This document shows positions 1 to 64,000 of a stretch of DNA of 64,000 bases, one piece after another. The position numbers and the translations under genes were made by a program. The notes beneath the pieces are model-generated. The model did not search any database, was not told the DNA's origin, and saw only the letters and a list, made by a program, of their open reading frames with translations. This DNA is from Nitrospira sp. Its GTDB lineage: Bacteria; Nitrospirota; Nitrospiria; Nitrospirales; Nitrospiraceae. The stretch's first letter is position 1, and every line of letters starts with the position of its first letter. The stretch covers positions 2,217,001 through 2,281,000 of the forward strand of contig CP054184.1 in NCBI GenBank assembly GCA_015709715.1. The letters are read 5' to 3'.

Positions 1-381
1 GAACCCCTGTCTGTCTCCGCCATCGATACACTCGACAAGTCCCTCCTGGTCACGGGTTTCGCCTACAACATTCGCGAAACGGCGAACAATAACCTCGATC
101 ACTTTTCACATATGTCGCTCCGGGCGCAGGCGATACGGCGTACCGGTTCCGCGGCACTCGACCTCTGTTATGTCGCGGCAGGACGATTCGAGGGGTACTG
201 GGAAGTGACTCTGAGCCCATGGGATATGGCCGCGGGCATCGTCATTGTGCGGGAAGCAGGAGGGAGAGTCTCCGGGTTTGCTCATGAACCCTTTTCACTG
301 TACGGCCGAGAACTCGTCGCTACCAACGGCCGTATCCACGAGCAACTCCTGGCGGCACTGCGCCGGCAAGACGCTCGTTAA
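1..381 (+). CDS. Inositol monophosphatase family protein, C-terminal part (5' end outside window)
   Basis: The reading frame is open from the first base, so the start lies upstream of the window. About 126 residues remain. Members of this family are Mg2+-dependent phosphatases acting on inositol-1-phosphate, fructose-1,6-bisphosphate or PAP. The visible motif WDMAAG (around residue 77 of the fragment) is the second metal-binding signature (WDxAAG) of the family, with the Asp as metal ligand, and it is followed by the usual EAGGRV strand and a C-terminal helix. The upstream GSAALDL stretch also fits the fold. The DPIDGT motif must lie outside the window. Substrate cannot be decided from this part. 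A small unknown gene follows in the same direction after about 100 bases. Confidence 0.9.
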   Translation, partial: EPLSVSAIDTLDKSLLVTGFAYNIRETANNNLDHFSHMSLRAQAIRRTGSAALDLCYVAAGRFEGYWEVTLSPWDMAAGIVIVREAGGRVSGFAHEPFSLYGRELVATNGRIHEQLLAALRRQDAR

Positions 382-487
382 CTGAAGCGCCCGCCCGGTC
401 ATGGGCGGTGCAACCGCGCCATATACAGCGTCACGACCGATGGAGTATCATGCCCCATCCACAGCGCTCTCCAAGGAGTACAGCGAC

Positions 488-760
488 ATGGCCAGTCAAG
501 CGCCTCCACCGAAACCCGGCGCCGCTCCGCCGCCTAAAACGCAAGATGTGTGGGACGTTGAGTTGCTCCATGTGCTCGTGTCGCGCAAGGGGCAGTCGGT
601 GAATGCCGAATGGGCGATCCATCCGCAGATCAAGGCGGATCTCAACGCCGACGAGTGGAAGGAACTCGGGGATTTGATGCGAAAGGTCACGACGATCGTC
701 GGAAATCGATTTTCTCAAGTGCTGAGCAAGGCCGAACCACCTCCCCCGGGCAACGCCTGA
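488..760 (+). CDS. Small proline-flanked protein of unknown function (90 aa)
   Basis: I do not recognise this protein. The start at 488 is chosen because AAGGAG lies 9 bases upstream (473-478); an in-frame ATG at 401 has no such site. The protein has a proline/alanine-rich N-terminus (APPPKPGAAPPP), a compact charged middle of about 60 residues with predicted strand-helix character (VWDVELLHVLVSRKG, then an acidic helix ADEWKELGDLMRK), and a proline-rich end (EPPPPGNA). No signal peptide, cysteine or membrane segment is visible. It is followed 84 bases later by an AhpD-like gene on the same strand, and both face a radical SAM maturase on the other strand. Its small size and position make it a weak candidate substrate for that enzyme, but nothing in the sequence proves it. 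Confidence 0.7.
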   Translation: MASQAPPPKPGAAPPPKTQDVWDVELLHVLVSRKGQSVNAEWAIHPQIKADLNADEWKELGDLMRKVTTIVGNRFSQVLSKAEPPPPGNA

Positions 761-844
761 CAGCCACCGCACTCAGCGTCGACAGCCGGTCTCCGCGCAA
801 GGCTTCCCTTGCACGCACCATCTACTGACCCTGCGAGGTAATCC

Positions 845-1177
845 ATGGAGCATTATTACCACTCGAAAGATCTCGGCAAATTCTCGGAGATGGGCAAGGG
901 CAACCCGGCGCTCTGGGACAAATTCATGGCGTACTACAATGCCGTGTTTGCGGAAGGTGCGCTCACCGAGCGCGAAAAGGCCTTGATCGCCCTAGGCGTC
1001 GCCCATGCCGTGCAGTGTCCTTACTGTATCGATGCCTACACCCAGACTTGCCTGGAGAAGGGATCCAATACCGAGGAGATGACCGAGGCCGTCCATGTGG
1101 CCTGCGCCATCCGAGGCGGCGCCTCACTGGTGCATGGTGTGCAAATGCGGAACGTCGCCGAGAAACTCTCGATGTAA
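845..1177 (+). CDS. Carboxymuconolactone decarboxylase / AhpD-like protein
   Basis: 110-residue all-helical protein of the AhpD/CMD family. The redox pair is visible as CPYC followed by IDAYT (about residues 58-66), matching the CxxC...H/D-type active site used by alkylhydroperoxidase-like members; the C-terminal half (EAVHVACAIRGGASLVHG) is the helix that packs on it. The start is set by GAGG 7 bases upstream of 845. The long N-terminal part (HSKDLGKFSEMGKGNPALWDKFMAYYNAVF) resembles the subfamily that travels with radical SAM enzymes of arsenosugar or seleno-type clusters. The gene converges on a radical SAM gene whose stop is only 16 bases away. Likely a thiol peroxidase or redox partner; the physiological substrate is unknown. 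Confidence 0.85.
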   Translation: MEHYYHSKDLGKFSEMGKGNPALWDKFMAYYNAVFAEGALTEREKALIALGVAHAVQCPYCIDAYTQTCLEKGSNTEEMTEAVHVACAIRGGASLVHGVQMRNVAEKLSM

Positions 1178-1193
1178 GGCGTTGCCGGCCACG

Positions 1194-3056
1194 TTACCAG
1201 TGGGGATGCTCAGGAATCGCGAGGGCGAAATATTTCCCCCGCTCCTCGTAGAGGATGCGCTTGGCGGTCAAGTGCGCCAATGACTCCACCAGGGCGCTGT
1301 CCGACAGGGCATCGCCGTCACCTTGCTCTCGAATGGCCTGCTTCAACTGCTCCAGAGACTTGGGCGCCTCATTGCAGGCGTCGATGACGAAGGCTCCGGG
1401 CCAATCGAACCGCTCGCGGGTCGGCGCTGACGGCGTCCGGCCGTCATATACCGTCACATAGTCGAAGGCCTTCGAGTAGTAGAGAAAGGGCTTGTCCGGT
1501 GACGCGGCGCGGCGCTGCCATTCCTGCACGATCTCTACCAGCTCCTGGTAGACATCAGGATCGACCGCCCACCGGTCCAATTCATATTCGAAATCGTAGG
1601 CGATTTTCATCAGATCGACCTGGCGCCCGTCATACACATAGGGGTAGGCCAGACCTGGGCCGGTGATGCGCACCCCGTGCTCCCGTGGACGTGTGTAATA
1701 GGGACTGAACCGTTCCAGCCAGAATTTCCCAGCACCCTCAGGAGGCTGCAGATGGAAGAGCGAGGGAATGATTTCGATTTGTCGACGGTAGTCCTCGTTG
1801 GTCTCCCCGGGAAACCCGAGCAGAATATTCCAGGACACGGCGACACGGTAGTAATAACACCACTTCAAGCACACCAGGTTCTGCATGGGCGTCACGCCCT
1901 TATCCATGGCGCGCAACTGCGCCAGACTCAGACTCTCTAATCCCGGCTGCATACACTTCACGCCGCCGGCGGCGAGCAGCTTGATCTGACTCTTCTGCAG
2001 GTTGCTCTTGGTCTCGATGAACACATCGAGGTCGCGTCGGTCCTGTGCGAACCGGCCAAACAAATTCTCGACGTACTTCATGTCGATGATGTTATCGACC
2101 AGCCGAAACCGCGTCGTGTCGTAGCGGCTCGAAAGGTATGCCATTTCCCGCGCGACCTGTTCCGACGACTTGGCGCGAAACTTCATGCTTTGGGCGTTGA
2201 GCCCGCAGAACGTGCAATGGTGTTTCTCGCCCCACCAGCAGCCGCGCGACCCCTCGTACAACAAGACCCGATCCAGCCCACGCGCCGTTTCGGTCCCCAG
2301 TTCGGCCAGCAAATGGTAATAATCATCGTAGTCCGGCGGGCCGGTCTGAGCAAACTCCGTGAACAGGTGCGGGTTCGGCTCGAACCGGACCTCGCCGCCC
2401 TGTCGATACGTCACGCCCTTGGGATAGGGATCGCTCGAATCGGTCAACACATGCGTGACGAGGGCGGGGAACGCCACCTCGCCCTCGCCGACCACCACGT
2501 GGTCGATGAAGGGAAACGCGCGGAAATACTCGAGCCCCATCTCGCCGTCGAAATTCGCGCCGCCGAAGACGATTCGGACATCGGGGTAGAGGTCCTTGAT
2601 GAGTTTGGCCATCGTGAGGCTGGCCACATTCTGATCGAAGGTGGAGGTAAAGCCCACAACTCGGTACTGCCCCCAATCGACCGACGTCATGGCGGCCGTC
2701 AAGAACTGCGGCGCCGTGCGCGCCGCCATCTCTTCGAAAAAGGAAATAGGTCGGCCGCTCGCCCGGGCCATTTGCTCCAACACCGGCTTGAACACGCGCG
2801 GATATTCCGCACGTTTCGGATTGTCCCGGAAGAGCAGGTAGGAAAACAGCCATTCCCCGAAGAGCGCCCGCTTCTCGCAGATCGCCTCGTACAACTCCAC
2901 GCCGATATGATGCGCGAACCGCACGTTCAGGTGGTGACAATCGACGTCGATGCCCTTCGACTTCAGCAAGGCCGAGAGGGTGCCCAGCTGAATGGAGGGG
3001 TACTTCGAGAAACTAAAGGGCATGTTGACGAGCGCCACGCGGGCTTGGTCACTCAT
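1194..3056 (-). CDS. B12-binding radical SAM enzyme, RiPP-maturation C-methyltransferase family
   Basis: 620 residues from the MSDQ start at 3056, preferred over the in-frame start at 3077 because AAGG sits just upstream. Residues 1-200 form a Rossmann-type cobalamin-binding domain (VVGFTSTFDQNVAS, VFGGANFDGEMG, VVVGEGEVAFP). The radical SAM cluster is Cys273-Cys281-Cys284 in GCWWGEKHHCTFCG, the CxxxxxxxCxxC spacing typical of the RiPP maturation C-methyltransferase group, followed by the glycine-rich SAM-binding strands (VKCMQPGLESLS, VSWNILLGFPGET). The C-terminal 120 residues look like the small winged domain found in these enzymes. Family members methylate unactivated carbons of ribosomal peptides; function here is inferred from family. 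No convincing precursor peptide or ABC exporter lies alongside. The pterin dehydratase gene is 39 bases upstream on the same strand. Confidence 0.85.
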   Translation of the reverse strand: MSDQARVALVNMPFSFSKYPSIQLGTLSALLKSKGIDVDCHHLNVRFAHHIGVELYEAICEKRALFGEWLFSYLLFRDNPKRAEYPRVFKPVLEQMARASGRPISFFEEMAARTAPQFLTAAMTSVDWGQYRVVGFTSTFDQNVASLTMAKLIKDLYPDVRIVFGGANFDGEMGLEYFRAFPFIDHVVVGEGEVAFPALVTHVLTDSSDPYPKGVTYRQGGEVRFEPNPHLFTEFAQTGPPDYDDYYHLLAELGTETARGLDRVLLYEGSRGCWWGEKHHCTFCGLNAQSMKFRAKSSEQVAREMAYLSSRYDTTRFRLVDNIIDMKYVENLFGRFAQDRRDLDVFIETKSNLQKSQIKLLAAGGVKCMQPGLESLSLAQLRAMDKGVTPMQNLVCLKWCYYYRVAVSWNILLGFPGETNEDYRRQIEIIPSLFHLQPPEGAGKFWLERFSPYYTRPREHGVRITGPGLAYPYVYDGRQVDLMKIAYDFEYELDRWAVDPDVYQELVEIVQEWQRRAASPDKPFLYYSKAFDYVTVYDGRTPSAPTRERFDWPGAFVIDACNEAPKSLEQLKQAIREQGDGDALSDSALVESLAHLTAKRILYEERGKYFALAIPEHPHW

Positions 3057-3095
3057 GATCGACCTTGGTGACAGCAACCGCCTGCAGAAACGACC

Positions 3096-3446
3096 TCATT
3101 GAGGCGTTGCGCGAAACGGTTCAAACGCCCGATCCGCCTTGGCGGCGAGATAAAAATCGCTCTCCGTGAGCCCATTGATTTTGTGCGTCCAAATTTCCAC
3201 ACCGCACTTCCCCCAGGCCACATGCAAGTCGGGATGATGCCCTTCCTGCTCCGCCACCGCGCCGACCTGGTTGGCAAAGGCAAGCGCTTGGGCAAAGTCT
3301 TTGAAGGTATAGAGCCGCTCAAGATGCCCCGCTCCATTCAACCCCCATCCTCGTCCCAATTGACTCAAGAGACCCTGCACACGGTCCGCCGGCAGGGGAG
3401 GGACGCCGCCGCGGCAAGGCACACATCGTTCATCAGCCAGACTCAT
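3096..3446 (-). CDS. 4a-hydroxytetrahydrobiopterin dehydratase (pterin-4a-carbinolamine dehydratase)
   Basis: 116 residues. It catalyses dehydration of the 4a-carbinolamine form of tetrahydropterin, usually made by aromatic amino acid hydroxylases, and related proteins support molybdopterin metabolism. The family signature is clear: EGHHPDLHVAW (the two histidines and Asp-Leu of the active site, about residues 69-79) and VEIWTHKINGLTESDF (second conserved block). The start has a strong AAGGAGG site 5 bases upstream. The N-terminal 30 residues (RCVPCRGGVPPL) match the common CxxC..G..PL lead-in of bacterial members. No aromatic hydroxylase is visible in the window, so the pterin recycled is unknown. 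Confidence 0.93.
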   Translation of the reverse strand: MSLADERCVPCRGGVPPLPADRVQGLLSQLGRGWGLNGAGHLERLYTFKDFAQALAFANQVGAVAEQEGHHPDLHVAWGKCGVEIWTHKINGLTESDFYLAAKADRAFEPFRATPQ

Positions 3447-3536
3447 AGAACCTCCTTAGCAGACACGGGACAGACTCGCCTCTGCCAGCGAGAATCGTGC
3501 CATTGTACGGGGCTGCCGCTCGGTCTCGCAACCGGG

Positions 3537-4025
3537 TTACGGTCTCGAGAATGACGCCACGTCCTGCCGGCTCGTCGCCACCGGTCCCCGCTCGAAGAAC
3601 AGGCCGCGATTGATATCCCCGACGCTGACCATCCCGACCAAACGACCGCCCTCGACGACAGGGATACGGCGAAAATTTTTCAGGCCCATGTAAGAGGCCG
3701 CTTCCAGCACCGGCGCGTGGGGGGAGACGGTCAGGGGATTCAGACTCATGACGTCCTCCACGCGCTGCCGGAGCACATCTGCGTAGCCTTCTTCCATTTC
3801 CACGAAGTCGCGGCTGTGCACATTGTCATGGATGTACTCGCCGTAATTGGGATACAGCGGGAGCAATACGTCGCGCAACGTCACCATCCCGATCAACCGG
3901 TCACCGTCCTCCACCACTGGGACCGCGCCGCAATGACGACTCAACATTTTGATCACGACCGAACGAACGGTGTCATTCCGTCTGGCCGTCACCACGCCGG
4001 TCGACATGACATCTTGGACAACCAT
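3537..4025 (-). CDS. CBS-pair domain protein
   Basis: 162 residues made of two CBS motifs and little else (about residues 5-60: VQDVMSTGVVTARRNDTV...LIGMVTLRDVL; about 90-150: VEDVMSLNPLTVSPHAPV...LVGMVSVGDIN). Such stand-alone CBS pairs bind adenosine nucleotides or SAM and act as sensors or regulators. The frame is open much further upstream, but AAAGGAGG at 4032-4039 sits just before the ATG at 4025, and the domain begins immediately, so this start is used. The gene is divergent from a glycerophosphodiesterase gene with about 150 bases between them. No effector domain is fused, so the partner is unknown. Confidence 0.9.
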   Translation of the reverse strand: MVVQDVMSTGVVTARRNDTVRSVVIKMLSRHCGAVPVVEDGDRLIGMVTLRDVLLPLYPNYGEYIHDNVHSRDFVEMEEGYADVLRQRVEDVMSLNPLTVSPHAPVLEAASYMGLKNFRRIPVVEGGRLVGMVSVGDINRGLFFERGPVATSRQDVASFSRP

Positions 4026-4177
4026 GGCAACCTCCTTTCCCGCAAGGTGGGCGAGCAGCACCGGAAAAGTCTGAACCTTTTCTTCGGACAGAACAAGAGC
4101 GCCGGTCGGCTTTGCAGATCGACCGATTTTGTGATAGGGAGAGACGTATGCCCTAGGGACCTTCCCGGCGGCGTCTC

Positions 4178-4897
4178 GTGACGTGCCGGGGGATGCAGCG
4201 AGCCATCTCACACGAGGTCGCCATCACCTCCCTCCTGCGCATCAGCCATCGGGGGGCCGCCGGCCATGCCCCCGAAAACACCCTCGCCGGCATTTGGAAG
4301 GCCCGCGCGTTCCTCGCAGACTTCGTTGAATTGGATGTCCGGGCGACCAACGACGGGCATCTCGTCCTTTTGCACGACGACACCGTCGACCGCACCACGA
4401 ACAAGACGGGCTCGATCGCCGAGTTATCGCTCGACCAGGTACAACGGCTGGATGCCGGTCACTCGCAGCGGATTCCGACCCTGGAAGAGGCCTTGGAGAT
4501 TGCCTCCGGCAGTATCGGAGTCATTCTCGAACTCAAGGTCGAGGGCATCGGCGCCGAGGCTTGCGCGATCGTCAAGCGGTCCGGCTTTTCAGGAGCGGTC
4601 ATCTACGCGTCGTTTCTGGGGCCGGAGCTGCGGCGCGTCCGCCAGGCCGATCCGAACGCCACGCTTCTGGTCCTCCTCCCTCGGCAGCTCCCGCGCGACC
4701 CGATCGCCGAGGCCCTCGCGCTGAACGCCTCACTGGTCGGCCTCCACTTTTCCACCCTCACGCCGCCGCTGCTCCAGACCTACCACAACCTCGACCGCCG
4801 CGTGTTCGTCTACACGGTCAACGATCCAGCCGACATCGCACGGATGCGCGACTTTGGCGTAGACGGGATCGTGTCGGATTTTCCGGATCGCCTGTAA
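4178..4897 (+). CDS. Glycerophosphodiester phosphodiesterase family protein
   Basis: 239 residues, the usual length for a cytoplasmic GDPD (UgpQ type) that cleaves glycerophosphodiesters to glycerol-3-phosphate and an alcohol. The active-site signature is intact: ISHRGAAGHAPENTLAG (HRG...PENT, residues 22-38), then ELDVRATNDGHLVLLHDDTVDRT in which the Glu-x-Asp and the HD pair are metal and catalytic residues, and ILELKVEG later. No signal peptide is seen, suggesting a cytosolic enzyme. The start is GTG at 4178; ATG at 4193 is equally possible since neither has a strong ribosome site. Downstream is about 1 kb without a conventional gene. Confidence 0.92.
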   Translation: MTCRGMQRAISHEVAITSLLRISHRGAAGHAPENTLAGIWKARAFLADFVELDVRATNDGHLVLLHDDTVDRTTNKTGSIAELSLDQVQRLDAGHSQRIPTLEEALEIASGSIGVILELKVEGIGAEACAIVKRSGFSGAVIYASFLGPELRRVRQADPNATLLVLLPRQLPRDPIAEALALNASLVGLHFSTLTPPLLQTYHNLDRRVFVYTVNDPADIARMRDFGVDGIVSDFPDRL

Positions 4898-4932
4898 ATA
4901 AAATGGAGCAAGAACGGCGGAGCTGAAAATGT

Positions 4933-4970
4933 CACGGGCGACCCTACACTGCGGTGGGAGGTCGCCCGTG
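4933..4970 (-). terminator. Hairpin at the 3' end of unit A
   Basis: A perfect 10-base stem (CACGGGCGAC with GTCGCCCGTG) around an 18-base loop. On the minus strand it is followed by ACATTTT, a weak U tract, so it is a plausible intrinsic terminator for unit A. The GDPD gene on the plus strand ends 36 bases before it, but no T run follows in that direction. Confidence 0.5.
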
Positions 4971-5207
4971 ATGGCGCTTAGGACGCCGATGCGTCGTTTA
5001 AATTATAGAACCGTGCGAGACCCGTTCAAGATGCGAGAGCGCTCAGTCTTCGTCGGGGGATAGATCAATCCCAGGAAGCCAGTGTACCTCGCATTCGGTC
5101 AAGATTCTTCGTGCTTGTGTGAGGTGGCTGTGATCCTGTCGATCGGACAGTGCCGTGAGGCACAGCCAGCTGAGAATCCACCGAACACGACCGACGAAAA
5201 CCTGCCG

Positions 5208-5252
5208 TCACCTCGGCGGGCCGCTGTGGTCCGGTGGCGTAAGTTCTTCCAT
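5208..5252 (-). CDS. 14-residue micro-ORF of unit A (MEELTPPDHSGPPR)
   Basis: The ATG at 5252 is preceded by GGGGAGG at 7 bases, a good ribosome site. The predicted peptide MEELTPPDHSGPPR is the same length as the peptide of unit B and shares TPP and GPPR at the same positions (8 of 14 identical), with one silent change in the PP codons. The TGA stop is overlapped by GTG (GTGA), opening a second frame of 48 codons to 5065 whose first residues VTAGF resemble VKAGF in unit B. No function is known. Either the peptide itself, or translation over this point as a regulatory event, could be what is selected. Confidence 0.5.
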   Translation of the reverse strand: MEELTPPDHSGPPR

Positions 5253-5353
5253 GATGAACCTCCCCGTTTGAGGTTGGCGAGGTGTCCCGAACAGGCGCGC
5301 ACTGCTGGTCGCCTCGTCACGGTTAACACGGCATCACGAAGTTTACAGTTCCC

Positions 5354-5382
5354 CTCTTACGCTTGTTAGAAAATCCTGTCAA
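5354..5382 (-). promoter_or_regulatory. Promoter of unit A
   Basis: TTGACA (5377-5382, read on the minus strand), 17-base spacer ending AACAAGCG, then TAAGAG as -10. Unit B has TTGACA at the same 17-base spacing with the spacer ending GAGAAGCG. The identical -35 and the shared AAGCG next to the -10 indicate a common promoter, probably housekeeping sigma with an extended element. Confidence 0.5.
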
Positions 5383-5419
5383 TACAAAAAATCAACCTTA
5401 GGTAATTTTCTCAAACAGC

Positions 5420-5447
5420 GCGGGCCCTCCCGTGAAGGAGGGCCCGC
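5420..5447 (-). terminator. Hairpin at the 3' end of unit B
   Basis: Perfect 11-base inverted repeat GCGGGCCCTCC / GGAGGGCCCGC with a 6-base loop. On the minus strand it is followed by GCTGTTTGAG, so the U tract is short. Very stable; plausible terminator or 3' protective stem separating unit B from the promoter of unit A. Confidence 0.55.
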
Positions 5448-5665
5448 GGATGGCGCTTGGGACGCCGTGGAAATCGTGGATCATGTTGCGGCCCGCATGG
5501 GACCCGTCGAGTCAGTCACAGGGGAGGGTGCCTCGTCAGGGGATCGCATCGCCGCCCTCTTTCTCCGGCCTGGAGTTCATGCAACAGCCAGCCGCACGCC
5601 TTTCACGTCCATGAGGACGCAACCCCGTGGAGAATCCGGCGATAGGCCCGACGAGAAACCCGCCT

Positions 5666-5710
5666 TCACCTCGGCGGGCCGTACGGGCCAGGTGGCGTGG
5701 TATCATTCAT
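5666..5710 (-). CDS. 14-residue micro-ORF of unit B (MNDTTPPGPYGPPR)
   Basis: The ATG at 5710 is preceded by GAGAGGAGGG, an excellent ribosome site with about 7 bases spacing. The predicted peptide MNDTTPPGPYGPPR matches the unit A peptide in length and in the TPP and GPPR motifs. The stop TGA is overlapped by GTG, opening a second frame of 30 codons to 5577 beginning VKAGF. In that second frame the changes relative to unit A at the Ala and Phe codons are silent (GCA/GCG, TTT/TTC), which hints at protein-level selection there too, though the number of positions is small. Confidence 0.5.
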   Translation of the reverse strand: MNDTTPPGPYGPPR

Positions 5711-5819
5711 CGTCCACCCTCCTCTCTGCGGTATAGATGCACGGGAGATCTAGACGGCAGCCGCGCGGTCTGTCCGGTCCCCCGCATAACGCAAGGCGGT
5801 ACATACGAGCCGCAGGACC

Positions 5820-5848
5820 TATCTACGCTTCTCGAAAAAATCTGTCAA
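5820..5848 (-). promoter_or_regulatory. Promoter of unit B
   Basis: TTGACA (5843-5848 on the minus strand), 17-base spacer containing an AT-rich run (ATTTTTT) and ending AAGCG, then TAGATA as -10. Same -35, spacing and AAGCG element as the promoter of unit A. Confidence 0.5.
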
Positions 5849-5896
5849 CAGGGCTGCCGAGCGCTCGCACAACGGGGTTGCAGGAAGCGGCGTGAG

Positions 5897-6431
5897 TCAC
5901 TCTCTTTCGCCTGACGGAGGCCGGGGCGGCGCGTCTTCGCCCGGCGATTGCATCACGGCGTCCAAGTCGATTCGCGTGAATCCGGGCAGTGGGGTAAACA
6001 GGCCGTCGTCCAACGGCTGCGCCTCGACCTTCGTCGCCTCCGATCGAGATTCCTCCCGCCCGGCGCTGTCCCGATCAATGGTTCGCAACGGAAACCCACC
6101 ATCCTTGACCAACTCGCGCAACCAGACCGGAGCCTCCGCCCTCGTGGAGGCATCGCCGGCGATGAGGGCAAAGAGAGCCGCATTGCCCAGGCCCTTCCCG
6201 ATGCAGAGTTCGCTGCTGCCCTCTTCGTCCTTCTCTTTGGCGAGGTAGATGTCGCACGGGTAGCCGGCGACCCGGTCGGTCCGCCCGGTCCTTGAGGTAG
6301 GTCTTTTGAACGGACACCTCGGTCCCTGCCACCTCCTTCATGGTAATCACACCTTCAAACGCTCCAGTCTGCGCCGAGAGGGGATCGTAGGCCCATAGAA
6401 ACAGGCCGCCCGCAAGCCACAGCTTCCACAT
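5897..6431 (-). pseudogene. Exported DUF4412-like protein, frameshifted
   Basis: The N-terminal frame (start 6431) gives a signal peptide (MWKLWLAGGLFLWAYDPLSAQT) and a DUF4412-type opening (FEGVITMKEVAGTEVSVQKTYLK). Near 6285-6295 coding continues in another minus-strand frame as VAGYPCDIYLAKEK, then LCIGKGLGNAALFAL, VWLRELVKDGGFPL and runs to the stop at 5897. The two halves join sensibly only if one base is changed in length around the run ACCGGGCGGACCGACCGGGT. Members of this group are small periplasmic proteins of unknown role with a beta-rich fold. Total length without the shift would be about 178 residues. This is either a true pseudogene or a sequencing indel. The family name is my best match, not a certainty. 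Confidence 0.6.
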
Positions 6432-6445
6432 GATGCGACCTCCTC

Positions 6446-7264
6446 TCAGATGACCTGGAGTTGATCGAAATCAATGCCCTCAGGAGGCGGCGGGGGCGAC
6501 AGCTTCATCGCGCTGAGCACTTGGACGATCAAGTCGGCGACGACCAGGTTGCGATACCACTTGCGGTTGGCCGGCACCACATGCCAGGGCGCCCGCTCGG
6601 TGCTCGTGGCGGACAACATCGCCTCGAACGCACACATATAGTCCTCCCACAGTTTCCGTTCTTCGAGATCGCCCTCGTTGAACTTCCAGCGTTTCTCCGG
6701 ATCGTTGATCCGTTCCAGCAGTCGTTCCTTCTGTTCGGCCTTGGAGATATGCAAATACACTTTGAGAATCGAGGTCCCGCTTTCGGTCAGCAATTCCTCG
6801 AACTCGTTGATCTGATCGAACCGTTGTCGCACGACCTTATCCGAAATCAATCCGTGCACGCGGGTGATCAACACGTCTTCATAGTGCGAACGGTTGAAGA
6901 TCCCGATGTGGCCCTTGGGCGGCACCTCCTGATGGACGCGCCAGAGAAAGTCACGCCGCAGCTCTTTCTCGCTCGGGGTTTTAAACGAGACCACCCGGCA
7001 GCCTTGGGGATTCACGCCGGACATGACATGCTTGATCGTGCCGTCCTTCCCGCTGGTGTCCATGCCCTGCAAGACGAGCAGGAGCGCCTTCGTGCCGTTG
7101 GCATAGAGGCGTTCCTGTAACTGATCGAGTTGCGCGATCAGCTTCTCCGTGACCGCCTTCGCCTTGGTCTTTCCACCGTCGTTCTTCTTGTAGGAGCCGG
7201 TATCCTCGGGATCGACAGCGCTCATCGCAAAACGGCGGCCCGGTCGAATTCGGTAGTCCTTCAT
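6446..7264 (-). CDS. ppk2: Polyphosphate kinase 2 family nucleotide kinase
   Basis: 272 residues, single-domain PPK2. These enzymes transfer phosphate from polyphosphate to nucleoside mono- or diphosphates, regenerating ATP or GTP. Walker A is GMDTSGKDGTIKHVMSGVNP (about residues 67-86) and the Walker B/lid region is PPKGHIGIFNRSHYEDVLI; the lid arginines (RVHGL, RFDQINEFE) follow. The start has AAGGAGA 6 bases upstream. The subclass (AMP, ADP or both as acceptor) cannot be set with confidence from sequence alone. The gene stands 15 bases from the start of the exported DUF4412-like frame downstream, so the two may be cotranscribed. Confidence 0.93.
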   Translation of the reverse strand: MKDYRIRPGRRFAMSAVDPEDTGSYKKNDGGKTKAKAVTEKLIAQLDQLQERLYANGTKALLLVLQGMDTSGKDGTIKHVMSGVNPQGCRVVSFKTPSEKELRRDFLWRVHQEVPPKGHIGIFNRSHYEDVLITRVHGLISDKVVRQRFDQINEFEELLTESGTSILKVYLHISKAEQKERLLERINDPEKRWKFNEGDLEERKLWEDYMCAFEAMLSATSTERAPWHVVPANRKWYRNLVVADLIVQVLSAMKLSPPPPPEGIDFDQLQVI

Positions 7265-7392
7265 CCCTGTCTCCTTCCCAGGACCAAGCGGCGCGTCCGA
7301 TCATGCCCGCAAGCCCCACAGTGATTGACCGACAGAAGGCGTTGTATGGTATGAGGTTCTCTCACTCTTACTTACTCAGGGAGGCGTCAGTC

Positions 7393-7878
7393 ATGCTCAA
7401 GGAAGTGACCGGAGACATCCTCTTATCCACCGCAAGCGCCATCGCCCACGGCGTGGCTCCCCACGACAATTTCAAGCAGGGGCTCGCCTTAGCGCTGCGC
7501 GAACAGTGGCCCGGGATGTACAAGGATTTTCGCCACTATTGCCAGACCTACAACCCCAAACCGGGCGGGGCCTGGTCCTGGAAGGGGCCCAATTCCCCGG
7601 TCATCATCAATCTGTTCACGCAGGAACCGCCCACGACCGATCAGGACCGTCCGGGCAAGGCCTCTTTGCCCAACGTCAACCATGCGCTCCAAGCCCTGAA
7701 GAAGGAATTGCAGGAACATGGCGTCAAAAGCCTCGCCCTGCCGCGATTGGCCACAGGCGTCGGCGGGTTGGAATGGGAGAAGGTATATCCCTTGCTGCAG
7801 CAAGCCTTGAAGGACCTGAACATTCCCGTATACATCTATGCCCTCTACAAGAAGGGCATGGCCGCACAGGAAGCCTAG
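7393..7878 (+). CDS. Macro domain (ADP-ribose binding) protein
   Basis: 161 residues from the ATG at 7393, preceded by GGGAGG; the longer frame from 7303 has no ribosome site and no family similarity. The macro fold is recognised by VTGDILLSTASAIAHGVA (first strand and binding loop), a central HYCQTYNPKPG segment, and the phosphate-loop LPRLATGVGGLEWEKVYPLL near residues 115-135. Such proteins bind or hydrolyse ADP-ribose derivatives. The canonical NAAN-type loop is replaced by ASAIAHGVAP, as in the group of bacterial macro proteins related to ADP-ribose-1''-phosphate processing, so hydrolase activity is uncertain. It is convergent with otsB; the two reading frames overlap by 4 bases at their stops. 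Confidence 0.88.
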   Translation: MLKEVTGDILLSTASAIAHGVAPHDNFKQGLALALREQWPGMYKDFRHYCQTYNPKPGGAWSWKGPNSPVIINLFTQEPPTTDQDRPGKASLPNVNHALQALKKELQEHGVKSLALPRLATGVGGLEWEKVYPLLQQALKDLNIPVYIYALYKKGMAAQEA

Positions 7879-8648
7879 CCCAGACGCCCCCTCGCCTGAG
7901 CCAGATACCGGAGCAACGAGCCCATCTGCGACTGCCGCTCAAGATACAATTGGGCGGCAGACATCAGCTTCTTTCCCACCCGCACCGACAGAATGCGCTC
8001 ATCCGGCAGCGAAAACACGTCTTCGTCCGTATCGTCGTCGCCGACGTACAAGGCGGCGGCCGTGCCCTGTTGATGCATCAATTCCAACATGGCGGTCCCC
8101 TTGTGCAGGTTCCCGGACGGAATGACATTAACCACGGATTTTCCCAATACCAGACGCGGGGCAGGGGAGAGAGCGGCTACCGTATGGAAGATCGCTTCGC
8201 GCGCCGCGGGCGGAGAGCAGGCCTGACGATAGTGGAAGGTGAGCGAGTAGTCCTTATCCTCCACCACCACGCCGACCTTGGCCAATGCGGACTCGTCCCG
8301 CGCGACCGCTTTGAGCCAGCCCCGGCAACAGTCCCGGGCCTGCTGCATCACCCGTTCCGACGCGTGCAGGCCTTCCAGTCCATGGTTGCCGATCAGATGG
8401 ACGGGAATCCCATCCAGGCGAGGACGCAAATCTGCGAGGGATCGTCCGGAGATGACGGCGGTAGGCGCCGCTTCCGCCACCGCCCGCAACGCATCGCGCA
8501 GGGGGTGGGTGAGCCCCGCCGCGTGGCGATCCTGAACGATCCGGGCCAGGGTCCCGTCGAAATCAAAGGCGAAGAGAACAGCCTGTTCCGCGGCTACGCG
8601 ATCCAGCAGTCGCTTCCCCGGAGCTGTGAGCGCACGCAGCATGGGCAT
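7875..8648 (-). CDS. otsB: Trehalose-6-phosphate phosphatase
   Basis: 257 residues, HAD superfamily. It dephosphorylates trehalose-6-phosphate to trehalose. HAD motif I is FAFDFDGTLARIV (about residues 26-38), motif II is TAVISGRSLADLRPRL, and motif IV is LYVGDDDTDEDVF; the cap segment GNHGLEG is typical of OtsB. The start at 8648 lies 2 bases after the stop of otsA, so the pair is translationally linked; the open frame continues upstream inside otsA but only this start makes sense. The product of OtsA is its substrate, giving a complete two-step trehalose route. Confidence 0.95.
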   Translation of the reverse strand: MPMLRALTAPGKRLLDRVAAEQAVLFAFDFDGTLARIVQDRHAAGLTHPLRDALRAVAEAAPTAVISGRSLADLRPRLDGIPVHLIGNHGLEGLHASERVMQQARDCCRGWLKAVARDESALAKVGVVVEDKDYSLTFHYRQACSPPAAREAIFHTVAALSPAPRLVLGKSVVNVIPSGNLHKGTAMLELMHQQGTAAALYVGDDDTDEDVFSLPDERILSVRVGKKLMSAAQLYLERQSQMGSLLRYLAQARGRLG

Positions 8649-8650
8649 GT

Positions 8651-10882
8651 TTAACGCACACGCCCCGGAGCCTGCCCCACCTGCTTCATGACGCGGATCC
8701 GCCGACGCATCCGCGCCGCATCCATCAACATACGTCCCGCCCAGCGGTAGACATTGAACTCCTGGATCAGCCCACGCATGCTCCGCATGCGGGCGCGCTG
8801 CTCCTTCGGCGACATCGAGAGCGCCATGTGCAGAGCCGCCGCACATTGATCGATGTCGTAGGGATTGACCACCAATGCCTCGGGCAACTCCTGGGCCGCT
8901 CCGGTGAACTGACTCAGGATCAAGACACCCTGCTCGTCGTCGCGCGCCGCGATGAACTCCTTGGCCACGAGATTCATCCCGTCATGCAGGCTGGTGACGA
9001 AGCACAGCTCCGCCGCGCGGTAGTATTCGTAGACGTCCGGAGGCTCATGGTGTTTGACCTTCAGCACGATGGGCTCATAGCCCTCGCGGCCGTACCGTTT
9101 GTTGATCCGTTCCGCCAGAGCGTAGACCTGATCATGAAAATGTTGATACTGGTCGATGATCGTGCGGCTCGGGGCGGCGATCTGGATGAATGAAAACTTC
9201 CCCACCCATTCCGGTTGCAGCTCGAAGAGGCGCTCAACCGCCAGGAATCGCTCCATGATGCCCTTGGTGTAATCCAAGCGATCCACGCCGATCCCCACCA
9301 AGCGATCCGGTCCCATCGCGTGCCGCTCGCGGATGTGCAAGCGGCAGTCAGGCACGGGCCGCTGATTCTCAAGCCAGCGCGACGGCCACTCGATGGAGAT
9401 CGGGTAGGGATTCACCGCCGTGAGCCGGCCGCCGTATGAGACCGTGGATGTGTCGCGATCGATGCGCGCCTCCAGGATGCGATCGATGCAGGCCAGGAAA
9501 TGGTTTCCGTGTTCGCGCGTATGGAACCCGACGATGCTGCTGCCGAGCAGTCCCTCCAAAATCTCCTGCCGCCAGGGACAGATGCCGTAACTTTCGGAGT
9601 TGGGCCAGGGAATGTGCCAGAACATGATGATGGTCGCATTGGGCAACTTCTCCCGCACCATCTTGGGAAGCAGCGCAAAGTGATAGTCCTGGACCAGCAC
9701 GACCGGGTCGTCCGTCTTGGCCTCTTCCACGACAGCCTGTGCGAACCGCGCGTTCACCGCGACGTACTGCTCCCAGTCCGAGGTGCGGAACGTCGGCCGC
9801 ACGTGGGCGTTGTGACAGAGGGGCCAGAGACCCTCATTGGAAAATCCGTAGTAGAAGCCTGATTCCTCATCGGGCGACAACCAGATGCGGCGGATGTCGT
9901 ACGAAGGATGGTCCGGCGGCACCCGCACGTGGTCCCGGCTGTCCACCACCTCACGGTCGGCCGAGCCGTTGCCATGAGCAATCCACACGCCCGAACAGGC
10001 CCGCATGACCGGCTCAAGCGCCGACACCAGGCCGCTGGCCGGCAGTTGCACCTCGATCTTTTGCCCGCGCCGGTTGTGGATGTAGGGTTGCCGGTTCGAG
10101 ACAATGAGGATCTCATCCCCTGAGAGGTGTTCGTGGAGAATCGTCTTGAGGCTGGCCGGACTCCAGGTGATTTGGCTTTCATCGCGCATGCGGCGGTCCG
10201 CTTCCAGCTCGCGGATCAACGCCTGCAGGTCCTGGGCGACCGGATGCAGTTCCGGCGACGGCGCATCATCCTGCTTCGTCGGCAGTCCCGTATTGGTCAA
10301 CATCGCGCGGACCCCCGCGACCCACCCCCGCCAACTGAGGTGCGCCACCAGCACCGTCACCCCGGAAATCACCGTCGCGAGTCCGGCAAAGAGGTAAAAG
10401 ACGTACCACTTCGTATCGGTGCTGCGCTGGTGCACGAAACTCATGTCATGGACGAGCATCAGCCGACCATGCACCTTGCCGCCCGATTGAATGTTCGCGA
10501 CCACGACATGCAGCGGTCCTTGCGCGAAGGTCACCACCTCCGACGAGCCGGGCGCCAAGTGAGCCAAGCTTTCACAGGACAATTGATCGGGGTAGGTGAG
10601 CGTCTGGTACAGCAGGCGTTGTTGCGTGTCGCAGAACCCCAGCGCGTAGAGTCGTTCGTCCTGAATGACCTTGTGGAAGTAGGCGAAGATCTTCGTCCGC
10701 GAGCGCGACGAGACCAGATCCGCCAGCGGCACCTCCATGGTGCTGGCCAGCAATTTCGAGCGACTTTCAAGGTCCCGCGTAAACCATTTCAGCGTGAGCG
10801 AATCGACGAGCGGCACGACGGCGTAGGCCACGAGACCGAGCACCACCAAGAGCGGCAGGATGAAGCGGAGAGACAGACGCAT
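8651..10882 (-). CDS. otsA: Membrane-anchored trehalose-6-phosphate synthase with extracytoplasmic N-terminal domain
   Basis: 743 residues, about 250 longer than ordinary OtsA. Residues 8-28 and about 158-182 are transmembrane segments enclosing an extracytoplasmic region of about 130 residues that looks like the sensor part of a histidine kinase. A linker with a coiled-coil-like helix ([17 protein letters not shown]) leads to the GT20 catalytic domain at about residue 255 (LIVSNRQPY). Catalytic features are intact: [46 protein letters not shown] and the UDP-sugar site [11 protein letters not shown]. It makes trehalose-6-phosphate from UDP-glucose (or another NDP-glucose) and glucose-6-phosphate. 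It is first in an operon with otsB and divergent from the GH15 gene over only 50 bases. Confidence 0.93.
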
Positions 10883-10932
10883 GTTAGTTTCGGCAGTTTA
10901 CTTCGCCCTGAAAATCTTTTATGGTCTGAGCC

Positions 10933-12717
10933 ATGTACCCGTACGGACTCATCGGCAACTGCCACGTTTCGGCCCACATCCACGAAAGCGGCTCGGTCGA
11001 CTGGCTGTGCCTGCCCAGGCCCGACAGTGACCCCGTCTTCGGTCGGATGCTGGACCCGGAGGGGGGCCATTTCTCCATATCAAGCCCTACGTCCTCCAAC
11101 CAAGTCAAGACGACGCAGCGCTACCTTCCCAATACAAATATTCTGGTGACGGAGGTGTCTACGTCCAAAGGGGACACCTTCAAGATCACGGACTTTTGTC
11201 CGCGTTTCGAACAGTACGGTCGGATCTATCGGCCCGCCGCCCTCTTTCGCATCGTGGAGCCCCTGGCCGGCACCCCGTCGATCCGCGTGAGCTGCCGTCC
11301 CGTCACCGGATGGGAGAAGGACTACGCCCGCGGCATGCGCGGCAACAGCCATGTGCGGTACGACATCCGGGGAGAGTACCTCCGGCTGCTGACCAACATG
11401 CCCTTGACCTACCTATACGAAGAACGCCCCTTCGCCCTCACCGAGAAGACCTACTTCGCCCTCACCTGGGGCCTGGGCATCGAGGATGATCTAGCCAAGG
11501 TCAGCCAAGAGTTTCTCGACCAGACGACGCGCTATTGGCGCATGTGGGTGAAACATTGTTCGATTCCCGTCCTGTACCAGGAAGAAGTCATCCGCTCCGC
11601 CCTCGCCCTCAAACTCCATTGCTACGAAGACACCGGCGCCATCCTGGCAGCCTTGACTACCAGTCTCCCGGAGGAGCCGGGTGGTCCCCGCAATTGGGAC
11701 TATCGCTACTGCTGGCTGCGCGACGCCTATTTTTCCCTCACGGCCTTTCAAAACCTCGGCCACTTCGAGGAGATGGAAGGCTTTCTGAAGTTCTTGCTCA
11801 ATATCGCCTATACTCACGAACATTCCCGTGAGCGCCTCGCCCCCGTCTATACCTTGAGCCAAGACCTGCCGCTGCCCGAGACGGAACATGCGAACTGGGC
11901 GGGCTTCCAGGGAAGCGCCCCGGTGCGCAGCCAGAACCAAGCCGCCGAACATATCCAAAACGACGTGTACGGCGAACTCGTCCTCGCTTTGGCTCCGATC
12001 TTCTGCGACAACCGCTTTTACGATCTCCGCACCAGAGACCAGGAGCAGCTCGTCGCGAACCTCGCTCGGCTCTGCGAGCGCACCATCGCGCAGCCGGACG
12101 CGGGCTTGTGGGAAATTCGCAACGGGTGGCAGGAACATTCCTTCTCCAACCTGATGTGTTGGGCCGGGCTCGACCGCGCCCACCGCATGCAGCAGGCGGG
12201 ATTCCTGCCGTCGGTCACGTTCGACATCGGCACGGCCCGCGCGCGGGCGGCGCAAGCCCTGCTCAATGCCGCCAAAAACGGGGCACTGCGGAACGGGCCC
12301 AACGACGACACCTACGATGCCTCCTTGGCCCAGGCCCCCATCCTGGGGTTCCCCAATCGGGAGGTCTGCGAAGCGACGATGAAGCACATCGCCCAGGAAC
12401 TGGCCGTTCAAACGAACGGCAAGGACACGGGCTTCTACTTCCGCTACCTACGGACCGATGATTTCGGGCGACCGCAGTCCAGCTTCGTCATCTGTTCATT
12501 TTGGGTGGTGCAGGCCTTGGCGAGACTGGGGCGCATGGAAGAAGCTCAGCGGATCATGGCGCAAGTCCTCACCGGCGCCAACTACCTCGGGCTCTTCTCC
12601 GAACACTTCGTGCCCGAGACCCGCATGCAACTCGGCAACTTTCCTCAGGCCTATTCCCACGTCGGCCTCATCAACGCCGCCTTCGCCGTCAGCCCATCCT
12701 GGGCCACAGTGCTGTAA
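10933..12717 (+). CDS. Glycoside hydrolase family 15 protein (glucoamylase/trehalase-like)
   Basis: 594 residues. The N-terminal beta-sandwich begins IGNCHVSAHIHESGSVDWLC, typical of cytosolic bacterial GH15 proteins, followed by the (alpha/alpha)6 barrel with RNWDYRYCWLRDAYFSL (about residues 255-271), the general-acid region GLWEIRNGWQEHSFSNLMCW (about 394-413) and NYLGLFSEHFVPET near the end. No signal peptide. Actinobacterial relatives are trehalases, others are glucoamylases or glucodextranases. Its divergence from otsAB over a 50-base shared control region makes trehalose or a related alpha-glucoside the likely substrate; this is inference from context. Confidence 0.88.
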   Translation: MYPYGLIGNCHVSAHIHESGSVDWLCLPRPDSDPVFGRMLDPEGGHFSISSPTSSNQVKTTQRYLPNTNILVTEVSTSKGDTFKITDFCPRFEQYGRIYRPAALFRIVEPLAGTPSIRVSCRPVTGWEKDYARGMRGNSHVRYDIRGEYLRLLTNMPLTYLYEERPFALTEKTYFALTWGLGIEDDLAKVSQEFLDQTTRYWRMWVKHCSIPVLYQEEVIRSALALKLHCYEDTGAILAALTTSLPEEPGGPRNWDYRYCWLRDAYFSLTAFQNLGHFEEMEGFLKFLLNIAYTHEHSRERLAPVYTLSQDLPLPETEHANWAGFQGSAPVRSQNQAAEHIQNDVYGELVLALAPIFCDNRFYDLRTRDQEQLVANLARLCERTIAQPDAGLWEIRNGWQEHSFSNLMCWAGLDRAHRMQQAGFLPSVTFDIGTARARAAQALLNAAKNGALRNGPNDDTYDASLAQAPILGFPNREVCEATMKHIAQELAVQTNGKDTGFYFRYLRTDDFGRPQSSFVICSFWVVQALARLGRMEEAQRIMAQVLTGANYLGLFSEHFVPETRMQLGNFPQAYSHVGLINAAFAVSPSWATVL

Positions 12718-12873
12718 CCGGCATACCTGCCCGCAAGCCACTCCCACGAGCCGAACAGGATTCATCTCAACGAGGGGAACCGATCAGGAGAACGAGAGAC
12801 CCCGTCACCCCGGAACCACGTCGGCTCCAGGATGACGAGCAAGGAACGAGAGGACGTTGGATGGTTGTACCGG

Positions 12874-13284
12874 CTACTGCGGCGGGGCCACCACCCGGAT
12901 GGTGCCCGGCTCGATCTTCATCCCGCCTGGGTCAGCCGACCGCATGCGCGCGTTATAGCTGATGACGATGGGCTTGCTGAAACACAAGCTCACGCTTTTG
13001 CTCGGGTCCAATTCCGTCAACTCGCGCGCGGTCCCGAACATGTTCGAAAAGCCGCGATCGCAGGACAGCATCTCCGCGTTCAGGCCCGGAATGTCGATCA
13101 GCACCGGCAACGTCCGGTGGTTCACCCAACGGATTTCATCACCCACGCGCACGGTCAAGTCCGCAGGCACTAAATTCGCCTCGAACTTGATCTCATGGAT
13201 GGCCGCCGTTCTCGATGTCTGCGGCAACCCCGCGCACCCGGCTAACAACGCCACGGCGGCCGACGCCCACAACAATTTCTTCAT
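12874..13284 (-). CDS. Cupredoxin-like lipoprotein
   Basis: 136 residues. A lipoprotein signal with lipobox LLAGC (Cys17) is followed by a plastocyanin-type beta-sandwich: LTVRVGDEIRWVNHRTLPV (the WVNH strand where one copper ligand histidine sits in cupredoxins) and ISYNARMRSADPG near the end. The second half has a cysteine (MLSCDRG) and later LCFSKP, but the classical C-x(n)-H-x(n)-M copper triad is not clear, so metal binding is doubtful. The start has GGAGGG 6 bases upstream. It probably sits on the outer face of the inner membrane or in the outer membrane. The substrate and electron partner are unknown. Confidence 0.75.
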   Translation of the reverse strand: MKKLLWASAAVALLAGCAGLPQTSRTAAIHEIKFEANLVPADLTVRVGDEIRWVNHRTLPVLIDIPGLNAEMLSCDRGFSNMFGTARELTELDPSKSVSLCFSKPIVISYNARMRSADPGGMKIEPGTIRVVAPPQ

Positions 13285-13425
13285 CCTTGCCCTCCTTCCG
13301 CAAAATGGTGGTCGCCCGTGATCAGGGCGCAGGGCCTGCGCAATTACCGGGCCCGATCACAGGCTCATTCTGAGCCCACTCTCTATATACCAGGTACAGG
13401 GGGCCCGCCGCCATGCCGCATGGAC

Positions 13426-13989
13426 CTATCCAACCCTGGTCACCCGATTGGCATCGGTGTGGTGGAACAGCTCGGCCCGGCCCTTCATCTTCAGTTGCGT
13501 ATCTTCCCGATAGCTGAAGCTGTCGGGCCCGTGCATCGTGATCGTGAGGGTGTACCGCACGGTCTTGAATTCCTCATCGAGAAACTTGTTGGAGCAGATG
13601 CCGTACGTGTCCGACCCGACTTCCGCCGACAGGTCGAACGACACCGCGTCGGGCTCGGCCGTCCCGCCCGCCAAGACCGTCACGCCGCGCGGCACGATAA
13701 AGCAGCGCAGCACCTGCTTCGCCGCCGCGTCCCAGAGCCAGTACCCCGTTTCCTCGTGGAAGGGCGATTCTTCCCCCAGGCGCCAGGCGATGGTGGAATA
13801 GCGCAGGCCGTACAGGCGTTGCTCATGATTGATAACGGGGCCGAAGGGGATGAACGTCAGCCGTTCGCGGTAAGCATTGTGTTCGGTGCCCCGGTCGTCG
13901 GACGGAGCCACATCCTCACCCTTGTCTCCCTCCCACACCCCGGCCAAAGCGGCCAACGGACCCAGATGCGCAAGCAACTCGTCACCCAT
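13426..13989 (-). CDS. Nitrobindin-like / FABP-like haem-binding beta-barrel protein
   Basis: 187 residues. The pattern LGPLAALAGVWEGDKGED near the N-terminus, then FGPVINHEQRLYGLRYSTIAW and FHEETGYWLWDAAAKQVLRC, is that of the nitrobindin/THAP4-C (DUF1794) beta-barrel family that binds ferric haem and reacts with nitric oxide or peroxynitrite. The start ATG at 13989 has AGGAGG 10 bases upstream; the GTG at 13995 is too close to it. The proximal haem His expected near the C-terminal end may be one of the pair in ELFHHTDA. In an organism of nitrogen-oxide metabolism a role in NO/peroxynitrite handling would fit, but this is inference. Confidence 0.8.
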   Translation of the reverse strand: MGDELLAHLGPLAALAGVWEGDKGEDVAPSDDRGTEHNAYRERLTFIPFGPVINHEQRLYGLRYSTIAWRLGEESPFHEETGYWLWDAAAKQVLRCFIVPRGVTVLAGGTAEPDAVSFDLSAEVGSDTYGICSNKFLDEEFKTVRYTLTITMHGPDSFSYREDTQLKMKGRAELFHHTDANRVTRVG

Positions 13990-14089
13990 AATCACCTTTC
14001 CTCCTGGTTAGGACACGATGCGCGCGGTCGAACGACCGGGCCCAGCCGGCTGCTCTTGTACCAGAAGGGAACGGCGAGACTCAAATTGG

Positions 14090-14457
14090 TCACAGCCCCA
14101 CGCTGTAGCAGGCCGCCGCGCGAATGACCTTGCCGCTGCCGTTGAAGAAAAAGGTCTCCGCCACCGGCCCACGATGACCGCGGTAATGCAACGTCAGGCA
14201 GTCGGCACCGGTGAGCACATCCAGGAGTTCGAAGCGAAGGTCCGGGAGCTTTTGAAGAGCCGCAGCCCAATAGGCGCGGATGGCCAGCTTGCCCGTGAGA
14301 CGGCCGGAGGGTTCGTTCGCGATGTTGATGATGAGGGGTGACCGGAACTCGCAGTCATCGGCGTAATGGGCCAGTACGCGATCGATGTTGTGAGCGTTCC
14401 AGGCGTTCACCACTCCTGCCCGAAACGACGGGCGAACGCTTCTGTAATCTGCGGCAT
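14090..14457 (-). pseudogene. NTF2/SnoaL-like protein, frameshifted near the N-terminus
   Basis: From the ATG at 14457, with AAGGAG 7 bases upstream, the frame reads MPQITEAFARRFGQEW and then hits TGA at once. One base added at 14408-14412 (TGGTGAAC read as TGGGTGAAC) continues directly into VNAWNAHNIDRVLAHYADDC and the rest of a cone-fold SnoaL/NTF2 domain (FRSPLIINIA, YRGHRGPVAETFFF) to the stop at 14090. Relatives have exactly this QEW-V-NAWNAH junction. The open frame that starts at the TTG 14476 gives a non-homologous N-terminus and is probably an artefact. Function is unknown; such domains are small hydrolases, isomerases or ligand binders. Either a one-base deletion pseudogene or a sequencing error. 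Confidence 0.65.
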
Positions 14458-14491
14458 GGATGGTCTCCTTGGTCAAATGGGGCTCCTTCCG

Positions 14492-15013
14492 TTACTCCTG
14501 CGTCACCAGCACGTCGGCCGCCAGCAGCGCGCGCAGTCGGTCGAGTGCCTGCGCGACAACCCGGCCCTGCGTCTCAATGTTCGTAATGATCTCGGCCGGG
14601 GTGCGCTGATCCATCGTAGTGACGGCATGTGGATTGACCGCCTTGAGATCGAACAGGGCGGCATCGATGGCGGCAGCTTGTAACTCCAGGTCGCGGGCTG
14701 ATTTATCCTTCTCGCGGATCTGGGCGTCAAGCGCCTCACATACTTTCTTGGCGGCCTTCTCCTTCTTAAGGCCCTTCAACTGTTCTTTCAGGTCAACCAC
14801 CTCAGCCCTAAGCTTGGCCGCTTGGTCCAGCAAGGGCTGCATCTCCTCGCGCGCCTTGGCGCGGCGAGCCGAGAAGTCCACCGTCCAGGAGTAGCGGCTG
14901 TTGGCTTCGGCGGTGCTGCGCCGGGCCAATAGCCGGGCGTAGCTCGGAAAAGGCTTGCCTGCGTTCGCTTCATCAGTCTGCCAATCAGCCACCAGCGCGG
15001 GTATCCGCCTCAT
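14492..15013 (-). pseudogene. C-terminal remnant of an N-6 DNA methylase (HsdM-type)
   Basis: About 173 residues matching the tail of type I-like N-6 adenine methylase subunits: KPFPSYARLLARRSTAEANS, YSWTVDFSARRAKAREEM, a long coiled-coil (LRAEVVDLKEQLKGLKKEK...LELQAAAIDAALFDLKAVNP) and RTPAEIITNIETQGRVVAQAL. The methylase fold with its SAM and NPPF-type motifs is absent. Just upstream, an ATG at 15023 starts MSMNEADTRA in another frame, which resembles the first residues of HsdR proteins, and then runs out. The picture is a large internal deletion joining the start of one R-M gene to the end of another. Not functional as a methylase. Confidence 0.7.
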
Positions 15014-15019
15014 TCATGC

Positions 15020-15196
15020 TCATGCGGCCCCTCCCGGAACCTCGACCGTTGGCTTTTCTGATGCGTCTATCGACCATGCTCCAACGACTGCGGCCGATAG
15101 AACGCTTTGATTCATGAGGCCTGTACCGGCATATCGCCCAGCCACTATCACCCAGTTCTCGTCGATAAGGCGCTTGTTGTCCGATAACCTGCTCAT
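15020..15196 (-). CDS. 58-residue ORF of unknown function within the R-M remnant
   Basis: The ATG at 15196 overlaps the TGA of the upstream winged-helix remnant (ATGA), and its own stop overlaps the ATG at 15023 (ATGA again), so it has the layout of a real operon gene. The sequence (MSRLSDNKRLIDENWVIVAG... ending PTVEVPGGAA) has no motif I recognise. It may itself be a deleted fragment. No signal peptide or membrane segment. Confidence 0.35.
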   Translation of the reverse strand: MSRLSDNKRLIDENWVIVAGRYAGTGLMNQSVLSAAVVGAWSIDASEKPTVEVPGGAA

Positions 15197-15621
15197 GACA
15201 CCGCCCAGTAACGCCGCCAACGTTTGTCACCATCGTAGCGGACCGCGCCTCGATCAATCAGCTGATCCAACGCGCGCTTGATCTGTTTAGGGTGGATCTC
15301 GGCGCCCACGCGCCGATGGATCTCGCTGACGGCGGATCGCGGGTACCGCTGCAGGTCTTCGAGCACTAGCGCGGCCAATCGGTGGGGCTCGATGCGCTTG
15401 AGCGTGGTCGACCCGACGAATTCCAGGCCTCGCAGCAAGCCCGGATCGACGAAGTAGCGTGTGGCCTGGGTGCGCCCCGGGCTTTGCACGAGTTGCCAAT
15501 CCAGCAGGCGTTTGAGCCAGGGTTGCAGCACTTCGACCGAAGGCAGCTCCAACTTGCTAGCCAACTCGCGGGCAGTAAGCGCATCGTGCTGGGCCAACAA
15601 TACAGCCTCCCCAGGTCCGGT
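15193..15621 (-). pseudogene. Winged-helix C-terminal remnant of an AAA_4/AlbA_2-type ATP-binding regulator
   Basis: About 142 codons are open from a TGA at 15622-15624. Two helix-turn-helix/winged-helix modules are visible: ALTARELASKLELPSVEVLQ and SAVSEIHRRVGAEIHPKQIK, followed by ALDQLIDRGAVRYDGDKRW. This resembles the DNA-binding tail of putative ATP-binding transcriptional regulators that often accompany type I R-M operons; the ATPase part is missing. No start codon with a good ribosome site precedes it (TTG at 15600 is the first possible). It is the upstream end of the decayed R-M operon. Confidence 0.55.
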
Positions 15622-15875
15622 TCATTTTCTTAGGCCTGACTCGAATCGGCGCCAGTCTACCAGAGCGAGGGCTCCGCAACTAGGGTCAGGAGAGGCGAGT
15701 TTCCGGAGGCTATCGACGGAAGGAGAATGCGTGGCCGTACGTGGACTCTGGCGGGGAGTGCCGGGCGAAGAAATGGCCAAGGAGTACATCCGGACCCGAG
15801 AAATTTGATGGAGCGTGATTGACCGTGAGACCACTGTCCCCCAAAGTTATGAGCATCTTGGGCGGGTGTTCCGTA

Positions 15876-16217
15876 TCAAGCGCCGAGCAAACGGCGAGCC
15901 AGCAGGGACTGCATGTCCCGACGCCCATCGATGATGAGGTAGATGACGACTTGCCTGCCGATGACGCGGTAGATCACGCGGTAGGGCTTGAGCGCAGTCT
16001 GGCGGTACTCCTTGATGCCCAGTGCCATAAGTTCTTTTGGGTAGCTGCCACGTTCGGGGAACTGAGCCAGCCCCTCCACGACCACCATCAACCGGTCAAG
16101 CACGTCGTTGGCGTTGGCCACGCAGTCGAATTCAGCGATGTAATCGCAGATGGACTCCAGGTCCTGCTCCGCGCCCTGGGTGAGCAGAACCTCGTAGCGC
16201 TTCGGTCTGCTGACCAT
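15876..16217 (-). CDS. RelE/ParE-family toxin
   Basis: 113 residues with the compact RelE fold: EVLLTQGAEQDLESICDYIAE (helical hairpin), DRLMVVVEGLAQFPERGSYP, and the C-terminal strands YRQTALKPYRVIYRVIGRQVVIYLIIDGRRDMQSLL in which the YRVIY and DGRRD elements are family hallmarks. Its start shares one base with the stop of the antitoxin gene upstream (TGATG), so expression is coupled. ParE members poison gyrase and RelE members cleave mRNA; the sequence does not decide between them with certainty, though the ending is more like plasmid-type RelE/ParE stabilisation toxins. Associated with the decayed defence block. Confidence 0.9.
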   Translation of the reverse strand: MVSRPKRYEVLLTQGAEQDLESICDYIAEFDCVANANDVLDRLMVVVEGLAQFPERGSYPKELMALGIKEYRQTALKPYRVIYRVIGRQVVIYLIIDGRRDMQSLLARRLLGA

Positions 16218-16492
16218 CAGGCCGTGGTCCGCTTTGCGCGCAGACGCGCCACCACGCCGGCCATAGGCTTGACCCGGCCTGCCTCCACGTCCTGGCTGCC
16301 AAGGGCCAAAATCTTGAGCAGCGCCAACGTCTCCTGGGTTTCCTCAAAAGACGTGACATCCTGCAGCACGGCCTTGGCTTCGCCGTTTTGGGTGATGACC
16401 AGGGGTTCGCGCTGCTCGGCCAGATGCGTCAGCACTTCTGCAGCGTTGGCCTTGAGGTAGCTGATCGGTTTGACCTGCGAAGAATAGCGCAT
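16217..16492 (-). CDS. Phd/YefM-family antitoxin
   Basis: 91 residues from the ATG at 16492, chosen because AGGA lies 8 bases upstream; the frame begins earlier at 16513. The N-terminal DNA-binding domain has the Phd signature: VKPISYLKANAAEVLTHLAE, then PLVITQNGEAKAVLQDV. The C-terminal third (ALGSQDVEAGRVKPMAGVVARLR) is the toxin-binding arm. It should bind the RelE/ParE toxin encoded immediately downstream and repress the shared promoter. The TATGGACTAAATATAGT sequence just upstream (about 16513-16530) contains a partial dyad that could be the operator. Confidence 0.9.
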   Translation of the reverse strand: MRYSSQVKPISYLKANAAEVLTHLAEQREPLVITQNGEAKAVLQDVTSFEETQETLALLKILALGSQDVEAGRVKPMAGVVARLRAKRTTA

Positions 16493-16687
16493 GGCGTTGT
16501 TCCTGTGACCCAATATGGACTAAATATAGTCTTTATCCAGTCTGATCGCAACAGCGCTCGATCCATGCTCGATGCGGGCACGATCATCCTCGGTTTCGTA
16601 AAGCGGACATTCACCGGACTGCGGCTTTTGGAGTTCAGTCCTATCAAAGCCATCTCTTGATGGTTGGCAGGCAAGTTCGGGGTTCGT

Positions 16688-18016
16688 CTAATCTGCAGGG
16701 GATTGGGGCTTGAAACACGCACCCAGGCTGCCGCAGGACGGCAGCAACAGCCTCTTGTCGCGCAAACAAAACGGCAGTACCCACAGACGCAGTGCGGCAG
16801 ATTTTGGGAACTCGAATACGGGCAACGCCTGGGCGAAGGCATCCGTTTTGGGATAGATCAGCACCACGTCACCTTGGCCATCGAGATAGTTCTGGCCGTA
16901 GGCATACAGCTGATAGAAGTCGCCCTGATCCAGCTCGTACTTGCCTGAACGGTTGGCATTGAGGCTGTCGATCAATTTCCACTTGGTGTCCAACACCAGA
17001 CGGTTGTCGCCCGAATCCTGAACGAGTACATCGGGTTTGAGCAAGAACCAGTTCTGGCCTTGATGTCTGACCAGCGAGAACTGTCGTGCCTGCGCGCGCA
17101 GCGTGCAACCTGACCGTAGTTGCCGGGCCAGATGCTTGGCGACGAAGGCCTCGAACACGGTCTCCATTGGGAACAGCAGAGACGGTGCACGATGATCGCC
17201 GCTGCCGGTAAGCGGGGATTCACCCTGCAGAATCAAACGGGTCCAGGCCAGCGCCGCGTCGTAATGCGCCATGCCGCGATCGAGGCGCACCCGTCCGAAA
17301 TCTGTGTCTGGCCCATCCGATGTAGGAATATCGGCGAACACGAAACACAGCTCCCGTGCCAATTGCTGGTTGGCCTGCGAGGCCGTCCACGCTAGTGCGC
17401 ACCGCAGCGCCGCGTGCAGCAAGCGGTTTTCTGGTCGGTTGGGAGAAAATTCGTCGAATTCGGTAATGAAGCGGTCACGCCGACACAGGTTTTGCCGCAG
17501 GTGTGCGGCCATCTGCAGCTTGCCGCGCAGAGCAAACAGGTTGTCTTGCTGTTCACGGTAATCGCTGCGTAGGCCACGCTTGACGACGTGCTCAACGGCG
17601 CACAGAAACTCACTGATGAACACCTCCAGCAAGGGCATCCGTCGGGCCAGCAGCTTGGCGCTGTCAGTCTGGATGTGGCGGAAGCCACCCAGGCAGCTCA
17701 GCATCTCGACCAGCAGTTCTCTCGCCTCACTATAGCCACCCCCGATAGCCTTTCCGACCTTGGGCAAGACCTCGATCTGATAGCCATCCGGGGCGCGGAT
17801 CACGCCGACGAAGCTGGTGACTTGCACGACGCGACAACCACGGCGCTGGGCAAGGCGCAGCCACACAGCGTCACCTTTCTCAGCTGCCCGCAAGCACCGG
17901 TCCTCAAGCCACTGATACACCCTGTTCGGGATGAGATGTGCACCGTCGGCGCCCTTGATGCCCACACTGTTCCCCGTTAGCGTGTCGAACTCGTAGACCA
18001 TGATGTTGTTCATCAT
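16688..18016 (-). CDS. mcrC: McrC, nuclease subunit of McrBC modified-DNA restriction system
   Basis: 442 residues. McrC partners the McrB GTPase and carries the PD-(D/E)xK nuclease that cuts methylated DNA. The N-terminal half has the McrC signature RGLRSDYREQQDNLFALRGK and FDEFSPNRPENRLLHAAL (about residues 165-225); the nuclease core is KPDVLVQDSGDNRLVLDTKWKLID cut here into its key parts, KPDVLV and LDTKWK, with Asp and Lys of the active site near residue 350. The start MMNNIM at 18016 lies 11 bases after the mcrB stop. The gene itself looks intact, but mcrB upstream is interrupted, so the system is probably inactive unless the stop is suppressed. Confidence 0.92.
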   Translation of the reverse strand: MMNNIMVYEFDTLTGNSVGIKGADGAHLIPNRVYQWLEDRCLRAAEKGDAVWLRLAQRRGCRVVQVTSFVGVIRAPDGYQIEVLPKVGKAIGGGYSEARELLVEMLSCLGGFRHIQTDSAKLLARRMPLLEVFISEFLCAVEHVVKRGLRSDYREQQDNLFALRGKLQMAAHLRQNLCRRDRFITEFDEFSPNRPENRLLHAALRCALAWTASQANQQLARELCFVFADIPTSDGPDTDFGRVRLDRGMAHYDAALAWTRLILQGESPLTGSGDHRAPSLLFPMETVFEAFVAKHLARQLRSGCTLRAQARQFSLVRHQGQNWFLLKPDVLVQDSGDNRLVLDTKWKLIDSLNANRSGKYELDQGDFYQLYAYGQNYLDGQGDVVLIYPKTDAFAQALPVFEFPKSAALRLWVLPFCLRDKRLLLPSCGSLGACFKPQSPAD

Positions 18017-18027
18017 AGATCAACCGT

Positions 18028-20151
18028 TCAGGCCATCAGGGATTGATAGATACCAATGTAAGCAGCGGGACTGGAGAAGGCAGCAGGCTGCACCGAATAG
18101 CGTCGCTTGGCGGCGTAGCCGTTCAGGTCGTGGCTGCTGCCGAACAGACGAGTCAGGTCGTCCTCGTGATTGTCGCTCTCCCGTACGAACTGCGCCGCAT
18201 CAGGCTTCTGGTTGTCGCCCAGCACCAGCCGAATCTTGCGCCAGTCCTCGAAGAAGTATTCCTCCAGCAGCGGCAGGATGCGCTTGCGGAAGATCTCCGC
18301 CAATTTCTCGAAACGCGCCGGGCCGTCTGCCACGTCGCCCAGTGGGGTGAAATAGGCGTGACCAATGCAATGGTCGCGGTCGTACAGCGTCTCGATGCGC
18401 TCGTTGATCCGTCCCAGCATCCGGCGAATGTCGATAAGGTCTACCTCCGTGGTCACCACCAGCCCGGCCAGCGGCGCACTGTGCGGCTCGCCGGGTAGCT
18501 TTTCGGCACAGGTGTCGGGCAGCAGCGGCACGAAGTCGAAGCGGCGGCGCAAGGCCATATCCAGCAAGGCCAGCGAGCGATCTGCCGTGTTCATCGTGCC
18601 AATGATGTCCACGTTGGCTGGCACCGAAAACTTCTCGCCCGAATACGCCAGCGTCAATTCCAACGGCGGCATGTTGCCATCGAGCGGGTCACGTTTGTCG
18701 GGCTCGATCAGGGTGATCAGCTCGCCAAAGATCTTGCTGATGTTGCCCCGGTTGATCTCGTCGATGACCATGGCAAAACGTTGTTCGGGCGACTAGCGTG
18801 CCTTGCGGCACAGCTCCTTGAAGGCGCCGGGACGGATTTGGTAGGCCACTTCGCCGGCCTCCTCATCACCCTGCAGCACTGGGCGCAGGCCCTCGACAAA
18901 CTCTTCATAGCCATATGATTGATGGAAGGTGACAAAGCTGTAACGCTGCTGCTCGTAGTCCCGTTTGAGCAGCTGCATCAGTCTATAGGTTTTACCGGTT
19001 CCCGGCGGACCGTAGTAGATGCGGTTGACGCAGGTGGCAACGGGCTGATTAGCCCCAGTCTGGGCCGAAGCGGTTGCAGACAGTGGCTTGCTGGCACTAT
19101 CTGCACGAGCCTCCTCGATGGGCTCGCCAGACAATGCAGCCAGCTCCGCCAGGTCGGCGTCGAAGAAGGGCTTGAGCAAGGTGGATTCAAATTCCGGCAG
19201 GTCGTGCGGGGGTACTTGTTTGAATGTGGAGCGGTAGTTGGGCGTCCATCCCTTCTGGCCGCCTTGATAACCTCCCTGCTTGATGGCCCGCTTCAGTACT
19301 CGATAGCGGCGCTGCAGCCAGCCGTCACCCTTGTCGCTGGGGTCGGATGCGGAGATGAACTGGCCAACCAGCAGTAGGCTTTCGTTACCATGGCACAGGT
19401 AAAACAGATCGCCTACAGAAGCTTCCTGAAAATCTTTTCCCTGGCCCTTTGCCGTTTCGCCGTGCATCACACCCAATTCGGCTTGCAGGTAATGCTGTCG
19501 TTCGTCCGCAGAAAAATCGTTCAGCCCGTGCGAGAGCTTCCAGATTGGCAGATTTTTCTTGCTCCACGCATCCCATACCTGCCGCCCAAATTCCAGGATG
19601 CCCAATTCGGTAGGCCGTTTTGCCAGCGTCGCCTCTTGCAGCACTGCCATGCTCTGGTTCGCGGTGCCGCCCACATAGACGGCGAGCGGCGCGCGCTTGA
19701 AGATGTCCACGATCACCGGAGCCTGCCGATTCTGGTAATGGAAGGCGATCTTCCATTTGAAGGCCTCACCCAGATGCTTGAAAGACTCGATGCCTTCCAG
19801 ATCGCCTTTCTCGGCCAAGTCCGCCACCTGGGCCACGTAGTTGCGCACCTTCTCGAAGGCTTCCGTGGAGGTCGCGCCCAGGGACGAATACCAACCGTGG
19901 GTGTCGGAGTAGCTGAGCTTGGCATCCGATACCTTGCCTTCGGTGTCCTTGCGTGAGAAGACGCCGAATTTGAACGAGGACCCACCCCAAATGCTGCCCA
20001 ATTTGTCGAGCCGTGATTCGATCCAGTGGGTAAAGCTGTCCTTTGAACCCACTTGGGTGTATTCGTCCAACGTCATCGTGGCCAACCGCGCGTGTGGCCA
20101 GACGGTCAGGAATTCATCCCACAGGGCGTACATTTGCTGGAAATCGCTCAT
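18028..20151 (-). pseudogene. mcrB: McrB GTPase subunit with a single in-frame amber stop
   Basis: The frame from 20151 (ribosome site GGGAGA) runs 452 codons to TAG at 18793-18795 and then continues in the same frame to 18028 with no shift, 708 codons in all. Before the stop are an N-terminal DNA-recognition region including an EVE/YTH-like piece (VGDLFYLCHGNESLLLVGQF) and Walker A YYGPPGTGKTYRLMQLL. After it are Walker B VIDEINRGNISKIFGEL and the McrB GTPase signature GTMNTADRSLALLDMALRRR. So both halves of the AAA+ domain are excellent, separated only by the amber in CRKAR-stop-SPEQRFAMVIDE. One base change (for example CAG to TAG) explains it. Without readthrough the first product lacks Walker B and the second lacks Walker A. 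Confidence 0.88.
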
Positions 20152-20295
20152 GGTGTGATCTCCCTAGCAGCAGTGAACATTATCTCGGCAAACCGGAGCA
20201 CTGCCTTTGACGCAAACGGGCGCCAGTCTATCAAAGGGAGACTTCAGCAGCCAGCCCGAAAGAGGCGAGGGGAGCCTCTCCACTGGACCTTGTGA

Positions 20296-21726
20296 TCATC
20301 GGCACGTCGATACGTCTTGAACCAGCACGGATCGCATTCCCGATGCCCGGCTGCCAACCGCAATTGCCAGCGCGACAAGGATCAGCAGTCCCGCAATGGC
20401 GAACGTGGCTCGCATCCCCGTCGCGACGGCTTCGGGAGGGGCCGTGGTGATATCGGGCACCCCCGACGCGAAAGTGAACAGGGCACCCATGACGGATGCG
20501 CCGGTGATGAGCCCGAGGTTACGCGAGAGGTTGAGCAGGCCGGAGATCACGCCCCGCTGGTCGGGATGAATGTCCATCATCACCGCCGTGTTGTTGGCCG
20601 TCTGGAACAGCGCATAGCCGACCGTGATGACGACGATGGGGGCGATGTAGCCGACAATCCCCCATGCCGTCGGCAGCATGGAGAGCATGAAGCAACCGGC
20701 CGCGAGACTGATCAGCCCCACGACGGTCATGCGATGAGTGCCGAAATCGTCTGCCAGCCGCCCAGCCGGTACCCCAGCCAGCGCGGCGAAGAGGGGACCG
20801 ATCGACAACACCAGCCCCAAACGAACCGCGCTCAGCCCGAGCGTTTGCGAGAGATAGAAGGGCCCGACCACGAGGGTCGCCATCATCACGGTCGAGACGA
20901 GCAGGCTCATGGAGAGACTTGCGCTCAATAACACATTGCGGAACAGCGTCAACCGGATCAACGGTGAACCGGCCCGTCCCTCGGCGACGATGAAGAGGCC
21001 GATGCCGAGCAGGGCCGTCACCAGCAGCCCCATGTTGCGTGTTCCAAAGTTGCCGCGCCCAACCGTCATCGCTAGGGCATAGGCCGCGAGCGTCACCGCC
21101 AGCAGGAGGGTACCCACATAGTCGAACCCAGGCTGTTCCGGCTTCTGCCGATGCTCATCGACCGGGAGGTAGCGATGGATGAGCACCAGAATGGTGAGGC
21201 CCAGCGGCACATTGATGAGAAAAATAGCCCGCCAGCCAAGTGCTGAAATCAGCAGGCCACCGAGGGAAGGGCCCAGTGCGGTACCGGCTGCGGACATCGT
21301 GCCAAGCAGCCCCATCGCACTGCCGACCCTGGCTTTGGGCACCGTGTCACCGACAAAGGCCATAGTCAGGGCCATCATAATGGCGGCCCCGAGCCCCTGC
21401 GCTGCTCGGGCGACGATGAGCAGCCACAACGTGGGTGCGCTTCCGCAGAGCGCGGAAGCCACGGTGAACAAGGCGACGCCCACCATCAGCAGTCGCCGAC
21501 GCCCCATGATGTCGCCGAGCCGTCCGACGCTGACGATCATGGTCGTAATGGCGACGAGATAGGCGAGCACGACCCATTGCACCTGCTGAAAGGAGGCGCC
21601 GAACGCCTGCGCCAAGGTCGGCAAGCTCACGTTCGCAATGCTCGTCCCAATCGAGGACAGCAACACGGACAAGGACAGGCTGGCGAGAATCCATCGAACC
21701 GAAGCCGTTTGCGCTCTGTCCACCAC
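20296..21726 (-). CDS. MFS drug efflux transporter, DHA2 (14-TMS) family
   Basis: 476 residues, hydrophobic throughout with 14 predicted membrane segments. Family motifs: SIANVSLPTLAQAF in TM1, VSVGRLGDIMGRRRLL (loop 2-3, the GxxxDxxGRR motif), VARAAQGLGAAIMM, and the antiporter motif C region GTALGPSLGGLLI in TM5. It probably exports amphipathic compounds in exchange for protons. The start is GTG sharing one base with the stop of the thiopurine methyltransferase gene, so both are in one operon divergent from a LysR regulator, a common arrangement for an inducible detoxification unit. Confidence 0.9.
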   Translation of the reverse strand: MVDRAQTASVRWILASLSLSVLLSSIGTSIANVSLPTLAQAFGASFQQVQWVVLAYLVAITTMIVSVGRLGDIMGRRRLLMVGVALFTVASALCGSAPTLWLLIVARAAQGLGAAIMMALTMAFVGDTVPKARVGSAMGLLGTMSAAGTALGPSLGGLLISALGWRAIFLINVPLGLTILVLIHRYLPVDEHRQKPEQPGFDYVGTLLLAVTLAAYALAMTVGRGNFGTRNMGLLVTALLGIGLFIVAEGRAGSPLIRLTLFRNVLLSASLSMSLLVSTVMMATLVVGPFYLSQTLGLSAVRLGLVLSIGPLFAALAGVPAGRLADDFGTHRMTVVGLISLAAGCFMLSMLPTAWGIVGYIAPIVVITVGYALFQTANNTAVMMDIHPDQRGVISGLLNLSRNLGLITGASVMGALFTFASGVPDITTAPPEAVATGMRATFAIAGLLILVALAIAVGSRASGMRSVLVQDVSTCR

Positions 21727-22370
21727 TAGCGTCCTCCTTTTCTCAGCACATACATGCGTTCTGTGGCCGGGCAGCGTCCTTTGAGGCCACCGGGGACATC
21801 GAGGCTGGCCAGGACCGTGATGTCATATTGCCGACCATAGTGCTGTCGGATCTCCTCTTCGCCGACCGAGAAGGGCGGGCCCTCCATCATCCGCTGGTCA
21901 TACTCAAAGGAGATGAGCAGTTGCGGCGCATGCGCGGTGAGCGTCGCGAGATGAGCCGCGTATCGACCGCGCATCGGTGGCGGGAGGGCGACTAACGCCG
22001 CTCGATCGTAGATCGCGTCCACCGGACCCAGCTGCCCAAGCGTCACCTCAAAGATGTCGCCCACGAAAATGTCGAGCTGCGGGGCACGGTAATGATCGAG
22101 TCTGCCGACTCTGGTGATCACCGGTATCAGGCCGAGTTCCGCGAACAATTGCTCGATGGCGATGGCACTCAATTCCGCCCCGGCCACCCGATAGCCGCGA
22201 GACAGCAACCACCCGATATCGAGCGTCTTGCCGCACAACGGCAGGAACATACGGCAGCCCTTCGCCAGCGACAGTGCATCGACATATTTCACGAGCAGCG
22301 GATTGGCTTCACTCTTGTGAAAACCGATTTCATTGCTTGCCCACCGATCATGCCAAAACTGTGGCTCCAT
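21726..22370 (-). CDS. tpm: Thiopurine S-methyltransferase family protein
   Basis: 214 residues from the ATG at 22370 (GGAGG upstream); the longer frame from 22505 has no support. The N-terminus MEPQFWHDRWASNEIGFHKS is diagnostic for bacterial TPMT, followed by the SAM-binding LPLCGKTLDIGWLLSRGYRV (about residues 44-63), AGAELSAIAIEQLF, and IYDRAALVALPPPMRGRYA. In bacteria the enzyme methylates selenium and tellurium oxyanions or thiol compounds and is linked to tellurite resistance. It overlaps the MFS gene downstream by one base. A role in metalloid detoxification together with that transporter is plausible but unproven. Confidence 0.92.
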   Translation of the reverse strand: MEPQFWHDRWASNEIGFHKSEANPLLVKYVDALSLAKGCRMFLPLCGKTLDIGWLLSRGYRVAGAELSAIAIEQLFAELGLIPVITRVGRLDHYRAPQLDIFVGDIFEVTLGQLGPVDAIYDRAALVALPPPMRGRYAAHLATLTAHAPQLLISFEYDQRMMEGPPFSVGEEEIRQHYGRQYDITVLASLDVPGGLKGRCPATERMYVLRKGGR

Positions 22371-22511
22371 GCTCCCTAACCTCCCGTAAGAGATGAACAA
22401 CAACCGTGCGGCCATCTTACGCCGTTGTCTCACATGGCGGAACACGCAGCCCGTGCATTGTATGCGTGCATAGGACGCCACATCATGACGAGGCCGTGCT
22501 ATCATCCCGCC

Positions 22512-23414
22512 ATGCCTCGGCCGGATCTCAACCTCCTGGTGACGCTCGATGTGCTGCTGGCGGAAGGCAGCGTGGCTCGCGCCGCCCGACGGTTACGGCT
22601 GAGCCCGTCGGCTATGAGCCGCGCGCTCGCGCGACTGCGCACGACGACCGGCGATCCGCTATTGGTCCGGGCCGGACGCGGTCTCGTCCCGACGCCACGA
22701 GCGCTCGAACTCCGGGAGCGAGTCGGTCATCTCGTGCAGGAAGCGGAAGCGGTGTTACGCCCGGCGGAGCAGCTCCATCTCAACGTGCTCGTCAGAACGT
22801 TCACCCTGCGGACCAGCGAAGGCTTTGTGGAAAATTTCGGGCCGGCCCTCATTGCCCGTATCGGCTTGGAGGCGCCCGGCGTCCGGCTGCGTTTCCTACA
22901 GAAGCCGGATAAAGACAGTGCTCCCCTACGCACCGGAGCCGTCGATCTGGAAACCGGCGTTGTTGAGCAGACGACGGCTCAGGAGTTTCGTGTGCAGGCC
23001 CTGTTCAACGACCGGTTCATCGGCGTCGTCCGAATGGGGCACCCGCTGACCAAGGACAAGGTCACGCCTTCCCGATATGCGGCGGGCGGGCACGTTGCTG
23101 TCTCTCGGGAAGGCCTGAAACAGGGCCCCATTGATGATGCCTTGAAGCAGATAGGACTGGAGAGGGAGATTGTGGCGGTCGTCGCTGGGTTCGCCACGGC
23201 CGTGGCGCTGGCCCGCGCTTCCGACCTGATCGTCACCGTCCCCGAACGACATACCGGCATCTTACGAACCGGCATGCATAGCTTCGCCCTCCCGATCTCG
23301 ACGCCGGAGTTCACGGTGTCGTTGCTTTGGCACCCACGGCTCGATGCCGATCCCGCCCATCGCTGGCTACGCGGCTGCGTTCGGGAGGTGTGTACGCAGC
23401 ACCCGAACGCTTAG
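22512..23414 (+). CDS. LysR-family transcriptional regulator
   Basis: 300 residues. The N-terminal winged HTH is PDLNLLVTLDVLLAEGSVAR...LRLSPSAMSRALARLR, then the linker helix, and a C-terminal periplasmic-binding-like effector domain (FTLRTSEGFVENFGPALIA...). The start at 22512 is preferred because it places the HTH at the normal distance from the N-terminus; no good ribosome site is visible for it or for the ATG at 22485. Divergent from tpm and the MFS gene with about 140 bases between, so it very likely regulates them. The ligand is unknown. Confidence 0.88.
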   Translation: MPRPDLNLLVTLDVLLAEGSVARAARRLRLSPSAMSRALARLRTTTGDPLLVRAGRGLVPTPRALELRERVGHLVQEAEAVLRPAEQLHLNVLVRTFTLRTSEGFVENFGPALIARIGLEAPGVRLRFLQKPDKDSAPLRTGAVDLETGVVEQTTAQEFRVQALFNDRFIGVVRMGHPLTKDKVTPSRYAAGGHVAVSREGLKQGPIDDALKQIGLEREIVAVVAGFATAVALARASDLIVTVPERHTGILRTGMHSFALPISTPEFTVSLLWHPRLDADPAHRWLRGCVREVCTQHPNA

Positions 23415-23426
23415 AGCGTTCGGGCA

Positions 23427-23458
23427 AGAAAAAAGGGCTCGGAGAGTCTCCGAGCCCT
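23427..23458 (-). terminator. Intrinsic terminator of tmRNA
   Basis: On the minus strand GGGCTCGGAGACTCTCCGAGCCC forms a 10-base stem (23435-23457) followed directly by TTTTTTCTT, a textbook rho-independent terminator for ssrA. A second inverted repeat, CCCGAACGCT / AGCGTTCGGG at 23402-23424, lies just beyond and spans the LysR stop codon; it may serve the convergent LysR gene. Confidence 0.9.
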
Positions 23459-23464
23459 TGAATT

Positions 23465-23816
23465 TGGTGGAGGCGAGGGGAGTTGAACCCCTGTCCGAAG
23501 ATCGTCGGCACATCGCGTCTACATGTGTAGCCGATTCTTTAAGCTTCGCAGCGACCCACGCCTATCGGCCGGCTTAGAATCACCGCTAGCCCAGTATTGT
23601 CTCGCCCCATGCCGCTGAGCACTGGCGTGGGACCAGCCCGCTGCATCGCGCCGTTCCACCCCCGCGGGCCTCAGATGGAACGACGTCTCAGCCTAAATTA
23701 GGCTGCGAGTGCCAGTTCTTGATTGGCAGTTGCGTTTTTCCCGGAATTTTACGAGTTCCCGAGATCTCGACATGCGACGATGGCGTCAATATCCCCGTCG
23801 AAACCGGTCGCCCCCC
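23465..23816 (-). ncRNA. ssrA: Transfer-messenger RNA (tmRNA)
   Basis: About 352 nt. The 5' end GGGGGCGACCGGTTTCGACG and the 3' end with TTGAACCCC (T arm, written on the plus strand as GGGGAGTTGAACCCCTG) and terminal CCA are the tRNA-like part. The tag reading frame on the minus strand is GKNATANQELALAA followed by TAA, ending in the ALAA degradation signal recognised by ClpXP. The exact resume codon (GGG or a neighbouring one) is inferred. CCA is encoded. It rescues stalled ribosomes together with SmpB. A strong terminator follows. The short ORFs drawn over this stretch are not genes. Confidence 0.96.
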
Positions 23817-23884
23817 TTCGGTCGGATGTTGAAAAAGGCTTCTGGCTATTCGCATCTTTCTAGATGCTCATCATACAGCACGGG

Positions 23885-24838
23885 TCAAGGGGATGCCAGG
23901 GGAGGGATGGGGCGCCGCTCCACCGGATAGTTCCGCTCCCGCCAGGCGTCGAGGCCGCCTTCCAGCGGGCGGACGCGATGGATTCCCTTCTTCTTCAAGA
24001 GGAACGCCGTGCGGGCACTGGACACTTCGTTGGGGCAGGTGCAGTAGAGCACGATGTCGCGGTCGCGCGGGATTTCTTGATGGCGATGCTCGATTTCCTC
24101 CAAGGTAAAATTGATGGCGCCGGGAATGCTGTCCGGATCGAGTTGCACGGACAGGGGATGCCGCACATCCACCACGCTGATCGCCTCGCCCGCATCCAGC
24201 CGCTGCTTGAGTTCCTCCACGGAAATCTTCGACATGCGGAGGTGCCGCAAGAATTTCTGCCGGTGATAGACCTTGTAGCCGATGAACCCTGTGAGGCCGA
24301 CGACCGAGAGCGTGAGCAGCAGACCACCGGCCTGGTCGAACAGGCCGACCAGTTGTTCGAATTGATTGCTGAAGAGGGCCCCGACTCCGGCACTCACACC
24401 GGCCCAGATGAGGGTGCCGGCCACGTCGTAGAGCGTAAACATGAGGGCGCTCATACCGACGATCCCGGCCAGCGGGGGCGCCACGGTGCTGAAGCCGGGG
24501 ATGAACTTGGCGAGCAGCAGCGCGCGTGGCCCGTTCCGATGAAAGAGATTCTCCGTGTCCCGCACGCAAGAGTCCGGCTCCAGCGACAGCCGGCAGAGGA
24601 ATCCCAGCACCCTCCCCCCCTTGTGACGCCCCAGATAGTACCAGGCCAAGTCCGGCGGCAACGAAGCGGCTACCGGCACGAAGAGCGCAGTCGCCACCGA
24701 CATTTTGCCGGCCCCCACGAGGGCCCCGGCGGCGATCAGCAGCGGGATGGCCGGAATGGGAAAGCCGATCTGCTCGGCAAAGATCACCCAGAAGAGCACC
24801 GACACCCCATGGTCGGCGAGGAATTGAAAGGTATCCAT
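23885..24838 (-). CDS. DedA/SNARE-associated membrane protein fused to a rhodanese domain
   Basis: 317 residues from the ATG at 24838, with GAGGAG upstream. Residues 1-200 are a DedA-family membrane domain (FWVIFAEQIGFPIPAIPLL, the conserved basic loop FIPGFSTVAPPLAGI, and several more membrane segments), implicated in lipid-carrier recycling and envelope proton-motive homeostasis. Residues about 215-310 are a rhodanese domain (ISVVDVRHPLSVQLDPDSIP and LYCTCPNEVSSARTAFLL, with the catalytic loop Cys). The rhodanese part is on the cytoplasmic side if topology follows DedA relatives. This fusion is known in some bacteria; its job is not established. The BT1-like transporter gene lies 17 bases upstream. 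Confidence 0.92.
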   Translation of the reverse strand: MDTFQFLADHGVSVLFWVIFAEQIGFPIPAIPLLIAAGALVGAGKMSVATALFVPVAASLPPDLAWYYLGRHKGGRVLGFLCRLSLEPDSCVRDTENLFHRNGPRALLLAKFIPGFSTVAPPLAGIVGMSALMFTLYDVAGTLIWAGVSAGVGALFSNQFEQLVGLFDQAGGLLLTLSVVGLTGFIGYKVYHRQKFLRHLRMSKISVEELKQRLDAGEAISVVDVRHPLSVQLDPDSIPGAINFTLEEIEHRHQEIPRDRDIVLYCTCPNEVSSARTAFLLKKKGIHRVRPLEGGLDAWRERNYPVERRPIPPLASP

Positions 24839-24855
24839 CGCTCTCCTCTCCGGAT

Positions 24856-26478
24856 TCAGGCACTGCGAAAGCGCGTGTAACGGGTAACCACGATGGCGGC
24901 GAAGGGCAGCAGCAAGCCGAGCACGGTCTGCACGATCAGCAACAGGCCGAGCTGACTGTAATCTTCGGAGATCTGCAGCGCGTTGGTGACGGGATCGCGC
25001 ACTTCGCGGGTGACGACGAAGATCTCGTTCAGGTATTTGGTGCCCAGCTGGTTGAGCGAGAGCGCGAGGTTGGTGAAGGAGGCCATCACGGCGAAATAGG
25101 TGGCCTTCAGGTCGGCGGGCGCGGAATTGGCAATCCAGGCCAACATCGGAATCATGGAGATTTGGCCCAACGGGGATTCCAAGGCGGTATTCACCAAGGC
25201 AATGAACCGCGCATCGACCACGCCCCCGGTCACCACTGCCGTCCATTCATGCAGCCCGTAATACATGCTGACGATGGGCAGCCCGAGGAAGAACGCCGCC
25301 ACGGTCAGAAATCCCACCACATAGGCGATGGATCGGTCGGCCATGAACCGGCGGAACAGAAACATGCCGACCAGGGTCAAGGCACTTCCGATGAGCGAGA
25401 GTACGGAGAGGAATTGCTGGTCGAATTTCAGCTTGTCGATCATCCACCAAGTGACCCCATCGCCTGGCCCCGGCACGGCACGGAAGGCAAAGATGACCAA
25501 GGCGGTGCCGAGCAGGATGTTTTTCCCCTCCGTCGTTAGGTTGCGGGTCAACTTCAGGATCAAAAAACAGACGATCCCCATCGAGCCGACGAAAACGATT
25601 TCCTCGCTAAAGGGAAAATCGCCCAGGCCGACGGTCAAGGTGAACAACACGAAGGCGAGGCTGCCGCCCAAAATCCACCAGTTGGGGCTGGTGGTCCCTT
25701 CAGACGGCGTCGTCAGGCGGGAGATCTCATCGGCGGTAAGGCCTTGACGAAGCAGTCGCCGCCGGTCGCGGGCCCGGACCACCGATGCGGTGATGACGCC
25801 AAGGACGGACACGGCGGGAATGGCCAAGGCCATCAGATAGACCTGTTGGTAGATCTCGGCAATCTTCTCTTTGGGCAGCTGCTCCACCCCGGTAAAGAGA
25901 TACAGGTTGATCAGCGCCACCAGAATGCCGCCCCCGATGATGGCCACCCGTCCCAAGGTCTGCATGGTCGTGTGCATGAGTTTCCTGGTGCCTTCGTCGA
26001 GCGGACGCCCCTGGTCGTCCACCAACGGCACCGCTTCGACGGTCATGGCATCGGCCACGGTGTCTTGAATCACATAGCCGATCGGCGCCAACAGCACGCT
26101 GAGCACGTACCACACTTCAGCCGGCATGATCCCCGTCATCGCCTCGCGGTGGCCGATCAAGCCCACCATGATCAACAGGCTCGCGGCAATCACGCCCGCG
26201 CCCGCATAGACCAACAGACCCTTCCAGCGCCAAAGTAAGTCGACGAGATGGCCGAAGGGCATCTTCAACGCCCAAGGAATGCCGGCCCAGAACCCCAGCG
26301 CGGCGAGGAAGGCCGCCGACAGGCCCAAATAGTCTTTGACGAAAAAGGTGCCCACGATGCCGGTGAGGCCGGAGATCCCGGCCGCGAGATACACCATGAG
26401 CGGGGGCAGGTAGGACAGGCGGAACTCGCGCGCGAGTTCGAGAATGTTGCGGTCGACCCAGTCAACGAACGCACGCAT
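24856..26478 (-). CDS. MFS-type membrane transporter resembling the folate-biopterin (BT1) family
   Basis: 540 residues with about 12 membrane segments. The N-terminus (YLPPLMVYLAAGISGLTGIV, then FFVKDYLGLSAAFLAALGFW) and the loop MPFGHLVDLLWRWKG resemble BT1/FBT carriers, as does the VLLAPIGYVIQDTVADAMTV segment; the later IPMLAWIANSAPADLKATYF matches the second half of such carriers. There are two soluble loops near residues 230-280. The substrate is not certain: folate or pterin is suggested by family only. The start has AAGGAAGG upstream. It is probably cotranscribed with the DedA-rhodanese gene. Confidence 0.72.
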   Translation of the reverse strand: MRAFVDWVDRNILELAREFRLSYLPPLMVYLAAGISGLTGIVGTFFVKDYLGLSAAFLAALGFWAGIPWALKMPFGHLVDLLWRWKGLLVYAGAGVIAASLLIMVGLIGHREAMTGIMPAEVWYVLSVLLAPIGYVIQDTVADAMTVEAVPLVDDQGRPLDEGTRKLMHTTMQTLGRVAIIGGGILVALINLYLFTGVEQLPKEKIAEIYQQVYLMALAIPAVSVLGVITASVVRARDRRRLLRQGLTADEISRLTTPSEGTTSPNWWILGGSLAFVLFTLTVGLGDFPFSEEIVFVGSMGIVCFLILKLTRNLTTEGKNILLGTALVIFAFRAVPGPGDGVTWWMIDKLKFDQQFLSVLSLIGSALTLVGMFLFRRFMADRSIAYVVGFLTVAAFFLGLPIVSMYYGLHEWTAVVTGGVVDARFIALVNTALESPLGQISMIPMLAWIANSAPADLKATYFAVMASFTNLALSLNQLGTKYLNEIFVVTREVRDPVTNALQISEDYSQLGLLLIVQTVLGLLLPFAAIVVTRYTRFRSA

Positions 26479-26499
26479 GCAGAACCGGTTCCTTCCTTA

Positions 26500-26531
26500 T
26501 AAAAAGGGGCCGGGGCACGAGCCCCGGCCCT
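26500..26531 (-). terminator. Intrinsic terminator after the di-haem peroxidase gene
   Basis: GGGCCGGGGC / GCCCCGGCCC with a four-base loop (26507-26530) is followed on the minus strand by CTTTTTATAAGG. It separates the peroxidase gene from the BT1-like gene downstream. Confidence 0.88.
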
Positions 26532-26562
26532 CTCGCCGCTTACGGGGCGCATTGCACGTTGT

Positions 26563-27636
26563 TTACTTGGGAAACTCCGTGGGGGCCGTCACCTGCTGCC
26601 ACCCCTCGCCGTTCAGGGATCGCAAGAAGGCTACCACATCCCGCTTCTCTTCTGCAGTGAGCTCCAAGGGAATCAGGGTATTGTCGAGATGCGGATTCTT
26701 GATGCCCCCCTGGTTGTAGAAGTCGACCACTTCTTCCAGTGTCGCGAATCGACCGTCGTGCATGTAGGGCGCAGTCCGCGAGACCTCCCGCAAGGTGGGC
26801 GTCTTGAATGCTCCGACGTCTTCCGGATTCTTAGCCACCAGGTACCGGCCCAGATCGACCGTGTTGGTGTCCCACCCGATGCCGAGGTTGTGGTACTTTT
26901 CGTCGGAGAAGTTGAACCCCGAATGGCAGCGAGTGCAGCGCGCCTTGCCGCGGAACAGTTCGAGCCCCCGCTGGGCGGAAGCCGACAGAGCCGTTTCATC
27001 GCCTCCTATATCGAACCGATCCGCCGGGCTATTGCCCGACAAGAGCGTCCGCTGGAAACTCGCAATGGCTCGACCCACATCGGCCGCCGTCACCTCGCGT
27101 CCGAACACTTCCTGGAACAGAGCCCGATAGCCGTCGATCTGCTTGATCCTCGCCACCAGCTCATCATGGTCCGTAAAACCATGCTCGACCGGGTTGACGA
27201 AGGGCCCGATCGACTGGTCTTCCAACGTGTCCGCCCGTCCATCCCAGAACTGCGCCTTGCTGTAGACCCGGTTGATTCCCGTGGGGGCGCTTCGCCCGCC
27301 TTGCAGGCGATTGATTCCGCTCGAGACGGCTTGACCGTCGGTGAAGGCTAGGCTTGGCATATGGCAATTGGCGCAGGCGATGGTCCCGTTCTTCGAGAGC
27401 CGTGTGTCGAAAAACAACCAGCGCCCCAGCTCGATTTTGCGAGCCGTCTGCGGATTGTCCGCAGGAATATATCCGCTGGGATCCTCCAATCCCAGCGGCA
27501 CCACCTGAGCGGCGGGAACGGCCGCCCGTTGCGCGGTCGATGGTTCACCCGTGACCCTGGTGGCCACCAATCCGATCGCCCCGACCATGACCCTCGCCGC
27601 CACGCCCGTCACCCATCTCATCCTTCTCCTGCTCAT
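26563..27636 (-). CDS. Di-haem cytochrome c peroxidase (CcpA/MauG family)
   Basis: 357 residues from the ATG at 27636 (AGGGAGGAGG upstream). A signal/anchor (WVTGVAARVMVGAIGLVAT) sends it to the periplasm. Two haem c sites are present: CANCH (about residue 90) and CTRCH (about residue 240), with FWDGRADTLEDQSIGPFVNP between them and the distal motif APYMHDGRFATLEEVVDFYN near the C-terminus. It reduces hydrogen peroxide with electrons from a small cytochrome c or, in MauG relatives, oxidises protein side chains. A small lipoprotein gene precedes it in the operon and the OxyR gene is divergent, which argues for the peroxide role. Confidence 0.93.
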   Translation of the reverse strand: MSRRRMRWVTGVAARVMVGAIGLVATRVTGEPSTAQRAAVPAAQVVPLGLEDPSGYIPADNPQTARKIELGRWLFFDTRLSKNGTIACANCHMPSLAFTDGQAVSSGINRLQGGRSAPTGINRVYSKAQFWDGRADTLEDQSIGPFVNPVEHGFTDHDELVARIKQIDGYRALFQEVFGREVTAADVGRAIASFQRTLLSGNSPADRFDIGGDETALSASAQRGLELFRGKARCTRCHSGFNFSDEKYHNLGIGWDTNTVDLGRYLVAKNPEDVGAFKTPTLREVSRTAPYMHDGRFATLEEVVDFYNQGGIKNPHLDNTLIPLELTAEEKRDVVAFLRSLNGEGWQQVTAPTEFPK

Positions 27637-27683
27637 GGCCTCCTCCCTTTCTCCTTCCCCCTTCGATGCCGTTTCCCGACGGA

Positions 27684-27890
27684 TCATCGAAACCGCAGCG
27701 TCGTGCCGGGCCGATCCTGGCGTTCGATGTGTCGTTCCACGTTCTTGACGAATTCCTCATCCGACAGGGACGTCTGCCGCCCTTCCGCGAGGGCCACGGT
27801 CTCGTGACCGGCCTGCTTCGCAGGCGCAGCACAGCCCTGTACCAGCACCACGACCACTCCCATTCCCACTGCCATTGCAACCTGTCGCAT
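27684..27890 (-). CDS. Small lipoprotein of unknown function
   Basis: 68 residues from the ATG at 27890, which has AAGGAGG 7 bases upstream; the longer frame to 27959 would overlap the promoter region. The N-terminus MRQVAMAVGMGVVVVLVQGC ends in a lipobox (Cys20), and the mature part is short and charged (SLSDEEFVKNVERHIERQDR). No domain is recognised. It is 47 bases upstream of the di-haem peroxidase and shares its promoter, so it may assist that enzyme or its electron donor; this is inference only. Confidence 0.75.
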   Translation of the reverse strand: MRQVAMAVGMGVVVVLVQGCAAPAKQAGHETVALAEGRQTSLSDEEFVKNVERHIERQDRPGTTLRFR

Positions 27891-27982
27891 AACCCACCTC
27901 CTTGTGACGTCGTTGTTCGGTTGCGACTTCATGAGCAGACGATACCCGGTTGCTGTCATATCAGTCCAATTGATACTCTATG

Positions 27983-27997
27983 AGCTAACGATTAGCT
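27983..27997. promoter_or_regulatory. Inverted repeat between the OxyR gene and the peroxidase operon, candidate operator
   Basis: A perfect dyad AGCTAA-CGA-TTAGCT lies in the 134-base gap between the two divergent start codons, 28 bases before the oxyR start. LysR-type regulators typically bind such interrupted dyads between divergent genes. It does not match the E. coli OxyR consensus closely, so recognition by this OxyR is inferred from position only. Confidence 0.45.
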
Positions 27998-28024
27998 GGC
28001 CTTATCGATTGAGGAGTCCCATTC

Positions 28025-28939
28025 ATGACCTTGACCGAGCTGCAGTACCTCGTGGCCTTGGCGCAGGAACGCCACTTCGGCCGCGCGGCCGAGCGGACCT
28101 TCGTGACGCAGCCGGCCTTGAGCCTGGCGATCAAGAAGCTGGAGGATGAGTTGGGGGTGGCGATCTTCGAGCGGCGGAAGAATCAGGTGGTGCTCACGCC
28201 GCTGGGGGAGCACATCGTGCATCAAGCCCAGCTGGTGTTGGAGGAGGTCGATCAGATCAAGCTACTGGCCGCGCGGGGCAAGAACCAACTTGTCGGCACC
28301 TTGCGGCTCGGCGCCATTGCGACCGTCGGCCCCTATCTGTTGCCGGACCTGATTCCGCTGTTGCACAAGCGCGCGCCCGAGATGCCGCTGGAGATCGAAG
28401 AAAATCTCACCGTCAACCTGACCGCCATGTTGAAGAGCGGGAAACTCGATGTGATCATGATCGCCTTGCCCTTCGAAGAGCCCGGCCTCTTGACCCAAGC
28501 GCTGTACGACGAGCCCTTCAAGGCCGTCGTGCCGGTCGACCACCGGTTGGCAAAGAAGTCCGCGATCGACTCGACCGCCTTGTCCACGGAACGAGTGCTG
28601 CTGCCCCACGCGGGACACTGTTTCCGGCAGCAGGTGCTGGACTCCTGCCCAGAACTCAGTCGCTCGGATACGGAAGGCCTGCAGGGCAATTCGTTGGAAA
28701 CCATCCGGCAAATGGTGGCGTCGGGCCTGGGCATCACCGTCATGCCCTCCAGCGCCGTCACGGCCCGACATCTGAACAAGCGGCTGGTGGTGCTGGCATT
28801 CACCAAGCCGGTGCCGGAGCGGCGCATTGCCCTGGCCTGGCGGAAGGGATTTGCCAGACCAGCGGTCATCAAGGTGATTCAAGAGGCGGTGAGCCAGCTG
28901 AAGATTCCCGGCCTGATACCGATCCCCTCAGCAGGCTGA
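28025..28939 (+). CDS. oxyR: OxyR, hydrogen-peroxide-sensing LysR-family regulator
   Basis: 304 residues. The N-terminal HTH is LTELQYLVALAQERHFGRAA...VTQPALSLAIKKLE. The two redox cysteines are Cys199 and Cys208 in GHCFRQQVLDSC, at exactly the E. coli OxyR positions and spacing, and the surrounding effector-domain blocks (LPHAGHCF, LETIRQMVASGLGITVMP) are those of true OxyR. Peroxide should oxidise these to a disulfide and switch on targets. The gene is divergent from a small lipoprotein and the di-haem peroxidase, the obvious target operon. GAGGAG precedes the ATG. Confidence 0.95.
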   Translation: MTLTELQYLVALAQERHFGRAAERTFVTQPALSLAIKKLEDELGVAIFERRKNQVVLTPLGEHIVHQAQLVLEEVDQIKLLAARGKNQLVGTLRLGAIATVGPYLLPDLIPLLHKRAPEMPLEIEENLTVNLTAMLKSGKLDVIMIALPFEEPGLLTQALYDEPFKAVVPVDHRLAKKSAIDSTALSTERVLLPHAGHCFRQQVLDSCPELSRSDTEGLQGNSLETIRQMVASGLGITVMPSSAVTARHLNKRLVVLAFTKPVPERRIALAWRKGFARPAVIKVIQEAVSQLKIPGLIPIPSAG

Positions 28940-28962
28940 CCAGGAAAGGAGGGGGCCCGGTC

Positions 28963-29646
28963 CTATTCGTGCGCCTTGGCCGCCACCAGGAGATCGGCAA
29001 TGGCTTGATAGCCTTTCTGTCTGGCGTGGCGGAGGGGGGTCACGCCGTCGTGATCGGCCAGATTGGGATCCGCGCCCGCCACCAGCAGCAACTTGACGAT
29101 CTCCTGGTGTGACGGCCCTCCGTCGCTCAGCAGGATGGCCTCCAGCAAGGCGGTCCATCCCAATCGGTTGACATGGTTCACGTCGATCGCCGTCTTCAAG
29201 AGTTCCCGCACAACCTCGACATGTCCGCGCTCGCAGGCTGGAATCAGGGCGGTGCCGCCGAATCGGTTGTACACCTTGAAATCAGGCTTGGCCGCCAACG
29301 TGAGCCGGAGGATTTCGAGATACCCGCTGGCACCGGCCAACAACAGCGGACTGTTCTGCATGGCATCCTGCGCGTTGACGTCGGCCCCGGCTTCTATCAG
29401 CAGCCTGGCACTCTCGACATGATTCCGATAGGTCGCCGCCATCAACGCCGTGCGACCGCGCCCGTCGCGCGCCTGGAGGTCGGCCCCTTCGCTCAGCAAC
29501 TGCCGGAGCGAGACGACATCGTTTCGTCCCGCCGCGACGATCAACGCCTGGTCCCTTCCTTCTGCTCCGAAAGCCGATTCCGACCAGCCGACGCTGGCCA
29601 CAAACAGGCCGAGGGCGCAAGATACCGTCAGGATGAGAGGGCTCAC
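28963..29646 (-). CDS. Exported ankyrin-repeat protein
   Basis: 227 residues. A signal peptide (LTVSCALGLFVASVGWSESAFGA, cleavage likely near residue 27) is followed by about six ankyrin repeats with the usual pattern (for example GADLQARDGRGRTALMAA, GADVNAQDAMQNSPLLLAG, GADPNLADHDGVTPLRHA). The start is GTG overlapping the stop of the MBL gene upstream by four bases (GTGA). Periplasmic ankyrin proteins are often found beside peroxidases or catalases; here OxyR is the convergent neighbour and the peroxidase is 2 kb away. The binding partner is unknown. Confidence 0.88.
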   Translation of the reverse strand: MSPLILTVSCALGLFVASVGWSESAFGAEGRDQALIVAAGRNDVVSLRQLLSEGADLQARDGRGRTALMAATYRNHVESARLLIEAGADVNAQDAMQNSPLLLAGASGYLEILRLTLAAKPDFKVYNRFGGTALIPACERGHVEVVRELLKTAIDVNHVNRLGWTALLEAILLSDGGPSHQEIVKLLLVAGADPNLADHDGVTPLRHARQKGYQAIADLLVAAKAHE

Positions 29647-30518
29647 CGGTCACCTCCTCGCCGCCGCTGGACCAACTCCCGGAGCGCTGTGCGCATGTCC
29701 GCTGCGGGCAGGAACACTCGCCCGCCATGACCGGCCAGCACCCATTCGAAGGAATATCGCATCAGCCGTTCCAACGACCGGCAGAGGGCCTCGCGGTCCC
29801 AGACGAGCTGTCGCGGCGCTTCCAGCCGCCTGATCTCCGGTTCCCACCAGAGGTGGTCACCCGTAAAAAGAAACCGGTCGCGGTAGAGGAGACTCTGGCT
29901 CCCCGCCGTATGGCCCGGCGTGGGAATGAGCAAGAATTCCTCCCGAAGAAGCTGCGGCTCGTCCCCCGTCACGATCTCCTCCGCATCCGGCATCGCGTGG
30001 GCGTCTTCCCGATGGATGATGCGACGCGCGCCGAAATGCCGGGCATACTTCGCCGCATCGGCCACATCGTCCTCGTGGGTCAAAAAGATGTGTGCGATGC
30101 CCCCCAGGCGCTCGAACGCGTCGATCAGGCTGGGAACATAACGAGGCGAATCGACCAACCAATTGCCACCCGCTGCCTGCACGAAGAAACTGTTCGCGCC
30201 GAACGAAGCCTCCGCATTGAATCCGCAGTAGTACACCCCTTCGTCCAGCCGGAGTGGAAAGTCTGCCTTGGCGAGGCTCAACCGTTGCTTATCGCTCCGG
30301 AGCGTGCCGATCGAGCCGGTCGGGCAGGCCAGGAGCGCGCGGTAGGCGGCGCGGAGCTCCCGGTCGGTCGTCGGCTGACTGGTCACGGCTGAATAGTCCC
30401 CAACCTCGCTGAAGCTGAGCGGGGCCAGTTGGCGACAGGCGTCGCAGTTGATGCAGGTGGCATCGACGAAAAAGTCCCCCTCCACATTGCTGTCCAGACG
30501 CCGCGCCTTGTCCGCCAT
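29643..30518 (-). CDS. Ferredoxin-MBL fusion hydrolase/oxidoreductase
   Basis: About 291 residues; start taken at 30518 (GAGG 5 bases upstream), with 30539 as alternative. Residues about 10-65 form a single [4Fe-4S] ferredoxin domain (CINCDACRQLAP...CPTGSIG). The rest is a metallo-beta-lactamase fold: IAHIFLTHEDDVADAAKYAR in place of the usual THxHxDH, IPTPGHTAGSQSLLY and FLFTGDHLWW. The LTHxDDVADA variant is a recurrent subfamily form, so two of the classical metal ligands are changed; whether it binds one or two metals or acts as an electron-transfer partner is open. Overlaps the ankyrin gene by four bases. Confidence 0.85.
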   Translation of the reverse strand: MADKARRLDSNVEGDFFVDATCINCDACRQLAPLSFSEVGDYSAVTSQPTTDRELRAAYRALLACPTGSIGTLRSDKQRLSLAKADFPLRLDEGVYYCGFNAEASFGANSFFVQAAGGNWLVDSPRYVPSLIDAFERLGGIAHIFLTHEDDVADAAKYARHFGARRIIHREDAHAMPDAEEIVTGDEPQLLREEFLLIPTPGHTAGSQSLLYRDRFLFTGDHLWWEPEIRRLEAPRQLVWDREALCRSLERLMRYSFEWVLAGHGGRVFLPAADMRTALRELVQRRRGGDR

Positions 30519-30546
30519 GTCCGCCTCGATCACCCCCATGAACCCA

Positions 30547-31188
30547 TCACTTCAGCCGCTCCGACGCACGCCAGAGATACCAGGCCGCGGCGGTGCGGTA
30601 GGGTCGCCAGCGTTCTCCGTATTGCATCACGTCTTTCGGCGTCGGCATGTTCGACAGTCCGTAGGCGAGTCGAAATCCGTTGCGCACACCGAAGTCGTCC
30701 ACGGGCAGGACGTCCGGACGGCCAAGTTGGAAGATGAGCAACATTTCGACGGTCCACCGTCCGACACCACGCACGGCAATCAGCCGTTCGATAATCGCCT
30801 CGTCATCCAGCCGTTGAATCGCAGCCGTGGTCGGCACAGTCCCATCAAGCGCCTTGGCCGCCAAATCTCGTAGCGCCGCCATCTTGGCGCGAGAAAACCC
30901 CGCTTCCCGCATCGCCTCTGTCGGCATCGCCAGCACATCGGCCGGTCGCGGAAACCTGCGACCGGGAAACAAGGCCGTGAACCGCTTGAGAATACTCTCC
31001 GCCGCCTTCTCATGCAGTTGCTGAAAGGCGATGGCGCGCACCAGCGACTCAAACGGGGAGCGCCGCGGGCGGCAGGTCAAACCATAGGGCCCGATCTGCG
31101 CGATGAGGCGCTTCATGACCGGATCGATCCGCGACAGGTGGCGGCTTTCCGCGGACGGGGTCGAGAGGGACAGCGTGACGGTTCTCAC
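30547..31188 (-). CDS. DNA-3-methyladenine glycosylase (AlkA-type HhH-GPD)
   Basis: 213 residues from the GTG at 31188, which overlaps the stop of the SDR gene by four bases; no strong ribosome site is seen, so starts at 31233 or at the internal Met (KRLIAQIG) are possible. The helix-hairpin-helix and catalytic region is VRGVGRWTVEMLLIFQLGRP then DVLPVDDFGVRNG, where the second Asp of VDD is the catalytic residue. It excises alkylated purines from DNA in base excision repair. No Ada-type domain is fused. Confidence 0.92.
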   Translation of the reverse strand: MRTVTLSLSTPSAESRHLSRIDPVMKRLIAQIGPYGLTCRPRRSPFESLVRAIAFQQLHEKAAESILKRFTALFPGRRFPRPADVLAMPTEAMREAGFSRAKMAALRDLAAKALDGTVPTTAAIQRLDDEAIIERLIAVRGVGRWTVEMLLIFQLGRPDVLPVDDFGVRNGFRLAYGLSNMPTPKDVMQYGERWRPYRTAAAWYLWRASERLK

Positions 31189-31919
31189 ATCACGATGCCG
31201 CCGCCGGCCTGGATCGTTTGCCCCGTCAACCATCGGGCCTCTGCACTTACGAGAAAAGCGACCACTTCGGCAATGTCGGAAGGGAGCCCCAGCCGCTGCG
31301 TGGGGGAACCCTGAAGACCGATCTGCCGATACTGATCGGTCAGGACTCCGGTGTCGGTAATGCCGGGCGACACCGCGTTGACGGTAATCCCTCGCGGAGC
31401 CAGTTCCTGGGCGATGCCCTTGGTGAATTGCTCCAACGCCCGCTTGCTGCCCAAATACGCACTGGCACCATGAAAATGCAACTGCGTGCCGGCGGTGGTG
31501 ATGTTCACGATGCGCCCATGCTCCGACAGCACCTTGGCCGCTTCCTGCATCGCAAAGTAGGGTCCCTTCGCATGGAGACCGATGAGGGCGTCGAAGTCGG
31601 CTTCGGTGGTTTCCAGAAAGGGCTTGGGCGTGAACTTGCCGGCATTGTTGACCAGGATGTCCAAGCGACCGAATCGGGTCACGGTCTCCGTGATCAATCG
31701 ACGGGCATCCCCTGCGTGGCTCATGTCGGCCTGGATCGCGACTGCGGTTCCGCCCTTCGCTTGGATCGCGGCCACCACCTCCTCAGCCTGCTGCGCGCGA
31801 GTTCGGTAGTTCACCACCACGGCGGCAGCATCTTGCGCCAGCCTGAGGGCAATGGCGCGGCCGATGCCGCTGGACGCACCGGTCACGATCGCCACTTTTC
31901 CCGCCAACCCTCCGCTCAT
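31185..31919 (-). CDS. SDR-family NAD(P)-dependent oxidoreductase
   Basis: 244 residues from the ATG at 31919 (GGAGGG upstream). Classical SDR: VAIVTGASSGIGRAIALRLA (cofactor site), LDILVNNAGKF, catalytic tetrad with ITTAGTQLHFHGASAYLGSK (Ser/Thr region, Tyr and Lys) and VSPGITDTGVL. The Asn-Arg-Tyr after the second strand (VVVNYRTRAQQ) suggests NADP(H). The substrate is unknown; closest by look to 3-oxoacyl-ACP or glucose dehydrogenase-like SDRs. Stop and start codons overlap with both neighbours, so nitroreductase, SDR and glycosylase form one operon. Confidence 0.9.
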   Translation of the reverse strand: MSGGLAGKVAIVTGASSGIGRAIALRLAQDAAAVVVNYRTRAQQAEEVVAAIQAKGGTAVAIQADMSHAGDARRLITETVTRFGRLDILVNNAGKFTPKPFLETTEADFDALIGLHAKGPYFAMQEAAKVLSEHGRIVNITTAGTQLHFHGASAYLGSKRALEQFTKGIAQELAPRGITVNAVSPGITDTGVLTDQYRQIGLQGSPTQRLGLPSDIAEVVAFLVSAEARWLTGQTIQAGGGIVM

Positions 31920-32536
31920 GTGCCCCCTCCGGGAACCGGAAAGGCGGGAAGAGGTCCGGCCCATTGTCCCTGAGAGACAAACTCCCTGATCGGCTTTCGT
32001 TCGCGCGGCGCCAGTTCCCGTTGACGGAGCCGCTCATCCAATATCGCCGGATCACCGGGATATCCGACCGCAATCATGGCCACCGGTTCGAACCCCGCGG
32101 GAATCCCGAGATCAGCGCGCGCCTTGTCCACATCAAACCCGGCCATCTGATGGGCAATCAAACCGAGCGCCGTGGCTTGCAACGACAGACTGATGGCAGC
32201 CATGCCCGTGTCGTGCCAGGCATGCCGGTTGGGTGTGCCTTCGTCCTCAAAATTCAGTCGTGCGACCGACAACATCAGAACCGGGGCGCGAAACGCCCAC
32301 TTCTTGTTGCCTTCCTTGAGACAGGCAAAGAGCCGGTCGTACCCAGACGGGTCATCTCTTGTCCCGACAATGAAATGCCAGGGCTGTTCGTTATTCGAGG
32401 ACGGAGCCCATCGCGCCGCCTCGAACAGGCTCCGCAACGTATCCGACTCCACCATGCGCTCCGAAAAGGCTCGCGGGCTCCATCGGCGCTGCAGCAAATC
32501 GTGAATGGGGAATTGTGTCTCGGCCGGCTTTTCCAT
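31916..32536 (-). CDS. Nitroreductase family protein
   Basis: 206 residues with the FMN-binding nitroreductase fold: RWSPRAFSERMVESDTLRSL, EAARWAPSSNNEQPWHFIVG (phosphate-binding and dimer region) and MAAISLSLQATALGLIAHQM. The C-terminal FEPVAMIAVGYPGDP completes the core. Family members reduce nitro-aromatics, quinones or other electrophiles with NAD(P)H. First gene of an operon with the SDR (ATGA overlap) and the DNA glycosylase. Substrate unknown. Confidence 0.92.
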   Translation of the reverse strand: MEKPAETQFPIHDLLQRRWSPRAFSERMVESDTLRSLFEAARWAPSSNNEQPWHFIVGTRDDPSGYDRLFACLKEGNKKWAFRAPVLMLSVARLNFEDEGTPNRHAWHDTGMAAISLSLQATALGLIAHQMAGFDVDKARADLGIPAGFEPVAMIAVGYPGDPAILDERLRQRELAPRERKPIREFVSQGQWAGPLPAFPVPGGGT

Positions 32537-32539
32537 GCA

Positions 32540-32698
32540 TTATCCCTCTGTCCTGGTTGTCGATACCAATGTGCGCGCAAGACGGGCCGGATTGCCGACC
32601 ACGACACAGTCGGGTGGCACGTCGCGAACGACCACGCTTCCTGCTCCGATGACGCTGCGGTCCCCGATCGTGACCCCCGGCAAGACCACCGTTACATC
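32540..32698 (-). pseudogene. C-terminal fragment of a hexapeptide-repeat O-acetyltransferase
   Basis: About 50 codons in one minus-strand frame read [20 protein letters not shown] and then [20 protein letters not shown] before a TAA at 32540. This is the unmistakable last left-handed beta-helix turn and tail ([10 protein letters not shown]....V.GNPAR) of maltose/galactoside-type acetyltransferases. The frame is closed by TGA just upstream, inside the end of the HAD gene, so only the tail survives. The HAD stop (32692-32694) overlaps the fragment, suggesting a deletion that joined the two genes. Confidence 0.75.
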
Positions 32699-33390
32699 AG
32701 CGGGTCAGGCCGGACTCCGCATTCGTCCAAGTGACGCAGGAGGTCGGCCGGGTCATCGTAGGTACGGTACGCACCCGCCCGCTCTAGTTCTTCCCGACCG
32801 TAGCCGCCTGACAACAGTCCGACCCCGAGCGCGGAGGCACGACGGGCTGCCAGCAGGTCCCAGACGCTGTCGCCGACGACGATGCACCTGGCAATGGGCA
32901 TCTGGAGCTGCTCTGCGGCAGCCAAAAATAAATCCGGATCGGGCTTCGCGCGCTTCACCTGATCCCGGGTCACCACGGGAGTTCCGGGAGGAAGCTTCAA
33001 CAATTTCAACGTATGTTGCGCGCTGTGCAGTCGCCCGCTGGTGGCAATGGCGTAGGGCACACGACCCGCCGTCAGCGCATCCAGCAGGTCCTGCGCGCCC
33101 GGCAGTACCCGGAGCGATGGAGCCTGCTTGACAAACGCCTCTGCATGCACCCGCTGAATGCGTTCCGCTTCTTCCTTCGAAACCGGACGGCCGGTTTCGC
33201 GCAAGAGGGCGTGTAACATGAGGCCGCCGCTCATCCCGATTTGGCGATGAATCCTCCAGACCGGCAATTCGATACCGGCCGCTTGAGTGGCTTCACGCCA
33301 AGCCAGCACATGCTGGTAGACGCTATCCACCAACGTGCCGTCCAGGTCAAAAAGAAACGCGAGAGAGTCGAGATCCTGCGAGGCAGCCAT
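32692..33390 (-). CDS. HAD-superfamily phosphatase (phosphoglycolate phosphatase / beta-PGM-like)
   Basis: 232 residues from the ATG at 33390 (GGAGAG upstream). HAD motif [21 protein letters not shown], motif [12 protein letters not shown], motif III Lys in [16 protein letters not shown] and motif [19 protein letters not shown]. The cap domain is the helical C1 type. It likely acts on a small sugar phosphate or phosphoglycolate. The protein's last residues run into the acetyltransferase remnant, so the C-terminus (CGVRPDPLM) may be new. The OsmC gene is 4 bases upstream. Confidence 0.88.
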
Positions 33391-33394
33391 CGGT

Positions 33395-33820
33395 TTAGCT
33401 CTCCAATTTCGCATCCATCGTAATCGTCGTGTTGAGCACACGCGAGATGGGGCAACCAGTTTTGGCAGCCATAGTGGCCTTCTCCCAGGCCGCCGCATCG
33501 GCCTTCGGCACCTTGCCCGCCACCGCGAGATGAATACCCGCCACGGTCCAGCCGGCCTCGAGTTTGTCGAATGTCACCGTCGCGGTCGTCTCCAACCGCT
33601 CGGCCACCAACCCCGCATTGCCCAATTGGGCGGAGAGAGCCATGGTAAAGCAGCCGGCATGGGCCGCCGCAATCAACTCTTCCGGATTGGTGCCGATGCC
33701 GTTCTCAAACCGCGTGGTAAAGGAATACTGGGTCTGCGAAAGGACACCGCTCTGCGTCGACACCATCCCCTTGCCGGTTTTCAGATCGCCGTTCCATTGT
33801 GCCGAGGCGTGACGTTTCAT
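33395..33820 (-). CDS. OsmC-family organic hydroperoxide reductase
   Basis: 141 residues with both OsmC cysteines: AAHAGCFTMALSAQLG (about Cys57) and KTGCPISRVLNTTITMD (about Cys122); the catalytic Arg is near the N-terminus. Homodimeric peroxidase that reduces organic hydroperoxides, usually with lipoylated proteins or thiols. Strong GAGGAGG ribosome site. Probably cotranscribed with the HAD phosphatase downstream. It complements the OxyR/CcpA peroxide genes elsewhere in the window. Confidence 0.93.
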   Translation of the reverse strand: MKRHASAQWNGDLKTGKGMVSTQSGVLSQTQYSFTTRFENGIGTNPEELIAAAHAGCFTMALSAQLGNAGLVAERLETTATVTFDKLEAGWTVAGIHLAVAGKVPKADAAAWEKATMAAKTGCPISRVLNTTITMDAKLES

Positions 33821-33868
33821 GTGATCCTCCTCTTGCGTATCGTTGATGACACAGGCCTGTCGATCGGC

Positions 33869-36259
33869 CTACCGCTTCGATTCCTGCCACTCGCCCCAAC
33901 CGGCTCCTACCCGATGGGCGACATAACGATGAGGTGAGGTGATCTCTTCTATGGACCCGTGACTCAACTCCACGGTCATTGGTTCACCGCTGCGGAAATC
34001 GACGGTCACCTGTCCCGGTTCGCGGTCGATCGTCACGGAGATGCTCCGACCGCTCCATTGCAGGGGGAACGACAACCGATCCCAGTTCGACGGAAGGTGC
34101 GGGTCGATGACGAGCCCACCCTCTCGAAGCCTGATTCCCCCCATCCCAAACACGACGGCCTGCCAGAGCCCCCCAAGGGTGGCGATGTGAACGCCTCCCG
34201 CCGCCTTGCTCCCGTGATGGGACAAATCGATCGTCGAGGCATCCTGGAAGTACTGCGCGGCTAGGTCGGCCTCGCCGAGCCGAGCGCTCACCAGGGCATG
34301 GAGGGCGGGACTCAAGGAACTGCCATGTGCGGTACGCGGCTCATAATAACGAAAGTTCGCCTCATGGACTGCAACGGGGAATCGCTCCCAGAGAAGGGCG
34401 CTCAGCGCCACCACGTCGGCCTGTTTCACGACCTGAGCGCGCTGCGTCCTCTCGCGTCCGAGCGTCACATCGATGGGAACCGACATCGGGCGGTAGGGCT
34501 GGAGGTCGAGGTCCTCCAGATCAAAAAAGCCAGCAAATTGCTCGAACAGATTGGTCGCGGGATCGAACCCCGTGACCAGGAGCGCCGCGGTCCGGCGCCA
34601 GGATTCCGGTTCATCGGGCATGACCTGCAAGCGCTCGCTGATGACAGGCCAGACCTCCGGATGGCGAGAGCGGAGCCAGTCGACCGTGTCCGCGGCCCGC
34701 TCCAGGGTCCATTGCGCCATGACGTTGGTGTACGCATTGTCATCCACGGACTCATGGTACTCATCCGGACCGATGACCGTTCGAATGTGATACCGCCCGT
34801 CTGGCTCTACCCGGCCACGAGTGGCCCAGAATCGCGCGGTTTCGATGAGAATGTCCACGCCGGCTGCGAAGAAAAAATCCTCATCCGCCGTCGCCTGCCA
34901 ATATTGCCAGACCGCATAGGCGATATCCGCGCTGATATGGTGCTCCTGGATCCCGGTGAGCACTTGAACTAGTCGGCCGTCCGGCGCGCGGACCGTCTCC
35001 GGCGTGACATCCGCTCCCGTATCGGCGGACTCCCAGGCGTACAAGGCTCCCCCATAGCCCCATCGCCGCGCCCGGTCGCGGGCAGCCGGAAGAGTATGGA
35101 AACGGTACTGCAACAGGGCCCGCGCCGCCCTCGGATCGGTAAAGGTATAAAAGGGCAGCAGATAGATTTCCGTGTCCCAGAAGACGTGCCCCTTGTAGGT
35201 GGGGCCGGTGAGCGCCCTGGCTCCGATCGACACATGTTCGTCCTGTGGATTCACGGCACTGTGAAGGTGATAGGCGGCAAAGCGGAGCACGCGCTGCGCC
35301 GTCTCATCGCCGACCACCTCGACTTCGCTGGCACGCCACCGGTCCTCCCAAGCTTGGGCATGTCGCAGCAGGTGCGCGTCCGGCTCCGTCTCGGACGCTC
35401 GGCGAGCATGGTCGCTTGCCGCCCCGGCAGGATCCCGTACCTCGCGGGATGAATAGACGACGACGGAGCGATCGAACCGAACCGCCGCACCCCGTTGGGC
35501 TCGCCACGTCCACTGCTCGGCACAGGCTTCGCCAGGCCCGTTCCCCGCGCCCTCCAGGCCCTTCTCATGCCGCAGCCGGCTGCGAGAGGCCATGGCGATC
35601 GTCGTTCCTCTGTCCGTCCGCCCTAGGATCACGGCTGGGTCGCCCTCCGCCGCGGAAGACCAGTGAATCTCCGGCTGGGGCCTTCTCGTGATGGATTCGA
35701 TCGAGATGTTTCCCTCATAGTTTTCCGGCGTGATCGTGACGGACTGGAGCAGGAGGTGGCGATCGTGAAAACACAAGGCGCGCACATAGGTGAGCGTCGT
35801 CACTCGGCCCTGGTCATCCTGGTGCCGCCAGTTTCGAAACAGCAGACCATGCTGCAGGTCGAGGATGCGTCGGTGATCGAGCGTGGTTCCGGTGTCGAGC
35901 GACAGCGGGACCCCTTCCACCAATACGCGAAGATGCGTCCAATCGGGAAGCTCTGCGAGTTTCCGAATGCCTCCTCCACCCTCGGTTCCCGTAAACACCC
36001 CGGCCAAATACGTCACCGGGGAGGACGGACTCGCACGTTCGGCGAGCGAACCTCGCGTCCCTACGTAGCCATTAGCCACCGTGAAGATCGACTCGATCCC
36101 AGGCTCGTACTTCGGGTCAAACCCTGCTTCAACCAGGACCCAGCTTGGGTCAATGGCGAACGGCGGCCTGGCCGACAAGAACGGCGCCGCCGCTTGTGCC
36201 CCTTCTTCGCCCTGATCCGGGACGGACAGGATCGCTTTGTCGTGAGGTCTCCACATCAT
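33869..36259 (-). CDS. Glycoside hydrolase family 65 protein (disaccharide phosphorylase)
   Basis: 796 residues, the normal GH65 size. N-terminal beta-sandwich begins WVLVEAGFDPKYEPGIESIF and NGYVGTRGSLAE; the barrel has GHVFWDTEIYLLPFYTFTDP (about residue 345) and the catalytic region VIGPDEYHESVDDNAYTNVM (about 480) where Glu of DEYHE is the general acid; KQADVV and the phosphate-site GSSLSPALHALV lie further on. Such enzymes phosphorolyse trehalose, maltose, kojibiose or nigerose to beta-glucose-1-phosphate plus glucose. The divergent gene encodes a beta-phosphoglucomutase-like HAD, the classical next step. With otsAB in the same region trehalose is a likely substrate, but specificity is not readable by eye. 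Confidence 0.9.
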   Translation of the reverse strand: MMWRPHDKAILSVPDQGEEGAQAAAPFLSARPPFAIDPSWVLVEAGFDPKYEPGIESIFTVANGYVGTRGSLAERASPSSPVTYLAGVFTGTEGGGGIRKLAELPDWTHLRVLVEGVPLSLDTGTTLDHRRILDLQHGLLFRNWRHQDDQGRVTTLTYVRALCFHDRHLLLQSVTITPENYEGNISIESITRRPQPEIHWSSAAEGDPAVILGRTDRGTTIAMASRSRLRHEKGLEGAGNGPGEACAEQWTWRAQRGAAVRFDRSVVVYSSREVRDPAGAASDHARRASETEPDAHLLRHAQAWEDRWRASEVEVVGDETAQRVLRFAAYHLHSAVNPQDEHVSIGARALTGPTYKGHVFWDTEIYLLPFYTFTDPRAARALLQYRFHTLPAARDRARRWGYGGALYAWESADTGADVTPETVRAPDGRLVQVLTGIQEHHISADIAYAVWQYWQATADEDFFFAAGVDILIETARFWATRGRVEPDGRYHIRTVIGPDEYHESVDDNAYTNVMAQWTLERAADTVDWLRSRHPEVWPVISERLQVMPDEPESWRRTAALLVTGFDPATNLFEQFAGFFDLEDLDLQPYRPMSVPIDVTLGRERTQRAQVVKQADVVALSALLWERFPVAVHEANFRYYEPRTAHGSSLSPALHALVSARLGEADLAAQYFQDASTIDLSHHGSKAAGGVHIATLGGLWQAVVFGMGGIRLREGGLVIDPHLPSNWDRLSFPLQWSGRSISVTIDREPGQVTVDFRSGEPMTVELSHGSIEEITSPHRYVAHRVGAGWGEWQESKR

Positions 36260-36358
36260 GACGTTCCTTCACCTCTTCGAAGGGCGGAATGGTAGCATGC
36301 AACATCACCACTTGTTCCGCGTGCCGACGCATAGACTGACACGCAAGGGAGACCGAGG

Positions 36359-37135
36359 ATGACACAAGGCGCAACAAGAGAACAACCTTTCCATCCGCCA
36401 CCCATCGATCCGACCAAGTTCGAGGCGGTGCTCTTCGATCTCGACGGAGTCCTCACCAAAACCGCCGTCGTGCATGCCACCGCCTGGAAACGCTTGTTCG
36501 ATGAGTACCTGCAAGCAAAAGCCTTGCGCGACCAGGTCCCCTTTCAACCCTTCGACATCCTGCTCGACTATCAACGATACGTGGACGGCAAACTTCGGTA
36601 CGACGGGGTCCGGGCCTTTCTCGAATCCCGCCACATCGTCCTGCCCAATGGCACCGCGCACGACGGCCCGGAGCAGGAAACCGTCCAGGGGCTCGGCAAC
36701 AAGAAGGACGGGTACTTCCAAGCGCATCTCACACAGCATGGCATCGAGCTGTATGACGACGCAGTACGATTTCTCCGGAACGTACGGGCACAGGGGATGC
36801 GAACTGCTGTCGTCTCAGCCAGCAAGCACACGGCGGCCGTGCTGCAAAAGACCGGTCTCGCGGGCTCCTTCGAGACTCGGGTTGACGGTATCGAAAGCGA
36901 ACGGCTCCATCTTGCAGGCAAGCCGGCCCCGGACGGTTTCCTCGAAGCGGCCCGGCGACTGCAGGTCGAGCCACTGCGAGCCATTGTCGTCGAAGACGCC
37001 GTCGCAGGCGTGCAGGCAGGGCAGAACGGTGGATTCGGACTGGTTATCGGCGTCGATCGGACCGGCCATGCGGAGGACCTCATACGAAACGGGGCGCACC
37101 TCGTGACGACTGACATGACTGAACTCTGCCCATAA
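36359..37135 (+). CDS. Beta-phosphoglucomutase-family HAD hydrolase
   Basis: 258 residues. HAD motif I is VLFDLDGVLTKTAVVHATAW (nucleophile Asp then acid-base Asp), motif II VVSASKHTAAVL, motif III Lys of GKPAPDGFLEAARRL and motif IV AIVVEDAVAGVQAGQNGGFG. The long cap insert (DILLDYQRYVDGKLRYDGV) is typical of the HAD that accompanies GH65 phosphorylases. It should isomerise beta-glucose-1-phosphate to glucose-6-phosphate, feeding the product of the divergent GH65 enzyme into metabolism. A phosphatase role is the alternative. Confidence 0.88.
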   Translation: MTQGATREQPFHPPPIDPTKFEAVLFDLDGVLTKTAVVHATAWKRLFDEYLQAKALRDQVPFQPFDILLDYQRYVDGKLRYDGVRAFLESRHIVLPNGTAHDGPEQETVQGLGNKKDGYFQAHLTQHGIELYDDAVRFLRNVRAQGMRTAVVSASKHTAAVLQKTGLAGSFETRVDGIESERLHLAGKPAPDGFLEAARRLQVEPLRAIVVEDAVAGVQAGQNGGFGLVIGVDRTGHAEDLIRNGAHLVTTDMTELCP

Positions 37136-37228
37136 ACCTGTTCCAGGTGCCTCCTCCCGCCGCATCACAGATGCCCCGCAGCTTCCCCGGGGGCGGAGAG
37201 GCCGAGACCTCCCCGCTCGGAACTGCCG

Positions 37229-37567
37229 TCATTGCACCTCGACCGTGATCGTATCGGTCGCGGTCAAATGGTCATGGTCATGGGTCGCGGCTTGGACCTT
37301 GATCTCATGCTTGCCCTTACTCAGGCCCTTGAACGTACCAGGGAACTTTTTCTGCGGCTCGCCGTCCAAGTAGACATGACCGTGCGCAGCCTGAGATCCT
37401 TTCGTGAGCTCATATTTCAGCTCGAACGTGTCGCCGACCTTGGCTCCGTCCTGCGGCGACGTGATCTTGATCGTGGATCCGTCGTCCACATCGGCCAGGG
37501 CCGAACTCAGCGGCAACATTACAGTGACAGTCAGTAGCGCAATGGCGAAAAACAGGACTCGTCCCAT
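37229..37567 (-). CDS. Small exported DUF4399-like beta-sandwich protein
   Basis: 112 residues from the ATG at 37567 (AAGGAGG upstream). A signal peptide (LFFAIALLTVTVMLPLSSALA) is followed by one Ig-like beta domain: IKITSPQDGAKVGDTFELKY, GHVYLDGEPQKKFPG, LSKGKHEIKVQAATHDHDHL. The pattern (segment after SP.dG..V, a histidine-rich HDHDH stretch) resembles DUF4399 proteins. The cluster of histidines could bind a metal but this is conjecture. Periplasmic, function unknown. Confidence 0.72.
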   Translation of the reverse strand: MGRVLFFAIALLTVTVMLPLSSALADVDDGSTIKITSPQDGAKVGDTFELKYELTKGSQAAHGHVYLDGEPQKKFPGTFKGLSKGKHEIKVQAATHDHDHLTATDTITVEVQ

Positions 37568-37641
37568 GGTGACCTCCTTGATCAAATATGGGCCTCGATG
37601 GCCCGGGTTATGCGTCCGACACCTTCCTCCCGCACAGGGGC

Positions 37642-37974
37642 TCATCTACGTGGCCCTTTGGAACGGCGTTCCCCTGCAGTGATCAACCCTCGCGCAGAAG
37701 CCGGCGATGCGACAGCCAGGCCCTCTACAATGGCGCGCGTCAGACAACCTGAGGCCGTAAACGTCACTCCTCGCTGAAACAGCTCCGACAGGAGCGCCTT
37801 ACCGGCCTCGTCCACGTGCGTCGTCTCGCGGAGATCGACCCGCCACCGGTCCCTGTACCCGGCGGCCGCTTCGTTCCAACAGCGCCGAAGCTCCTCGACC
37901 CAGGGACCGACCAACCGCCCCGCAAGGATGACTCTCGTTCCCTCTGGCTCCTGTACCAGCATGATCTTCAGCAT
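37642..37974 (-). CDS. Small STAS-like protein
   Basis: 110 residues with the order of strands and helices of a STAS domain: MLVQEPEGTRVILAGRLVGP, WVEELRRCWNEAAAGY, WRVDLRETTHVDEAGKALLS and GVTFTASGCLTRAIVE. The phosphorylatable Ser/Thr of anti-anti-sigma factors is replaced near the loop (THVDEAG), so a regulatory phosphoswitch is not obvious. It lies 74 bases upstream of the DUF4399-like gene and downstream of DoxX on the same strand. Function unknown; related small proteins are common in environmental bacteria. Confidence 0.55.
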   Translation of the reverse strand: MLKIMLVQEPEGTRVILAGRLVGPWVEELRRCWNEAAAGYRDRWRVDLRETTHVDEAGKALLSELFQRGVTFTASGCLTRAIVEGLAVASPASARGLITAGERRSKGPRR

Positions 37975-38034
37975 GGTGATGGACCTCTTCGTGTCCTTGG
38001 TTCGCCGGGCCCTTGCCCGGCCACACGATGCCGA

Positions 38035-38538
38035 TCAGAACATCCGCAGGGCGAAGCTCGCCTCACGCGCCTTGGAAGTCGGCGTCGTCGTCCGCTCACC
38101 GAGCCATTTGGCGATCAGCCCGTCCAGCGACCACTTGCCGCCACCGATCACCAGCAGGGCCAGACTCATCGCGATCACGAGCAGGTGAAATTCAAAGCCT
38201 TCACCTTGCTGCTGGCCGAACCAGTTCATGAAGAAACCCTGCGCCCAATGGACTTGAATTGCCCCAAGCATGATCACGATGAAGCTGGCCGCCGTGAAGC
38301 GCGTCAGGAACCCCGCGATCAAGCCTAAACTCCCGATGGATTCCCCGATGATGACGAGGAACGCCACGATCCAGGGCAAATGCATGACGTTCGTGAAGAA
38401 GCCCATCGTGCCGTCGAACCCATTGCCGCCGAACCAACCGAGCAACTTCTGCGCGCCGTGCGCGAAGATCACGCCGCCGACCGCAACCCGCAAGATCAAC
38501 CCCGCCCAGGACTCGTCTGTTCGAAAGAACGCCTGCAT
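38035..38538 (-). CDS. DoxX family membrane protein
   Basis: 167 residues with four membrane segments: LILRVAVGGVIFAHGAQKLL, the FFTNVMHLPWIVAFLVIIGE stretch, GFLTRFTAASFIVIMLGAIQ and a final LLVIAMSLALLVIGGGKW. The GAQKLLGWFGGNG motif and the Glu in IGESIGSLGL are typical of DoxX proteins, which in mycobacteria associate with superoxide dismutase and thiol systems. GGAGG precedes the ATG. The region upstream (to 38805) is non-coding and holds a short hairpin. Confidence 0.9.
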   Translation of the reverse strand: MQAFFRTDESWAGLILRVAVGGVIFAHGAQKLLGWFGGNGFDGTMGFFTNVMHLPWIVAFLVIIGESIGSLGLIAGFLTRFTAASFIVIMLGAIQVHWAQGFFMNWFGQQQGEGFEFHLLVIAMSLALLVIGGGKWSLDGLIAKWLGERTTTPTSKAREASFALRMF

Positions 38539-38727
38539 GGTGCACCTCCATTGAGAATGATGACCGCCTCGTTGTGCCTAGGCTATGGCAAGGGCCGTTC
38601 CCGTTCGGCACCATGGAGGAGACAGGCGCTAACACATTGACGATATGGTGACTTTCTGAGATGAGCCCTGGTGAGTCCGGATGTGCGAGGCTGAAGTGAC
38701 GAAGCAGAGACGACGGTCCATCGTCAG

Positions 38728-38747
38728 GTGACGAAGGCCATCGTCAC
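38728..38747. repeat. Short inverted repeat in the gap between DoxX and the ABC permease gene
   Basis: GTGACGA / TCGTCAC with a six-base loop, inside a 267-base stretch without genes (38539-38805). Several further copies of CGTCA/TGACG words lie around it. No T tract follows on either strand, so it is more likely an operator or decayed terminator than a strong terminator. Confidence 0.35.
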
Positions 38748-38805
38748 GATATGAGGGGAAGTGGCTGGTGAGCGGCAGCGCGCACGGTGATGTGGTGATG
38801 GCTGC

Positions 38806-39960
38806 TCATTGAAATTGCCGCCGGAATCGCCACATGCCGAAGCCGAACAGTGTTCCGCCCAACAGGAGCAGGGCACCGACCGACTTCCACAGCAGGTCTA
38901 GACCAGCGCCCTTCAGCATCACGCCATAGGTCATGTCGATGTAGTAGCGCAGCGGGGAGAACGTCATGATCGCCTGCACCCACCTCGGCATGGACTCATA
39001 CGGTGACGTAATGCCCGACAACAAGAGCATCGGACCTACGACGAAGAGCGTCATCATGCCCACTTGAGCCTGGTTCTTCGCGAGAGTCGCAGCCACCAAC
39101 CCGAATCCGGCGGTGGTGAACACATGTAATGCAGTCAGGAGAAAAAAGAGTCCCGCCGACCCCTTCATCGGCACGTGAAACACGGGGTGCAACACGCCGT
39201 ACAGGGCGAGGCCTGTCGCAAGGAGGATGACCCCGGACATCGCGAGCACCTTCGAAAACATGATCTGAAAGGGAGACAGCGGTGACACCAGCAACTGTTC
39301 GACCGTGCCTCGTTCCTTTTCACGGACCAGCGCAGCCGCCGGCAACAACACGGCAAAGATGGTGATCATGCGGAGCACATGGGCGATGGACTGGAACCAT
39401 CGTTCATCTTGAGTGGGATTGAACCAGACGCGATGGGCACTGGTCACCAGCGGCAAGGCCGCCTTCGCTCCGATAAGACCAACAGAGGCCAGGCCCCTCT
39501 CGGCCCCGAACAGACCGGCGATTCGCACGGTATAGCCGGCTGCCGAAAGCCCCTGGGGTGCATTGGTTGTGTCCACAAGCAGCTGGACCGCCGTTCGTTC
39601 CCCGCTCATGAGGGCCTCGTGAAACCGCGGAGGAATCTCCAACAGTAGCATCGCGTTACCCTCATCCAGTTGCCGGAGCCCCTGACGAGGATCGCGGATT
39701 TCTCCGGCAAAGGCGAAATAGGGAGGCTGAAACCGGTGGATCAGCTCGCGGGACGAAGCACTATGATCCGCATCATGCACCAGCAACGCCGCATTGGTGA
39801 GCTGCATCGTGATCCCGGCCCCGCTGACCACCACCGAAAGGGAAAACGAATAGAGCAGAAACAACAACAACGGCACGTCGCGCGACAGTTGCAGAAGTTC
39901 CTTCCACGTCAGCGTCGCGAGACGCCGCCCCCACGTGGCTGCCCGCTGCCGAGCCGTCAT
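38806..39960 (-). CDS. ABC-2 type permease, second subunit
   Basis: 384 residues from the ATG at 39960. One N-terminal membrane segment (VPLLLFLLYSFSLSVVVSGA), a periplasmic domain of about 160 residues, then five membrane segments (ITIFAVLLPAAALVREKERG, then LFFLLTALHVFTTAGFGLVA and others). The REKERGTVEQLLVSPLSPFQ block is the coupling-helix region of YbhR/YbhS-type exporters. Works with the preceding permease and the double ATPase to export drugs or lipophilic compounds. Last gene of the operon. Confidence 0.92.
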   Translation of the reverse strand: MTARQRAATWGRRLATLTWKELLQLSRDVPLLLFLLYSFSLSVVVSGAGITMQLTNAALLVHDADHSASSRELIHRFQPPYFAFAGEIRDPRQGLRQLDEGNAMLLLEIPPRFHEALMSGERTAVQLLVDTTNAPQGLSAAGYTVRIAGLFGAERGLASVGLIGAKAALPLVTSAHRVWFNPTQDERWFQSIAHVLRMITIFAVLLPAAALVREKERGTVEQLLVSPLSPFQIMFSKVLAMSGVILLATGLALYGVLHPVFHVPMKGSAGLFFLLTALHVFTTAGFGLVAATLAKNQAQVGMMTLFVVGPMLLLSGITSPYESMPRWVQAIMTFSPLRYYIDMTYGVMLKGAGLDLLWKSVGALLLLGGTLFGFGMWRFRRQFQ

Positions 39961-39970
39961 GCTCCATCCC

Positions 39971-41125
39971 TCATGCCTTGGGCCTCTTGGTAAAGAGCCG
40001 ATAGGTGATTCCGCTGATGGCGGCGGCAAAGATGGCCAGCGCCAGCAGATCGATCCACAGCACGTCCACGCTCACGCCCTTCAGAAAGCTGCCTCGCACG
40101 ATGTTGGTGTAATACATGGCGGGGTAGAGATGCGCCTGCACCTTCGCGCCTTGCGTCAACGAGGCCACGGGGACCAAGAGGCCGGAAAACAGAATCGTCG
40201 GGATCATCGCCACGACCATCGTGATGATCAGCGCCGCCATTTGCGTCTGCACAAGCAGCGAAATCAGCAGACCGATCCCTGTGGTACAGAACACGAACAG
40301 CACCGACGCGGAAAAGAATAGGAGGAACTGTCCCTTGAACGGCACCTGAAAGAGGCCGACGGCCATCAGCCATAACATGCAGACGTTCACAAGGGAAATG
40401 ACGATGTAGGGCAGCAGCTTCCCGGTAAGGAACTCGGCGCGGCTCACAGTGGAGCTGTAGATGTTGTAGATCGACCCGGTTTCTTTCTCCCGCACGACCC
40501 CGAGCGCCGTCAGCAGGGGCGAGGCGAGCATCAGCGTGAACATGACCAGCGCCGGCACCATGGACCAGGTGCTCCGGACCTCCTCGTTGTACAAATAACG
40601 CACCTCGACACTCAGCGGGCGAACCAGTGCGCCGGCCTGCTCCCGGGTGAGACCTCGGGATCGGCGCAAATGCTCGATCAGCCGATCTTCCGTGAACGAC
40701 TGGTTGATGGCGATGACGTAGCCCTTGGCGATATCCGTATGGAGCGGAAAGGTCCCGTCGAGTAACGTCTGGACGGCGACCGAGTCGCCTGCGACCAATT
40801 GCTCTTGGAACCGCTCGGGGACGATGATGGCCGCCCGGATCTTGGATCCAGTCAACAGGCGATCAAGGGCACGCTCCTCGTCGGCATACCCCTGAAAGGA
40901 AAAATAGCGCGACTGTATGAACCGCTGGAGATAATCCCGGCTCAACTCACTGTGATCCCGATCCACGACCGCGAACGGAATGTCCTCGACATCCAGATTC
41001 AACCCATACCCGAACACCACGAGCCAGAGCGCCGGCAAGAGAAAGGCCAACAGCAGGAACAGCCGATCTCTAGTGGTCTCCTTCCATTCCTTGAGCGCCA
41101 CGGCGCCGATTCGTTGCAGGTTCAG
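39971..41125 (-). CDS. ABC-2 type permease, first subunit (possible CTG start)
   Basis: Same architecture as the next gene: LLAFLLPALWLVVFGYGLNL, a periplasmic domain and five C-terminal segments, with VVREKETGSIYNIYSSTVSR as coupling region. From the GTG at 41101 the protein begins MALKEWKE with no ribosome site. Eight codons upstream, at 41125, a CTG has AAGGAGG at 7 bases and gives LNLQRIGAVALKEWKE, the usual family beginning (NLxRIxAVAxKE). I therefore prefer the rare CTG start. It overlaps the end of the ATPase gene by no more than a few bases. Confidence 0.85.
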   Translation of the reverse strand: MNLQRIGAVALKEWKETTRDRLFLLLAFLLPALWLVVFGYGLNLDVEDIPFAVVDRDHSELSRDYLQRFIQSRYFSFQGYADEERALDRLLTGSKIRAAIIVPERFQEQLVAGDSVAVQTLLDGTFPLHTDIAKGYVIAINQSFTEDRLIEHLRRSRGLTREQAGALVRPLSVEVRYLYNEEVRSTWSMVPALVMFTLMLASPLLTALGVVREKETGSIYNIYSSTVSRAEFLTGKLLPYIVISLVNVCMLWLMAVGLFQVPFKGQFLLFFSASVLFVFCTTGIGLLISLLVQTQMAALIITMVVAMIPTILFSGLLVPVASLTQGAKVQAHLYPAMYYTNIVRGSFLKGVSVDVLWIDLLALAIFAAAISGITYRLFTKRPKA

Positions 41126-41127
41126 GC

Positions 41128-43101
41128 TTACCCCTCCTTCTGCGCCGCCCGTTCCAACGCCATGACCCGTGACACAAACACATCCTCCAGACTGAGCATG
41201 CGGGGCCGCACCGCCTCGACGGAGAGGCCGGCGCGGGCCAGGATCTCCCGAAGCCGCGCCTCGTCGCGGGACGGATCACGCGAGAGCACATGGATCTTCG
41301 TACCGAAGAGCGCGGCACCGGCGAACCCCGCCGCCGCCATGTGCGCCAGTGCAACCCCCGGCTTGTCGGCGACCACCTCCAGGAGTTGCCCGACTTCCCG
41401 CTCCACCTGTTTTTTGAGGTCCGCCGGTGTCCCCTCGGCCACGATGCGCCCGGCATACATGAGGGCGAGCCGATCACAATGCTCCGCTTCGCTGAGGTAG
41501 TGCGTGGTAATGAGGATCGCGACGCCCTCCTCGCGGGCCAGCCGCGCCAGCGACTCCCAGAACCGCCGGCGGCCGATGGGGTCCACGCCGGACGTCGGTT
41601 CATCGAGAAACAAGACGCGTGGGCTGTGGACGAGCGCGCAACCCAACGCCAGACGTTGCCGCACCCCCATGGGAAGGCGCCCCGCCCGATCATCCTCGTA
41701 TCCGCTCAAGCCCGCCATCTCCACGATCCACTCCATCCGTTGTTGCGCCTGTCGGCGAGCCAAGCCGTAGATCCCGGCAAACAGCCGGATGTTCTCGAGC
41801 ACGGTCAGGTCCAGATAGAGAGAGAAGGCTTGAGACATGTAGCCGATGCGTTCTTTGATCGCACCGCCCGCCGTCCGCATGTCCGCGCCGGCCACGCGTC
41901 CTTCTCCGCCTGTCGGCGGTAAAATGCCGGTCAGCATCTTGATGACGGTCGTCTTGCCGGCGCCGTTCGCGCCCAACAACCCGAAAATTTCGCCCTGCTG
42001 GATCTCGAAGCTGACCCGATCCACCGCTCGGAACGAATCAAAGTCACGACTGAGTTCCTTGGCCTGGACGGCAAGTCCGTCAAACTGTGGCGTGCCCATG
42101 GAGCGAGCCGGTCGGTTCACTCCTCGCGACGCTCTCGCCTGCCCATCCTGCTCTTTCAGGAGCAGCGCCACGACGACATCTTCCAGTTCCGGTTCGTCCG
42201 TGCGGACCTGCGCAACCGGTAAGTTCCCCAGCACGTCGCGGATCCCCGCCACGGCGGCGGCCGGCTGCCGCTCCGGTGTGAACAGGTGCAGCCGGGGTCC
42301 CAAGGACTCCACCTGGGCATACCGGCGTTTCAGGCGGGCGACCGCTTCCAGTTGCGGGGACGATTCGAAGGTGACGACAAGGCCAGGGACCAGCGCTTGC
42401 ACTTCTCCCGGAGTTCCCGAAGCCAGCACCCGTCCATGGGAGAGAAAGGAGAGCCGGTGAAAACGGGCCGCTTCGTCCATGTAGGCGGTCGACACGAGCG
42501 CGGTCATGCCCTTGCCCGCCTGCCATTCCGCAAGAATGGCCCAGAAGTCGCGCCGCGAGACCGGATCGACGCCGGTCGTCGGCTCGTCCAGAATGGCCAG
42601 CTCCGGCTCATGAATCAACGTACAGATCAGGCCGAGCTTTTGCTTCATCCCGCCCGAGAGCTGTTTCATCAGCCGGCCACGAAACCGATCTAAGCGCGTG
42701 ATCGCCAGCAACCGGGCCTTGCGTTCACACAGCTCCGCCTCGGGAACCAGACGGAGTGCGGCAAAAAAGTCGATGTTCTCCTCGACGGAGAGTTCAGGGT
42801 AGAGATTGAGCCCCAGTCCTTGGGGAAGAAATCCGATTCGCCGCTTCACCTGTTCGGCGGCTCGCTCGGAATCCACGAAGGTCCCGAACACTTCGGCGGA
42901 CCCGCCCTCGTACTGCAACACTCCGGCGATCGCCTTCATCACACTGCTCTTGCCCGCGCCATCCGGTCCGATGAGGCCGTAGATCTCACCCCTCTTGACG
43001 GTGAGGTCCAGGCCGTCGACCGCAAGGTGCTGCTTGTAACGCTTGACGAAGCCGGACAATCGGACGGCCACCTCCGGTGACGATGCAGCGGGCCTGGTCA
43101 T
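41128..43101 (-). CDS. Fused double ABC ATPase (YbhF-type exporter)
   Basis: 657 residues with two complete ATPase domains. First: GPDGAGKSSVMKAI (Walker A), LSGGMKQKLGLICTLIHEPE (signature) and LAILDEPTTGVDP (Walker B). Second (from about residue 350): GANGAGKTTVIKMLTG, LPMGVRQRLALGCALVHSPR, where the signature LSGGQ is changed to LPMGV, and VLFLDEPTSGVDP. So ATP hydrolysis may be asymmetric. It drives the two permeases downstream. The start overlaps the stop of the HlyD gene (ATGA). Confidence 0.94.
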   Translation of the reverse strand: MTRPAASSPEVAVRLSGFVKRYKQHLAVDGLDLTVKRGEIYGLIGPDGAGKSSVMKAIAGVLQYEGGSAEVFGTFVDSERAAEQVKRRIGFLPQGLGLNLYPELSVEENIDFFAALRLVPEAELCERKARLLAITRLDRFRGRLMKQLSGGMKQKLGLICTLIHEPELAILDEPTTGVDPVSRRDFWAILAEWQAGKGMTALVSTAYMDEAARFHRLSFLSHGRVLASGTPGEVQALVPGLVVTFESSPQLEAVARLKRRYAQVESLGPRLHLFTPERQPAAAVAGIRDVLGNLPVAQVRTDEPELEDVVVALLLKEQDGQARASRGVNRPARSMGTPQFDGLAVQAKELSRDFDSFRAVDRVSFEIQQGEIFGLLGANGAGKTTVIKMLTGILPPTGGEGRVAGADMRTAGGAIKERIGYMSQAFSLYLDLTVLENIRLFAGIYGLARRQAQQRMEWIVEMAGLSGYEDDRAGRLPMGVRQRLALGCALVHSPRVLFLDEPTSGVDPIGRRRFWESLARLAREEGVAILITTHYLSEAEHCDRLALMYAGRIVAEGTPADLKKQVEREVGQLLEVVADKPGVALAHMAAAGFAGAALFGTKIHVLSRDPSRDEARLREILARAGLSVEAVRPRMLSLEDVFVSRVMALERAAQKEG

Positions 43102-44201
43102 CGGGGCTTCGACCAGGCCACGTCGTCCTTCCAGCGGATCACCGCGTCCGCCGGCAGGCCCGGCGTCAGCCGATGGTCAGGATTCCCGGTGAGATAGAGC
43201 CGAACGGCATAGATCAGTTTGACCCGTTCGTCCGGGGTCTGAACTTCTTTCGGCGTGAATTCCGCTTTCGAGGCGATGTACCGGACCGTCGCCTCGAAGG
43301 GCTCGTCGGGAAAGGCATCCGTATGGATGTGGGCCGGCAAATCCAGACGGACCTTGCCGATTTGGAGTTCCGGGACATAGACCTGCAGGTAGAGGCGGTC
43401 GAGGTCCACCAATTCGAGCAGGGGCGCGCCGGTCGCCACGACTTCTCCGACGTCGACCATGCGGGTCGTCACCGTGCCGTTCGTCGGGGCTACGATCGCC
43501 AGATCGTCGAGGATGCTACGGGCTTCCGCGAGCGCCGCATCCGCTTGGTCGCGTTGCCGTTCGAGCGCCGCCACCTCCGCTTCCTTCGATCGGATTCGCT
43601 CCCGCCCCAATTCGGCCTGGGCGAGTTCCTTGCCGGCTTGGTCGAGGGCAGCTTGCGCCACCGCAATCTCCGTGACCGCGACTTTCCAGCGCGCATCGGC
43701 CTGATCCACATGCTGCTGTGACACCGCCTGCTCCGGAAGCAAGGAATGCACCCGCTCGGCGTCCCGACGGGCTTCATATTCGACGGCTTTCGCCTTCCGA
43801 ATGAGGGCGCGCGCGCTGTCGACTTTGGCGTCCGCCGCTTCGATGCTCAGAGGCACTTCGAGGTTCAGGACCGCCAGCGCGGTATGGGCCGCTTCCACCT
43901 GCGCCATCAAGCTGTCCACCAACCGCGCCGCTTGATCGACCTTCGCCGTCGCTTGGGCATCGTCCAGGCGAATCAGCAGGCTGCCTTTGACGACCTGGCT
44001 CCCTTCGCGCGCCGCCAGCTCGACGACGCGCCCGGGAAACTTGCTGGACACGGTGACATGGTCGCCTTCAATCCGTCCATTGGCTTGAACCAGCCCCTCC
44101 GGGAGGCCGTCCTGCCACACCAGCCGATCAAGGATCACATATCCGGCGATCAGCACCGATGCGAGGACGGCGGCCGCCATCGTGAAGGTACGGATGGTCA
44201 T
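43098..44201 (-). CDS. HlyD-family periplasmic adaptor of the ABC exporter
   Basis: 367 residues. An N-terminal membrane anchor (MAAAVLASVLIAGYVILDRL) is followed by the lipoyl/barrel domain (GRIEGDHVTVSSKFPGRVVE, LAAREGSQVVKGSLLIRLDD), a long coiled-coil hairpin (about residues 95-215) and the return barrel (ATNGTVTTRMVDVGEVVATG without the leading residues). Resembles YbhG/EmrA-type adaptors joining an inner-membrane ABC pump to an outer-membrane channel. No TolC-type gene is present nearby. First gene of the export operon; the Spy-like gene lies 43 bases upstream. Confidence 0.92.
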   Translation of the reverse strand: MTIRTFTMAAAVLASVLIAGYVILDRLVWQDGLPEGLVQANGRIEGDHVTVSSKFPGRVVELAAREGSQVVKGSLLIRLDDAQATAKVDQAARLVDSLMAQVEAAHTALAVLNLEVPLSIEAADAKVDSARALIRKAKAVEYEARRDAERVHSLLPEQAVSQQHVDQADARWKVAVTEIAVAQAALDQAGKELAQAELGRERIRSKEAEVAALERQRDQADAALAEARSILDDLAIVAPTNGTVTTRMVDVGEVVATGAPLLELVDLDRLYLQVYVPELQIGKVRLDLPAHIHTDAFPDEPFEATVRYIASKAEFTPKEVQTPDERVKLIYAVRLYLTGNPDHRLTPGLPADAVIRWKDDVAWSKPR

Positions 44202-44244
44202 TCGTCGTGGATGGCGGACGTGAGCCCACCATCCTCCTCACGAC

Positions 44245-44685
44245 TCAATGATCCCCGTACCGGTCCATCCATTTGCGGAGGTGCTCCACTGCTTCAGCCT
44301 TCTGTTCCGGCCGGAGAGTCGCATGCCAGTCCGCCAGCTTAGGCAACACGCGCTGCATCAGGCGGGTCTGTCCCGCTTGGTGCTGCTCGAACAGCCGGGT
44401 CAGTTTGGCCTGATCCAGCCGCTCACTTTGCACCTGAGCGATGACCTCTTCCATGGTCGCCTTGCGTTCTTGCTCCGACTCGGCGCGGGCGGCCAACACT
44501 TCATTCTTCACGGCGGCCAGCTTGGCCTTCTGCTGTTCATCCAGGTCCAGATGTTTAGCAATCTTGCCCGTCATCGAGTCGGCCCGCTCCGCCGGCGTAT
44601 AGTGACGATGGCACCCGGCGCCGACCAACGCCCCGGCCAGAATCAATGCCCCGATCGCAACTCGAACCGTGTGCTGCATCTTCAT
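44245..44685 (-). CDS. Spy/CpxP-like periplasmic lipoprotein
   Basis: 146 residues from the ATG at 44685 (AAGGAGG upstream). Lipoprotein signal with lipobox GAGC (about Cys23), then an all-helical domain with the pair of LTxxQ-like motifs typical of Spy/CpxP: KHLDLDEQQKAKLAAVKNEV and LRPEQKAEAVEHLRKWMDRY. These proteins are envelope-stress chaperones or metal-stress sensors. It lies between a GAF-sigma54 activator gene and the export operon, suggesting a stress-responsive export locus. Confidence 0.85.
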   Translation of the reverse strand: MKMQHTVRVAIGALILAGALVGAGCHRHYTPAERADSMTGKIAKHLDLDEQQKAKLAAVKNEVLAARAESEQERKATMEEVIAQVQSERLDQAKLTRLFEQHQAGQTRLMQRVLPKLADWHATLRPEQKAEAVEHLRKWMDRYGDH

Positions 44686-44781
44686 GCTGCCCTCCTTGGT
44701 GATGGGTGTGAGAGCCGAGCGGCTCGTTCTCTTCACATTCAATCAGTAATCGACACGACATGGTAGGGGAGCGTCCACCCG

Positions 44782-46863
44782 TTATTCCCTGGGGCGGGAG
44801 AGACCGAGCTTCTTGATTTTCGAGGTGAGGGTCGTGCGTTTCAGGCCCAAGCGAGCCGCCGCGCCGTCCGGCCCGCCGATCACCCACTGTGCCTCGCGCA
44901 AGACACGCAGGATCTGCTCCCGTTCCGCATCCTGCAAGGTGGTGCTCGGTGCCGCAACCAGCCGCGCTTCCAGCTTCAGCTCCTGGAGCGGCACCTGGAG
45001 TTGAGTCCCCTGGGTAAGGATGACCGCGCGCTCGATCAGATTTTCCAATTCACGGATGTTGCCCGGCCACGCATAACGCGACAACGCCTCCAGGGTCGGG
45101 GCGGGAATCGATTCGATCGGCTTCTTCATGCGCGCGGCATAGTGCTGCGTGAAATACCGCACGAGCATCGGAATATCCTCTCGCCGGTCGCGCAGCGGCG
45201 GCATCGTGACCGGGAACACGTTCAGCCGATAGTACAGATCGCTTCGAAACCGGCCCTCTTCGACCAGCTTCGCCAGGTCCCGGTTCGTGGCAGCCACCAG
45301 CCGGATGTCCACGCGGATCGTGCGGGTGCTCCCGAGCCGCTCGAACTCCTGCTCCTGGAGCACGCGGAGCAGCTTCGACTGCAGCTCCAGCGGGATCTCG
45401 CCCACTTCGTCGAGAAAGATCGTGCCCTCGTGGGCCAACTCGAAGCGGCCGATCTTTTGGGAAATGGCCCCCGTGAAGGCGCCCCGCTCGTGGCCGAACA
45501 GCTCACTCTCCAACAGGCCGGTCGGAATGGCTGCGCAGTTGAGCTTCACAAAGGTGCGCTGCCGGCGGCCGCTGAGCCGATGGATGGCCCGGGCGATGAG
45601 TTCCTTTCCGGTCCCGGTTTCGCCCTGGATCAACACGGTGGCGTCGGTCGGCGCCACGATCTCTACCTGCCCCAACACCTGCTTGAGTACACGGCTTTCG
45701 CCGATGATGTCGTCGAAGCCATATTCCAGACGAATCTCTTCTTCGAGGTAGAGCTTCTCTTCGGTCAAGCGGTCCTTGAGCGCCCTGATCTCCTGATAGG
45801 CTAACGCGTTCTCAACGGCAAGGGCGACCTGCCCGGCCACCTGGCTCAAGAACTCGACATCTTGCGCGCTGAAGGCATGCTCTTGGCGGCTGGCCAGATT
45901 CAAACAGCCGATCACCCGGTCGCGCGACAAGAGGGGCAGCGAGCAGATGGAACCGAACCCCTTCTCGACCAGCAGACGGAGCACGGCGTGCGCAAAGGTT
46001 TCCAGCTCCTGACGCTCGTTGACCACCACGGGGCGTTTCCGCTGCAGGGCCAGACCGGCCGGAGAATCGCTCACGTCCGTGACCACGCCCTCGGCCAGCG
46101 CCCCTTGATTGTCGGGAAAATCCAAGGCGTGAAGGCGCACACGTTGCGTGTCGCCGTCGCAGAGAACCAGGCTGGCATATTCTTGCGACACCATCTCGCG
46201 CAGGCACAGGCTCACCGCCTTGAATACCTCGCGCAGATCCAACGTAGACGCCATCGTGTTGGTCATACGCAGCAACAGTCCGAAGCGATCCCGCTGCCGC
46301 TCCACGTCCCGTTGCGACGCGGCCGCCGCCTCGCGGTTGAGGACATTCTCGACGGCCACCGCCACCTGCCGTCCGACCTGCTGCATCAATTCCAAATCCG
46401 ACGTCCGGTACACATCCTTCTCCAGGCTCGAGAATTCCAACGCACCCAAGCGGCGGACCGCCGAGGTCAAGGGCACCAGGCAACAGGACTGAACCCCGTC
46501 TTCCCGCATCAGGCCGATGACCTCCGGCCAACGCTGCTCCTTCGTCAGATCGTTAAGCAACAGCGGCTCCTGCGTGGCCCAGACCAAGCCGGCCGGAGTT
46601 TCGTCGGGCGGACGTTCCTGGCCGCCGATGATGTCCGCCGGCACATTGGCCTGCAGCACATGGAGCCGCATGACCCCACGCTGGAGATCGTGCAGCGAGA
46701 GCCCGACGAAATTGACCGGCACGACCGACGGCAGCAACCGCGCGAGATCCTGCGTCAGCGCGGCCAAGTCGGAGTGGCTGGCGATCGCCTCCGCTACGCG
46801 CAACAGGGCGCGATACCGTTCGAGGTTGAGCTGATCCGTCTGCGTCGGCGGTGGGTGAGTCAT
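44782..46863 (-). CDS. Sigma-54-dependent transcriptional activator with GAF domains
   Basis: 693 residues from the ATG at 46863; the frame extends to 47034 but the family start ([20 protein letters not shown]) is here. Two GAF domains (about residues 30-180 and 215-360) are followed by the AAA+ domain: [20 protein letters not shown] (Walker A), GAFTGA loop in [40 protein letters not shown] (Walker B), and a C-terminal Fis-type HTH ([20 protein letters not shown]). FhlA-like. The GAF ligands are unknown. It precedes the Spy-like gene and the export operon and probably activates them from a -24/-12 promoter, although I did not find a clear one by eye. Confidence 0.93.
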
Positions 46864-46975
46864 GCGCGGCCTAGTATGCCCGGAGCCCGAGCCGGGCGCA
46901 ACGCCGCCCGTTTGCCCCGCTTCGACATTTCCTACCCTGTCACGTATACTGCTTCGCCGGAGTGGAGATGCTTCC

Positions 46976-47401
46976 ATGAACAGTGCGACGATCGTGCGAT
47001 TTCTGCGGGAGCACATTCCCGACCTCGTGGCCATCTACCAGTTCGGCTCACAGGTCCGAGGCGATGCGACCCCGGACAGCGACATTGACCTCGCCATCCT
47101 TGCCAAGCGGACGCTTCCCAGTGAGCGGCTCTTCGAATTGGGTCAAGAACTCGCCGCTCGACTTGGTCGAGATGTGGACCTGCTCGATCTCAAGCGAGCC
47201 TCCACGGTCATGCGTGCACAGGTCCTTGCCACCGGCCGCATCCTCGACAGCAGAGAGGGCTCCGCTCGGGCTGAATTTGAAATGTACGCCTACTCCGACT
47301 ATGCAAGGCTGAACGAAGAACGGAGGCAACCTGTTCGACAATCAAACCAAGCAGGATGCGATCGTGCTCAATCTGCAGCGTGCCTGCGAGACCGCCATTG
47401 A
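46976..47401 (+). CDS. mntA: MntA-type nucleotidyltransferase antitoxin
   Basis: 141 residues from the ATG at 46976 (GGAG 8 bases upstream). Minimal nucleotidyltransferase: YQFGSQVRGDATPDSDIDLA gives the GSx10DxD motif, followed by LGRDVDLLDLKRASTVMRAQ and the tail ARAEFEMYAYSDYARLNEER. It should AMPylate and neutralise the HepT RNase encoded next. After LNEERR the frame runs on (QPVRQSNQAGCDRAQSAA) into sequence that belongs to hepT in another frame, so the natural C-terminus seems lost in a deletion of about 130 bases. Confidence 0.88.
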   Translation: MNSATIVRFLREHIPDLVAIYQFGSQVRGDATPDSDIDLAILAKRTLPSERLFELGQELAARLGRDVDLLDLKRASTVMRAQVLATGRILDSREGSARAEFEMYAYSDYARLNEERRQPVRQSNQAGCDRAQSAACLRDRH

Positions 47402-47654
47402 TCTCGCCATGTATGTGATCAGGCGTAACGGGTTGGGACTTCCGCAGGAAAGCAGAAAGGCGTTTGGCTTGCTAGAGAAAGCGGGACTGCTCCCGGCCGA
47501 GTTGGCGAACCGATTCCAGCGAATGGTCGGCTTCCGCAACGTCGCTGTTCATGACTACACCAGCCTAAACCTGGAGATCCTCAATACGATCATCACCACT
47601 CACCTCGACAACTTTCGCCGATTCTCATCCACCATCGTCAAGGCCTGCGCGTAG
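47364..47654 (+). CDS. hepT: HepT-type HEPN toxin, N-terminally truncated
   Basis: 96 residues from GTG at 47364, preceded by AGGA at 8 bases. Homology begins further upstream in frame (NLFDNQTKQDAI from about 47328) but no start exists there before a TGA at 47310. HepT proteins are about 140 residues, so some 40 are missing. The catalytic RNase motif is intact: FRNVAVHDYTSLN gives the RX4HXY sequence, whose Tyr is the site modified by MntA. The first helix of the HEPN fold is lacking, so activity is uncertain. Converges on the NDH-2 gene with a 17-base overlap. Confidence 0.75.
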   Translation: MLNLQRACETAIDLAMYVIRRNGLGLPQESRKAFGLLEKAGLLPAELANRFQRMVGFRNVAVHDYTSLNLEILNTIITTHLDNFRRFSSTIVKACA

Positions 47655-48939
47655 CGGGGAAGGCGCGTTTGGCCTCCGTCCGCTGAAAATCGGTGATGAG
47701 GGGACTGCTGCCCTTGCGCGTGACATAGGCCCAGATCCACTGCAGCATCACGGTGATGCGATTCCGGAAGCCAATCAGCAAGAACACGTGCACCACCGAC
47801 CAAAGCAACCAGGCCGGTATGCCGGAGAGGTGCCATCGACCGAACTCCGCCACCGCGCGGTGGTGGCCGATCGTCGCCATGCTACCCCGATCCACGTACC
47901 GAAAGGGTTCGCGTGGCCGCCCTTGGAGATCGTTCAGGATGTTGCGCGCCGCCTGTTGCCCCTGCTGCAAAGCCGCGGCAGCTAGGCCCGGCACCGACCT
48001 GCCGTTCGCGTCGACGAGCGCCGCCATGTCGCCGATGACGAACACTTCGCGATGGCCCGGCAGGCTGAGGTCCTGCTCGATGGGCACCCGCCCCGAACGA
48101 TCCGTGGCTACTCCCACTGTCTTCGCGAGCGGGGAGGGCGCAACCCCGGTCGCCCAAATCGTCACGTCCGTGGCAATCCACTCGTCCCGTACCTTGATCC
48201 GACCCGGTTCCACGGCTCGCACGAGGCTGTCGGTGCAGACTTCGACGCCCAGCTGCTCCAGTTGTTCGGCAGCCTTGCGTGACGAATCGTCCGAATAGGC
48301 CCCGAGAATGCGTGAGGCGCCCTCGTACAGGCGGACACGTGCCTGCATCGTGTCGATGGCCTTGAAATCCTTGGCCAGCGCCAACCGCGCGAGGTCGGCG
48401 ATGGCTCCGGCCAATTCCACACCGGTCGGCCCCCCGCCGATGACGGCAAAACTCAACGGCTCGTGCCGTCCCGTGAGCTGCGCCTTCCGTTCCGCCCGCT
48501 CGAACGCCAGGAGCAAACGGCTTCGGATTTCGACCGCATCTTCGATCGTCTTGAGGCCCGGCGCATCGGCCTCCCATTCGTCATGGCCGAAGTAGGCATG
48601 GCGGGCTCCGGCGGCGAGAATGAGATAGTCATAGGCCACCGCCGCGCCGTCGTTGAGTTGCACGTTGCGGGCAGCGAGGTCGATCCCGACCACCTCGCCC
48701 AGGATGGTGTGCAGGTTGCGCGCCGGCTGCAGGATGCGGCGCAACGAGGAGGCGATTTCGCCGGGAGACAGCACGCCTAGCGCCACCTGGTAGAGCAGGG
48801 GTTGAAAGGTGTGATGGTTCTTGCGGTCGATCAGGGTGACGGCCACCGCCTTATTCGACAGGCCTTTGGCCGCATAGAGCCCTCCGAACCCCCCGCCGAC
48901 GATGACGACCCTCGGAATCTGCGCACCACGTATAGGCAT
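47638..48939 (-). CDS. ndh: Type II NADH dehydrogenase (NDH-2)
   Basis: 433 residues from the ATG at 48939. Two Rossmann motifs: RVVIVGGGFGGLYAAKGLSN (FAD) and FAVIGGGPTGVELAGAIADL (NADH); FQPLLYQVALGVLSPGEIAS is the substrate-quinone region signature and TIWATGVAPSPLAK and VFVIGDMAAL are family blocks. The C-terminus has a hydrophobic hairpin (AWLLWSVVHVFLLIGFRNRI) that anchors it to the membrane. It passes electrons from NADH to quinone without pumping protons. Confidence 0.93.
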   Translation of the reverse strand: MPIRGAQIPRVVIVGGGFGGLYAAKGLSNKAVAVTLIDRKNHHTFQPLLYQVALGVLSPGEIASSLRRILQPARNLHTILGEVVGIDLAARNVQLNDGAAVAYDYLILAAGARHAYFGHDEWEADAPGLKTIEDAVEIRSRLLLAFERAERKAQLTGRHEPLSFAVIGGGPTGVELAGAIADLARLALAKDFKAIDTMQARVRLYEGASRILGAYSDDSSRKAAEQLEQLGVEVCTDSLVRAVEPGRIKVRDEWIATDVTIWATGVAPSPLAKTVGVATDRSGRVPIEQDLSLPGHREVFVIGDMAALVDANGRSVPGLAAAALQQGQQAARNILNDLQGRPREPFRYVDRGSMATIGHHRAVAEFGRWHLSGIPAWLLWSVVHVFLLIGFRNRITVMLQWIWAYVTRKGSSPLITDFQRTEAKRAFPATRRP

Positions 48940-48958
48940 GTTCCCAATGCGCCGAGCC

Positions 48959-49600
48959 TCAATACCCCACCGTGAAGCGCTGCCGGACATGTGTTGGTCT
49001 CTCCACCTCATCGATCATCGCCATCGCATAATCCTGGGTCGAGATGCGGCTCGTTCCGTTCGTATCCACCAGCATCTGATCCTTCCCGAGCCGGAACCTC
49101 CCGGTACGGGGTCCTGGCGACAGGTCGGCAGACGGGGAGAGAAACGACCAGTCAAGGCCAGATTCCTGGCGTAGCATGTTCAGGGCCTCTCGGGTGGCGA
49201 GCGCGCCCTGTTTATACTCGGCGGGAAAACCCGGCAGATCCAAGGCCTGAATGCCCGGCTTCACTTCCAGGCTGCCGGCGCCCCCTACGAATAACAATCG
49301 CTTCACGCCGGCCCTTTTCACACCATCGATGATGGCTTGCGTGCCCTTTACCTGAAGATTGTAGATGTCCGCATTGCCCCAGCCCGGATTGAAGGCGCTG
49401 ATCACGGCATCATGGCCCGCAACCAAACGGGCCACGCCGTCAACATTGTAGACATCTCCTTTCCGGGAGTGCAGCTTCGCATGCGGTTGCAACTTCTCGG
49501 GGTCACGAACGATGGCCGTGACCTCATGGCCGCGATCCAAGGCTTCTTTCAATATGGCCGAGCCTACAAACCCACTGGCGCCGATCAATACGATTTTCAT
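48959..49600 (-). CDS. NmrA-like NAD(P)-binding protein (atypical SDR)
   Basis: 213 residues: MKIVLIGASGFVGSAILKEA (GxxGxxG), VTAIVRDPEKLQPHAKLHSR, VAGHDAVISAFNPGWG and VKRLLFVGGAGSLEVKPGIQ. This is the YwnB/NmrA-type fold of small NAD(P)-sensing or reducing proteins. Without a clear YxxxK pair it may be a redox sensor rather than an enzyme. The ribosome site AGAGGTTCC precedes the ATG. It lies 19 bases upstream of the NDH-2 gene. Confidence 0.88.
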   Translation of the reverse strand: MKIVLIGASGFVGSAILKEALDRGHEVTAIVRDPEKLQPHAKLHSRKGDVYNVDGVARLVAGHDAVISAFNPGWGNADIYNLQVKGTQAIIDGVKRAGVKRLLFVGGAGSLEVKPGIQALDLPGFPAEYKQGALATREALNMLRQESGLDWSFLSPSADLSPGPRTGRFRLGKDQMLVDTNGTSRISTQDYAMAMIDEVERPTHVRQRFTVGY

Positions 49601-49639
49601 AGGAACCTCTTGCTCTCCATCGAATCTCCTGCCTGGTCT

Positions 49640-50164
49640 TTAATGCCCGCCACCGCCGATGTCGGCCCCGTGCATATCGATGACCATTCCCGCTTCATTC
49701 AGTTCAACAGTGATCAATTCGCCCTCTGCCATTCCCTTTGTCTTCTGTCTTTCTTCCGCCAGCGGAAACACTTGCTCGCCATCCGGCGTTTGCAGCTTAA
49801 TCTGCCTTTTCATCCGACCGACGTGGATGAGTTTACCGGTTATGTATCGATGTGTTCCTTCCTTCCCCTTGAGGTGCATGTCGATAATGTAATTGTTCTC
49901 ATCCAACACCACGATGAGTTCATCCCCCGCTTTGAACGGCTCCTGCCCGTGGCGTCGAGCCATGTTTTCATTGAGTTGGTGTGTCGCTCCCTTCGGTGTC
50001 GTCACCACGAACACCCCGGCCTTTTTCGTGACCACGCTGGTGAACTGCGTGTGGCCTCGTGCAAGATCCTCTGCCCCAGTCGCCGCGTCGCCGCCGACTG
50101 GGGCGACGAGACATGTGTCGAGAACCGTCGACCACGCGAGTTGCGGGAATCTACCACGAAGCAT
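49640..50164 (-). CDS. Unknown protein with an internal duplication
   Basis: 174 residues, start with GAGGAGGG upstream. I do not recognise it. After a poorly defined N-terminus (residues 1-45, perhaps a weak export signal), two similar beta-rich repeats follow: one ends FKAGDELIVVLDENNYIIDM (about residues 75-95) and the other MAEGELITVELNEAGMVIDM (about 148-167). The tail is glycine/histidine rich (GADIGGGGH). Repeats of this type look like small OB or PRC-like barrels. It is 39 bases upstream of the NmrA-like gene on the same strand. Confidence 0.7.
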   Translation of the reverse strand: MLRGRFPQLAWSTVLDTCLVAPVGGDAATGAEDLARGHTQFTSVVTKKAGVFVVTTPKGATHQLNENMARRHGQEPFKAGDELIVVLDENNYIIDMHLKGKEGTHRYITGKLIHVGRMKRQIKLQTPDGEQVFPLAEERQKTKGMAEGELITVELNEAGMVIDMHGADIGGGGH

Positions 50165-50519
50165 GAACCCTCCTCTGTTGGTTACCGGTGATTACCGATT
50201 TCGCTCCCATAGCCTGGCGGAACAAAGGCAACATCGGCATTTCCGGAATCCGCCTTTCAGGATGTGAGTTCGGCCTTCAGGCAGTGCTTCGGCGGCTTTC
50301 CCATACCCCGTCGAAACGCTCACAACATCGCGAATAGCGAACGACGAATGCCTGATGACAATTCTTTCCGGAACCTCCCGCTTCAGCATTGGGCGTGTCC
50401 ATGTGCGAATAACGGCAGGCCCGCGCCGCTCGTGTAACGTCGCGGTTCCTTCCATCTGCTATACCCATCCTACTCCTCCGAATTTTTGACTGCTACACGG
50501 GCGATTCAGCATATGTGAC
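50165..50519. other. Gap of about 355 bases with no gene recognised
   Basis: Open frames here give no recognisable protein and have no ribosome site. Composition is slightly lower in GC than the neighbours. The stretch lies between the internally repeated protein gene and a P-type ATPase fragment and is probably degraded sequence from that ATPase locus. Confidence 0.5.
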
Positions 50520-50730
50520 GAACCGCTCTCGATTTCTCGTATGTGCTCCGGATTGACGCGCACGTAGACGGACACCTCCTGAACCGTCCTGGCGAGCAAT
50601 CCATCCGGCATTTTTTGAGCTCCGCGCCGGTAACAGCTGGCCTCTCCGTGCTGATACCGCGGTCCTGCGCAATCACGGCGGCCGTCTTGGGATGATCGCC
50701 GATGATCATCATCGACTCGATGTCGGCGCC
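50520..50730 (-). pseudogene. Fragment of a P-type cation-transporting ATPase, frameshifted
   Basis: On the minus strand ADIESMMIIGDHPKTAAVIA and QDRGISTERPAVTGAELKK reproduce the hinge (GDHP) and following segment of type II P-type ATPases (MITGDHPLTA...I...G..L.G.EL). At the run of six A's near 50620 the frame changes and coding resumes as MPDGLLARTVQEVSVYVRVN followed by PEH, matching the next conserved block (..VFARVSPEHK). Nothing recognisable follows. It overlaps the end of the mnhG gene. Only the phosphorylation/nucleotide-binding hinge survives, so it is a dead fragment. Confidence 0.7.
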
Positions 50731-51056
50731 CGTTCTCGGCTAAGACCGGGGGAATCTCCCGGCAAGGGCACGCGAGATGTGACCCGACGGCGCAAGCCTG
50801 CCTGTCCCAGCAGGTAGGCGCTGACGGGTGCGGTTATGAATAGAAACAGTGTGATGAGGAGTTCGCGCAGGCTGAAGTCCCGCCCAACGCCGTGAACGAT
50901 GGCGGCCAGCAACATGCCGCCGACGCCCAGGGTCGTGGCCTTCGTCGGGCCATGCAGCCGCATGAAGAAATCCGGCAGGCGAATGAGCCCGATCGCACCG
51001 ACGAGAATGAAGAAGCTGCCGACCAGCAGCAACAGGGACACGATGATGTCGAGCAT
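50709..51056 (-). CDS. mnhG: Mrp antiporter subunit G
   Basis: 115 residues with three membrane segments: IVSLLLLVGSFFILVGAIGL, the GGMLLAAIVHGVG segment and LLITLFLFITAPVSAYLLGQ. The block IRLPDFFMRLHGPTKATTLG is the MnhG/PhaG signature. Start at 51056, four bases after the stop of mnhF. The last 20 residues (PLPGDSPGLSRERAPTSSR) read into the P-type ATPase fragment, so the natural C-terminus may have been altered. Confidence 0.92.
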   Translation of the reverse strand: MLDIIVSLLLLVGSFFILVGAIGLIRLPDFFMRLHGPTKATTLGVGGMLLAAIVHGVGRDFSLRELLITLFLFITAPVSAYLLGQAGLRRRVTSRVPLPGDSPGLSRERAPTSSR

Positions 51057-51060
51057 GTGA

Positions 51061-51330
51061 TTACTCTCCAATATTGCCACGGGCGAGGTAGCGCGCCAAT
51101 GCCACCGTCGCGACGAACCCGATCATCGCGATGAGAAGCGCCGCTTCGAAAAATACGGACGTGGACTGGTGAATGTCCAGCACGATCAGCAGCGCAATGG
51201 TGTTGATATACAGCGTATCGAATGCCAAGACCCGATCGGCCGGATCAGGGCCACGCAACAGACGCAGAGTACAGAGTATGATCGCGAGCGCGATGGAACC
51301 GAAGGCGATAGAGAGCGCGACCGTCAGCAT
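51061..51330 (-). CDS. mnhF: Mrp antiporter subunit F
   Basis: 89 residues, three membrane segments (VALSIAFGSIALAIILCTLR, the LYINTIALLIVLDIH segment and FFEAALLIAMIGFVATVALA). The GPDPADRVLAFDTLYINTIA block is typical of MnhF/PhaF. It overlaps the end of mnhE by seven bases. Part of the hetero-oligomeric Na+/H+ antiporter. Confidence 0.92.
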   Translation of the reverse strand: MLTVALSIAFGSIALAIILCTLRLLRGPDPADRVLAFDTLYINTIALLIVLDIHQSTSVFFEAALLIAMIGFVATVALARYLARGNIGE

Positions 51331-51809
51331 TCCAACATGTCCATGATCGGACGCTCGTAGCGCTCCTTGATCCTGGCGACGAAATACTGCTCATCTTCCA
51401 AGTGGAGCACGTGTAGAAGCAGGGTACGGGAATCCGGCGACAACGCGATTGACAGCGAGCCTGGCACGATGGATACGACGCTGGCAAACAGCGCGATCGC
51501 ATGCGGGTGAGTCACGGCGAGCGGGACGTGCACGAAGCCCGGTCGCAGGCTTGGGACCGGCCCGAGCACTAGGCGCGCGACCGCAATGTTCGCCAGCACG
51601 ATATCCCACGCCACCAATCCGGCGAAGCGCAAGGCGGTTCCGATCGAGCGGATTCCAGGCAGTTCGCCTAGGAGCGGCGCCGTGAGATGCGGGATGGCGA
51701 CCGCGAGGAGGAGGGCCAGAATGAGTTGAGGCGGCGAGATCCCGACCAGCGCCAACCAGCAGGCCGCGAGCGACAGCGACAGCACCGGAAATGGAAACAC
51801 CTTGTTCAC
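51324..51809 (-). CDS. mnhE: Mrp antiporter subunit E
   Basis: 161 residues. Membrane segments at FPVLSLSLAACWLALVGISP and the following stretch, then a cytoplasmic domain with VARLVLGPVPSLRPGFVHVP and SIVPGSLSIALSPDSRTLLL (the ITLTPGT-like region of MnhE) and LHVLHLEDEQYFVARIKERY. Starts within the stop of mnhD (ATGA-type overlap). Supports assembly of the antiporter. Confidence 0.9.
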   Translation of the reverse strand: MNKVFPFPVLSLSLAACWLALVGISPPQLILALLLAVAIPHLTAPLLGELPGIRSIGTALRFAGLVAWDIVLANIAVARLVLGPVPSLRPGFVHVPLAVTHPHAIALFASVVSIVPGSLSIALSPDSRTLLLHVLHLEDEQYFVARIKERYERPIMDMLEC

Positions 51810-53353
51810 CGGGGGCCTCCCGTCGTATGGGACCGGACAAGAGCATCTCGTTGAGGTCCGAGGACCGCATCGACGTAGGAGGCCGGCGAGAGCAGTTGCG
51901 CCGCCGTTTCATCGGTGTACTGTTTGATCGGCGCCGCGAACAGGACCAGAAGCAGGCTACAGGCCGCGAGCGCCCCCAGCGCCATCCATTCGCCGACGCG
52001 CGGGGCATGGACCGGGCCGACCGGGAGCGGTTCCGTCACATTCCACAGCACGATGCTGCCTGCTCGCGCACAGCCGACCAGCATGAGCACGCTCGTCACC
52101 ATGATGACCATCCATATCGGCACGATCGCGATCGCATCCTTCGCGCTTTGCAGCACCATGACCTTCCCGAGAAATCCGGACAAGGGCGGGACGCCCGCCA
52201 CCGTGGCTCCGGCGAAGAGAAACGCAAGACCGAGCGCCGCCGCGCGACGGATCTGCGGACCCGGATGGATCTGGTCAGTCATGTCGCCGCGGCCGCGTCC
52301 GATCAGATCGCCGACGAGGAAGAGAAGGGCAATGACGATGGTCGAGTGCGCGAGATAATAAAGCCCGGCAGAGAAGGCTGCCACGCCGCCGATCGCCACG
52401 GCAGTGAGGATTGTGCCGACCGACGCGATGGTCAAATACGCGGTCAGAGTGGCGAGGCGCCCGGCGCCGAATGCGCCCAGTGCGCCCAGCGCAAGGGTGA
52501 TGAGGGCACAGGGCAGGAGCCAGGGAGAGGTCAACTCCATCACGACGCCAGCCCAGGCGCCATAGACCAGTGTGGTGATCCTAATGATCGCGTAGACACC
52601 GACCTTCGTCATGATCGAAAAGAGCGCCGCGACAGGGGCGGGCGCATTCGAATAGACCGCAGGTAGCCAGAAGTACAGGGGGAAGAGCGCGGCTTTAATG
52701 GAAAACACCCCGAGCAGCAGCAGGCCCGCAGTTCGCGCCAGCGCCACGTCCTCCGTCCGCATCTGGGCCATGCGCTCGGCCAGATGCGCCAAGTTGAGCG
52801 TCCCCGTGACGCCGTAGAGCAGGCCGACCGCGATGAGAAAGACACTGGAGGCGGCGATGTTGATCGCGGCATAGTGCAACGTTGCGCGCAGGCGCTCTGC
52901 AATCAGGCCCTGCAATGAGAGACAATAGGAGGCGATCAACAGAATTTCGAAGAAGACGAAGAGATTGAACAGATCTCCCGCAAGGAACGCCCCGTTCAGC
53001 CCCATCAGCTGAAACAGAAAGAGCGGGTGAAAGTATTGTCCGCGCGCATCCCAGGCTTGCGCCGAATAGAGCAGCACCGAGAGGGCGAGCAGCGCCGTCA
53101 GCAGAAGCATGAACGCGGAGAGACGGTCTGCGACCAACACGATTCCAAAAGGCGCCGGCCAATTGCCGACCTGGCAGACGAGCGGCGTACCGGCTTCCGC
53201 TTGCGCCAGGACGGCAATCGCTGCCGCGAAAAGACCCAGCGTGGCCGCCGCACTGAGCGCGCGCACCAGAACCACCGGTGCGCGCTGCAGGACGAGGAGC
53301 AGTGCGGCGGTGAACGCGGGGAGGACGATCTGCAGCGCGAGCAGGTGATTCAT
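51806..53353 (-). CDS. mnhD: Mrp antiporter subunit D
   Basis: 515 residues, about 14 membrane segments, homologous to the ND2/ND4/ND5 proton-pumping subunits of complex I. Key blocks: LFNLFVFFEILLIASYCLSL (conserved Glu), SIKAALFPLYFWLPAVYSNA (conserved Lys and the LPxxY motif) and FSAGLYYLAHSTIVIALLFL. It forms an ion path with subunit A. Overlaps mnhC by four bases at its start and mnhE at its end. Confidence 0.93.
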   Translation of the reverse strand: MNHLLALQIVLPAFTAALLLVLQRAPVVLVRALSAAATLGLFAAAIAVLAQAEAGTPLVCQVGNWPAPFGIVLVADRLSAFMLLLTALLALSVLLYSAQAWDARGQYFHPLFLFQLMGLNGAFLAGDLFNLFVFFEILLIASYCLSLQGLIAERLRATLHYAAINIAASSVFLIAVGLLYGVTGTLNLAHLAERMAQMRTEDVALARTAGLLLLGVFSIKAALFPLYFWLPAVYSNAPAPVAALFSIMTKVGVYAIIRITTLVYGAWAGVVMELTSPWLLPCALITLALGALGAFGAGRLATLTAYLTIASVGTILTAVAIGGVAAFSAGLYYLAHSTIVIALLFLVGDLIGRGRGDMTDQIHPGPQIRRAAALGLAFLFAGATVAGVPPLSGFLGKVMVLQSAKDAIAIVPIWMVIMVTSVLMLVGCARAGSIVLWNVTEPLPVGPVHAPRVGEWMALGALAACSLLLVLFAAPIKQYTDETAAQLLSPASYVDAVLGPQRDALVRSHTTGGPR

Positions 53354-53709
53354 GGCTTACCCGCCGGCCTGGAAACGGCCTCCGGCTCAACCCCGTCCAC
53401 ATGATCACTCCCCGTCTGATGCCAGGTGCGCACTGCGAGCGCCATGAGAAAACCCGTCATGCCGAAACTGATGACGATGGCCGTCAACACTAGCGCCTGC
53501 GGTATGGGGTCGGCGTATCCGGCCGCTTCTGGTGAGAGGATGGGTGGTGCGCCGGAGGTCAGCCTTCCCATGGACAGGATGAACAGGTTGACGGCATAGG
53601 AGAGCAACGACAAGCCAAGTACCACCGGGAACGTGCGCCCACGCAGAACAAGATACAGGCCGCAGGCGGTGACGATCCCAAGCGCGCTGGCGATCATCAG
53701 CTCCATCAC
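53350..53709 (-). CDS. mnhC: Mrp antiporter subunit C
   Basis: 119 residues, three membrane segments, homologous to NuoK: ASALGIVTACGLYLVLRGRT, FPVVLGLSLLSYAVNLFILS and ADPIPQALVLTAIVISFGMT. The DPIPQALVLTAIVI motif is the strongest family mark. Overlaps subunit A at its start (ATGA) and D at its end. Confidence 0.93.
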   Translation of the reverse strand: MMELMIASALGIVTACGLYLVLRGRTFPVVLGLSLLSYAVNLFILSMGRLTSGAPPILSPEAAGYADPIPQALVLTAIVISFGMTGFLMALAVRTWHQTGSDHVDGVEPEAVSRPAGKP

Positions 53710-56480
53710 AGGACCTCGCCGGTTGAGGACAGCTTGCGCCTGGCCTTCCCAAGGGCGGTCACTGTCAGGAGCGTCGTCCCAAGCACCGTCATAAACACGC
53801 CGAGGTCGAACGCCGTGGCGCTGGCGAGCGGAATCTCTCCCAACAACGGCACATGCGGATGGACGGCTACGCTGGTGAGAAAGGGCGCGCCCGTAAACAT
53901 GCCGATGAAACCGGTCAAGGCGGCGAGCAACAGGCCGAAACCGAGCAGGATTCTGAAGTCGATGCGTATGCGGGTCAGCGTGTGCTGGAGGCCCTCGCCC
54001 ATGTACTGCATGATGAGCGCGATCGCGACGACGAGCCCGGCAAGAAATCCGCCGCCCGGCCGATTGTGGCCCCGCAGAAACAGATAGATGGCCACAAGGA
54101 TGGTAAACGGCATCAGCAGTCGCGCCGCCACCGCGAACATGGTGCCGGTCGCTTCGGATGGTCTTGTGAAGACAGGCCGCTCGACGCGCAGTCCCGCCGT
54201 CACTATCCAGGCTCCCATCGCAGCCAGGCTCAGGACGGTGATCTCGCCGAACGTATCGAAGCCGCGGAAGTCAACGAGCAGCACGTTCACGACATTAGCC
54301 CCGCCCCCCCGCGGCAGGCTGTTCGCCAGGAAGTACCAGGCGATGGATTCCTGACCGCGCGTCAGAACAGCCCAGGATAACGCCGCGACACCGGTTCCGG
54401 CTGCGACCGCAAGGACGGCATCGCGAAGTTTGCGCCGCCGCTTCGACTCCGCGGGTGTCGACTGCGGCAGAAGCGCCAGGGCCATGAGCATCACCAGGGT
54501 CGTGACGACCTCGACAGCGAGTTGTGTCAACGCGAGGTCTGGAGCGGAAAAATACGCAAAGGCGACCGACACGGCCAGGCCGACGACGCCAGCCAGTATG
54601 ACGGCCACGACCCGCTCGCTATGAAACCAGACGGTGCCGAGCGCGGCCGCGATCGCGGCGCCCCACAGGACGAGAGCCAGCGGCATCACCGGGGTCGCCT
54701 CCACCACTACAGCCTCGAACCCAAACTGGAGGAACGGCCACAAGCCGAGTCCGATCACCGCCGCGATGGTGAGCGCGAGATAACGCTGGAGCGAACCGTT
54801 CTCCATCCGGCTGGTAAGGCGGCCCGCGACGGCAATCAGACCATCGTAAGCGTGCTGGAAGAGCAGCCGTCCCGCATAGCGCACCGGCACGTGAAGATGC
54901 AGATCGTATCGGCGCCGTAACAGCCAATAGACCACCGCGCCGCCGGCGAGCGCGACCACACTCATGAGCAACGGCAGGGTGAAGCCATGCCACAACGCGA
55001 TCTCATAGACAGGCAACGCGTCGCCGATCACGTCCCGCGCCGCCACATTCACCAGGGGTGCAACGGTGTAAGCGGGCAACACACCGACCGCGATGCATAC
55101 CATCGCCAGCACTTCAGCCGGCACCTTCATGTAGCGTGGCGGCTTACCGGGGGTGTGCGGGAGGTCGTGCGGTTCATCGAAAAACACGTCGTGAATGAAG
55201 CGCACGGAATAGGCCACGCTGAACATCGAACCCAGTATGACCAGGGCCGGGCCCATCCCCCCGAGCAGAGGAAGATGCTCCAGATCGAGCGCTTCGGCAA
55301 AGAACATTTCCTTGGATAGGAACCCGTTGAAGAGCGGCACGCCGGCCATGGCCGACGCCGCCACAATCGCCAGGACTGAAGTTTGCGGCATGTACCGCCA
55401 GAGGCCGCCCAGCCGCCGCATGTCACGAGTCCCGCACTCGTGATCGATGATCCCCGCCGCCATGAAGAGCGACGCCTTGAAGGTCGCATGGTTGCCGATA
55501 TGAAAAATGGCGGCCACCGAGGACATCGGCGTATCCAGCCCCATGAGAAACGTAATGAGGCCGAGGTGGCTGATCGTTGAGTAGGCGAGCAGGCCCTTCA
55601 AGTCGTGCCTGAATACCGCCACATAGGCACCGAACAAGAAGGTTGTGAGACCGACGGTGGTCGTCACGTATTCGAACACGAGGTTCCCACCCACCAAAGG
55701 ATAGAGCCGCGCGAGCAGAAACACTCCGGCTTTCACCATCGTGGCAGAGTGCAGATAGGCCGACACAGGCGTGGGCGCGGCCATTGCCGCCGGCAGCCAG
55801 AAATGAAACGGAAACTGCGCCGATTTAGTGAACACACCCACTAGAATCAGCACCAGCGCGACATTGAACGAAGAATGGCTTCGGATACCCTCGCCCGCCG
55901 AGAACCACCTTGTGAGCTCGAAGCTTCCTGCGATATTGCCGATCAGCAGCACCCCTGCGAGCAGAGCGAGTCCGCCGGCGCTGGTGACGGCAAGCGCCAT
56001 GCGCGCACCCTGGCGAGCCAGCGGGCTGTGAGTCCAAAAACCGATGAGCAGGAAGGAGACCAGGCTCGTTAGTTCCCAGAACATGACGAGCAGCAGGACG
56101 TTTTCGGACAGCACGACGCCCAGCATAGCGGTCATGAACAACATGAGCAGCGCATACAACCTGCCGATGCGATCCTCCGGAGCCAGATAATAGCGCGCAT
56201 AGAGGATGACGAGCAGCCCGATGCCGAGGATAAGCAGTGCGAAAAGAAGGCCGAGCCCATCCAGCCTGAACGACAGGTTGAGGCCGAGCTCCGGCAACCA
56301 CGGCTGGCTTATGAGGAATTCCTCGCCGACGAGCACCTCCGGGACCGTCCCAGCCAGCAGGGCCAGACTTGCGGCGACCGGCAAGGCGGCGGCCCAGGCG
56401 GCGGCGGTGAACCCGCGGCGTTGGGCAAGCAGCGTGGCGGCGGCGAGCAATGGAAGCAGCATGATGCTCGGTAGCGTCAT
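53706..56480 (-). CDS. mnhA: Mrp antiporter subunit A fused with subunit B
   Basis: About 924 residues from the ATG at 56480; the frame begins at 56504 but neither start has a good ribosome site. The first 500 residues are an ND5-like domain (FWELTSLVSFLLIGFWTHSP with the conserved Glu, KSAQFPFHFWLPAAMAAPTP with Lys, and VFRHDLKGLLAYSTISHLGL). Residues about 620-770 are the MrpA C-terminal region (LTQLAVEVVTTLVMLMALAL) and about 790-920 an MnhB domain (LRGHNRPGGGFLAGLVVAIA and TGFIGMFTGAPFLTS). A+B fusions are a known Mrp variant. Drives Na+ (or K+) export in exchange for protons. Confidence 0.93.
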   Translation of the reverse strand: MTLPSIMLLPLLAAATLLAQRRGFTAAAWAAALPVAASLALLAGTVPEVLVGEEFLISQPWLPELGLNLSFRLDGLGLLFALLILGIGLLVILYARYYLAPEDRIGRLYALLMLFMTAMLGVVLSENVLLLVMFWELTSLVSFLLIGFWTHSPLARQGARMALAVTSAGGLALLAGVLLIGNIAGSFELTRWFSAGEGIRSHSSFNVALVLILVGVFTKSAQFPFHFWLPAAMAAPTPVSAYLHSATMVKAGVFLLARLYPLVGGNLVFEYVTTTVGLTTFLFGAYVAVFRHDLKGLLAYSTISHLGLITFLMGLDTPMSSVAAIFHIGNHATFKASLFMAAGIIDHECGTRDMRRLGGLWRYMPQTSVLAIVAASAMAGVPLFNGFLSKEMFFAEALDLEHLPLLGGMGPALVILGSMFSVAYSVRFIHDVFFDEPHDLPHTPGKPPRYMKVPAEVLAMVCIAVGVLPAYTVAPLVNVAARDVIGDALPVYEIALWHGFTLPLLMSVVALAGGAVVYWLLRRRYDLHLHVPVRYAGRLLFQHAYDGLIAVAGRLTSRMENGSLQRYLALTIAAVIGLGLWPFLQFGFEAVVVEATPVMPLALVLWGAAIAAALGTVWFHSERVVAVILAGVVGLAVSVAFAYFSAPDLALTQLAVEVVTTLVMLMALALLPQSTPAESKRRRKLRDAVLAVAAGTGVAALSWAVLTRGQESIAWYFLANSLPRGGGANVVNVLLVDFRGFDTFGEITVLSLAAMGAWIVTAGLRVERPVFTRPSEATGTMFAVAARLLMPFTILVAIYLFLRGHNRPGGGFLAGLVVAIALIMQYMGEGLQHTLTRIRIDFRILLGFGLLLAALTGFIGMFTGAPFLTSVAVHPHVPLLGEIPLASATAFDLGVFMTVLGTTLLTVTALGKARRKLSSTGEVL

Positions 56481-56484
56481 GGCG

Positions 56485-56841
56485 TCAGCGCAAGGCCCGC
56501 TCATGGACTACAAGCACGTCACATTTCGAATCGGCGAGGACATGGCGCATGACGCTCCCGAGGAGCCATTCTTCGACCATAGACCGGCCGTGCTTCCCGA
56601 TGATGATCAAGTCCGCTGAGAGTTCCTCCTCTTTGGCGAGAATCACGCGAGACGCGCCGCCGTACTGGACGGCATACGCTATCCGGAATGCGCCCTCGTC
56701 GGAATTGCGGATCAATTCCTTGATGTGTTTCACGGCTCCTTGTCGTTCCTCTTCCCCCGCGACGATGCCGGCGCGCTCGGCGCCATACCGGGCCTCCTCT
56801 GAGAAGTCGGTTGCCGCGATAATGGATTGAATCGACGCCAC
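56485..56841 (-). CDS. Universal stress protein (UspA family), internally shortened
   Basis: 118 residues versus about 145 in the family. The first strand and helix (IQSIIAATDFSEEARYGAER) and the C-terminal ATP-binding part (LSADLIIIGKHGRSMVEEWL, then GSVMRHVLADSKCDVLVVHE with the G-2x-G-9x-G(S/T)-like motif) are normal. Between them the second strand and following helix, normally LLHVV and its surroundings, are missing, and ERA is joined to GIVAGEEERQGAVKHIKELI. The deletion is in frame. The fold would lose a central strand, so function is doubtful. It is cotranscribed with the Mrp operon. Confidence 0.8.
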   Translation of the reverse strand: MASIQSIIAATDFSEEARYGAERAGIVAGEEERQGAVKHIKELIRNSDEGAFRIAYAVQYGGASRVILAKEEELSADLIIIGKHGRSMVEEWLLGSVMRHVLADSKCDVLVVHERALR

Positions 56842-56860
56842 GCGCGATTGTCCTCCTTCG

Positions 56861-57061
56861 CTAGCGAGAGACGCAAGATGTGCCTGATCCCAAGAGTGAG
56901 CGCACGAGGCCGACTCTATTGGAGACGCGGATCGCGCCTTTCTCGATCTCGGTGAACGTCAAGACCTTCGCTCCGGCCAGCAACACCTTGAGCCATTCAA
57001 GCCAGGTCAAATCCGTCGAACCGCATACCTTCTGTAACGGGTCTGCATGGACATAGGCGAG
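56861..57061 (-). pseudogene. Probable C-terminal remnant of a P-type cation ATPase
   Basis: An open stretch of about 66 codons on the minus strand without a start codon. AYVHADPLQKVCGSTDLTWL followed by EWLKVLLAGAKVLTFTEIEK resembles the last membrane pair of type II P-type ATPases (...PPLQ.IFGT..LT..WL......F...EIEKW). It lies upstream of the UspA/Mrp operon while another ATPase fragment (50520-50730) lies downstream. The order of the two pieces is the reverse of that in one ATPase gene, so they do not come from a simple insertion. The rest of the 378-base gap 56842-57219 holds nothing I recognise. Confidence 0.4.
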
Positions 57062-57219
57062 CTACAACTGGGCGCAAGCGGCGATGACGATCGGACCGAA
57101 GCGATTGCCGAACAGCCCTTCTCGGTGCGGGCTGTTAACCATATTCTTGCCTGTGGTGGGAGCTCTATGAGTCTGCTCACCTTGCACTATGCACTGGCTG
57201 GCGGCCGCTCGTCATACCC

Positions 57220-58689
57220 TCAAAACGGGAACTGTCGTGGTGTATGTTGCACGCTGACCCAATGGTCCGTCGTGAACTCCTCAATAATCCAATCTCCGCC
57301 GAAGCGACCGAGTCCGCTGTTCTTCTCACCGCCGAAGGGACAATTCGGCAGATCGACGACCGGCTGGTCGTTCACATGCGTCATACCGGCCTTTACCTGC
57401 AGCGCGACCCGCACGCCGCGTCCGACATTCCTGGTGAACACCGCGCTCGACAGGCCGTATTCCGTATCGTTCGCCACCCGAATAGCCTCCGTTTCGCCGG
57501 TGACCTTCATGATGGACACCACCGGGCCGAACATCTCGTCCTGGGCGAGGCGCATCTGAGGCGTCACGTCGGCGAACACATGAGGGGGGAGCAGAAGGCC
57601 CTGAGGCTCACCGCCTGCCGTCAGCCGGGCCCCTTCCGAACGGGCGGTTGCAATGTGCCTGATCAATCCCTCGAACTGCGACTGATTGATGATCGGTCCG
57701 ATCGCCGTGTCTGCGCTGTTAGGGTCTCCCACTTTGAGGCTACGTACACGAGCCGTGAAGCGCTCAACGAACTGGTCATAGATCGTGGCATCCACAATGA
57801 TGCGGTTGGTGATCATGCAGATCTGCCCCTGGTGGATGAATTTGCCGAAGACGGCCGCGTCGACGGCCAGGTCGAGGTCTGCGTCGTCGAGAATGATGAA
57901 GGGACTGTTGCCACCAAGTTCGAGAGCCACTTTCTTGAGCATCGGACTCTTGGCGGCCAGCTCCGCGATGCGACGCCCGACCGGCGTGGAGCCGGTAAAG
58001 GATATGACGCGAGGGACTGCATGAAGCACAAACGCGTCGCCGATCACGCTTCCGGGTCCGATGACCACGCTGAGAACACCGGGCGGAAGTCCCGCCTCCT
58101 CAAAAATCTTCGCGAGTAACAGGCCGCCGGTCACTGGCGTATCGGATGCCGGTTTCACCACCACCGCATTGCCCACGGCCAGCGCCGGGGCCACCGAACG
58201 ATTGCTGAGGTGGAAAGGAAAGTTCCAGGGACTGATCACTCCGACAACGCCGACCGGCTGTCGATACACCCGGTTTTCCTTGCCGGGAATATCCGAGGGC
58301 AGAATACGACCTTGGACACGGTAAGGCGCGGAAGCGGCTTCTAGCATGATCGCATGGGCGGACCCCCATTCGACATTCGCCTTAAGGCGCGTGCTGCCCG
58401 ATTCTTTGATGAGCCAGGTGACGATTTCCTCGCGCCTGGCCTCCATAATCGCAGCGGCCCGGCGGAGGATGGCTGCCCGTTCGCCGGGCAACATCGCCGC
58501 CCATTTCGGCTGCGCGTCCGCCGCGACCCTGTAGGCTTCATTCAAATCTTGCTCGTCGGCGAGGGGAATGCGGACGAGAATCTCGTCGGTGTAGGGATCG
58601 CGATCTTCGGAGATTTTTCCGCTCCGCCCGCCCCGCCATTGCCCGCCCAACGGCATGCGGTCAAATCCCTCGTACGGTGTCGCTGTCAT
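57220..58689 (-). CDS. Aldehyde dehydrogenase (benzaldehyde/vanillin dehydrogenase-like)
   Basis: 489 residues from the ATG at 58689. Family blocks: [20 protein letters not shown] (oxyanion Asn), [16 protein letters not shown] (NAD site), [20 protein letters not shown] (catalytic Glu) and [20 protein letters not shown] (catalytic Cys). C-terminal [20 protein letters not shown] is typical of the XylC/vanillin dehydrogenase clade. It would oxidise 4-hydroxybenzaldehyde or a similar aromatic aldehyde to the acid. It is the last intact gene of the aromatic module. Confidence 0.9.
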
Positions 58690-58734
58690 GACGATGCTCC
58701 TTATTTCATTTCTTTCAGAAGACCTTGCCGCCAC

Positions 58735-58992
58735 TCACGATCCGAAGCGGACGATCGGCCTGATCGTGATGCCCTTCTCGCTGTCTTCAGCCGTCTGGTT
58801 GATCTGGTCGAGGCTGTAGAATTTCACCAGCCTGGCGAACGGGAAGCGGCCCTGCGCATACAATCCCACGAGACCGGGGATAAACAGATCCGGCACGCTG
58901 TCGCCTCGACAATCTCGGTAAGCCACTTGACGGTTGTCACGCAATTCACATCGAAGCTGGCTTCCGTGCTCAGCGCCGCGCCTCCACGATGC
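58735..58992 (-). pseudogene. Degenerate partial copy of the zinc alcohol dehydrogenase gene
   Basis: The first 65 codons upstream of the stop ([20 protein letters not shown], then [20 protein letters not shown]) match the C-terminus of the dehydrogenase at 59578-60708 almost residue for residue, and the DNA similarity continues upstream to about 58990 with indels that destroy the frame (compare 58950-58985 with 59795-59830). The SRPBCC gene now sits between the two copies. A tandem duplication followed by decay is the simplest reading. Confidence 0.85.
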
Positions 58993-59055
58993 CCGCAAGT
59001 CCACCGCCTTAGGGCTCACCGAGGAGCTGTTGTCGCGTGTGGCCTACGTTGCCGT

Positions 59056-59520
59056 CTATATCGACGTTCGCATCATGTATTGATCCTGTAGACCCTCGGC
59101 GCGACGTTTGAGGGCGGCATTCATCTCTTCGAAACCGCGGCGTGTCACCGGTTCGATGCTCCTCCACAGTAGCGGCACCAGCAACCCACGAAAACGCTCA
59201 CGTTGGATGAACCTGCTTTGATGATCGCCCAGACGCTCGATCTGGAATGCATGCTCGCCATCGAACAGACCCGGAATGATGAGATGCCCCAGCCAGCGTA
59301 ATTCCTCGCCCGCTTTGGAGACGAGAACCCTGGGTCGAAACGTCATGCCTCGACCTCCAGTTGGCTGGATTTTCGCTTTGAGTGTCTCGCCGGGCTTCGG
59401 GTTACCAGAGATTGAACGGATAAACGGATTCCACTCCGGATAGGAGCTAAAATCCGCCAGCACGTTCCAGATGGTTCCACGCGACGCATTGATGTGAATC
59501 TCTGTGAGCAATTCTTTCAT
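59056..59520 (-). CDS. SRPBCC-domain protein
   Basis: 154 residues of the START/Bet v1-like SRPBCC type: HINASRGTIWNVLADFSSYP, EWNPFIRSISGNPKPGETLK, then FDGEHAFQIERLGDHQSRFI and a long C-terminal helix (EEMNAALKRRAEGLQDQ). Such proteins bind hydrophobic ligands or act as cyclases or hydrolases. Located within the aromatic-oxidation module, it could bind an aromatic compound; nothing in the sequence specifies it. Confidence 0.85.
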   Translation of the reverse strand: MKELLTEIHINASRGTIWNVLADFSSYPEWNPFIRSISGNPKPGETLKAKIQPTGGRGMTFRPRVLVSKAGEELRWLGHLIIPGLFDGEHAFQIERLGDHQSRFIQRERFRGLLVPLLWRSIEPVTRRGFEEMNAALKRRAEGLQDQYMMRTSI

Positions 59521-59577
59521 GGCAAGGCGCAGCGCGTCATCTGTTGACCGTCGTGAGTACAGTGGTCAGCGGTCTTC

Positions 59578-60708
59578 TCACGCACCGAGACGCACGATCG
59601 GCTTGATCGTGACGCCCTTCTCACTGTCCTCCGCCGCCTGATTGATCTGGTCCAGGCTATAAAATTTCACCAGCCTATCGAACGGGAAACGGCCCTGCGC
59701 ATACAGCTCAACGAGACTCGGAATGAACAGATCCGGCACGCTGTCGCCTTCGATGATGCCGATAATCCGTTTGCCGGTGGTCATGACCCCGTTCACATCG
59801 AAGCTGGCTTCGGTGCCCAGCGCTGGGGCCCCGACGATGCCGCACACGCCTCTAATTGCCAAGGCATCGATCGCCTGGCGCAGCACGGCGGGACGTCCGC
59901 TCGATTCAAGCGTGAAATCTGCGCCGCCGCCGGTGATCCTGCGGACCGCTTCAACGGGATCAGTCTCGCGGCTGTTCACGGTGTGGGTCGCTCCGAGCTC
60001 CTTGGCCAGCGCAAGCCGCGACGGGACAACATCGGCGACGATGATGGTCGTCGCACCGGCCACCCGCGCGGCCATCACCGAGCTCAGGCCGACGGCTCCG
60101 CCACCGAACGCGGCGAAGCTGCTGCCGGGCCTGACTTTCAACCCGTTCATCACGGCTCCCGCACCGGTTTGAATACCGCAGCCGAGGGGACCGAGCAATT
60201 CCAGCGGTGCATTGGCCGAGACCTTGACGACGTTTCGCTCGTGAGCGAGGGCATAGGTGCCGAACGACGACTGGCCGAAGAAATGATCCTGGACGGCACC
60301 CTGCTTATCATGAGTCGCAGTACTGCCGTCTTCGCGCGCACCCCCGAAATTCAACGGGTAGAAATTCGCGCAGTAGGTCAGGTCGCCGTTCAGGCAGGGT
60401 TTGCAGTGGCCGCACCACATGTAGGTCAGCACCACGTGGTCGCCCGGTGCAATTTTTTTGACGTTGCTGCCGACCTGCTCTACGATACCGGCCCCTTCAT
60501 GGCCAAGGACAACCGGTAACGGCACGGTATAGAGCTGGTCGCGCGCGACCATGTCGGTGTGACACATGCCAGTCGCGACGATCCGAATCAAGGCCTCGTC
60601 GGGACGTGGCCCTTCCAAGGTGAGCGTCTCGACCTGGAACGGTCCACCTTTTTTGCGAACCACCGCCGCCGTGATCTCGCGGGCTATACTCTTCTCCTTG
60701 TTTGTCAT
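59578..60708 (-). CDS. Zinc-dependent alcohol dehydrogenase (aryl-alcohol dehydrogenase-like)
   Basis: 376 residues from the ATG at 60708 (AGGAG 8 bases upstream). Medium-chain ADH with catalytic zinc ligands in [12 protein letters not shown] and GHEGAGIVE, structural zinc site [15 protein letters not shown], then [20 protein letters not shown] and [19 protein letters not shown] for NAD(P). Similar to benzyl-alcohol dehydrogenase (XylB type). It would oxidise 4-hydroxybenzyl alcohol to the aldehyde. The residue after the second beta strand of the cofactor site (VVADVVPSR) suggests NAD+. Confidence 0.92.
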
Positions 60709-60838
60709 TTCCGTGCTCCTCTCAATCGACATGGCCAATCGGTGGCCCTTTCCTCCTGGGGCGCTGATCCCCCCACCTGACCGGCACCTCTGGGATGAAT
60801 GACGTCCTCTTCACTATGGACTCACGCGGATTCACCGA

Positions 60839-62386
60839 TTACAGCCTGATGCCGGACTTGCCCGGCGCGAGGATTCCGTTGGGGTCGAGCGCCTGTTTCA
60901 ACGTCCGATTGACCGATCGCTGCACCGGACTGTATGTGTCGGCCACCTTGTCCATGAATGCCGTGTTTGTGCGATAGCTTCCGTACCCCAGCGCCGAAAA
61001 CTCCGTTACCAGCTCATCGAAACATTGGTACGCGGCCTTCGTCATGGCTGGATCGGACCGGTCGTACAACATGTCGAGAATATGATGCATGTCACGCATG
61101 CCGACGATAAACTCACCGGTGTAATCCAACCCGTGCTTGGTCAGGATGCGCTTGGCCAGCGCCATCTGATTCAGGGTCTCACTGCCCCGCGCCGGACACA
61201 CGGGGGCGAACCAGAGAGAACCGCCTCCGCCGCGCCAGTTGTAGAGATTAAATTCCCTCAGGTCCATCCCGCCGCGCATGAGGGCCGCCCGGTATCCGAA
61301 CTGGGGATCATCGCCGACATCCTCTTGCGTCAAGAACTTCGCCTTGCCCGACTTGCCGAAGGCGTCGGTCACGATCTTCCAATTCACGTCCACCTGTTCC
61401 TTTGTGCCATAGAGTGCGGCCGTAACATTCCAGAGGCCCATGTTGTGATCCTTAACCAATTGTCGCACCGCTTCATCCGAGATCGAACCGGGCCCTGACA
61501 CGTAGTCGCTCCGCTTGGCCTTCACCGCCGCTTCGTAGAGCGCATGGGCGATGACTCCTGAATTGGGAATGACGCCGTTCAGGCGAAGAGGGCGCATGGT
61601 CTCCACGATCTCCACGACATCTTCTTCATTTTGATATTGAATCAGGAACGGCTTATACACCGGCGGCGCCGGCTGCAGCCAAAACCCGAATTTCGTGACG
61701 ATGCCGTAGTTGGACTGGGTAAAGATGCCATCGAGATAAGGACCGTAGCCCCACTTGAACACCTGCCAGGTATTGGATTTCGGCAACCCACCCATTGCCG
61801 TGCGGAGAACTTCGCCGTTCGCGAGAACCACTTCCATGCCGCAGGCGTTCATAAAATGCTCCCCGTAGGGGGTGTAGCCGACCCCCCGGTCCAGCGTATT
61901 GCCCGTCGGCCCGGCAATGGCGGAGGGCGCCGGCACGGAGAGCCATAAAGGAAGCTTATGCTCTTGAAAGTAGTCGTAGAGCTGTCGATAGGTGACGCCC
62001 GGTTCAACGAGGGCGTAGCAGAGGTCGCCATCGACTTCGAGGATGCGGTTCATGCGATGGAGATCGAGCACGACCTGGCCACGCTCCGCCGGAGCCGCAG
62101 AGCCATATCCCAAGTTCTTGCCGGTCGAGACCGTCCATATCGGCACCTTGTGTTTGTTGCAGATACCAACGATCTTCTGGATTTGTTCCACAGTCGTCGC
62201 CAGAATCGCGGCGGACGGCTGGTGATTCGCCTCCGCCACCGGCATCATGACCTTGGTATAGGGTGCGAGCTGATCAGCACTCGTCAGCACATTACTCTCC
62301 CCCAAGACGCCACGGAACTCCTTCACCGCGGCATCAAACGTTTCTTCGGAAACACCCTTCGGCAAGGCGATATATTTGCTGGCCAT
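60839..62386 (-). CDS. pchF: p-Cresol methylhydroxylase flavoprotein subunit (VAO/4-cresol dehydrogenase family)
   Basis: 515 residues. FAD-binding PCMH/VAO fold: VSTGKNLGYGSAAPAERGQV (about residues 87-106), VSVPAPSAIAGPTGNTLDRG (about 150-168) with GYTPYGEHF next, and a C-terminal DMHHILDMLYDRSD. The region FNLYNWRGGGGSLWFAPVCP puts a Tyr at residue 382, close to the Tyr384 to which FAD is covalently bound in Pseudomonas PchF. The enzyme would oxidise 4-alkylphenols (such as p-cresol) to the alcohol and aldehyde via a quinone methide, passing electrons to the cytochrome c encoded upstream. Specificity within the VAO family cannot be fixed from sequence alone. Confidence 0.88.
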   Translation of the reverse strand: MASKYIALPKGVSEETFDAAVKEFRGVLGESNVLTSADQLAPYTKVMMPVAEANHQPSAAILATTVEQIQKIVGICNKHKVPIWTVSTGKNLGYGSAAPAERGQVVLDLHRMNRILEVDGDLCYALVEPGVTYRQLYDYFQEHKLPLWLSVPAPSAIAGPTGNTLDRGVGYTPYGEHFMNACGMEVVLANGEVLRTAMGGLPKSNTWQVFKWGYGPYLDGIFTQSNYGIVTKFGFWLQPAPPVYKPFLIQYQNEEDVVEIVETMRPLRLNGVIPNSGVIAHALYEAAVKAKRSDYVSGPGSISDEAVRQLVKDHNMGLWNVTAALYGTKEQVDVNWKIVTDAFGKSGKAKFLTQEDVGDDPQFGYRAALMRGGMDLREFNLYNWRGGGGSLWFAPVCPARGSETLNQMALAKRILTKHGLDYTGEFIVGMRDMHHILDMLYDRSDPAMTKAAYQCFDELVTEFSALGYGSYRTNTAFMDKVADTYSPVQRSVNRTLKQALDPNGILAPGKSGIRL

Positions 62387-62407
62387 TCTTCTTCCTCCTG
62401 GCTCGGG

Positions 62408-63286
62408 CTAGAGATCCACCACAAATGACACGAATCGTTCCTGCGGATGCGTCCCATCACCGATTGGCGATTGCCGCACGAACGCGCGGCTGGCACAGGA
62501 TTCTCGAACGGAATCGACACCCAGCGCCGAGACGGTCACGGCATAACCCACGGACTCGACCCAGTCGCCGGCCTGCAACCTGACGGTCTCGCGCCTGCAT
62601 GCTCGCAGGGGAATGGGCTCCCATCCCTCGATTGCAGTCAGGCCGATCAGCCTGCGCCCGTCCGCCAGCGAGAGCCCTGAACTGTGGAGATGGACGGATT
62701 CCGATTCGGTCGACAGATACGACGAAAATCCCGGCGCAGACCAACCTGACACGGGGCCCGCTTCGTTCGGGGCGTGAAGAAAATCTTCAGTTATCGAGAA
62801 TCCGTCCTGGTCGGCGGCGAGCTGCGACGCCAAAATACCTCCCACGCCATGAGCCGGGGAGGTGGTTGCCCAGGCATGGCGGAGCTGACAGGCACTGTCT
62901 GCCGAGCACACATGCGTGCCCATCGAGAGGAGCCGAACGCCGGCTGTCCGAGCCAGCTCAAGAACAATCACCGCGCTGGCATCGTCCATCACGGCGATCA
63001 TCCGCGTTCCCCGGGACTGATCCAGCAGAGTGACCATCCGGTCCACGGCGGTTAACAACCCGCCTTTCAGTTTCACGATTCGGAGCGCTTCGTATGTCAA
63101 ACCTACACAGGCGGCGCCTGCGCCGCTTGCGAAGGCCTCGTCCGCACCGGTACCGCCCAAGACCAACATGCACCGGCTGGGTCTTCGCACAGGTGACTCC
63201 GCAAAGGTCCATGGAGGAACACCCATCGCCAGGAGAGCCCCGCCCGCTAGCAGGCCCTTCATCAGACTGCGTCGATCAACCTTCAT
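62408..63286 (-). CDS. Tat-exported protein of unknown function in the p-cresol module
   Basis: 292 residues. The N-terminus has a twin-arginine signal (DRRSLMKGLLAGGALLAMGV). The mature protein (MLVLGGTGADEAFASGAGAA, RMIAVMDDASAVIVLELART, LLSMGTHVCSADSACQLRHA) has alternating strands and helices; several cysteines are present but no CXXCH. I do not recognise a family. It sits between the cytochrome and flavoprotein genes of the aromatic oxidation module with 14-21 base gaps, so it is likely part of that operon and may aid assembly of the periplasmic enzyme. Confidence 0.75.
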   Translation of the reverse strand: MKVDRRSLMKGLLAGGALLAMGVPPWTFAESPVRRPSRCMLVLGGTGADEAFASGAGAACVGLTYEALRIVKLKGGLLTAVDRMVTLLDQSRGTRMIAVMDDASAVIVLELARTAGVRLLSMGTHVCSADSACQLRHAWATTSPAHGVGGILASQLAADQDGFSITEDFLHAPNEAGPVSGWSAPGFSSYLSTESESVHLHSSGLSLADGRRLIGLTAIEGWEPIPLRACRRETVRLQAGDWVESVGYAVTVSALGVDSVRESCASRAFVRQSPIGDGTHPQERFVSFVVDL

Positions 63287-63300
63287 GGAGTGAGCCCTCC

Positions 63301-63642
63301 TTACTTGTTGGCCTCTGCTTTGGACAGATATTCGGCCAGTTTTTCCAACGACTGGTCATCGATCTCGGAAGCGCGAAACGCCGGCATTGCCCGGTTGCCG
63401 TGTCGCACGATGAATTGGATGTAGGTAGGATCCAGGCCGCGACCTCGAAGGGTCGGACCTACTGCGGTTTCGTGGCACAAGGCGCAGATCTTCGCATAGA
63501 CCTCGGCTCCATTCTTCCACGCGAAGCCTGGCTTGGGCGCCTCTTCGGGCGCCGCCCCGGCGACTCTCGCTGCCATCCCAGCCGCAACGAGCACCACCAG
63601 GCCAAGCCTGGACAATTGCTTATTGGTTGTTATCCCACCCAT
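63301..63642 (-). CDS. pchC: Cytochrome c subunit of p-cresol methylhydroxylase-type enzyme
   Basis: 113 residues. Signal peptide ([18 protein letters not shown]), one haem c site CALCH (about residue 54), and MPAF near residue 86 giving the axial Met. The length and the pairing with a PchF-like flavoprotein match PchC. GAGGAGG lies just before the ATG. It would take electrons from the flavin and pass them to the respiratory chain. The short stretch upstream (63643-63810) contains two broken pieces of cytochrome-like coding sequence, which I do not rely on. Confidence 0.85.
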   Translation of the reverse strand: MGGITTNKQLSRLGLVVLVAAGMAARVAGAAPEEAPKPGFAWKNGAEVYAKICALCHETAVGPTLRGRGLDPTYIQFIVRHGNRAMPAFRASEIDDQSLEKLAEYLSKAEANK

Positions 63643-63810
63643 ATCGCCTCCTCTTGCTGGCCTCGCTCACTCTCCTCCGCGCTTCACATAGGCGGGGACA
63701 TCTTGCATCTGGCAGTCGAAGACATGCCCTCCCTACTGCCCCTGCTCATCGATCGCCGCTTTGAACTGTCGCACCACGTTGAGCAATTCTCTCTGAGGTC
63801 CTGTCCTCTG

Positions 63811-64000
63811 TTACTTCCTCAGCGTCAGCACATAGGCGAGCAGGTCCTGGATCTCTGCCTCGGAAAGTTGGCTCTTCCACGCCACCATCGCCGTTTTGGG
63901 TTTGCCGTTCTGAATCACGTCGAGCAATTCCGCGTCAGACTTCTTTTTGCTCTCGGCGCTCGTGAAGTCTCCCGCCGGCGGCTTCAGTTGTTTCCCGATG
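63811..64000 (-). CDS. Cytochrome c-like protein, C-terminal part (5' end outside window)
   Basis: 63 codons remain before TAA: LLDVIQNGKPKTAMVAWKSQ then LSEAEIQDLLAYVLTLRK. This is the C-terminal half of a class I cytochrome c, with Met in AMVAW as the likely axial ligand and the closing helix LSEAEIQDLLAYV. The CXXCH site must lie beyond base 64000. It is probably the next member of the aromatic oxidation operon. Confidence 0.85.
   Translation of the reverse strand, partial: IGKQLKPPAGDFTSAESKKKSDAELLDVIQNGKPKTAMVAWKSQLSEAEIQDLLAYVLTLRK

Follow-up and report, generated by a model that had tools for sequence, protein, structure and literature searches.

RNAIII and SgrS are stand-alone structured RNAs of several hundred nucleotides that carry a promoter, a terminator and a small open reading frame (ORF), and GOLLD, ROOL and OLE are long, highly structured RNAs with palindromic hairpin loops that could dimerize. 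In the leader peptide MgtL, the sequence EPDP near the start leads to ribosome drop-off, which is counteracted by EttA (PMC11282234). Early acidic residues can render synthesis EttA dependent, and early acidic residues alone are insufficient for destabilization in E. coli (PMC11282234). By its proposed function, the locus described here is best placed with the leader-peptide RNAs; no homology to a named leader was detected.

The locus lies in a stretch of 64,000 nucleotides of a Nitrospira sp. genome (contig CP054184.1), which is referred to as the window. The initial annotation had described two minus-strand units, each with a strong ribosome site, an ATG opening 14 codons, a conserved element, and a GC hairpin. 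When the window was read again and the units were re-extracted by coordinate, all of these parts were present in unit 1 (5848-5411) and unit 2 (5382-4925), each comprising a promoter, a ribosome site, a 14-codon ORF, hairpins, and a terminator, with the two ATGs 458 nt apart. We interpret the pair as two paralogous, Nitrospirales-specific leader RNAs in which a ribosome pausing on, or dropping off from, an acidic Pro-Pro start would switch the fold, a reading in which our belief and our doubt are evenly balanced. The window also contains a tmRNA gene (23465-23815, minus strand, Rfam RF00023).

All features of both units are located on the minus strand. The unit 1 promoter (5820-5848) consists of TTGACA (5848-5843), a 17-nt spacer, and TAGATA (5825-5820), and in 27 genomes the TTGACA and GCGTA of the promoter region were invariant or nearly so. 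With the transcription start inferred from the promoter position, a transcript of ~410 nt is predicted that extends from GCGGCTC to the terminator (5405-5815) and has a consensus fold. Its 5′ arm GCGGCYC (5807-5813) is predicted to form a closing helix with GGGCCGC (5494-5488); both arms are nearly invariant and hence provide little covariation evidence. Hairpin P2 (5741-5785) is a covarying helix with double changes in 5 pairs and the invariant palindromic loop ACCGCGCGG. It is followed by the Shine-Dalgarno (SD) sequence AGAGGAGGGTGG (5714-5727), whose GGTGG is able to pair with the CCACC of the Pro-Pro codons, leaving the AUG in the loop, and by the leader ORF MNDTTPPGPYGPPR (5666-5710 including the stop codon, ATG at 5710). 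The covarying post-ORF hairpin (GGCCCGCC...GGCGGG, 5659-5680) overlaps the stop codon. Further downstream, the 5′ arm TCTCGTCGG (5648-5656) of a long-range helix faces its partner CTGACGAG (5539-5532); pair 173-335 of this helix is doubly changed in 8 of 26 sequences, and unit 2 has an equivalent. A GGCGUCCYAAGCGCC hairpin (GGCGTCCCAAGCGCC, 5452-5466), which occurs in both units and in the whole family, is located just 5′ of the terminator (5405-5450), whose GC hairpin (5450-5411) has a covarying stem. The middle of unit 1 in the window (5640-5540) is strongly different in sequence and lacks ~30 nt found in most relatives.

Unit 2 has a conserved promoter (5354-5382) with TTGACA (5382-5377), a 17-nt spacer, and TAAGAG (5359-5354), and its predicted transcript of ~420 nt (4925-5350) is the conserved tandem partner, again with a consensus fold. 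The transcript contains hairpin P2 with the palindromic loop UGCGCGC (5276-5320), the SD sequence GGGGAGG, the leader ORF MEELTPPDHSGPPR (5208-5252 including the stop codon, ATG at 5252), a covarying post-ORF hairpin (5201-5222), and a long-range helix of TCGTCGG (5191-5197) with CCGACGA (5056-5050). These are followed by the hairpin of the GGCGUCCYAAGCGCC type GGCGUCCUAAGCGCC (unit 2 sequence GGCGTCCTAAGCGCC, 4973-4987; direct repeat D4) and by the terminator (4925-4970), whose GC hairpin (4970-4932) has the loop CCUCCCACC.

The consensus folds include 17 doubly changed pairs in unit 1 and 12 in unit 2. Both folds have in common P2 with its palindromic loop, a predicted ribosome-site hairpin with the AUG in the loop, the post-ORF hairpin, the long-range helix between CUCGUCGG and CCGACGAG, a small UGCC-loop-GGCA hairpin, the GGCGUCCYAAGCGCC hairpin, and the terminator. 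The post-ORF hairpin was 94.3% paired and had a covariation score of 0.193, compared to at most 0.071 when it was slid. In several copies from another Nitrospirales family it is followed by a U-run; in the window there is no U-run at this hairpin, and the terminator follows ~250 nt further on. The palindromic P2 loops (5769-5761 and 5301-5295 in the window; CCGCGCGG and GCGCGC, with GGCC in copy L065) could form kissing dimers.

When the 921-nt region was used as a DNA query, the units were matched in 26 of 28 relatives from the same genus. Eight other genera of the family were also searched, and four of them gave weaker matches. Across the genus, the tandem pair was kept with ~76% identity over stretches of ~460 nt and was flanked by a conserved hypothetical gene on one side and a GDPD gene on the other. 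The pair was absent from two same-genus genomes, one of which had retained a related leader of the universal stress protein (USP) type. In the window, the upstream hypothetical gene (5897-6431) seems to be frameshifted or shortened next to relatives with a longer open frame. With R1, a covariance model built on the 5′ domain of the unit-1 type, matches were obtained in 156 of 175 family genomes at E values up to 1 and mostly far below. The value was ~1e-39 for the own genome and, in relatives, 1e-20 to 1e-43 for the majority of the unit-1 type copies. These scores and the genus-wide retention of the tandem pair indicate that the likeness of the two units is not due to chance. The R1 matches often represented one unit-1-like and one unit-2-like locus per genome; outside the genus the two types were mostly dispersed, with tandem copies also present in one genome and, at a greater distance from each other, in another.

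A second covariance model, covering the part from the ribosome site to the post-ORF hairpin (R2), detected further, weaker copies bearing the motif in additional Nitrospirales families. The initial annotation had named a covariance-model search of other Nitrospirota as a check, and the matches bear out its expectation. A weak match outside the order was without the motif, and two other matches look like chance matches within coding sequence; these three were discarded. When 84,980 species genomes were scanned for an SD sequence followed by M[ED]DLxPPD (GGAGG-N3-9-ATGGANGAYCTNANYCCNCCNGAY), 39 places were found, all of them in Nitrospirota, where ~0.1 were expected by chance according to our own arithmetic with equal base frequencies. 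In most of these 39 loci the GGCGUCCYAAGCGCC hairpin was found 246-277 nt from the AUG. Rfam covariance models matched neither unit at the gathering threshold, and a permissive search gave only chance-level hits (E values of 0.8-4), in accord with the initial annotation, to which no such family was known. The literature on Nitrospira small RNAs, leader peptides, and structured RNAs contained nothing relevant that we could find. Judged from these searches, the two units are members of an RNA family that has apparently not been described before and is confined to Nitrospira and its relatives.

The proteins encoded behind family members were assigned by Pfam to the Usp, CBS, AmoC, and ClpX zinc-finger families, and a small membrane protein with VYKKSQ at its end is encoded next in 17 of the 39 named loci. 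This protein of ~26 residues with the conserved end GGxVVYKKSQ was seen behind the element in many genomes, at nine loci and at named ones. The USP, CBS, AmoC, and small-membrane-protein leaders have a same-strand gene directly downstream. USP leaders lack the GGCG hairpin and the terminator module, which CBS leaders usually have. In the own genome, a third family member, a USP leader with the ORF MRDLTPPDHQHRPL (plus stop codon), is present outside the window (G000:C1:596354-596470), shortly 5′ of a universal stress protein gene. An earlier suggestion of a leader peptide controlling a small RNA comes closest to our reading, to which has to be added that related leaders precede protein genes in the own genome and in relatives. 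In the window, each unit closes with a strong terminator and has no same-strand gene directly behind it, so that neither has an obvious target in cis, unit 1 least of all. Beyond unit 2, the first gene on the same strand encodes a CBS-domain protein (3537-4025, minus strand, Pfam CBS, 8.6e-29) and is separated from the unit by the convergent GDPD gene; at seven loci of relatives, a unit-2 type element is located directly 5′ of the CBS homologue. At two other loci, decayed copies without Pro-Pro precede CBS genes. Three comammox loci have terminator-less leader copies directly 5′ of amoC, and a decayed copy, MAGLSPPDCSG, was seen near amoC at a fourth locus. A general link to amoC was ruled out, as R1 was clear in only 2 of 30 amoC loci.

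The layout in the window bears on a dual-function or trans-acting small RNA of the RNAIII or SgrS kind, in which the 420-nt RNA would pair with other mRNAs and the octapeptide ORF would either be a further, partly independent output or serve the stability of the RNA. Both units have their own promoters and terminators, a same-strand gene behind unit 1 is often missing, and within the genus there is hardly any variation in the C-rich and palindromic loops (ACCGCGCGG, UGCGCGC, and the terminator loop CCUCCCACC). We consider this explanation possible but unlikely, since in many relatives leaders of the same family are only 100-300 nt away from downstream genes and those of the USP type do without the terminator module. 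A rather improbable reading would be that the ribosome held on an obligatory octapeptide is the ligand that switches a stand-alone 420-nt RNA, possibly dimeric through kissing palindromic loops, which would act on nitrifier stress and ammonia-oxidation genes, some copies working in cis and others in trans.

Selection on the leader ORF was analyzed by parsimony on a tree of 123 distinct homologous ORF regions. For codons 2-8, the changes at codon positions 1, 2, and 3 were 37, 45, and 105 (p 2e-10), and for codons 9-23 they were 234, 240, and 246 (p 0.86); these p-values are approximate, because the tree was derived from the same short region and changes were treated as independent. The dN/dS ratio of codons 2-8 was 0.36 in frame, and shifting the frame gave 2.85 and 1.22. 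The tree-based counts replaced a permuted-code test of amino acid entropy, which was weak (180 of 2000 random codes were as good). Protein-level selection is limited to codons 2-8 or 9, and beyond these codons the ORF is either molded by RNA folding or free of constraint; in unit 1 the selected part is MNDTTPPG (codons 1-8). The consensus is M-x-[D/E]-[L/T]-[T/S/N]-P-P-[D/G]-[H/Q]. Of 93 distinct sequences, 89 had D or E at codon 3 and all had Pro-Pro at codons 6-7, although the latter invariance arises in part by construction, as most copies were recognized by requiring Pro-Pro, which was not the case for other positions. In 9 of the 93 sequences the residue after Pro-Pro was neither D nor G.

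The length of the ORF was variable. All over the genus, the unit 1 ORF has 14 codons, but that of unit 2 ends after the eight codons of MEELTPPD in 18 of 25 distinct sequences from the genus; in the rest of the family 23 codons are common, and lengths of 8, 9, 14, 15, 16, 23, and more (over 30) codons occur. L065 has a GTG start with the peptide retained, and two USP leaders have lost the hairpin and retained MxDLTPPDH. The stop after MEELTPPD, the GTG start, and these two leaders agree with a selection that is limited to the N-terminal codons. In two same-genus genomes, a third copy shows a +2 frameshift after codon 3 with the RNA parts intact. The initial annotation had assumed that parts of the units are selected, and the ORF under protein-level selection within a structured RNA bears this out. 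The conserved 14-residue peptide that it described is, as the unit of selection, ruled out by the unit 2 stops at codon 9 and by the codon-position test. Of the shared TPP and GPPR positions, the Pro-Pro codons belong to the selected part, whereas the GPPR codons form the 5′ arm GGCCCGCC of the covarying post-ORF hairpin.

The selection on codons 2-8 would also be expected if the peptide itself were the product, as a regulatory or secreted micropeptide. This is improbable, as the constraint covers only 8 or 9 residues of ORFs with 8 to over 30 codons, neither a signal nor a membrane segment is present, and the start region lies within a predicted hairpin. Secretion, which had been proposed, is unlikely for a peptide without a signal sequence whose conserved part is only an acidic, proline-containing octapeptide.

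An SD/ORF helix of at least 5 bp was found in 93 of 107 homologues, with 67 expected after shuffling, and a matched change of SD and Pro codons from GGUGG/CCACC to GGGGG/CCCCC was observed. As the CCNCC of the Pro codons can thus also pair with the ribosome site, they were left out in a recount, in which the remaining codons of 2-8 still showed 37, 45, and 80 changes (p 6e-5, likewise approximate). Such pairing, which occurs in many copies, and the strong RNA covariation would suit a purely structural RNA whose ORF is a by-product of a hairpin hiding an SD-like sequence. We regard this as very improbable, because the third-position excess persists without the Pro codons, codon 3 is almost always D or E, and the SD of unit 2 in the genus pairs elsewhere, yet CCRCC is retained. 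A repetitive mobile element with no role for the host, to which 1 to 6 model matches per genome at various places might point, is barely credible given the same syntenic site by the GDPD gene across the genus, the low copy number, and the purifying selection.

For the preferred reading, a pair of ribosome-switched leader RNAs, we propose the following course. The start codon would lie in a hairpin loop, with the ribosome site paired in this hairpin, often with the Pro-Pro codons. Initiating ribosomes would meet acidic residues at positions 2-3 and Pro-Pro-Asp/Gly at positions 6-8, a context in which a pause of the EF-P type or an intrinsic destabilization of the ribosome, as on MgtL, would be expected. 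A ribosome held at codons 6-8 would cover the first part of the GGCCCGCC hairpin. If the ribosome dropped off, this hairpin and the downstream CUCGUCGG/CCGACGAG helix would be left as they are, and if it passed on, they would be melted. We infer that the ORF is translated and that pausing or drop-off on the acidic and Pro-Pro codons is converted into a change of fold, and thereby into termination or read-through toward a downstream gene. For related leaders, the targets would be genes for the universal stress protein, CBS-domain, tiny membrane, and AmoC or ClpX-type proteins, and the units in the window would have become terminated, largely stand-alone versions upstream of the GDPD and CBS genes. 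The octapeptide ORF within a folded RNA thus probably makes a pausing ribosome the switch for stress-type genes. The own genome encodes EF-P and EttA, which makes pausing or drop-off possible but is no test of it. Counting against the leader switch are the exceptions at the residue after Pro-Pro, the frameshifted third copies, the decayed copies before CBS genes, the lack of an obvious cis target, and the E. coli finding that early acidic residues do not suffice by themselves for destabilization.

If our reading is correct, bacteria responsible for nitrite oxidation and complete ammonia oxidation would possess an order-wide leader-peptide regulon, and the copy directly before amoC in some comammox genomes would link it to the key enzyme of ammonia oxidation. 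To our knowledge, few leader peptides are common to several unrelated genes over such an evolutionary distance. The conserved nascent peptide M-x-D-L-T-P-P-D can be tested directly for ribosome pausing.

The Nitrospira units resemble GOLLD, ROOL, and OLE in their length, their high degree of structure, and their palindromic hairpin loops, and differ from them in matching no Rfam family and in containing an SD sequence and a selected ORF. With RNAIII and SgrS they share the stand-alone arrangement with a conserved promoter, a terminator, and an ORF, whose translation is suggested by selection, but their constrained octapeptide is common to leaders of protein genes. Leaders with EF-P-dependent polyproline pausing and the his and trp attenuators likewise have a short leader ORF overlapping hairpins; unlike these, the Nitrospira ORF has no run of codons for a single amino acid, and no biosynthetic operons follow. 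The MgtL leader of mgtA in E. coli and Salmonella is unrelated in sequence and lineage, as the SD sequence with M[ED]DLxPPD occurred only in Nitrospirota among the 84,980 species. It precedes a gene for a Mg2+ transporter and not genes for Usp, CBS, AmoC, ClpX zinc-finger, or small membrane proteins, and it has a Rho site where the Nitrospira units have intrinsic hairpin terminators. What both have in common is a very short ORF with early acidic and proline codons (EPDP in MgtL, E-E/D-L-T-P-P-D in Nitrospira) within a structured 5′ RNA, and translation of this ORF, which decides on premature termination in the case of MgtL, would have the same role in the Nitrospira units.
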